Below are positions 1-23,859 of a DNA stretch of 23,859 bases, piece after piece; position 1 is the stretch's first letter, and every line of letters starts with the position of its first letter. The DNA lies in the IMG/VR virus record IMGVR_UViG_3300007538_000188, positions 1 through 23,859 of that record; one strand, 5' to 3'. This DNA comes from a virus. The position numbers and the translations under genes were made by a program. Under the pieces are notes generated by a model that ran no database searches, was not told the origin of the DNA, and worked only from the letters and a program-made list of their open reading frames with translations.

Positions 1-2
1 AC

Positions 3-866
3 CCGACTACTCGACCGTTTGAGTACATCGTGCTCAACGGCAAACTGACACTGTACGCCACCCGTTCCGCCAGCGAGCAGTTGAGGAAGATTCACGGCGT
101 GTCGATCCTGTCATTGGATCGCACGATGATGAGCGACGTGGGGCTGTATCAGGTCGTTGCGCGTGGGCGAGACTCTCAGGGTCGAGAAGACGAGGCCAGT
201 GGTGTGGTCAACATCGGTGGCCTCAAGGGCGAGAACCTCGCCAATGCCCTGTTGAAGTGCGAGACGAAGGCCAAGCGCAGGCTGACGCTGTCGATCTGCG
301 GTCTTGGGTTCCTCGACGAGACGGAAGTCTCAGACATCCCGGGCGCCACGACACCGGCGGCTGCTCCAGTTGTTGCGCGGCCTGCGCCTAGGGCTGAGGC
401 TATCGTCAGCACGGCCAGTGGTTTGGAGCGCCTCCGCGCAAAGGTCGGAGACATTACAATGCCACAGGAGTCTGGCCCGGAGGCTGTGTCGGAGCAGCCA
501 CAGGCCGACGCCACCCCGGTCCCCCGGAAGGGTGGGGGCGCCCCGGTTCCAATCCCGGCGAGCGCTCCCGCCTCCGAGGGCGATGGCGAGTACATCCGCG
601 TTCAGTTTCGATTTGTAGATCTAAAGCAGACGAAGACTGGCCAGACGTTCGTTAGCGTTAAGACGACGAGTGGCGACGTTTACAACTGCTGGGATTCTTC
701 GCTCGGCACGGTGCTCACTGAGATCGGCACCGGTACCGACGTTGACTTGCTGGTGGAGTACCCGCCAGCCGACGCGCCAAAAGTTGCGAAGCCCAAGATC
801 GTTGAGATCCGCCGCGTGGCGAAGGTAGAATCGCAGGAGACAGAGACGGTCGATCTGCCGTTCTGA
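3..866 (+). CDS. ssDNA-annealing (RecT-like) protein with C-terminal OB-like domain, 5' partial
   Basis: The reading frame is open from base 3, so the true start lies upstream; the GTG at 30 is internal. The visible N-terminal part reads RPFEYIVLNGKLTLYATR and is followed by GENLANALLKCETKAKRR and LSICGLGFLDETEV. I recall this combination from phage proteins annotated as RecT-like single-strand annealing recombinases, which pair complementary ssDNA in phage recombination and replication. A Pro/Ala-rich linker follows (about nt 345-580). A second, beta-rich segment from about nt 588 (YIRVQFRFVDLKQTKTGQTF and onward) looks like an OB fold. The last residues, ETETVDLPF, resemble the acidic-hydrophobic tip of bacterial SSB that recruits partner proteins. 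The family call rests on remembered motifs; the OB and SSB-tip readings are inference. It is followed by a strong hairpin at 884-913. Confidence 0.6.
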   Translation, partial: PTTRPFEYIVLNGKLTLYATRSASEQLRKIHGVSILSLDRTMMSDVGLYQVVARGRDSQGREDEASGVVNIGGLKGENLANALLKCETKAKRRLTLSICGLGFLDETEVSDIPGATTPAAAPVVARPAPRAEAIVSTASGLERLRAKVGDITMPQESGPEAVSEQPQADATPVPRKGGGAPVPIPASAPASEGDGEYIRVQFRFVDLKQTKTGQTFVSVKTTSGDVYNCWDSSLGTVLTEIGTGTDVDLLVEYPPADAPKVAKPKIVEIRRVAKVESQETETVDLPF

Positions 867-883
867 GGTTGGGTTGGGTTGGT

Positions 884-913
884 GGGGGTGGGCCTCGACG
901 GTGGCCCACCCCC
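884..913 (+). terminator. Strong intergenic hairpin, terminator-like
   Basis: A perfect 11-bp inverted repeat (GGGGGTGGGCC at 884-894 and GGCCCACCCCC at 903-913) encloses an 8-nt loop and is followed by TTCTTCT. It lies between the annealing protein and the next start codon. The stem is much stronger than a random hairpin, but the T stretch is interrupted, so it may be a weak intrinsic terminator or an mRNA-stabilising structure. Confidence 0.6.
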
Positions 914-936
914 TTCTTCTATCGCATGGAGGCGAT

Positions 937-1410
937 ATGTCCACGATCGTCACGCTGACCGATTACGAGGTCACGGCTGCTGGTCTGGTAGGGTTCCGGC
1001 GGCAATTGCGAGCGAGCCTGAGAAAGGATCGCCCATCATTTCCGGAGCATTACCCGGGCCAACTCTGGTATAACCACATCGCAGGAGCGTGCGCGGAATG
1101 CGCAGTAGCGAAACACCTAGGTGTGTACTGGGATGCGAGCGTTGATACCTTCGACGTGAGCGACCTACCCGGGTACGACTGCGAGATTCGATTCAGTCCA
1201 GCAGGCAAGCCCAAGGTCAAGCCGCGCGATACGCGGCACATCATCGCGGTTGTGGGCGACGCCTCACGCATCGCACACTACGAGATCTGGGGATGGTTGC
1301 CCGCAGCCGAAGCGAAGCGATCCGAGTGGGCCAGCCGCAACGATCCCCCCTGCTGGTTTCCTCCACGCGACGTTTGGAATCCGATAGAACTACTACCCCG
1401 GGCTTCGTGA
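937..1410 (+). CDS. Phage hypothetical protein, possible PD-(D/E)XK nuclease-like fold
   Basis: This gene encodes 157 aa. I chose the ATG at 937 because GGAGGCG sits just upstream (928-934) and the longer frame would run through the hairpin at 884-913. The core has a conserved-looking layout: GACAECAVAKHLGVYW, then DLPGYDCEIRFS, then a basic strand and HYEIWGWLPAAEAKR. An early Glu in a helix followed by D...ExR in adjacent strands is reminiscent of PD-(D/E)XK endonuclease-like proteins common in phage genomes. The Lys of the ExK motif would be Arg here, so catalysis is uncertain. The position between a recombination protein and a phosphoesterase fits DNA metabolism. The function is inferred, not shown. 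Confidence 0.6.
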   Translation: MSTIVTLTDYEVTAAGLVGFRRQLRASLRKDRPSFPEHYPGQLWYNHIAGACAECAVAKHLGVYWDASVDTFDVSDLPGYDCEIRFSPAGKPKVKPRDTRHIIAVVGDASRIAHYEIWGWLPAAEAKRSEWASRNDPPCWFPPRDVWNPIELLPRAS

Positions 1411-1460
1411 ACGCACACGATTACGCTACGCTGCGCGCATGATTGCTGCGGAGCGATGCT

Positions 1461-2429
1461 GTGGCGGTTAAATCACCGAGCGCTCAGTCTGCGTTCCGTG
1501 TGAATCACGTCGGTCGCCAGATACACGTCATCGACATTAACTGGCCCAGCCTGACCGGCGCCGAGCAGTGGATTCTGCTGCGATCCGACGCACATCACGA
1601 TTCTAAGCATTGCCGAAGGGACATGGAACTGCGCCACCTGAAGCAGGCCGTCGATCGAAACGCGATAGTTCTGGACCTAGGCGATACGCTGGATCTAATG
1701 CAAGGAAAGTCCGATAAGAGATCAAGCAAATCGAGCCTGCGATCTGGGCTTCTCGCAACTAACTACTTTGACAGGGTCATCGCTGAGGCATCGGAGTTCT
1801 ACGCGCAGCCGTATGGCGGTAGACAACTGTCTGATCAAATAGTTCTTGTGGCTCAGGGAAATCACGAGAGCGCGTGGCTGTCCCACCATGAGTGTTGTCC
1901 CACCGAGAATCTCGTGAGGGCCATCAAGGGTCTAAGTCCCAATTCTCAGATTGGAGCGGGGGCTTACGGCGGCTACGTCCACCTGCGATTCAAAGCGCAC
2001 AACACTCACCGTTCGTACACGATTCGATATGCGCACGGATGCTCCAATGGTGGACAGATGACCATGGGCGCCCTCGACATCCGGCGCATGAATTCGTGGA
2101 TCCGGAATGCGGACATGATCGCGGTAGGTCACACGCACGATTCGATGATCGCCGCCGCGCCGTGGGAACAACTGGTCACCCAGAACGGCTCGTATCGGAT
2201 CGAGATTGGCGAGTCCCCCTTCGTGCGATGCGGCACATACAAGGACGAGTGGACAGGCGGGCAGGGCATGGGGTGGGCTGTCGAAAGGGGGATGGGGCCG
2301 AAGCCCTTGGGCGCCAAGTGGATTCGTTTCTACCCGACCTATGAGTACGCGCATGGTGGCGCTCACGGTGGAAAGACCCGCGCGCGTGGGGTGTGGGGTC
2401 TGGGGGTTGACGTACTCGACGCCAAATGA
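1461..2429 (+). CDS. Calcineurin-like metallophosphoesterase
   Basis: The protein (322 aa from GTG 1461) carries the full metallophosphoesterase signature in order: D-x-H at about residues 43-45 (RSDAHHD), GDTLD at 74-78, GNHE at 133-136, AHG at 191-193 and GHTH at 223-226. These residues bind the two metal ions that hydrolyse phosphomono- or phosphodiester bonds. In phages such enzymes are often thought to act on nucleic acid ends or nucleotides; the substrate here is unknown. A TTG at 1443 would extend the protein by six codons, but GGAG at 1450-1453 is well spaced for GTG 1461. The stop overlaps the next start in an ATGA (2426-2429), implying translational coupling. Confidence 0.85.
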   Translation: MAVKSPSAQSAFRVNHVGRQIHVIDINWPSLTGAEQWILLRSDAHHDSKHCRRDMELRHLKQAVDRNAIVLDLGDTLDLMQGKSDKRSSKSSLRSGLLATNYFDRVIAEASEFYAQPYGGRQLSDQIVLVAQGNHESAWLSHHECCPTENLVRAIKGLSPNSQIGAGAYGGYVHLRFKAHNTHRSYTIRYAHGCSNGGQMTMGALDIRRMNSWIRNADMIAVGHTHDSMIAAAPWEQLVTQNGSYRIEIGESPFVRCGTYKDEWTGGQGMGWAVERGMGPKPLGAKWIRFYPTYEYAHGGAHGGKTRARGVWGLGVDVLDAK

Positions 2430-2731
2430 GGTTCCCCTGCACCGGCTGCGGATGCTGTTGCCGGAGGGTGGAGCAGATCCGCGACTATCTATCTCAGCAC
2501 GGCATCGCGGTTCGCGACGATGGATCCTGCGAGCACCTAACCGAAAAGAACGATTGCGCGATCTACGATCGCCGCCCGCCTGTGTGCCGTGTCGGTAATG
2601 CTCGACCCCGCGACGTGCCGATACGGGAGTACTACGCTCTCACCGCGCGCATCTGCAATGCGTGGCAGGAACAGGATGGCGTTCCGGTGCAACTGCGCGT
2701 AGACGAGGATCTCATATGGCGAGCCGAATGA
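2426..2731 (+). CDS. YkgJ-like Cys-cluster (Zn/Fe-chelating) protein
   Basis: A 101-aa protein that begins RFPCTGCGCCC and continues with a single Cys (DGSC), then DCAIYDRRPPVCR and a later C-N pair. The CxxCGxCC start, the CxIYxxRPxxCR centre and overall length match the YkgJ/UPF0153 family of putative zinc- or iron-binding cysteine-cluster proteins. The biochemical role of the family is not established. It is coupled to the metallophosphoesterase through ATGA and overlaps the following gene by 16 nt, so it belongs to a tight rightward operon. Confidence 0.8.
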   Translation: MRFPCTGCGCCCRRVEQIRDYLSQHGIAVRDDGSCEHLTEKNDCAIYDRRPPVCRVGNARPRDVPIREYYALTARICNAWQEQDGVPVQLRVDEDLIWRAE

Positions 2732-3054
2732 TTCAGGAGTTCAAGGGGCAGCGACTGACGAGCGAGATCCTGCGACAGCACGAACTGAGCAGCATGACCC
2801 GAGATCAGTTGCAGCAGTGGGTTCTGTCTCAGTTCCATGCCGCGCTGGAGCGGGAGTCGTCTCGTGCAGTCCACGCCGCGCGCCTCGACGACTGCATCTC
2901 GTCGATCTTCAAGCGCCTGTACCAGATCCTTGAGCACAACAAACTAGACAAGGTGTTGCGGGATCAGATTGAGCGATGCATCGTGTACCATCACAAGGTG
3001 TGGGAACAGGCGAGCGAGCCAGTGATAAAGCCACCCCCTCGATCAGGGAGTTGA
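2716..3054 (+). CDS. Small helical protein of unknown function
   Basis: A 112-aa protein starting MASRMIQEFKGQRLTSEIL. The ATG at 2716 is preceded by GAGG at 2705-2708 with a 7-nt spacer, which decides the start over longer in-frame options. The sequence is rich in Gln, Glu, Arg and Leu without Gly/Pro breaks until the end, so it is probably all-helical (LSSMTRDQLQQWVLSQFH, SSIFKRLYQILEHNKL). The C-terminus is Pro-rich (KPPPRSGS). I do not recognise a family. It sits immediately before and overlaps the RusA-like gene by 4 nt, which suggests co-translation. Confidence 0.75.
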   Translation: MASRMIQEFKGQRLTSEILRQHELSSMTRDQLQQWVLSQFHAALERESSRAVHAARLDDCISSIFKRLYQILEHNKLDKVLRDQIERCIVYHHKVWEQASEPVIKPPPRSGS

Positions 3055-3467
3055 TTCTGCCATTGCCTCAGTACACTGGCCCGAATGGCCGCTGCCATTG
3101 GGGGGCGACGCACGATCACGCCAAGTCTGACAAACTGGTTAGTTACGCTGAGGCGATCGCGATGGGTCTGGTCACGCCGATCGAACGGCCCGCGCTCATC
3201 ATCGAGTGGTATGCGGCAACAAACCGGCTGATCGACGTGGATAATGCGCAGGCTCGGTGCAAGTACCTGATCGACGGCCTGACCAAGGCCGGATGGTGGG
3301 GCGACGATCGAGAGATCGAGCAGGTCACCACGCGGCGTTTCCTCCCACGCGACGGCCTTCACACGGCCAAGGTGCGGATCATCGCGTATAGCCTTGCAGG
3401 ATGCCCCACAATCGATTCCATTCTCGGCCTACCCAAGACCCGTCCGAACGCAAAGGATCGATCCTAG
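3051..3467 (+). CDS. RusA-family Holliday junction resolvase
   Basis: The 138-aa product opens with a beta strand, MILPLPQYTGPNGRCHW. It carries the RusA core at about residues 61-86: IDVDNAQARCKYLIDGL followed by GWWGDD. The spaced acidic residues (D62, D64, D75, D85/86) and K71 match the metal-binding site of RusA resolvases, which cut four-way junctions symmetrically during phage recombination. I placed the start at TTG 3051, inside a TTGA overlap with the previous stop. GTG 3000 and ATG 2976 are in-frame alternatives, but both need long overlaps. Nearby AGGGAG abuts the TTG with no spacer, so the start remains uncertain. The stop is 6 nt from the convergent leftward gene. Confidence 0.85.
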   Translation: MILPLPQYTGPNGRCHWGATHDHAKSDKLVSYAEAIAMGLVTPIERPALIIEWYAATNRLIDVDNAQARCKYLIDGLTKAGWWGDDREIEQVTTRRFLPRDGLHTAKVRIIAYSLAGCPTIDSILGLPKTRPNAKDRS

Positions 3468-3477
3468 GGCATCCTAG
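3464..3477. other. Short palindrome holding both convergent stop codons
   Basis: CTAGG GCAT CCTAG forms a 5-bp stem. The RusA stop (TAG, 3465-3467) lies in the left arm and the stop of the leftward DUF1376-like gene (CTA, 3474-3476) in the right arm. There is no T tract, so any role in bidirectional termination is speculative. Confidence 0.35.
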
Positions 3478-4187
3478 CGTGCGGCGGCGAGGCGATGCCT
3501 GAGCACAGCCGTCACGTCTCGGCATCCCTTCAGGTTATCAGTCAGTTTCAGGATGCTGTTGTATGGGCGATCGCCGCTGTCGATCCACCGCCGGAACATC
3601 GCCACCCAGAATTCCTCGATCTGCTCGGCTGGAACGCCAACGGCATTCAGGCGCTTCTCGACGCCGCGCCGGTTCGCTCGGATCAATTGCTCCACCCCTC
3701 CCCTGTCCAGCCTCTCGCGCTCGCAGAGCGCTTCGATCGCGCGTTGGCTTGCGCTGGGGGGTTGGGGGGTATTTGTGGTTGTAGTTGTGGTTGTGGTTGT
3801 GGGGCATTGATTGTCACAATCACTGTCACAGTTATTGGCGCTTTGACTGCGCGATCTGGACCGGTTCTCGTTGACCCTCTGGATGTGCGATCTGCGCTTC
3901 TCGGCAATTTGTTTGCTGCGGCGCTGCTCTTCCAGCATGCGAGGGTGAGCCAGACCGCCATCCACCTCGACGAGCCTGCTCAGGATGCCATCCCAGTCGA
4001 TCGACGGATCGTCACCGGCGATGCGCTTGCGCACGCGCTCGTCCAAGGGGATGCATCCCATCAGCCACTGGTGCGACAGCAGCCTGATGTACGCTCCGAT
4101 CGTCGCCGGTCCCATCTCCATGGTGCTGGACAGGAAGTCGCTGGGGTAGAATGCGAACCACGGCAGTTTGTTTGTTGGCCTAATCAC
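3474..4187 (-). CDS. DUF1376-like phage protein with poly-Thr linker
   Basis: A 237-aa protein that starts at a GTG (4185-4187). Residues about 8-90 read LPWFAFYPSDFLSSTMEMG, then GAYIRLLSHQWLMG, then LAHPRMLEEQ. This matches DUF1376, a winged-helix-type N-terminal domain found in phage replication-organiser-like proteins. A low-complexity linker follows (RSRSRSQS, then nine Thr in a row and TPQPPS). A separate helical C-terminal domain ends the protein (about 150-237), with EQIEEFWVAMFRRWID. The two-domain plan with a disordered linker resembles phage replisome adaptors. Role in replication is inferred. It is the last gene of the leftward chain and overlaps the previous gene by 8 nt. Confidence 0.75.
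   Translation of the reverse strand: MIRPTNKLPWFAFYPSDFLSSTMEMGPATIGAYIRLLSHQWLMGCIPLDERVRKRIAGDDPSIDWDGILSRLVEVDGGLAHPRMLEEQRRSKQIAEKRRSHIQRVNENRSRSRSQSANNCDSDCDNQCPTTTTTTTTTNTPQPPSASQRAIEALCERERLDRGGVEQLIRANRRGVEKRLNAVGVPAEQIEEFWVAMFRRWIDSGDRPYNSILKLTDNLKGCRDVTAVLRHRLAAAR
3772..3803. repeat. Hexanucleotide microsatellite in coding sequence
   Basis: About five units of TTGTGG (one varied to TTGTAG) encode the nine-Thr run of the DUF1376-like protein as alternating ACA/ACC codons. A 6-bp unit can expand or shrink without shifting frame, so only linker length would change. Confidence 0.7.
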
Positions 4188-4560
4188 GGGACAGCCCCCA
4201 AATCAGCAGGCTGGAATCGACCATGTAGCGTGGTGTTGTTCCGCCGCACTGGACAGGCGGCAGGGTGGGCGCCTCGGCGCGCTCCCGCCTTCGGGCGGGG
4301 GCAACCCTGTCCCTTCGCTGGTCGGACAGCAGTCCGCTGATCAGCACGGCGCGACCGCCGGGGTACGTCTCCCACCCAGATCCGACCACCACCGTGCCCA
4401 TCCGCTGGGCGAAACCGCCGCGCCAGTAGATCGAGTCCTCGACCGTCAGCACCAGACGATTACCGTCGAGGTAGCCCAGACCCTCCAGCATTTGGATCTG
4501 ATCGTTCGGCGCGCTCGCCATCGCGATCGAAGTGACCATTGTCATCACAGTTCCAAGCAT
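4180..4560 (-). CDS. Hypothetical protein
   Basis: A 126-aa protein of unknown function. The ATG at 4558-4560 follows AGAAAGTAGAGAGATCTC, a purine-rich leader similar to those of other genes in this cluster. The middle (QMLEGLGYLDGNRLVLTVED, then GGFAQRMGTVVVGSGWETYP) looks like a beta-rich globular domain. A charged stretch (RRDRVAPARRRERAEAP) and a hydrophobic end (DSSLLIWGLSRD) follow. The first 101 nt overlap the 3' part of the sigma region-4-like gene in another frame. The next gene downstream overlaps by 8 nt. I recognise no family. Confidence 0.65.
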   Translation of the reverse strand: MLGTVMTMVTSIAMASAPNDQIQMLEGLGYLDGNRLVLTVEDSIYWRGGFAQRMGTVVVGSGWETYPGGRAVLISGLLSDQRRDRVAPARRRERAEAPTLPPVQCGGTTPRYMVDSSLLIWGLSRD

Positions 4561-4771
4561 GAGATCTCTCTACTTTCTCTGCTGCATCCAATCGGTCCGC
4601 CGCGTAGGGCAGCAACCCACGCAACTTCCGGAACGCACTCTGTTCCAGTCTCCAGACGTGGTGTCGGCTCAGATTCATCATCGCCGCAACCTGTTCGATC
4701 GTTCGGATTGGCGCAACCTTGAACGCGGTAGTGCGCGGCTCAGGTTCCGCAATCGCGTTCACGATTCGCAT
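4460..4771 (-). CDS. Sigma-70 region 4-like HTH protein
   Basis: A 103-aa product from ATG 4769-4771, preceded by AAGGGAAC. Residues about 20-55 (APIRTIEQVAAMMNLSRHHV, then WRLEQSAFRKLRGLL) match the helix-turn-helix of sigma factor region 4, which contacts -35 promoter elements: compare the consensus pattern T-x-E-x-V/I-A-x-x-x-x-L/M-S-R-x-x-V-x-x-x-E-x-x-A-x-x-K-L-R. No region 2 is present, so it is not a complete sigma factor; it may be a phage transcription regulator. The last third overlaps the next gene by 101 nt and has the look of a frame under little selection (NDG, RAERSDPNAGGSGLPRR), so the functional part is probably the N-terminal 65 residues. Confidence 0.65.
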   Translation of the reverse strand: MRIVNAIAEPEPRTTAFKVAPIRTIEQVAAMMNLSRHHVWRLEQSAFRKLRGLLPYAADRLDAAEKVERSHAWNCDDNGHFDRDGERAERSDPNAGGSGLPRR

Positions 4772-4929
4772 GTTCGCAGTTCCCTTGAATCGGCAACGCA
4801 CTCGGCGCAGAGCGCCACCCCGTATCGCAGTATCTCGACGCCGTCTCCGGTGGTCTGCGTGTACGGCTCGCACCTCATCCAGTGCTCATACTGGCGCTGC
4901 CTGCAACACTCGCACAGTAGATCCTTCAT
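4759..4929 (-). CDS. Zinc-ribbon-like microprotein
   Basis: A 56-aa protein starting MKDLLCECCRQRQYEHWMRC and ending near ALCAECVADSRELRTCES. The CxCC and CxxC pairs about 35 residues apart suggest a small treble-clef or zinc-ribbon domain. GGAGG lies 7 nt upstream of the ATG (4927-4929), which selects this start over a longer in-frame extension. The start overlaps the stop of the upstream gene in an ATGA, and its own stop overlaps the next start by 13 nt. No specific function can be assigned. Confidence 0.7.
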   Translation of the reverse strand: MKDLLCECCRQRQYEHWMRCEPYTQTTGDGVEILRYGVALCAECVADSRELRTCES

Positions 4930-5366
4930 TCGTGATCCTCCAGCCACAGCCTCGCAGACGAGCACCACGTCACGATGGCGTCCAGCACGTCGGCAGGAAC
5001 CGGCGTGAAACTCTCGTCGCGCACGCGCATCTGGACCACGCGGCCATGGCAATCGCAGTCGCCGGTGCGGAACTCGATCACTGGCGTGTCATCATCGCTG
5101 CGGCACATCGCGAAGTCGCCAAGGTCGGTCACCTCCACCACCGGGTCCGATCCAACCTCCAGTTCGGCCATTAGCAGCGCGTTGCGCGACGCCAGTTTCT
5201 CGTTCTCGCCTTCCAGTCGCATGCATTCCGTTCGGAAGTGCTCGCACCTCTCGTCGAGGTGCGCGAGCCTGCCGCGCGTCTCGTAGATCTCGTTCCTCGC
5301 ACGGTCCAGCGCAACACTCAGCGCCAGCAGCCGCGCGTACACCTCATCGTTCTTGTCTTTGGCCAT
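4926..5366 (-). CDS. Coiled-coil hypothetical protein
   Basis: A 146-aa protein from ATG 5364-5366. Residues about 5-75 (KNDEVYARLLALSVALDRAR through RLEGENEKLASRNALLMAEL) show heptad-like spacing of Leu/Ala with many charges, typical of a coiled coil. The C-terminal half is more beta-like and has DCDCHGRVVQMRV and ends SSARLWLEDHE. The gene overlaps its upstream neighbour by 23 nt and its downstream neighbour by 4 nt (ATGA). The family is not recognised. Confidence 0.7.
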   Translation of the reverse strand: MAKDKNDEVYARLLALSVALDRARNEIYETRGRLAHLDERCEHFRTECMRLEGENEKLASRNALLMAELEVGSDPVVEVTDLGDFAMCRSDDDTPVIEFRTGDCDCHGRVVQMRVRDESFTPVPADVLDAIVTWCSSARLWLEDHE

Positions 5367-5715
5367 TGGTGATCCCCATGTTTCTCTTTGCGACGCGGCG
5401 CAGGTAGATGAACAGATTCTGCACGGCGGTAGATGGATTGAACCCACTCTGAACAACGTAGCCGTCCCCAACACGAATCCTCGCGGACCAGCGTACTCGT
5501 CTCGCCTTCGTCTCGCCAGACGCCACCACCTCGACACCCGCAGGCTCCAGAAACTTCTGCATGGACGCCTCGTGCACGCGCGCGTTGGTCTGGTTCAGGT
5601 TGTTGTGCTGGGCGATCGCCTTGCGCGCCTGCGTCAGTCCGTTTGAAATGTCCACGTTGTCCATCAGGTCGGACAATGTCAGTTCCTTCAGGTTGTTCAA
5701 CGCTAGCCGTGCCAT
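5344..5715 (-). CDS. Hypothetical protein
   Basis: A 123-aa protein starting MARLALNNLKELTLSDLMDN from ATG 5713-5715, with GGAG about 8 nt upstream. The N-terminal 50 residues are helical in character. The second half (VEVVASGETKARRVRWSARI, then GDGYVVQSGFNPSTAVQNLF) looks like a small alpha/beta domain, possibly nucleic acid-binding because of its basic strand. Nothing in it identifies a family. It overlaps both neighbours (13 nt upstream, 23 nt downstream), consistent with a single translated chain. Confidence 0.7.
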   Translation of the reverse strand: MARLALNNLKELTLSDLMDNVDISNGLTQARKAIAQHNNLNQTNARVHEASMQKFLEPAGVEVVASGETKARRVRWSARIRVGDGYVVQSGFNPSTAVQNLFIYLRRVAKRNMGITNGQRQER

Positions 5716-5930
5716 CGGTGTTCTCCATGTGTCTGAACGGTTCCCTTGTCGAATGACGCCGGATCCAGTAAATCGACCGGCAAGGGATAGTGCTTCAGCA
5801 ATCGGTGTGCCTCCGCGCGGACCTCCTTCGGCACGCGAGCGAATCCCCCAGCGTTTGGGCGGACCAGTAGTCGGATCAGGAATCGCCTAGCGTCGATCGT
5901 CGCGCGCGTCCGTTCGTCTGGCATCGTCAT
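5703..5930 (-). CDS. BPSL0761-family-like small protein
   Basis: A 75-aa protein starting MTMPDERTRATIDARRFLIR and continuing VPKEVRAEAHRLLKHYPLP. The pattern PDERTRA, then a short helix, then VP..VR.EA..LL.HYP matches my memory of the BPSL0761 family, small proteins of unknown function found in bacteria and phages. I chose the ATG at 5928-5930 with GGAGA upstream; a second ATG two codons later is possible. It overlaps the preceding stop in an ATGA and the next start by 13 nt. Confidence 0.7.
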   Translation of the reverse strand: MTMPDERTRATIDARRFLIRLLVRPNAGGFARVPKEVRAEAHRLLKHYPLPVDLLDPASFDKGTVQTHGEHRWHG

Positions 5931-6244
5931 GGCGTTGTCTCCGGCCAGCAGTCCCAGCCGCGCTGGCGCGCGAACTCCCGCTGGTCCTCGGCGGTGTCTG
6001 CCTCTAGAGCGCACACCTCCCGCCTCGCCTCGTCGCGCTCACGCTGCATCAAGTCTCGATCTTCGCGCAGGCAACCATTGATGTCGGCTGCTTCGTCTCC
6101 GATCAGTCTTATCCCACCCCTGAGAAACGAGATCTGCTCGCGAGCCTCGTTCAGTTCGCGGAGTGTTTGCGCATGCTCGATATGCAGCGCGTCGTACTTG
6201 GTCAGCAGCCGCATGAACGCATCGCTTAGTTCGCCGTAGGTCAT
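5927..6244 (-). CDS. Coiled-coil hypothetical protein
   Basis: A 105-aa protein starting MTYGELSDAFMRLLTKYDAL. AAAGGAG lies just upstream of the ATG at 6242-6244. Almost the whole length is predicted helical and highly charged (HIEHAQTLRELNEAREQISF and REDRDLMQRERDEARREVCA), consistent with a long coiled coil broken by a Gly-rich turn (LRGGIRLIGDE). It ends with GWDCWPETTP. It overlaps both flanking genes by 4 nt. No family is recognised. Confidence 0.7.
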   Translation of the reverse strand: MTYGELSDAFMRLLTKYDALHIEHAQTLRELNEAREQISFLRGGIRLIGDEAADINGCLREDRDLMQRERDEARREVCALEADTAEDQREFARQRGWDCWPETTP

Positions 6245-6582
6245 CGCGCTCCTTTCAGGCGCTTGGCGCCCAGACTGGTCAGTGTGAACTCGACTGCGTG
6301 AACAGCCCAGCAGTTCGTCAGGCGCGCAACGTATCGCTTGCCAGACTTGCGACCGGCCTCGGGAACGGATCGGCATTCCTTCCACTCCCCGAACGTCACG
6401 CGCCACTCCTTCCAGACGGCACCGGATCGGACTGTGCGCTTGAGGCTGGATCGGACCATGGGCTTGGTGATCATGTCGCCATCGTCGTGCCACCACTCGC
6501 GCGTGACCGTGATCCAACCGGCGTCGGCCAGCAGGGTCACGGTGTCGGAATCCCACTCCGTTAGGTCGTCGAATAGGTCCAT
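6241..6582 (-). CDS. Hypothetical protein, first gene of the overlapping leftward chain
   Basis: A 113-aa protein starting MDLFDDLTEWDSDTVTLLAD. It is rich in Trp in the middle (REWWHDDGD, GAVWKEWRVTFGEWKECR) and ends in a basic stretch (VEFTLTSLGAKRLKGAR) that resembles the recognition end of winged-helix proteins, but I cannot assign a family. The leader is the conserved AGAAAGTAGGAGAC preceded by a GC stem-loop, shared with the gene starting at 9174. Its stop overlaps the next start in an ATGA. Confidence 0.7.
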   Translation of the reverse strand: MDLFDDLTEWDSDTVTLLADAGWITVTREWWHDDGDMITKPMVRSSLKRTVRSGAVWKEWRVTFGEWKECRSVPEAGRKSGKRYVARLTNCWAVHAVEFTLTSLGAKRLKGAR

Positions 6583-6583
6583 C

Positions 6584-6642
6584 GTCTCCTACTTTCTGCC
6601 GGTGTGACCGGCTACAGGTTAGTGCATCCTGCACGATGCAGG
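6584..6642 (-). promoter_or_regulatory. Modular structured 5' leader (copy 1)
   Basis: In the transcribed direction this reads: stem CCTGC/GCAGG with loop ATCGT (6628-6642), then ATGCACTAACCT (6616-6627), then stem GCCGG/CCGGC with loop TCACA (6598-6612), then AGAAAGTAGGAGAC (6584-6597), then the ATG of the gene at 6582. The same modules, with altered stem bases, recur at 7700-7760, 8258-8313 and in part at 8600-8641 and 9180-9236. Confidence 0.65.
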
Positions 6643-6645
6643 CCA

Positions 6646-6669
6646 GCCAGCCGTCCGGAGACGGCTGGC
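6646..6669 (-). other. 3' hairpin with UCCG tetraloop after DUF932 gene
   Basis: A perfect 10-bp stem (GCCAGCCGTC paired with GACGGCTGGC) closes the loop TCCG on the transcribed strand, a C(UNCG)G-type stable tetraloop. It lies 21 nt past the DUF932 stop. There is no T tract, so it is either an atypical terminator or protects the mRNA 3' end. Confidence 0.65.
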
Positions 6670-6690
6670 GTGGCTTACCCCGTGGGTGGT

Positions 6691-7695
6691 TCAGGCGACC
6701 AGCGCAGCCGCCGCCTCGTATGCGGCCTTGTTCAGATCGCCAGCAGTGCCGAACAGCACGCTGTCGATCCGGCGCGTGGCGTCCTGCTTCTCGTTGCGCA
6801 CCGTGCGCTCATGGTTTGCGTACTGGGTCACGGCGTTGAGCGCCGCCCAGACCGTTCCGGACGTGCTCACGCCGGTCTGGCGCTTGTCGTCGCGGAAGTT
6901 CGCCAGCCACTGGGACACCTCGCCCTGATACTTCTGAGCGCGACGGCTCTTTGGGTTCTTGATGTCCTCGTCGGTGAGGCGACCGTTCGCACGCTGCCAG
7001 ACGCTGGTGAAGAACGCCTGAATCTGCTCCTCGGTGATGCCCTGCTCGGCCATGCGGATGGCGTTGGCGCCATACGCCTTGATCGAGGCGGTGGGACCGG
7101 CCAGCCACTCGCGCACCTTCGCGAGGCGCTGCTCGGCGCTCGCGGTGTGCTTGATCTTGATGCAGTCGCCGTTCAGTTCGCGCATGGCGATCGCGTGCGT
7201 GTTCGCGCACACGACGCGGGTCGCGATCGACCCGATGGTGAGGCTCATGCTCAGGTCGTGGGCGCCACCGATGAACAGGTATGGCTTCACCTTGTCGTCG
7301 GCGGCGGCGTAGATCGTGCCCATGTCCACGAGGAACCACACCTTGCGGCCACCCCTGATGGATCCGGCGGTCTCCACTGCGCGATCGCTGAAGTTGCTGA
7401 TCTCATAGGCAAGATCCGCGATCTCCGCATTCTGGATCGGCGTGTAGCCGTCCTTGCACGCAGCGAACGCCTCGCCGGTGTCGCTGCGGACCACGAGCCG
7501 GTTGTCGCCGCCGTCCACGGTGCTGCCATCGTTCAGGGTCGCGATGACCGGCGCCACCTCCACCTTCCACTCCAGCCGCGCCGTCTTGAGCGCCGTGATG
7601 GCGTCGGTTCGGGTGGGGAGCACGGTGCCGAGCCCGTGCCAAGCGGGCGTGCCAGCCAGCATGATGTGATCCGTTGCCTCGATGTGATGTGCCAT
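6691..7695 (-). CDS. DUF932 phage/plasmid-like protein
   Basis: A 334-aa protein starting MAHHIEATDHIMLAGTPAWH. The early motif PAWHGLGTVL, followed by ARLEWKVEVAPV, RLVVRSDTGEAFAACKDGY and later MSLTIGSIATRVVCANTHAI, is characteristic of the DUF932 (TIGR03299, phage/plasmid-like protein) family. Members are common in phages and plasmids; their function is not established. I chose ATG 7693-7695 with GGAAA about 8 nt upstream, not the longer frame that runs back through the promoter palindrome. It is the first gene after the promoter at 7768-7812. Confidence 0.85.
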   Translation of the reverse strand: MAHHIEATDHIMLAGTPAWHGLGTVLPTRTDAITALKTARLEWKVEVAPVIATLNDGSTVDGGDNRLVVRSDTGEAFAACKDGYTPIQNAEIADLAYEISNFSDRAVETAGSIRGGRKVWFLVDMGTIYAAADDKVKPYLFIGGAHDLSMSLTIGSIATRVVCANTHAIAMRELNGDCIKIKHTASAEQRLAKVREWLAGPTASIKAYGANAIRMAEQGITEEQIQAFFTSVWQRANGRLTDEDIKNPKSRRAQKYQGEVSQWLANFRDDKRQTGVSTSGTVWAALNAVTQYANHERTVRNEKQDATRRIDSVLFGTAGDLNKAAYEAAAALVA

Positions 7696-7699
7696 TGCA

Positions 7700-7760
7700 G
7701 TGTTTCCAATCTGCCCCTGCGGGGCTGGGTTGAGTGATGTCAAGACTCGACGGTGAGCCT
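7700..7760 (-). promoter_or_regulatory. Modular structured 5' leader (copy 2)
   Basis: Transcribed order: stem AGGCTC/GAGTCT (one G-T pair) with loop ACCGTC (7743-7760), then ATCACTCAACCC (7727-7738), then stem GCCCC/GGGGC with triloop GCA (7713-7725), then AGATTGGAAACAC (7700-7712) before the DUF932 start. The loop and single-stranded parts match the copy at 8258-8313 while both stems differ in sequence yet still pair. Confidence 0.7.
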
Positions 7761-7767
7761 CGATGCT

Positions 7768-7812
7768 GTACCATACACCGTGTATCGTACAGTTCAAGAT
7801 CTAACTGGACAA
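7768..7812 (-). promoter_or_regulatory. Leftward sigma70-like promoter overlapping a 23-bp palindrome
   Basis: On the leftward strand TTGTCC (7807-7812) and TACGAT (7784-7789) are separated by 17 bp. The -10 lies within a near-perfect inverted repeat at 7768-7790 (arms GTACGATACAC and GTGTATGGTAC around a central base, one mismatched pair). The same 23 bp recur at 9243-9265 with one substitution. The arrangement suggests an operator over the -10 and start site; the DUF932 gene and chain below would be its targets. Confidence 0.65.
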
Positions 7813-7825
7813 TTTCCAGCAGATT

Positions 7826-7861
7826 CTTGGGAGGCCACCCCCGGAGGGGTGGCGACCCAAG
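7826..7861 (-). other. 3' hairpin with UCCG tetraloop
   Basis: An 8-bp stem (GCCACCCC paired with GGGGTGGC, loop TCCG on the transcribed strand) is extended by CTTGGG/CCCAAG across a 2x2 internal loop. It follows the stop of the gene at 7872-8255 by 10 nt and precedes the promoter at 7768-7812. No T tract follows. Confidence 0.7.
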
Positions 7862-7871
7862 CGCCCGCCGG

Positions 7872-8255
7872 TCATGAGGGCTCCGGCTGCACGCCGAACC
7901 GGTGGTAGCAGAGGCGCTTCAGAACTTCGCGCAGGGTGCGCGTTTCCTCGTCGATCGTCTGCCTCAGGTACTTGACCTGATCATGCAGCCACAGGTCCGT
8001 TTCGCGCTCGGTTGCCTGCACGAACGCCAGTGCCGCCTTGGCGTGCGTCAGGTTCACGGCGGCGTTGCGGAACTTCGGGTACAGGTCGGGGTCAACCTCC
8101 GAACGGTCATCGGCAACGTATGCGTCGAAGGTGCTGCCCACGAACATGAGCACGGTGGACTGGCGATCGGTCCTGCTGGGGATGAACGCCAGATTCTCAA
8201 TGATGCAGATGATCTGCTCGGTGCGGGCGGTGTTGTAATTCCGAGGAAGCGACAT
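7872..8255 (-). CDS. Hypothetical helical protein
   Basis: A 127-aa protein starting MSLPRNYNTARTEQIICIIE from ATG 8253-8255, behind the leader AGATTGGAAACAC. The first half contains NLAFIPSRTDRQSTVLMFVG and a short acidic stretch; the second (HAKAALAFVQATERETDLWL, then LRQTIDEETRTLREVLKRL) is strongly helical, possibly coiled coil. No family is recognised. It lies in the promoter-9243 transcription unit with the genes at 8356, 8679 and 8773. Confidence 0.7.
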   Translation of the reverse strand: MSLPRNYNTARTEQIICIIENLAFIPSRTDRQSTVLMFVGSTFDAYVADDRSEVDPDLYPKFRNAAVNLTHAKAALAFVQATERETDLWLHDQVKYLRQTIDEETRTLREVLKRLCYHRFGVQPEPS

Positions 8256-8257
8256 GG

Positions 8258-8313
8258 GTGTTTCCAATCTGGGCCTGTGGCCCGGGGGTTTAGTGATCCT
8301 GCGACGGTGCAGG
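8258..8313 (-). promoter_or_regulatory. Modular structured 5' leader (copy 3)
   Basis: Transcribed order: stem CCTGC/GCAGG with loop ACCGTC (8298-8313), ATCACTAAACCC (8286-8297), stem GGGCC/GGCCC with triloop ACA (8271-8283), AGATTGGAAACAC (8258-8270), then the ATG at 8255. Compared with 7700-7760 the unpaired parts are nearly identical and the stems are compensated. Confidence 0.7.
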
Positions 8314-8355
8314 GGATCGGGGCGCGACTGCCGTGCGCCCGTCACCCTTGGATCG

Positions 8356-8592
8356 TCAGATCGCGACGCTGAAGAAATCAGCCAGCGCGGTGTAGTCCTT
8401 CCAAGTTCCAAGCACATCGCCGCTCTTCTCCATCTGCGCCCACATCCGCGCATCCACACAGAACCAGCCCTTGTTAAATCCCTCAAGCGTTGCAGAGATG
8501 ATCGGCGCGCCCTTGCGGGTCTTCCACCATCGCGCCCTTAGTCCCGCGTTGCGAAACGTTGCAACCTTGTAGTCGTCGCGCGTCAGTTTCAT
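8356..8592 (-). CDS. Hypothetical protein
   Basis: A 78-aa protein starting MKLTRDDYKVATFRNAGLRA. It is rich in aromatic residues (ARWWKTRKGAPII, GFNKGWFCVDARMWAQM, TWKDYTALADFF) and looks like a small alpha/beta domain. AAGGGA is well placed upstream of the ATG. It has its own leader with an ACCGTC-loop stem at 8626-8641. No family is recognised. Confidence 0.7.
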   Translation of the reverse strand: MKLTRDDYKVATFRNAGLRARWWKTRKGAPIISATLEGFNKGWFCVDARMWAQMEKSGDVLGTWKDYTALADFFSVAI

Positions 8593-8599
8593 CGGTCAG

Positions 8600-8641
8600 T
8601 CCCTTCGGGTAAGTGTGTAGTGAATCCTGCGACGGTGCAGG
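8600..8641 (-). promoter_or_regulatory. Modular structured 5' leader (copy 4, simplified)
   Basis: Transcribed order: stem CCTGC/GCAGG with loop ACCGTC (8626-8641), then ATTCACTAC, then a short CCC/GGG stem (8601-8609) that runs directly into the ribosome-binding sequence AAGGGACTG before the ATG at 8592. It shares the first stem exactly with 8298-8313, but has neither of the two conserved leader tails. Confidence 0.6.
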
Positions 8642-8646
8642 CCGTC

Positions 8647-8664
8647 CCGCCCCCGGAGGGGCGG
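8647..8664 (-). other. 3' hairpin with UCCG tetraloop
   Basis: A 7-bp stem (CCGCCCC paired with GGGGCGG) closes the loop TCCG on the transcribed strand. It lies 14 nt past the stop of the 24-residue membrane microprotein. As with the hairpins at 6646 and 7826, no T tract follows. Confidence 0.65.
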
Positions 8665-8678
8665 TGGGGCGTGAACCG

Positions 8679-8753
8679 TCAGTCGGTGCAGAGGATGGCG
8701 TAGACGCCGATTGCGAGAGAGATCAAGACGAACACGAGGGCGAGGGTGGTCAT
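8679..8753 (-). CDS. 24-residue single-span membrane microprotein
   Basis: ATG 8751-8753 opens a 24-codon frame encoding MTTLALVFVLISLAIGVYAI followed by LCTD and a TGA. AGAAAGGAA sits 7 nt upstream (8761-8769). Nearly the whole product is one hydrophobic helix, enough for a single membrane span, with a short polar end. Its stand-alone position with a good ribosome-binding site, its own 3' hairpin and its clear coding bias argue that it is a real gene. Function is unknown; small phage membrane proteins of this kind often modulate host membrane targets (inference). Confidence 0.65.
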   Translation of the reverse strand: MTTLALVFVLISLAIGVYAILCTD

Positions 8754-8772
8754 GGGTTGGTTCCTTTCTGGG

Positions 8773-9174
8773 TCAGGCGGCGGCGGTGTCGTGGCCGTAT
8801 CGCGTGATCAGGTGTGCGCAGTATCGATCCAGCGCGACAACGGCGCGGGTGACGTTTGCATTGGCATTGGCAATGGCCGCAGCGTGGCCGCTGATGTAAT
8901 TCTTGGCGCTGTAGACCTTGCGAAGGGCGATGACGCTGTCCCTGACTTCCTCAGCCAATTCACTCAGAACGCAGTATTCTGCGGCGTCGATCGCCCCGAT
9001 CTGGGAGGCGAAGTTGGCCTGCGAGATGACCTTGGTCGCCCTGCGCCTCGCAGATTCCACGCGAATCTCATTCGGGCGCTCGTTCGAGCAAAGCGCATAG
9101 GAAGTGAACAGGTTGAAGTTGTCTGCGAGGATCTTGTGGATGTTGCGCTCGATGACTGGAATGATCTGAAGCAT
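8773..9174 (-). CDS. Hypothetical helical protein, first gene of leftward unit
   Basis: A 133-aa protein starting MLQIIPVIERNIHKILADNF, from ATG 9172-9174 behind the conserved leader AGAAAGTAGGAGAC. It is Ala/Glu/Arg-rich and probably all helical (ESARRRATKVISQANFASQI, AEYCVLSELAEEVRDSVIAL), with a repetitive Ala-Asn stretch (AAAIANANANVTRAVVALD). No family is recognised. It is the first gene after the promoter at 9243-9286 and is therefore a likely early gene. Confidence 0.7.
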   Translation of the reverse strand: MLQIIPVIERNIHKILADNFNLFTSYALCSNERPNEIRVESARRRATKVISQANFASQIGAIDAAEYCVLSELAEEVRDSVIALRKVYSAKNYISGHAAAIANANANVTRAVVALDRYCAHLITRYGHDTAAA

Positions 9175-9179
9175 TGCGT

Positions 9180-9236
9180 GTCTCCTACTTTCTGCTGGCC
9201 TTGCCAGCCCTTGTTGCTGTGCCAGCCACGCGGCTG
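9180..9236 (-). promoter_or_regulatory. Structured 5' leader of the first leftward gene
   Basis: Transcribed order: stem CAGCC/GGCTG with loop GCGT (9223-9236), a spacer, stem GCTGGC/GCCAGC with triloop AAG (9194-9208), then AGAAAGTAGGAGAC (9180-9193). The last module is identical over 14 nt to the leader at 6584-6597, again directly abutting a GC stem with different bases. Confidence 0.65.
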
Positions 9237-9242
9237 ACCTGA

Positions 9243-9286
9243 GTACCATACACCATGTATCGTACAAGGCAAGTAGTTAACTTCAA
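9243..9286 (-). promoter_or_regulatory. Leftward sigma70-like promoter overlapping a 23-bp palindrome
   Basis: TTGAAG (9281-9286) and TACGAT (9259-9264) are 16 bp apart on the leftward strand. The 23-bp inverted repeat at 9243-9265 covers the -10 and probable start site and differs from the copy at 7768-7790 at one base. The remaining part of the 9175-9396 intergenic region, towards the packaging genes, holds no promoter I can call with confidence. Confidence 0.65.
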
Positions 9287-9361
9287 CAAACCATCCAGAT
9301 TGTTGGCAATAAAGCCGTAAGTGGTTCGTTTCCCTTGTCTTATGTCATCCAAGAAATCTGT

Positions 9362-9382
9362 GCCGACCCGCATTCGGCGGGC
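9362..9382 (+). other. Alternative stem-loops before the packaging operon
   Basis: Two mutually exclusive stems overlap here: GCCGA (9362-9366) with TCGGC (9374-9378), or CCCGC (9367-9371) with GCGGG (9377-9381). They end directly before CAACAAAGGGG, the ribosome-binding region of the terminase small subunit. The plan (GC stem next to the binding site) mirrors the leftward leaders. Confidence 0.4.
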
Positions 9383-9396
9383 AACAAAGGGGTGCT

Positions 9397-9876
9397 ATGA
9401 TGGCTGAAATGAGCGCCGATAACAACGTGCCAGCGCGACGCAAGGCAGGCAGGCCACGAAAGGCCGATGCTGCGACTATCGAAGCATGTAAAGAGCGGTG
9501 GCTACAAGAGTTCCGCACTCTGGGCTGGGCTGGCGCGTGCGAGGCTGCTGGCGTCGCGATCAGCACGCCGAGCAACTGGCGGGCGATCGATCCGGCCTTC
9601 AAGGCGAAGCACGACGCGCTCAATCCCACGATCGCGGACGGGCTGGAGCGCATGATCGAAGAGGTGCTGTCCGGCAAGCGCCAAATGGACAAGGTGCAGA
9701 TGACCCTGCTGATCTTCCGGCTGAAGGCGCTGCGACCGGCCCTGTACCGGGAGCGGTGGAGCGTGGAGCACTCCGGCCCTGACGGTCAGCCCATCAAGGT
9801 CGAGACGAACGGCAACGCGCAGCGCGGCATGGATTTGCTCAACCAGTGGGGCGGACGCCTCGCCTCCAAGAACTGA
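9397..9876 (+). CDS. terS: Terminase small subunit-like HTH protein
   Basis: A 159-aa protein starting MMAEMSADNNVPARRKAGRP with an AT-hook-like basic start. An HTH-type region follows (GWAGACEAAGVAISTPSNWR, about residues 43-62), then a helix-rich oligomerisation segment, and an end reading LLIFRLKALRPALYRERWSV. This layout is typical of small terminase subunits, which form a ring that recognises phage DNA for packaging. AAAGGGG lies upstream; starting at the second ATG (9400) is equally possible. The downstream large-subunit frame overlaps it by up to 31 nt, supporting the assignment. Confidence 0.7.
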   Translation: MMAEMSADNNVPARRKAGRPRKADAATIEACKERWLQEFRTLGWAGACEAAGVAISTPSNWRAIDPAFKAKHDALNPTIADGLERMIEEVLSGKRQMDKVQMTLLIFRLKALRPALYRERWSVEHSGPDGQPIKVETNGNAQRGMDLLNQWGGRLASKN

Positions 9877-11642
9877 GCAACCTAGCAGCACCCCTCCCCC
9901 CTGTGACCAAGCGCCCCCGACCTGAAGCACGCGCGTTCGTCACGATGCGCGAGCGGGTGCTGCGGGCTGCACCAGCCGAACAGGCTCACCTGCGTGCGGC
10001 GTTTGCAGGCTCATTCGCCGCATGGTGCGAGGCCACGGCGTGGACCTACCGGGTCAAGGACATCGACCCGGAGACTGGGCGCGAGGTACCGGCACCGCAG
10101 ATGCACGTCCCCTTCACGCTCTGGCCCTGCCAAGTCGAGGCCAGCGAGGCCATCATCGACGCCATCGGCAAGGGCGAGGACTGCGTGATCCGCAAGAGCC
10201 GAGACATGGGCGCTTCGTGGCTTCTCGTGGGCATCGCAGCGTGGGGCTGGCTGTTCCACGGCTGGCAGAGCCTGCTGGTCAGCCGCGTCGAGGATCTCGT
10301 GGACCGCACCGGCGACCCGGACACGCTGTTCTGGAAGGTGGACTACCTGCTAGCCGCCCAGCCCGAGTGGCTGCTACCGGCGTCACCCAAGGCGCTGGAG
10401 AAAGGCGGAGACCTGCGGCAGCACATGATGCTCCGGCATCCCACCAGCGGCGCCACCATCGCAGGGCAGGCGAGCACAGAGCACATCGGGCGCGGTGGAC
10501 GCCGCACGCTCGTGGTCTTCGATGAGTTCGCAGCCCTCGACCACGCCGACGCGGCATGGCGCAGCGCGGCAGACTGCACGTCGTGCCGCATCGCGAACAG
10601 CACGCCCATCGGCGCAGGCACTGAGTACGCCCGCCTCGTCAGCGCCGCCCGGACGCAAGGGGCGCCCCGCCTGATCGAGTTGATGTACTGGCAGCACCCA
10701 GACAAGGGGGCCGGGCAGGAAGAGCGCGAGGACGTGGACGGCGCCATCACCGGCATGGCAGGCGCCCGGTACGTCTGGACGCCGTGGTTGCATGACCAGT
10801 TGAAGCGCCGCGACCGGATCGACCTGTGCCAGAACGTGTTCGCGGAGTCCATCGGCAGCGGGCAGGCGTTCTTCAGCAGCCACGCCGTCACCCAGCACCG
10901 GGAGGACCACGCCAAGGCGCCGGTCAGGGCCGAGTACGGCAAGGGCAAGATGATCCCCAGCCCCAGCGGCAGGTGGCGCATCTACGAGCAACCCAGCCGC
11001 GCGGCGGACTACGTTTGCTTCATCGACCCGGCGTATGGCACGGGCGCGGCCAATAGCGCCGTGTGCGTCATGGAGGCTGCGACCCGGACGGTCGTGGCGG
11101 AGTTCATCGACCCCAACATCGCCACCTACGATCTGGCGTTGGAGGTCGCTCAGGTGCTCCGGCGGTTCTACAAGGGGCGCGGACCGGCCTTGGTGGGGTG
11201 GGAGACGAACGGGCCCGGCGCCGCCTTGCAGCACGACTTTGAACGCGCCGAGTACCGCAACGTGTACCGGCAGAGGCAGGTGGGGACGAGGGCGGAGACG
11301 AGGACGATGCGGGTGGGGTGGACCAGCACCAAGCGCACCAAGAGGGCGCTGCTGGGCGGTCTGGCGAGGTCACTGGCGCAGGGCGAGGTGGTGGTGACCA
11401 GTGGCGACTGTCTGGACGAGATGCTGGAGTACATCGTGCTGGAGGACGGCAGCATCGAGGCGGGTTCGCGCAGGGACGAGTCGAGTGGCGCCCGGGAATC
11501 GCATGGCGACCGTGTGATAGCAGTCGCTGGCGCTCTTATGCTGTGCGACGAGGTGGGCGAGGCATTGGAGCCTCCCCCCGCATACGAGGAGGACACCTTG
11601 GGTGCTATCTTGAAACACGAGGAGATCATTCGTGGCGACTAA
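9846..11642 (+). CDS. terL: Terminase large subunit
   Basis: A 598-aa protein (from GTG 9846). The ATPase half has a Walker A-type loop IRKSRDMGASW at about 115-125 and Walker B VVFDEFAAL at 223-231. The nuclease half has three spaced acidic sites of the RNase H-like fold: FIDPAYGTG (D394), VGWETNGPG (E453) and SHGDRVIAV (D555). This enzyme drives DNA into the prohead and cuts concatemers. The loop lacks the usual GKS/GKT and uses GAS, as some podovirus-type terminases do. The start is unclear: GTG 9903 or ATG 9945 are alternatives and no start has a good ribosome-binding site. The following gene overlaps by 11 nt. Confidence 0.92.
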   Translation: MGRTPRLQELSNLAAPLPPVTKRPRPEARAFVTMRERVLRAAPAEQAHLRAAFAGSFAAWCEATAWTYRVKDIDPETGREVPAPQMHVPFTLWPCQVEASEAIIDAIGKGEDCVIRKSRDMGASWLLVGIAAWGWLFHGWQSLLVSRVEDLVDRTGDPDTLFWKVDYLLAAQPEWLLPASPKALEKGGDLRQHMMLRHPTSGATIAGQASTEHIGRGGRRTLVVFDEFAALDHADAAWRSAADCTSCRIANSTPIGAGTEYARLVSAARTQGAPRLIELMYWQHPDKGAGQEEREDVDGAITGMAGARYVWTPWLHDQLKRRDRIDLCQNVFAESIGSGQAFFSSHAVTQHREDHAKAPVRAEYGKGKMIPSPSGRWRIYEQPSRAADYVCFIDPAYGTGAANSAVCVMEAATRTVVAEFIDPNIATYDLALEVAQVLRRFYKGRGPALVGWETNGPGAALQHDFERAEYRNVYRQRQVGTRAETRTMRVGWTSTKRTKRALLGGLARSLAQGEVVVTSGDCLDEMLEYIVLEDGSIEAGSRRDESSGARESHGDRVIAVAGALMLCDEVGEALEPPPAYEEDTLGAILKHEEIIRGD

Positions 11643-11871
11643 GCGCAAGCGCGGCCCCAGCCTGTCGGTGGGCCGTGGAGAGAAACTTTCGGTGAAGGCT
11701 GGCGGCGGGCTGACGGCAAAGGGACGCGCCAAGTACAACAGGGCGACCGGATCGAAGTTGAAGGCGCCCACGAAGGACAAGAACAACCCTCGACACAAGT
11801 CGTTCTGCGCGAGGAGCAAGTCATGGAAGGGTCCGCGAGGCAAGGCGGCGCGTAGAAGGTGGGGTTGCTGA
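11632..11871 (+). CDS. Small basic DUF6321-like phage protein
   Basis: A 79-aa, strongly basic protein from GTG 11632 with GAGGAG upstream inside the terminase gene. The middle reads GGGLTAKGRAKYNRATGSKL and is followed by KSFCARSKSWKGPRGKAARR. This resembles the DUF6321 family found next to packaging genes of podoviruses; I rely on memory of the GLTAKGRAKYNRATGS motif. Function is unknown, and the charge suggests nucleic acid binding. Confidence 0.75.
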   Translation: MATKRKRGPSLSVGRGEKLSVKAGGGLTAKGRAKYNRATGSKLKAPTKDKNNPRHKSFCARSKSWKGPRGKAARRRWGC

Positions 11872-11872
11872 G

Positions 11873-12001
11873 ATGAAGAATTCCTTGGTGGGTAACATCA
11901 ATCGTCGCAAGAAGTTATGAATCAGCAGGCCCAAGTCGAAGACGACGGTCAGCAAGAAGTCTTACGCCGCCATGAAGCGCGGCTGGAAGAGGAGCAAGTG
12001 A
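11873..12001 (+). pseudogene. Lys-rich 42-codon microgene with in-frame TGA at codon 16
   Basis: ATG 11873 begins one nt after the previous TGA. The frame reads MKNSLVGNINRRKKL, then TGA (11918-11920), then ISRPKSKTTVSKKSYAAMKR and GWKRSK to a TGA at 11999-12001, which overlaps the next ATG by one base. Residues on both sides look like one protein: small phage proteins with a KKxGxSR...STVS..AY..M..GW pattern are, in my recollection, common at this position. A single GGA-to-TGA change would explain the stop. It may be a broken gene, a sequencing error, or a leaky stop. Confidence 0.55.
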
Positions 12002-12111
12002 TGCCGAAGGTCGGAAAGAAGAAGTTCCCCTACACGAAGAAGGGCAAGTCCGCCGCCAAGTCCTACGCCAAGAAGATGGGCAAGCCCGTCAAGAAGATGC
12101 GGGGCTATTGA
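12001..12111 (+). CDS. 36-residue Lys-rich microprotein
   Basis: ATG 12001 opens MPKVGKKKFPYTKKGKSAAK and ends KPVKKMRGY. GAGGAG lies 7 nt upstream. The MPKVGKKxFPYTKKG start recurs in small phage proteins at this locus as far as I recall. Start and stop overlap the flanking microgenes by one base each (TGATG), so the run is translationally coupled. The longer frame beginning at 11917 is unlikely because it starts within the in-frame TGA region of the upstream microgene. Confidence 0.7.
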   Translation: MPKVGKKKFPYTKKGKSAAKSYAKKMGKPVKKMRGY

Positions 12112-12266
12112 TGCCATTCAAGAGCAAGGCTCAGGCGCGGTACATGTTTGCGAACATGCCGAAGACGGCCAAGAAGTGGGCAAAGAAGACCAAGAGCATG
12201 AAGGGTCTTCCGGCCCGTGCGAAGAAGAAGAAGAAGGGCAAGAAGAAGGGCGGTAAGAAGTGCTGA
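12111..12266 (+). CDS. 51-residue Lys-rich microprotein (KSKAQxR motif)
   Basis: ATG 12111 overlaps the previous TGA by one base. The product begins MPFKSKAQARYMFANMPKTA, then KKWAKKTKSMKGLPARAKKK, and ends in a tail that is nearly all Lys and Gly. The PxKSKAQxRxM start resembles small basic proteins such as the DUF3008 group and homologues in phages. Nothing shows its function. The charge suggests binding to DNA or RNA during packaging. Confidence 0.7.
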   Translation: MPFKSKAQARYMFANMPKTAKKWAKKTKSMKGLPARAKKKKKGKKKGGKKC

Positions 12267-12484
12267 TCCGCGCAGGAAACAGAATCATTCCCTTGACTTC
12301 GATCGCCTATTGCGAGGTTGTCCGAAACGATGAAATCATCATTCACACGCTCACTGGGAATGTGTTGGTCGCTGCTGGGAGCGATGCTGAAGTCATCCAA
12401 GCGATGGTTGCTCGCATCCAAAAACCACAAACAGGAAAGAAGGCGCAAGGTGTACGGAAAGAAGAAGTCGAAGAAGGCCGGTAA
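12260..12484 (+). CDS. Small hypothetical protein
   Basis: A 74-aa protein from GTG 12260, overlapping the previous gene by 7 nt. Residues 1-55 (MLIRAGNRIIPLTSIAYCEV, then IIIHTLTGNVLVAAGSDAEV, then IQAMVARIQ) predict a compact beta-beta-beta-alpha domain, similar in outline to many small phage and bacterial proteins that begin IRxGNRxI. The C-terminal tail is charged and overlaps the next gene by 35 nt. No function is assigned. Confidence 0.6.
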   Translation: MLIRAGNRIIPLTSIAYCEVVRNDEIIIHTLTGNVLVAAGSDAEVIQAMVARIQKPQTGKKAQGVRKEEVEEGR

Positions 12485-12590
12485 GTCAAAGGGTGGATCC
12501 TGCTGCTCTCGCCGTGGCAATGGCGGCGGCATGGGCGGGGGCAAGGGTGGCGGCATGGGTGGTGGCAAGGGCGGCGGCTACAAGCGCTAA
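12450..12590 (+). CDS. 46-residue Lys/Gly-rich microprotein
   Basis: GTG 12450 opens MYGKKKSKKAGKSKGGSCCS, then a repetitive tail of GGGMGGGK units ending YKR. GAAGG sits about 6 nt upstream. The stop lies 3 nt before the portal ATG. Phage proteins starting MYGKKxxK are known to me from this genome position, but the Gly-Met repeat is unusual. It completes a run of lysine-rich small genes between terminase and portal. Confidence 0.6.
   Translation: MYGKKKSKKAGKSKGGSCCSRRGNGGGMGGGKGGGMGGGKGGGYKR
12524..12580 (+). repeat. Tandem 24-bp Gly-rich coding repeat
   Basis: Two and a half diverged copies of a 24-bp unit (GGCGGCATGGG...GGCAAGGG) encode GGGMGGGK twice and a final GGGYK. Confidence 0.7.
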
Positions 12591-12593
12591 GTC

Positions 12594-14372
12594 ATGCTCA
12601 AGGGCGACGTTACATCCATCCGGCAGGAGATTGACAACGCCGAGGATTTCCGCGACTCCCACTTGGAGCAGTGGCGAAACCTCATCTCTCGCTACCACGG
12701 CCCCGCGTTTCGCAAGAACGACGACGAGGAGGACGATCCTGAGAATTTCGTGCATGAGTACATTGCGCTGATTCTCCCGAGGATCGTGCATGACAACCCC
12801 AAGATCCGGGTCAAGTCCATGCGTCCGATGGTTCAGGGGATTGCGTCCGACCTGATGCAGGTTGGCCTCAACCGGTGGTGTCGGATGACCAACATCCGAA
12901 CGACGCTTGAGCGCATCGCCACCGACATGCTGCTTGGCTTCGGCGTTGGCATGGTCGTGAACGAGCCACGTCGCGGCTATCGGTTTGCCGACGACTCAGA
13001 TCCCTACCTGCCAAGGCTTTACAGAATCAGTCCAGACAGGTTCTTCATTGATCCTGCCGCCACGAGCATTGAGGACGCCCGCTACATGGGGCATTGCTAC
13101 ATCGTGGACAAGGAAGACCTGCTGGAGCAGGCCAAGACCGAGGACGGGTGGAATGTCGAACTGATCGAGGGCATGGCCGAGAATTCGGGCATTGACGAGA
13201 TCAGGGAGAGCAGCAAGGGCGATCGCACCATTTCCGATCGCGGCGAACTGGTCATCTACGAAGTGTGGGTTCCCGAGATCAGGGACGAAAAGGTCGAGGT
13301 TCTGGACAGTTCCATTGGCGTCTACAACGCGCCGATGAACATGTTCAATGGCACGATCTACACGATCCTGAAGCACCAGTCGGAGACGAAGGACGGCACC
13401 AAGAAGGTCGCCTCGTTCGTCCGTGAACCCCGCACATACTGGGGTCCACGATCCGGCCCATACGAGGTGTTCGGCGTCTACAGCGTTCCTGACGATCCCT
13501 ACCCCCTGTCCCCACTTGTGGCCCTGTTGCCCCAGATCGACGACCTGAATTCGCACCTTCGGTCGATGCGATACAGCGCCAGCGCCTACAAGCGCGTGAT
13601 CATGGTTGACAGCCGCAACCAGCAGTTGGCAAAGGACATACAAGACAAGGACGACTTGTTTGTCGTGCTTGCCGATGGCATCGACCCCAGTCAGGTTGTG
13701 CCCGTCGAGGTTGGCGGCATCACCACCCAGCAGGTGACATACGCCCAGCAGGCTCAGGACCGGCTGGACCGCGTATCGGGCATTCACGACGCCATGCGCG
13801 GCAACGTGTCCGGTTCGGCCACGGCAACCGAAATCAGCATTGCCGAGGGCGCTTCGGGCGTTCGGCTGTCCCACATCAAGAAGCAGTTTCAGGAATCGGT
13901 GAATCGCGTCATTCGTTCCGTGGCTTGGTTCATGTTCCACGACCAGAAGATCGAGTTCCCGGTTGGTGAAGATGGCATTCCGATTCTTGGCGCTTACCCG
14001 GATCCGGTGTTCAGTGCTCGGTCCATGGTTGGCGCATTCGACGATCTCGACCTGCAAATCGAGGCCATGAGCATGGAGCGGGTCAGCGAGCAGATGATGC
14101 AGCGCCGTTCGCTTGAACTGCTACAGATCATCGGAAACATCGCCGGTGCGGTCATTCAGGCGCCGCACGTCAAGTGGGATCAGGTGCTCAGTTTCGTTGG
14201 AGATGCCATGAACATCCCCAACCTTTCCGACATGATCGACGTAAATGCCGGTCAGCAGATGCGTGATCAGATGATGACGCAACAGGCCCAGTCTGGCGTA
14301 GTCCGACCCGCCAAGTCGGAACAGGTCATTCAGGGACCGTCGTCGTTCAGCAAGGGGTCTTTGGGATCCTGA
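12594..14372 (+). CDS. Portal (head-tail connector) protein
   Basis: A 592-aa protein, the usual size of podovirus portals. It begins LKGDVTSIRQEIDNAEDFRD with a helical, DSHLEQWRNLISRYHG stretch typical of this portal group. The wing domain contains YRISPDRFFIDPAATSIEDA. The stem region has PLVALLPQIDDLNSHLRSMR and a long helix around QQVTYAQQAQDRLDRVSGIH. GNVSGSATATEISIAEGAS is a common portal segment. The portal forms the dodecameric vertex through which DNA is packaged. Position after terminase and before scaffold and capsid supports it. Confidence 0.85.
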   Translation: MLKGDVTSIRQEIDNAEDFRDSHLEQWRNLISRYHGPAFRKNDDEEDDPENFVHEYIALILPRIVHDNPKIRVKSMRPMVQGIASDLMQVGLNRWCRMTNIRTTLERIATDMLLGFGVGMVVNEPRRGYRFADDSDPYLPRLYRISPDRFFIDPAATSIEDARYMGHCYIVDKEDLLEQAKTEDGWNVELIEGMAENSGIDEIRESSKGDRTISDRGELVIYEVWVPEIRDEKVEVLDSSIGVYNAPMNMFNGTIYTILKHQSETKDGTKKVASFVREPRTYWGPRSGPYEVFGVYSVPDDPYPLSPLVALLPQIDDLNSHLRSMRYSASAYKRVIMVDSRNQQLAKDIQDKDDLFVVLADGIDPSQVVPVEVGGITTQQVTYAQQAQDRLDRVSGIHDAMRGNVSGSATATEISIAEGASGVRLSHIKKQFQESVNRVIRSVAWFMFHDQKIEFPVGEDGIPILGAYPDPVFSARSMVGAFDDLDLQIEAMSMERVSEQMMQRRSLELLQIIGNIAGAVIQAPHVKWDQVLSFVGDAMNIPNLSDMIDVNAGQQMRDQMMTQQAQSGVVRPAKSEQVIQGPSSFSKGSLGS

Positions 14373-14373
14373 C

Positions 14374-14667
14374 ATGCCCATGTATCCTTTCGTCAACGAG
14401 TCTGGTGGAACCGCCGAATTCTTCTATTCGATGAGCGAGGCGCCTTCCATCGGGGTAACCGTTGAGGTTGATGGTTGCAGGTGGACGAGGGTGGTCAGCG
14501 ATTTCACGGTAGATCCCGGCACGAACAGATATCAGTACCCCTATGTGTCGAACGCGCTCCCTCGCAAACTTGAGGGATGCCCGACAAACGCACAGGGGAA
14601 GCCAATCATCATGTCGCGGCGACATGAACGAAACATCGCCGCAAAGCACGGTTACGCAAAGGATTAG
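14374..14667 (+). CDS. FmdB-like small protein lacking zinc cysteines
   Basis: A 97-aa protein starting MPMYPFVNESGGTAEFFYSM and continuing SEAPSIGVTVEVDGCRWTRV. The start and the xFxSMxxAP pattern resemble phage FmdB-type zinc-ribbon proteins, but the paired cysteines expected of that ribbon are missing: only two isolated Cys are visible. The C-terminal half (LPRKLEGCPTNAQGKPIIMS, then RRHERNIAAKHGYAKD) is basic. Function is unknown. It begins one nt after the portal stop. Confidence 0.65.
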   Translation: MPMYPFVNESGGTAEFFYSMSEAPSIGVTVEVDGCRWTRVVSDFTVDPGTNRYQYPYVSNALPRKLEGCPTNAQGKPIIMSRRHERNIAAKHGYAKD

Positions 14668-14674
14668 GACACGA

Positions 14675-15589
14675 ATGAGTGAACCCGATATCCAGAGCAG
14701 TAGTTCGGAATCCGACGAGGAAACCGAACTTACTACTGAGACTTCTTCTGGTTCGGAAGAGGACACCATCCTCGACCGACTCTTGTCCGATGGGGATGAG
14801 ACTTCCGTTTCATCCACACCAGCCAAGGCAGAGAAGACCACTCAGGTTTCTGCCGACACTCAGGCAAACCCTGACCGGCAGAAGGCGATCTCCATTCTCA
14901 AGCGAGATGGAGTACCTCAAGCCGTCATCGACGGTGTATCGGACGAAGTTCTTGCCGAATGGGTTGCCAAGGCATCCAAGCGGCAGAACGACGTTGACGG
15001 ATATCACTCCAAGATGATGGAGTTGGAGAAGAAGGTCGCAGCATCCAGCAAGACAGCGGAAGAGAGTGACGATGACCTGATCATCGATGACGGCGAAGAC
15101 GCCGAACCTTCGGATGATGAGGAACAGTCTGATTCCGTCAACGACGAGCGATCGGATGATGACGAACCCGTTGGCAAGTCCAAGTCCATCAAGAAGATGG
15201 AGGCGGAACTTGCCGAACTGCGGAAGTCCCAACAGGAATTCCAGCAGCAAGCGTTGCAGTACCAAGTGGATGTCGCGGAATCAACACTGCGTCAACTTTA
15301 TGGGGATCGATCCCCGGAGCGAGACGCCGTGATTTCCGAGATGAATCGACTGGGATCTGCGAAACCCGGTTCTTATCAAACGATGTTGCAACTTGCGCAG
15401 GAGGCTTACACCAACCTTGCTGGCCCCCTGAATCGCACCGCAAGCCGAAAGGCAACGCAGCCCACCGTTGGAAATAGGGTCGCTCGCAATGAGCGCCCTG
15501 TCTCACCGGCGGATGCGGAGGACGCGATTCTCGATGCCATCATGGACGGAAAGTCAGCGCAGGAAGCACGTCTCATTACGAGAAAGTGA
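14675..15589 (+). CDS. Scaffolding-like acidic protein
   Basis: A 304-aa protein from ATG 14675. The first third is Ser/Asp/Glu-rich (SSSSESDEETELTTETSSGS), followed by a central acidic patch (DDDLIIDDGEDAEPSDDEEQ). A predicted coiled coil sits at about residues 170-205 (KKMEAELAELRKSQQEFQQQ). The C-terminal helical segment ends with PADAEDAILDAIMDGKSAQE and a basic tail. Composition, size and location directly before the capsid gene match phage scaffolding proteins, which template prohead assembly through a C-terminal coat-binding region. No sequence family is recognised, so the call is mainly by context. Confidence 0.75.
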   Translation: MSEPDIQSSSSESDEETELTTETSSGSEEDTILDRLLSDGDETSVSSTPAKAEKTTQVSADTQANPDRQKAISILKRDGVPQAVIDGVSDEVLAEWVAKASKRQNDVDGYHSKMMELEKKVAASSKTAEESDDDLIIDDGEDAEPSDDEEQSDSVNDERSDDDEPVGKSKSIKKMEAELAELRKSQQEFQQQALQYQVDVAESTLRQLYGDRSPERDAVISEMNRLGSAKPGSYQTMLQLAQEAYTNLAGPLNRTASRKATQPTVGNRVARNERPVSPADAEDAILDAIMDGKSAQEARLITRK

Positions 15590-15597
15590 GTTGAAAC

Positions 15598-16905
15598 ATG
15601 GCTGGTACTCCCATCCAGACGTTCAATGACTTCATGAACGCGACTGGTCCGACCTATCTGACCAGTGCTGACGCAATCATCAACGAGGCAGTGAAGAACA
15701 CCTACGCCTTCTCTCGTCTTCTCAAGGAGAAGACCAGTGAGGCAACGGTGCAGGGTGGCAACGAGATTCGCGATGTCATCATGTTTGATGACTCCTCGAC
15801 CTACGACCACTACCTTCCCAACGACACGTTCAACTGGCGCAACGCTCAGGTGCTCGACACGATCGAGTGCCCTTGGCGTTTCAGCATCGACCATATGGCG
15901 TGGACTGACCACGAGGTCGAACTGAACGCTGGCAACGGCGCCGGTCGCGACTACGTCAAGGCGCAGTACAAGCGCCTGAAGCGGTCGAAGGAGCAGCGCA
16001 TGTGGACCAGTCTGCTCAACGGGTTTGAGGATGACCTGTGGCGGACCACGTTCGGAAACAGCGCAGAGATGGAGGGTGCCGGTGGCAAGTTGCCGTTCAG
16101 CCTCCCTGCCTTCATCACGGAAGTGACCGACCCCAGCAACCCGTTTGGTGTTCGTGGCGGTTTGCCAATCGGCTGGTCTACGATCATGGGTCTTGCCAAC
16201 GGCAGCAGTGGTGAGCGCCGCTGGACGAACCAGATTTCGTACTACGACCCCACTTCCTCTGTCAGTGCGAACGCTCCTTTGGCATCTGTGACGGTTGCGG
16301 AAGCAATCAACACGGCAGGCAACGGCGCGTCGTATACGGCGGAAATTGGTGGTCTGATCACTGCCTTTGATGACATGTTCCTCAAGGTGCAGTTCCAGCC
16401 ACCGAGCACCCGTCAGGAATACTTTGAGAAGCCGAGCCTGAATCGTCAGATGATTCTCTGCTCGCGTCTTGGTCTGAACCAGTACAAGCAGGCTCTGCGA
16501 GCCAGCAACGACACGCTCGTGTCGTATCAGGATGCCGCCTACAACGCTCCGGCGTATAGCGGAATCGAACTGATGTACTGCTCAAACCTCGACACGGCTG
16601 CGATCTTCCCGAAGACCAGTGGTCAGGTGCGCACAGACAACACCACCAACATCGGCGGCGCACTTTCAAACGAGGGTGCAACCGAGACCGGAAGCGGCGC
16701 AATTGACAGTGGCGCTCGGTATTACTGGGTCAATGGCAACTACCTGACCCCGATTTACCACGCTCGTCGCTACTTCGAGAAGCACGAGGTGATGCGTCAT
16801 CCGAACCAGCCATTCACCTACGTTCAGGTGGTGGATTGCTGGTGGAACCTGTTCTGCAACAGCCGACAGCGGATGGGCATCGTCGCCCCGATGGTCAAGG
16901 CCTGA
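15598..16905 (+). CDS. Major capsid protein
   Basis: A 435-aa protein following the scaffold by 8 nt. The N-terminal segment (NDFMNATGPTYLTSADAIIN, then FSRLLKEKTSEATVQGGNEI) has the look of the N-arm and E-loop region of coat proteins of the HK97-like fold in T7-like and related podoviruses. QMILCSRLGLNQYKQALRAS and a C-terminal FCNSRQRMGIVAPMVK stretch are also present. The call relies on size, position and overall pattern; the fold is inferred. A GC-rich hairpin follows immediately. Confidence 0.8.
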   Translation: MAGTPIQTFNDFMNATGPTYLTSADAIINEAVKNTYAFSRLLKEKTSEATVQGGNEIRDVIMFDDSSTYDHYLPNDTFNWRNAQVLDTIECPWRFSIDHMAWTDHEVELNAGNGAGRDYVKAQYKRLKRSKEQRMWTSLLNGFEDDLWRTTFGNSAEMEGAGGKLPFSLPAFITEVTDPSNPFGVRGGLPIGWSTIMGLANGSSGERRWTNQISYYDPTSSVSANAPLASVTVAEAINTAGNGASYTAEIGGLITAFDDMFLKVQFQPPSTRQEYFEKPSLNRQMILCSRLGLNQYKQALRASNDTLVSYQDAAYNAPAYSGIELMYCSNLDTAAIFPKTSGQVRTDNTTNIGGALSNEGATETGSGAIDSGARYYWVNGNYLTPIYHARRYFEKHEVMRHPNQPFTYVQVVDCWWNLFCNSRQRMGIVAPMVKA

Positions 16906-16918
16906 AATTGAAACTGGT

Positions 16919-16943
16919 GGGGGGTGGGCTAGTCCCACCCCCC
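16919..16943 (+). terminator. Strong hairpin after the major capsid gene
   Basis: A perfect 10-bp stem (GGGGGGTGGG paired with CCCACCCCCC) with loop CTAGT lies 13 nt past the capsid stop. It is followed by ATTCTCC, so the T tract is poor. The position mirrors the terminator behind the capsid gene of T7-like phages, and the stem sequence resembles the hairpin at 884-913. Confidence 0.6.
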
Positions 16944-16968
16944 ATTCTCCACACGAAAGGAAACACAC

Positions 16969-17478
16969 ATGATTCTTGCTCCCACTTCTGGTGCCGTTGG
17001 CATCCAGCCGCACGGCGTGAACGCTCGCTGCGTGAACCGCAGCGGCGGCGCTTTGGCGATTGGCGACGTGGTCGTGACTTCGTTCGCCCACACCAGCCCG
17101 AACGCCGTTTACCCTCCCACCACCACCGCCGAATTGTCGCAGTCTCCGTTTGCCTGCGTTGTGAAGGCAGATGGCAACACCTCCACTCCGGGCTACATCG
17201 GAGTGGTTACGGGTCTGGGTTCGCAAAGCGGCGCTGAACTGAGTGAAGTCGAAGTTCAGTTCGGTGGCGTTGTCAAGGCAAAGGTCACTGCCACCACGGC
17301 CAACGTCGTGATGGGAACCGTCCTGTCAATCTCTGACGGCGCTGGAGCGTTCGGAAATCCGGATGCTGCAAGCAGCACCTATCCCGCTGCCATTTCGCTC
17401 GGCAGTGTGACGGCTGGTTCGACTGAGTCGGTCAACGTGCTCGTGAATTCGTCACTCTGGTTCTACGCTGACGTTTGA
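16969..17478 (+). CDS. Capsid decoration/stabilisation-like protein
   Basis: A 169-aa protein starting MILAPTSGAVGIQPHGVNAR. It is rich in Gly, Ala, Val, Ser and Thr with short strands throughout (GDVVVTSFAHTS, EVEVQFGGVVKAKVTATTAN, VMGTVLSISDGAGAF). This all-beta look and the placement right after the capsid gene match head decoration or fibre-head proteins. No specific family is recognised. AAAGGAAAC lies directly upstream, a leader similar to GGAAACAC found before two leftward genes. Confidence 0.6.
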   Translation: MILAPTSGAVGIQPHGVNARCVNRSGGALAIGDVVVTSFAHTSPNAVYPPTTTAELSQSPFACVVKADGNTSTPGYIGVVTGLGSQSGAELSEVEVQFGGVVKAKVTATTANVVMGTVLSISDGAGAFGNPDAASSTYPAAISLGSVTAGSTESVNVLVNSSLWFYADV

Positions 17479-17499
17479 TGCGTGACTGATGGTTACAAC

Positions 17500-17527
17500 C
17501 CCTTGGGGGGCGAAAGCCTCCCAAGGG
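17500..17527 (+). promoter_or_regulatory. GNRA-capped hairpin covering the adaptor gene RBS
   Basis: A 12-bp stem runs from C17500 to C17511 and from G17516 to G17527, with one G-T pair. Its loop is GAAA closed by C-G. The ribosome-binding sequence AAGGGA (17523-17528) for the ATG at 17534 lies within the right arm. The hairpin should limit translation of the adaptor unless it is unfolded. Confidence 0.65.
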
Positions 17528-17533
17528 ATTTCA

Positions 17534-18271
17534 ATGCCCACGTTTGCAGAAGTTAAGAACCACGCGATCCTCTCCGTTGGAGGATTTCCATCGCTTGCGC
17601 CCGGGCAGAGCAGGGAGCAACGCCTTGCCGAGATCGTGAATCAGGCAGGTCAGCATTTGTTTGCTCGGCCTTGGCGGTTTCGCGAGCGAACCACGAAGTA
17701 CATCAGCCTCGTCAATGGTCAGTCTTGGGTTGCGCTTCCGTCAGACTGCGAAGAGATCGTTTCGATCATTTCGACCCAGTCGCTCGGCTACCTGATCGAG
17801 ATGATCACGCCCGATCGAATGGAGCAGTTGCGTCAACTTGGACTGACGATGACCGGTCCAAGTATCACGCACGCGACGTTTACGCGAGTGCCAGAATCGC
17901 CCGGAAGCGCCCTGCCAGCCGTTCGTCTGGACATCTACCCGACGCCGACCGGAAACATCACCGACGCCATCGCTGTTCGATATCGGTCCAATTGGACTGA
18001 GATTGCGAGCGGCGCATCGGACTCCTACGAAATCCCGATTCCCAAGTATGTGGACGCCCTGTACATCGCGTACGTCCGGGCGTTCGCTCAGGCATACGAG
18101 GACGAGGGTCTATCGAACAGGATCGTCGAGATCGAGGCCGGTCCACTTCTGGCGACGGCATTGACCAAGGATGGAATCCTCCAGAGGGACTTTGGTCGCG
18201 TTCGACCAAACCGTCAGCCCTCAATCAATTGGACACGTCCAGATTATGGGTATGTCCAGAATCCTAATTGA
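17534..18271 (+). CDS. Head-to-tail adaptor (gp4/gp11-type tubular protein)
   Basis: A 245-aa protein starting MPTFAEVKNHAILSVGGFPS. The helical N-terminus (SREQRLAEIVNQAGQHLFAR, then PWRFRERTTKYISLVNGQSW) leads into VALPSDCEEIVSIISTQSLG. A later beta region has RLDIYPTPTGNITDAIAVRY and a helix PKYVDALYIAYVRAFAQAYE. This is the typical plan of podovirus adaptor proteins that form a ring under the portal (P22 gp4, T7 gp11). The ATG at 17534 is preferred over the frame start at 17489, since AAGGGA precedes it; that site is buried in the hairpin at 17500-17527. Confidence 0.75.
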   Translation: MPTFAEVKNHAILSVGGFPSLAPGQSREQRLAEIVNQAGQHLFARPWRFRERTTKYISLVNGQSWVALPSDCEEIVSIISTQSLGYLIEMITPDRMEQLRQLGLTMTGPSITHATFTRVPESPGSALPAVRLDIYPTPTGNITDAIAVRYRSNWTEIASGASDSYEIPIPKYVDALYIAYVRAFAQAYEDEGLSNRIVEIEAGPLLATALTKDGILQRDFGRVRPNRQPSINWTRPDYGYVQNPN

Positions 18272-18273
18272 CC

Positions 18274-19125
18274 ATGCGATTTAGAGGCATTTACAACCCC
18301 GACTTCGTGTACATGATCAACGACATCGTCCATCAGGACGGTTCGTCGTGGGTGGCAACAAAGGTAATTAGTTTGAGAAACCCGCCCCCTAGCGAGGGGT
18401 GGCTTCTCGTTGCTGCAAAGGGAAACGATGGATCATCGGGACGAGATGGAAGGGAAGGTTCCGTGGGCAAGTGTGGTGCTGGTGTTTCTGTTGGCGGTGA
18501 GTCTGGCGAGGTGCTGGTCAAAAACTCATCCAATGATTACGACACCAGATGGTCACGAATCACTCCGTACTACATCGGCGCCGCAAGCATTGATCACAGA
18601 CACGACATTTCGGACGTTCGCGATCTTGAGGGTCGATTGTCGATGGCGAGTCCCAAGGGGCACGTTCATTCGGCTGATCAAATCACCGGCCTGAAAGAAT
18701 TGCTTGATGCCAAGGTGTCTGCTCGCCACACGCACCTGCCGGAAGACATTGCCTATGGCCCGATGTCGGCACAGAGCCTGACTGTCTCCGACCTGAATCC
18801 ATTGATCTATTTGAGGAACAATGATTCGGGTGATACTGCCGCAATCGAAAACAACAACGGAACGGTGCAGGTTCTTTGCAGTGGCGGAGTGTCGATCGTG
18901 GTGAACGGTCACAATGCAGTCAACATCGGATCAAAAAGCCTGTCCGTTGACGGAGACATGATTGCGACAAAGGTCAGATGTTCCAGCCTGTTCATGTCCG
19001 GTCCGACCACGTTCAAGATTGGCATGTCTGGCGACAAGGGCCAATTCTGCTGGGACAACGATTACCTGTACTTGAACATTGGCAAGGGGATCTGGAAGAG
19101 GATCCGCTTGGAGGAATCGAAATGA
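18274..19125 (+). CDS. Tail fibre with CBM-like and collagen-like segments
   Basis: A 283-aa protein; ATG 18274 is preferred over TTG 18268. Residues 1-45 (YNPDFVYMINDIVHQDGSSW, then VATKVI) resemble the CBM5/12-like repeats found in phage fibres. About six Gly-x-y triplets follow (GNDGSSGRDGREGSVGKCG), a short collagen-like segment. Then come His-containing fibre repeats (DHRHDISDVRDLEGRL, GHVHSADQITGLKELLDAK, ARHTHLPEDIA) and a beta-rich shaft and tip. This fits a trimeric tail fibre that binds the host surface. It overlaps the next gene in an ATGA. Confidence 0.7.
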   Translation: MRFRGIYNPDFVYMINDIVHQDGSSWVATKVISLRNPPPSEGWLLVAAKGNDGSSGRDGREGSVGKCGAGVSVGGESGEVLVKNSSNDYDTRWSRITPYYIGAASIDHRHDISDVRDLEGRLSMASPKGHVHSADQITGLKELLDAKVSARHTHLPEDIAYGPMSAQSLTVSDLNPLIYLRNNDSGDTAAIENNNGTVQVLCSGGVSIVVNGHNAVNIGSKSLSVDGDMIATKVRCSSLFMSGPTTFKIGMSGDKGQFCWDNDYLYLNIGKGIWKRIRLEESK

Positions 19126-19643
19126 ATCACTATCAACAGCACGTCCTTACCCAATCGAAGACAGATTTGGTAGATCTGATTCTTCCAAACGACAATGTGA
19201 CGATTCAAACCGTGGCGATCAATATGGTTGCCTCAACCACTGATCCCCGTAAATCTGGGCGAGCGGGATCGTTGTGGTTTAACAACAACGGACTGACTTA
19301 CATGCGGGCGTTTCCGTTTACGACGGCGACGGTTACGGCTCCAGCCGTTCGCGTGATTGGGTGGAGCAAGGTGAATGATTTAGACCTTTGGATTCCGCAT
19401 CTCATTGCGGACATTGGTTTGTCGCTTGTCTCCAATTCGACAACCATCAATGGCGACACGATGTATCAGGCCGAAACAACCACGAGAACGCATGGCGATG
19501 CGAAGACATACAACAGCCCGGCGACTCCGGAGTCTGGCGTTGGATTCATTGTTGACACTGCCGGTCACAGGGTGATCGAATTCGCATTTAGGGCATCGGC
19601 AGCATCTGGCCAGAAGGCTGTTGTTGCCATCGGCCAAATATGA
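19122..19643 (+). CDS. Hypothetical tail-associated protein
   Basis: A 173-aa protein starting MNHYQQHVLTQSKTDLVDLI. GGAGG lies upstream of the ATG. It is mostly beta-like and rich in Thr, Ala, Ser (NVTIQTVAINMVASTTDPRK, SLWFNNNGLTYMRAFPFTTA, GFIVDTAGHRVIEFAFRAS). It sits between a fibre gene and an LRR protein and overlaps both by 4 nt, so a structural role in the tail or in fibre attachment is likely. No family is recognised. Confidence 0.65.
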   Translation: MNHYQQHVLTQSKTDLVDLILPNDNVTIQTVAINMVASTTDPRKSGRAGSLWFNNNGLTYMRAFPFTTATVTAPAVRVIGWSKVNDLDLWIPHLIADIGLSLVSNSTTINGDTMYQAETTTRTHGDAKTYNSPATPESGVGFIVDTAGHRVIEFAFRASAASGQKAVVAIGQI

Positions 19644-20632
19644 TTTCTCAGCGGACATCGTATTTGTACGACAACGACCAATTGCTTGGTCGTGGTCGCA
19701 CCATGCGATCCGAAGGCAAGTGCAGGCAACAAATTCTTGTTTCTACCAGTCAAGCAAGCCCGTCAAATTGGAGGCAGACTTTTAAAGTCACCTCAACCCA
19801 TTTAAGGGTTGAATACTGGGATGGAACTAAGTCCACACTGGCAGCATCGTTAGGAAATGTAACTCTTATCAAGGGTGGTTCGCTTGGCGCTTACAGAACT
19901 GCGGTTGTTTGGCCTTGCGACTCGTCTGGAAATGAGAGTGGTGAAATTCTGGAGCATGTCCAGCCCTCCCCCCAAAGCACAAACGAAGTTGACTATCGCG
20001 GGTGCTACGGCATTACAAACATTTTTTTAGCCGCCAACACGTTCTATAACGGATTGGATTTGTCGCCGTGCCCGCTGTTGAGAACGCTGTATTTCGTCGT
20101 AAACCCATGCGACATGTATTTTTTGAATGTCGATCTCAACACTTATTTGTACACCTTCTCCATCAGCAACGCCAGAACAACTGAACTTCAATTGTCATCA
20201 ACTGGGTACTTAAGTTCATTCCCGACAAATTTTGGTATCAATTTCTTTGCATCTCCATGCAGGAAGATTTCACTTAAATACCACCCGCATGGCGAAATAG
20301 TTAGTTCATATGGGTCTAATACTTCGGTGGCGATCGATGTAAGTTATTCAAACATTGAGCGTCTTTATTGTGTGAACAATGATCAACTGGAGTCTGTTAG
20401 AGCCGTCAATTGCGTATTTGATACCGGAGCGTACAAGTACAAAAAGGTTGCGTATTCCGTTGACTTTAACAACTGCTCTGGTCTTGATGCGCCCAATTTG
20501 GATCAGTTCTATACAGATCTTGGTCCAATCACGAGCGGATTGGGACTCATCAATGTAGCCGGAACTGCTGGCGCTTCTGGGGACAATCCATCGATTGCGA
20601 CAAGCAAGGGCTATGCGGTGTTTGGGACATAA
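19640..20632 (+). CDS. Leucine-rich-repeat-like protein, likely receptor-binding
   Basis: A 330-aa protein. From about residue 135 it carries irregular leucine-rich-repeat-like units: LDLSPCPLLRTLYFVVN, then LNTYLYTFSISNARTTELQL, then IDVSYSNIERLYCVNNDQLE followed by SVRAVNC. These match the L-x-L/V-S-x-x-x-L-x-x-L-x-C-x-x-N pattern of bacterial extracellular LRRs. The N-terminal part is beta-rich (FKVTSTHLRVEYWDGTKST) and may anchor to the tail. The gene is visibly less GC-rich than its surroundings (rows 20161-20220 and 20281-20340 are 24/60 and 29/60 GC by hand count), which suggests later acquisition. The role in host recognition is inference. Confidence 0.6.
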   Translation: MISQRTSYLYDNDQLLGRGRTMRSEGKCRQQILVSTSQASPSNWRQTFKVTSTHLRVEYWDGTKSTLAASLGNVTLIKGGSLGAYRTAVVWPCDSSGNESGEILEHVQPSPQSTNEVDYRGCYGITNIFLAANTFYNGLDLSPCPLLRTLYFVVNPCDMYFLNVDLNTYLYTFSISNARTTELQLSSTGYLSSFPTNFGINFFASPCRKISLKYHPHGEIVSSYGSNTSVAIDVSYSNIERLYCVNNDQLESVRAVNCVFDTGAYKYKKVAYSVDFNNCSGLDAPNLDQFYTDLGPITSGLGLINVAGTAGASGDNPSIATSKGYAVFGT

Positions 20633-20633
20633 C

Positions 20634-21263
20634 ATGCCCTACTACTTCAACACGCCCAACTTGCATGTTGCCTTGAACGCAAAGTGCGCAAGTGCGTCTG
20701 TTTCACGCGCGCTCATCAATGCGTTTTACCCAGACGTGAAGTCGTCCATTGAGAACGCGGCTTATCCAACTGGCAAGGGTCCGGACTCTTTCAATTGGCA
20801 CATGATGTGTCCGGGCACCAACAAGCCAGACAGGCCCGTTGTGGTTCTTGTTCGTGACGTTGTAGATCGTTTCTGTTCTGGCGTCGCATACCTGAATCTG
20901 GATTTGGATGCCGCCCTGTCATCGCTTGCGACCGGAGAGCCGATTGCGTTTCGCAAGCGCAGCATGCCGGTGATGTCAAACATTCATTTCGCCAAGCAAT
21001 CTCGGCTTCTGTCCGGACAGACTCATCTGTTCAGGATGCCGAATCACATCCCAGAATTCTGCCAGTTCATCGGAATCGATCAACTGGAGCCGGTCAACAG
21101 GGCGCCATCATCCAAGCCGACTCTTTCAGAAGAGCAAAGGTCCGTTGTCCTTTCCGCTTACTCGGAAGATGTGGAACTGTTCGATTCGATAACGCAACCA
21201 AACACGACGGTCATTGCAGACATCAATTGGAGTGATGAGCCGGAAGAAGAGGGGTATGAGTGA
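20634..21263 (+). CDS. Sulfotransferase-like protein
   Basis: A 209-aa protein starting MPYYFNTPNLHVALNAKCAS. AKCASASVSRALINAF (about 16-31) corresponds to the 5'-phosphosulfate-binding loop followed by a helix, and VVVLVRDVVDRFCSGVAYL (69-87) to the 3'-phosphate-binding strand and helix of PAPS-dependent sulfotransferases (R74, S82). Both motifs occur in the order and spacing expected of the Sulfotransfer_1/2 group, which moves a sulfuryl group from PAPS to a hydroxyl or amine. Later motifs (HLFRMPNHIPEFCQFIGI) fit the C-terminal helices of such enzymes. It ends in an acidic tail. Its position among tail genes is odd. Activity is not proven by sequence alone. Confidence 0.65.
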   Translation: MPYYFNTPNLHVALNAKCASASVSRALINAFYPDVKSSIENAAYPTGKGPDSFNWHMMCPGTNKPDRPVVVLVRDVVDRFCSGVAYLNLDLDAALSSLATGEPIAFRKRSMPVMSNIHFAKQSRLLSGQTHLFRMPNHIPEFCQFIGIDQLEPVNRAPSSKPTLSEEQRSVVLSAYSEDVELFDSITQPNTTVIADINWSDEPEEEGYE

Positions 21264-21266
21264 GCC

Positions 21267-21470
21267 ATGACACTTCGACCAGACAGAACAGTTTCGTTGT
21301 CCGTTAAGGACTGGGTGGCGATTGGAACTTTGACGTTTGTGGTCATGGGGGCACTCTTGACGGCCTACTTGCAGCATGACAGGCTGCTTATGCAAATCGT
21401 GATTCAGCAGCAGAACGCAAACCAGCGCCTCGACAGGATCGAGGCCACACTTGAAAGGGTTAAGCCATGA
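21267..21470 (+). CDS. Small membrane protein with coiled coil
   Basis: A 67-aa protein with one transmembrane segment at about 14-36 (WVAIGTLTFVVMGALLTAYL) and a C-terminal helix rich in Gln/Arg (IQQQNANQRLDRIEATLERV). It precedes and overlaps the holin-like gene by 4 nt, so a role in lysis or as a membrane accessory is likely, but no family is recognised. Confidence 0.65.
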   Translation: MTLRPDRTVSLSVKDWVAIGTLTFVVMGALLTAYLQHDRLLMQIVIQQQNANQRLDRIEATLERVKP

Positions 21471-21682
21471 TTGATCAGTTCTTGAAGGGCAGTTGGAAGA
21501 CCACTGGCGCCGGTGTTGGGGCGATCCTGATCGCCTTGGGTTCGGCGCTGACTGCGCTGACCGACAATGATCCGGCCACGGTCGTTGACTGGGGTTCCTT
21601 GTCCGCAGCGCTTGTGGCTGGTCTGGGCCTGCTGTTTGCCCGAGACAACGACAAGAGCAGCAAGTCTGTTGGCGTGAAGTGA
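21467..21682 (+). CDS. Holin-like protein
   Basis: A 71-aa protein with two hydrophobic stretches: GAGVGAILIALGSALTAL (about 14-31) and LSAALVAGLGLLFA (about 45-58). The latter runs into RDNDKSSKSVGVK, a charged C-terminal tail. Size, two membrane segments and the GLLFARDNDKSS end match a common class of phage holin-like proteins that permeabilise the inner membrane at lysis. An endolysin is not visible in this window. Confidence 0.7.
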   Translation: MIDQFLKGSWKTTGAGVGAILIALGSALTALTDNDPATVVDWGSLSAALVAGLGLLFARDNDKSSKSVGVK

Positions 21683-21686
21683 TGCC

Positions 21687-21893
21687 GTGCTTCAATCAAT
21701 TGTCGAAGCAATCCTGTCCGTGTTCGCTCGCATTGCCGAACGTCTCGTTCGCGAATCGAAGACGGCCCGGGACGCTACGAGCGACGATGCTGCTCTGCGC
21801 CGCGCTGGTGGCAGGATTAGAGATTGGATGCACTCGCGCGGTGTTGGTTCGGGAAAGCAGTCCGATCAGGGTGGGTCCGGAGACGAGGGCTAG
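21687..21893 (+). CDS. Hypothetical protein overlapping a lipoprotein gene
   Basis: A 68-aa protein from GTG 21687. It begins with an amphipathic helix (LQSIVEAILSVFARIAERLV) followed by a charged, hydrophilic region ending in GSGKQSDQGGSGDEG. In many phages a gene of this kind follows the holin and overlaps an out-of-frame lipoprotein gene, as here. It may play an inner-membrane-side role in lysis, but it lacks a clear transmembrane segment, so an i-spanin call is not warranted. Confidence 0.55.
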   Translation: MLQSIVEAILSVFARIAERLVRESKTARDATSDDAALRRAGGRIRDWMHSRGVGSGKQSDQGGSGDEG

Positions 21894-21996
21894 GGTCTAC
21901 GTCCTTGAGGGCAAGGAGTGGGTCATTAGCGACAACGAGGTTCTAATTCCAGAGGGTTGGTACTGCGTGCCTCCCTCCTATGTCGAGGAAGAGTAA
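21787..21996 (+). CDS. Small lipoprotein, o-spanin-like, overlapping out of frame
   Basis: ATG 21787 opens MLLCAALVAGLEIGCTRAVL. The hydrophobic stretch ending in LEIG-C is a lipobox, so Cys15 would be lipidated after cleavage. The mature part (RESSPIRVGPETRARVYVLE, then GKEWVISDNEVLIPEGWYCV) is a small beta domain. Its first 107 nt overlap the upstream gene in another frame, like the nested Rz/Rz1 arrangement of spanins that link inner and outer membranes at lysis. A longer in-frame start (21679) lacks the signal peptide. The stop overlaps the next ATG (TAATG). Confidence 0.6.
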   Translation: MLLCAALVAGLEIGCTRAVLVRESSPIRVGPETRARVYVLEGKEWVISDNEVLIPEGWYCVPPSYVEEE

Positions 21997-23108
21997 TGGC
22001 TACGACGATTCAAATCAGGCGCGACACGGCTGCGAACTGGACATCGCAGGTTCTTTTCGATGGCGAGATCGGCTACGAGACGGACACCGGCAACTTCAAG
22101 GTTGGCGATGGCGTCACCGCATGGAGTGCGCTCGCCTACCAGTTTCCGTACAGCACGGGCGCAAAGACCAGCGCTCTTTCCGCGACCCTGTCCGTTGACA
22201 ACGCAAACGACCGTGTCGGCATTGGGACTTCGACGCCAGCGCAGACACTTGATGTGGTTGGCACAGCAGCCGTAAGCGGCAACACCACGGTTGGAGGAAC
22301 ACTCGGCGTCACTGGCGCCACGACGTTGAGTGACACCCTTGGGGTGACTGGCGCCACGACGTTGAGTGACACCCTTGGGGTGACCGGTCTTACAACACTT
22401 GCTGGCGACCTTGCCGTCAACGGTGGAGACATTACGACCACAACCACAGGAACTGCAAGGCTATTCAACAGCAATGCCACGGTAGTTCAGATCGGTCAGA
22501 GTGCGCAAGTTTCCATTGGTGCAACGACCGGCACGACAACGATTCGCAATGCGGCAACAATTGCAGGAGATCTTGCTGTCAACGGTGGCGACATTACGAC
22601 CACCATTACCGGAACCGCAACGCTATTCAACAGCAATGCCACGACGCTAAATGTCGGATCAGCAGCGACAACGGTTACAATTGGCGCAATTACTGGCACG
22701 ACAACGATTCGCAACGACCTCGCTGTCGCTGGTGGAGACATCACCCTTCAAGGCACTGGACGAATTCAGGGTGTGGATACGGTCTCATCAGGAAACGACG
22801 CAGCCAACAAAAACTATGTCGATAAAAATCTTACGCAGAACGCCACCGATCCGCCGATTGGAACCATAGTCATTGCATCTGTTACTACTGTATTCAACGG
22901 CGGTACACAAACCGCTGGTCAGAGTCCAGCAGCCATTGGAAATGCGATTTCCATTTACACCGGGGGACCAAACAACGTCAACAGATACTCAACTGGAAAT
23001 GTTACTGGCAGCACTGCGGTATCGGGAACTTGGAGAGTGGTGTGTTACATGGATGATGATGGTGGTGGCCATGATCATGCGTGGGTGATGGTAATTAGAA
23101 CCGCCTGA
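21996..23108 (+). CDS. Tail fibre with Mtd-like N-terminal domain and repeats
   Basis: A 370-aa protein. The first 50 residues (TTIQIRRDTAANWTSQVLFD, then GEIGYETDTGNFKVGDGVTA) match the N-terminal domain common in phage fibre proteins and in major tropism determinant-like proteins. Residues about 85-140 are tandem TGATTLSDTLGV repeats, and 140-255 hold two large repeats around NGGDITTTxTGTAxLFNSNAT. The end (GTWRVVCYMDDDGGGHDHAW) is a compact beta tip. Such repeats form trimeric beta-helical fibre shafts. The gene starts in a TAATG overlap. Confidence 0.8.
   Translation: MATTIQIRRDTAANWTSQVLFDGEIGYETDTGNFKVGDGVTAWSALAYQFPYSTGAKTSALSATLSVDNANDRVGIGTSTPAQTLDVVGTAAVSGNTTVGGTLGVTGATTLSDTLGVTGATTLSDTLGVTGLTTLAGDLAVNGGDITTTTTGTARLFNSNATVVQIGQSAQVSIGATTGTTTIRNAATIAGDLAVNGGDITTTITGTATLFNSNATTLNVGSAATTVTIGAITGTTTIRNDLAVAGGDITLQGTGRIQGVDTVSSGNDAANKNYVDKNLTQNATDPPIGTIVIASVTTVFNGGTQTAGQSPAAIGNAISIYTGGPNNVNRYSTGNVTGSTAVSGTWRVVCYMDDDGGGHDHAWVMVIRTA
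22311..22382 (+). repeat. Perfect tandem 36-bp repeat in the fibre gene
   Basis: Two identical 36-bp units (22311-22346 and 22347-22382), each encoding TGATTLSDTLGV in frame. Flanking sequence carries further diverged copies (GNTTVGGTLGV before and TGLTTLAGDLAV after). Confidence 0.85.
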
Positions 23109-23859
23109 TGCCATACGTCCCCGGCAAACTTCCCTACCGTGGCTGGATCACGGATTGCCCGTACACGAACGTGCCGGAGGGATATAGCGTTGACATGCTC
23201 AACGTCTTGCCAACGGATCCGTTTCGTAGGCGCGTGAGGCTTGGAACGCGCTCGGCATTGAATCGCGTTTACGAATTCGATCCGGAAACTATTCAGGGGA
23301 TGTTCCGTTGCATCTCATACAACGGCTCTCCGCCGGTTCGCAAGGATCGCATCTTCATCATCGCTGGCGGCAAGGCGTGGTACATGGATGCCACAGACAC
23401 CGCGCCAATCCAAATTACAACAGTTCAAAACGGTTGGTCTGGCAGCGACCCAACAACAACATCACCAACAACTACTGCTCAGTTGACAACCACCGAAAGG
23501 GTCGCTGGCGCACAACTTGGTCAGTTCCTGTATTTGGTCGATACGGCATACACAACCGCCACTCCCCCAAGCGGAAGTAGTGGCTGGGGTTCTCAGGCTG
23601 TCGCGTACTGGAAGATCGACCTTCTGTCCAGCCCGCCCAGACTGCTGTGGTGGCATAACAAGCAACATTCTGGCGATGGTCCGGATGCCACGATTCACAA
23701 ACTGATTGGATCGAATTACTACTTCGCAAGCAACATTTGCAGGTACGGCGCGCGACTGGTTCTGACCGGCGTTAAGGGCATTGAGAACGTCTGGTTTATG
23801 AGCAAGGTTGGCGACCCAAATGATTGGCTTACTGGTGGAACTATCGACCAAGGAGACGC
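23108..23859 (+). CDS. Tail nozzle/tubular protein B-like, 3' partial
   Basis: ATG 23108 overlaps the fibre stop (TGATG) and the frame stays open to the window end (250 codons seen). The product starts MPYVPGKLPYRGWITDCPYT and includes NVPEGYSVDMLNVLPTDPFR. The segment ENVWFMSKVGDPNDWL near the end matches the x-N-x-W-F/Y-S-x-x-G-D-P-x-D-W motif that I associate with podovirus nozzle proteins (T7 gp12-like, P22 gp10-like), which form the tip of the short tail. Downstream sequence is needed to see its C-terminus. Confidence 0.7.
   Translation, partial: MPYVPGKLPYRGWITDCPYTNVPEGYSVDMLNVLPTDPFRRRVRLGTRSALNRVYEFDPETIQGMFRCISYNGSPPVRKDRIFIIAGGKAWYMDATDTAPIQITTVQNGWSGSDPTTTSPTTTAQLTTTERVAGAQLGQFLYLVDTAYTTATPPSGSSGWGSQAVAYWKIDLLSSPPRLLWWHNKQHSGDGPDATIHKLIGSNYYFASNICRYGARLVLTGVKGIENVWFMSKVGDPNDWLTGGTIDQGD

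Follow-up and report, generated by a model that had tools for sequence, protein, structure and literature searches.

The window, that is, the whole stretch of 23,859 nt of viral DNA analysed here, contains five leftward leaders that share one plan. Hairpin A comes first and is followed by a linker rich in C and A, in most cases by another hairpin, C, and then by a tail with the Shine-Dalgarno sequence; the start codon lies some 40 nt or more beyond hairpin A. The initial annotation had counted four such leaders, all of them real, and the leader of the gene starting at 9174 contributes a fifth hairpin A. All the features listed in the following are on the minus strand. The leftward cluster has a predicted sigma70-like promoter (9245-9272; -35 TTGCCT, 16-nt spacer, -10 TATGGT) with an operator-like dyad (9243-9266); it is a weak match when taken alone, and orthologous sites in the relatives G001, G002 and G004 have TTGACT or TTGACA as their -35. 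The stem of the first hairpin A (9221-9238, GTCAGCC/GGCTGGC, loop GCGT) begins at the predicted +1, and the linker behind it, which is CTCACTCAACC in G001 and G004, leads to hairpin C (9194-9208, GCTGGC-AAG-GCCAGC), the tail AGAAAGTAGGAGAC with its Shine-Dalgarno GGAG (9180-9193) and a gene for 133 aa without a Pfam or PHROG match (8773-9174). The next cassette opens with a long intercistronic hairpin (8631-8680, UCCG cap; -32.3 kcal/mol, z -3.8), in which GACGGT, starting inside the UGA stop of a small ORF upstream, is paired with the ACCGTC loop of the following hairpin A (8626-8641, CCTGC-ACCGTC-GCAGG). Here, in the leader of a 78-aa gene of unknown function (8356-8592), the earlier description of all parts being present in each leader fails, as hairpin C has 3 pairs only and the tail is lacking. 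From the stop codon of this gene another long hairpin extends to ACCGTC (8303-8357; z -1.95, the weakest of 13), followed by hairpin A (8298-8313, again CCTGC-ACCGTC-GCAGG), hairpin C (8271-8283, GGGCC-ACA-GGCCC), the tail AGATTGGAAACAC (8258-8270) and a 127-aa gene of unknown function (7872-8255).

The DUF932 gene (6691-7695, 334 aa; PF06067, phrog_1221), the one exception among cassette-led genes otherwise encoding small proteins without a Pfam match, is preceded by another predicted sigma70-like promoter (7770-7797; -35 TTGAAC, 16-nt spacer, -10 TATGGT) with its own operator-like dyad (7768-7791), by a hairpin A whose stem begins at the predicted +1 (7740-7763, TCGAGGCTC-ACCGTC-GAGTCTTGA, 9 pairs, a G-U pair among them), by hairpin C (7713-7725, GCCCC-GCA-GGGGC) and by the tail AGATTGGAAACAC (7700-7712). 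Behind its stop codon lie a long hairpin (6633-6683, UCCG cap; -34.1 kcal/mol, z -4.3), in which ACGGgGUAa pairs with cUGCAUCGU, then hairpin A (6628-6642, CCTGC-ATCGT-GCAGG), hairpin C (6598-6612, GCCGG-TCACA-CCGGC), the tail AGAAAGTAGGAGAC (6584-6597) and a 113-aa gene of unknown function (6241-6582), for which G001, G002 and G004 have homologues (32-37% identical) that likewise follow the cassette. The positions first given for hairpin A hold on the minus strand (loop ACCGTC at 8641-8626, 8313-8298 and 7760-7743, the last lengthening to 7763-7740, and loop ATCGT at 6642-6628), as do the exact tails (8270-8258 and 7712-7700; 6597-6584 and 9193-9180), and the linkers of these four leaders read CACTACACA, CACTAAACC, CACTCAACC and CACTAACC. 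Hairpins with the loop A[CT]CGT(C), a stem of at least 5 and CACT downstream number 4 in the window; 300 dinucleotide-shuffled sequences had 0.007 of them on average and never more than 1.

As to the structure, covariation was assessed within the window's family, on equal-length, N-padded rows (MAFFT misaligned the 7760 copy). Paired cells amount to 97.7%, versus 62.4% in shuffles, with all slid registers worse, and double changes in stems number 38 versus 11.5. The stems of hairpins A and C both show compensatory double substitutions, which gives good support to selection on RNA structure, and we regard such structure as close to certain for the cassette hairpins. Such selection had been postulated in the initial annotation, to stand or fall with covariation in homologues, and is borne out by that covariation, by the loop-blind scans described below and by the strand-biased matches of a covariance model, which, when searched against relatives as had been suggested, found the element nearly exclusively on the early-gene strand, opposite the terminase (52 of 54 matches in a search of 88 sources and 1.03 Mb). 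A reversed-sequence control was nearly empty. Close relatives carry the same cassette, including before unrelated, non-homologous genes, and it is repeated at many early genes of one genome. In more distant relatives (terminase 52-71% identical), hairpin A is kept with unrelated stems and a loop of the form (A)N-C/U-G-U(C) or GCGU. Thus, the ACCGUC loop originally taken as the conserved feature is one version of a broader class, (A)NYGU(C) or GCGU, the tolerated variants including GCGU, GUGU and AAUGCC. Two loci of the family-wide pattern search, L066 and L067, lie inside unrelated sequence and were discarded as chance hits. The family consists of uncultivated phages, mostly from lakes and other aquatic habitats, its terminase being present in at least several hundred contigs; the terminase-guided collection of relatives covered at most 80 loci. 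Among isolated phages there are no near DNA matches, relatives of the terminase and the DUF932 protein being less than 60% identical; a terminase-profile search of bacterial genomes for a prophage or a host produced no match, and a tRNA scan produced none.

Two aspects of placement had been missed. One is the position at promoters, where the stem of hairpin A starts at the predicted +1 to +3 behind sigma70-like sequences. In a loop-blind promoter scan, a hairpin started 6-8 nt past the -10 box in 16 cases, versus about 0.8 in shuffles, with GCGT, AACGTC, A-ACG-T and A-CCG-T as the prevailing loops; the window's own promoters match the sigma70 consensus poorly. In these promoter-driven leaders, hairpin A has no competing upstream partner, and the loop is constant while the stems change here as well; many distant leaders have a single short hairpin. 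The other aspect is the position between genes, where hairpin A comes directly after a strong hairpin that follows the stop codon of the preceding gene, and the pairing in intergenic cassettes reaches upstream to that stop. A loop-blind scan for tandem hairpins found 51 on the early strand versus 7 on the other, with A-CCG-U (24) and A-CUG-U (10) among their loops. In the window's family, the long hairpins have z scores of -1.9 to -6.1 in 13 of 13 intercistronic cassettes and start inside the UGA codon in 10 of the 13. In its lower 3' arm, the long hairpin uses the 5' arm and loop of hairpin A, and therefore two folds compete: hairpin A can form at a cost of 1.7-9.4 kcal/mol against the full fold. 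Native pairs are stronger than swapped ones (-14.1 versus -11.5 kcal/mol). This alternative pairing, clear in the window's family, is less pronounced outside it, with a mean z of -1.04 for 62 rows that include some nested duplicates. As GACGGU at the stop codon of the upstream gene is a possible partner of ACCGUC, part of the conservation of this loop in the intercistronic copies of the window's family possibly has another cause.

Judging from sequence, there is about an even chance that the cassette is an mRNA punctuation and 5'-end protection element of phage early operons; of the shared translation, stability or processing signal proposed initially, stability and processing would fit best. 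Each leftward message would start with a short stable hairpin carrying the (A)NYGU(C) or GCGU loop, followed by a C/A-rich linker that would keep the ribosome-binding site open, a strong Shine-Dalgarno sequence and the start codon. Behind promoters, the hairpin would take up the very start of the transcript, with 0-2 bases unpaired at the 5' end. This should hinder RppH and 5'-end-dependent decay by RNase E in a host with such enzymes. Between genes, the stable hairpin at or just past the stop codon would mark the 3' end of the upstream message, with hairpin A following within a few bases. We infer a cut between or within the hairpins, either RNase III-like in the long hairpins of 14-24 pairs or in the 3-5-base spacer, by which each cistron would obtain a 3' hairpin and a 5' hairpin; as the lower part of the long hairpin comprises the 5' arm and loop of hairpin A, cutting, or a ribosome at the stop codon, would free hairpin A. 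The protection and the effect on translation are, like the cleavage, inferred.

Among comparable systems, phage T7 early mRNA has intercistronic RNase III sites. The likeness is in a long imperfect hairpin between early genes, present in 13 of 13 intercistronic cassettes of the window's family, which here would yield separate protected messages; the cassette, a candidate for such cleavage, differs in adding a second, loop-conserved hairpin. Stems at the 5' terminus stabilise mRNA because RppH and RNase E require single-stranded 5' ends (PMC3997798). As in the 5'-terminal stem-loops of ompA and papA, which stand at the 5' end or a few bases from it with a single-stranded ribosome site downstream, the stem is 0-3 nt from the 5' end of the transcript at the predicted starts; those, however, are single host-gene cases without a shared loop, whereas the cassette is family-wide and repeated, its loop is constant, and it has an intercistronic version as well.

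End protection by itself does not account for such loop constancy. By analogy with N and boxB, or a coat protein and its operator, the RNA may be a protein-binding operator, as was suggested initially for ACCGUC; a phage or host protein would read the (A)NYGU(C) loop irrespective of the stem and would control translation, localisation or stability of early mRNA. Lambda nut boxB is likewise a short hairpin with a constant loop and an exchangeable stem, but its loop is GNRA-like and purine-rich, with boxA before the hairpin, whereas the cassette's loop is (A)NYGU(C) and recurs at many genes. The constancy of the loop on changing stems, even in promoter-driven leaders with no upstream partner to compete, and the many copies per genome speak for an operator, but the loop tolerates GCGU, GUGU and AAUGCC, hairpin A is too far from the start codon in the window to directly block initiation, and no candidate binder was identified; we consider it unlikely. 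A combined possibility, to be regarded as unlikely, is a dedicated early-mRNA tag, in which a NYGU-loop hairpin, placed at the first base or released between genes, would serve a phage or host factor as the mark of messages to be protected or preferentially translated, the intercistronic copies switching between buried and exposed with upstream translation.

A translation-coupled switch appears quite improbable. The stop-anchored long hairpin and hairpin A would be mutually exclusive, and a ribosome ending the upstream gene would cover GACGGU and free ACCGUC, so that upstream translation would set the fold of the downstream leader and hence its expression or transcription. This agrees with the anchoring in UGA, the cost of folding hairpin A and the preference for native pairs; however, hairpin A also occurs without any switch in promoter-driven leaders, the pairing is weak in many distant relatives, and without a U-tract there is no intrinsic terminator to control. 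Even less can be said for an RNA of the HK022 put type, which without any factor would counter termination or pausing, its leader hairpins binding RNA polymerase for read-through of the early operon, a highly improbable reading: early-leader hairpins do sit directly behind promoters, as putL, with two stem-loops, sits just behind PL (PMC9378689), but put, of other fold and size, is present in one copy per early promoter and acts over kilobases, whereas this element recurs after each gene, the approximately 70-nt RNA with two long stem-loops is not recognised at the early promoters, many distant leaders having one hairpin only, and the intergenic hairpins are not terminators of the usual kind. 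Least probable of all is a DNA-level element, with the palindromes as operators near +1 or as recombination joints for gene exchange, for although true operator-like dyads overlap the window's promoters and the same cassette precedes non-homologous genes in different phages, the half-sites vary freely with pairing retained, the 7760 copy has a G-U pair, and intercistronic copies have no promoter.

Among described elements, our literature search found no phage element of this kind, the nearest being put and the SAS/ESAS of Cluster K mycobacteriophages and Cluster EF Microbacterium phages. The latter are likewise repeated leader modules, found at the ribosome sites of numerous non-structural genes, which often belong to different families, and have an inverted repeat upstream. 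However, the 13 bp that make up SAS at the ribosome site are fixed, as GGGATAGGAGCCC (or GGGAAAGGACCCC) (PMC3203893, PMC7302621); the cassettes lack this motif, their tails being AGAAATTGGAGACA-like. The inverted repeats of ESAS are constant in sequence, with putative promoter hexamers inside them in Adephagia (PMC11373665), whereas the cassette's stems vary, its hairpin A starts past the -10 box and many copies are promoterless. Rfam 15, at gathering and relaxed thresholds, returned no family (best match 21.8 bits versus a cut-off of 64, located elsewhere). A T7-like promoter with a CACTA core was dropped, as the stems are variable and some leaders have real promoters upstream of them, as were integron attC sites, intrinsic attenuators (no U-tract) and short riboswitches (no resemblance surviving inspection). 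As to N4-type hairpin promoters with a giant virion RNA polymerase, no ORF exceeds 598 aa in the window, the genome being incomplete.

If the reading as a punctuation and protection element is true, the cassette would represent an RNA leader module that is both portable and conserved in a large family of uncultivated phages; should it stabilise or insulate messages, it could be used as it stands as a 5' leader in expression work. The combination of an (A)NYGU(C) loop with a stem at +1 makes a testable rule for predicting transcription starts and mRNA ends in phages that have not been grown, and one may ask what reads a loop that stays constant while the stems vary freely.

The leftward cluster of the window, a 23,859-base IMG/VR virus fragment, lies below 9177 and encodes small proteins without family matches along with one DUF932 protein, while the terminase small and large subunits, portal and major head protein are encoded rightward from 9397. 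The parts of the leader cassette (hairpin A, a C/A-rich linker, usually hairpin C, a Shine-Dalgarno tail) lie where the initial annotation placed them, and its tails are indeed exact repeats; the window contains four hairpins that have an A[CT]CGT(C) loop with CACT after it, versus a mean of 0.007 across 300 dinucleotide-shuffled versions. The proposal of four leaders possessing all the parts fails for the gene beginning at 8592, whose leader has neither a real hairpin C nor a tail, and the leader of the gene beginning at 9174, cited for its tail only, also has its own hairpin A (loop GCGT). At 8753-8679 (-) lies a 24-codon ORF for a hydrophobic product, MTTLALVFVLISLAIGVYAILCTD, which has a Shine-Dalgarno of its own and is kept as a small membrane-like protein in the related phage genomes G002, G004, and G005.

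No close annotated phage was found for the window at the DNA level, the terminases of isolated-phage relatives are less than 60% identical to its own, and the terminase profile had no match in the bacterial genomes searched. At least 590 viral contigs matched this profile, of which 80 were kept for analysis, the sources being IMG/VR fragments that may be incomplete. Four genomes with terminases 83-87% identical to the window's (G001, 38 kb; G002, 25 kb; G004; G005) possess the cassette, before both orthologous and different leftward genes. The stems of hairpin A vary in this family (CCTGC/GCAGG, CCAGC/GCTGG, CCCGC/GCGGG, GGCTC/GAGTC, CAGCC/GGCTG among others), and most pairs of hairpin C flip orientation between copies. 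The covariation in homologues on which the initial annotation had staked its case is present, with 38 double changes versus 11.5 in shuffles and 97.7% versus 62.4% of cells paired, as counted on N-padded alignments of 13 rows, part of which came from a stem search that favors pairing and the rest from synteny or from reading leaders; slid registers were all far worse than the true one. As it precedes non-homologous genes in different phages (for example MKTASIIL... in G001 and MALNWNLSK... in G004), the cassette behaves as a portable module.

At the loci of more distant relatives, ORFs were called by simple rules. A search that ignored loop sequence and required a GC hairpin, a second hairpin at most 12 nt on, then a Shine-Dalgarno and a start, produced 51 matches on the early strand versus 7 on the late (terminase) strand, the second loop being A-CCG-U in 24 and A-CUG-U in 10. 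The covariance-model search of relatives suggested at the outset, with a model built from 19 diverse leaders, returned 54 matches at E <= 1 over 1.03 Mb, training leaders included, of which 52 are opposite the terminase strand and the other two are among the weakest. A 22-base exact pattern alone occurs in 21 stretches, mostly in two or three copies, and reversed sequences gave almost no matches to the simple pattern. The count for alignment A7 is descriptive only, as most of its rows were selected to have a perfect stem and a prescribed loop.

The cassette is found in two settings. In all 13 intergenic cases of the window's family, one long imperfect hairpin (z -1.9 to -6.1) extends from the upstream stop codon as far as the hairpin A "loop"; in it GACGGU, starting inside UGA, pairs with ACCGUC. 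Divergent copies stay paired with other letters: ACGACGC/GCGCCGU in G002, UACG-UGC/GCA-CGUG in G001 and G004, and ACGGgGUAa/cUGCAUCGU at 6683-6633 of the window. As the long hairpin also engages the hairpin A loop, two partners are possible for ACCGUC; the two predicted folds compete, and a fold with hairpin A imposed is 1.7 to 9.4 kcal/mol less stable than the full one. Distant relatives also have the alternative long pairing, though in a weaker form (mean z -1.04; -14.1 kcal/mol for native versus -11.5 for swapped pairs; 62 rows, nested duplicates included). An upstream hairpin at 8357-8303 (-) and its equivalents at loci L059 (in G001) and L065 have a constant loop of their own, AC[AG]GCAGTC, on covarying stems (GGGCGC/GCGCCC, GGATCCGC/GCGGATCC, GGAGCCGC/GCGGCTCC).

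The long hairpin is absent from leaders behind promoters. In the window, hairpin A begins at the predicted +1, at 7763 behind a predicted -10 box ending at 7770 and at 9238 behind one ending at 9245. A loop-blind scan of 69 predicted sigma70-like promoters from all loci, requiring a perfect stem of at least 6, revealed 16 cases of a stem starting 6, 7, or 8 nt past the -10 box versus about 0.8 in shuffles, with independent cases estimated at 8 to 10, as some rows are close relatives or one promoter counted twice with another spacer. The loops are mostly GCGT, AACGTC, A-ACG-T, or A-CCG-T, and the same register is found on unrelated stems (GTCGGC, GTCGG, AGGCGC, GTGGAC, TTCCAGTC). At the near-consensus promoters (TTGACA-17-TACAAT) at L059:8560-8520 and L061:19905-19860 (-), the predicted start falls inside the CACTCAACC linker, and these leaders are therefore reduced to linker, hairpin C, and tail. 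Both cluster promoters have an operator-like dyad, TGTACGATACAYGGTGTATGGTAC, between their -35 and -10 (7768-7791 and 9243-9266 (-)), and their orthologs in G001, G002, and G004 have it too; it is probably a phage repressor site, and a 99-aa helix-turn-helix protein (PF01381) encoded leftward at L059:5990, in the leftward cluster of G001, is a candidate binder.

The nearest repeated leader modules described are SAS/ESAS, known from mycobacteriophages of Cluster K (PMC3203893) and Microbacterium phages of Cluster EF (PMC7302621). However, the cassette lacks the defining anatomy of either, SAS itself being a fixed 13-mer and, in Adephagia, the repeat region of ESAS containing hexamers of a putative SigA-like promoter (PMC11373665). 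It likewise lacks that of HK022 put, a two-hairpin early leader RNA acting on RNA polymerase (PMC9378689), and no Rfam family match was found for it. The main rival explanation is that a protein reads the constant loop of hairpin A, the part that a punctuation role leaves unexplained. A conventional attenuator is unlikely, because there is no U-tract.

RppH and RNase E both require 5' ends that are single-stranded; for the Bacillus enzyme, the requirement is at least two unpaired 5' bases (PMC3997798). Given the former requirement, a stem at the predicted first transcribed base would hinder RppH and RNase E; the C/A-rich linker and strong Shine-Dalgarno are consistent with an open ribosome site, and the hairpin on the stop codon with a 3' end of message, while RNA cleavage between or within the hairpins would be a putative step. 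Overall, the cassette reads as punctuation of the early operon.
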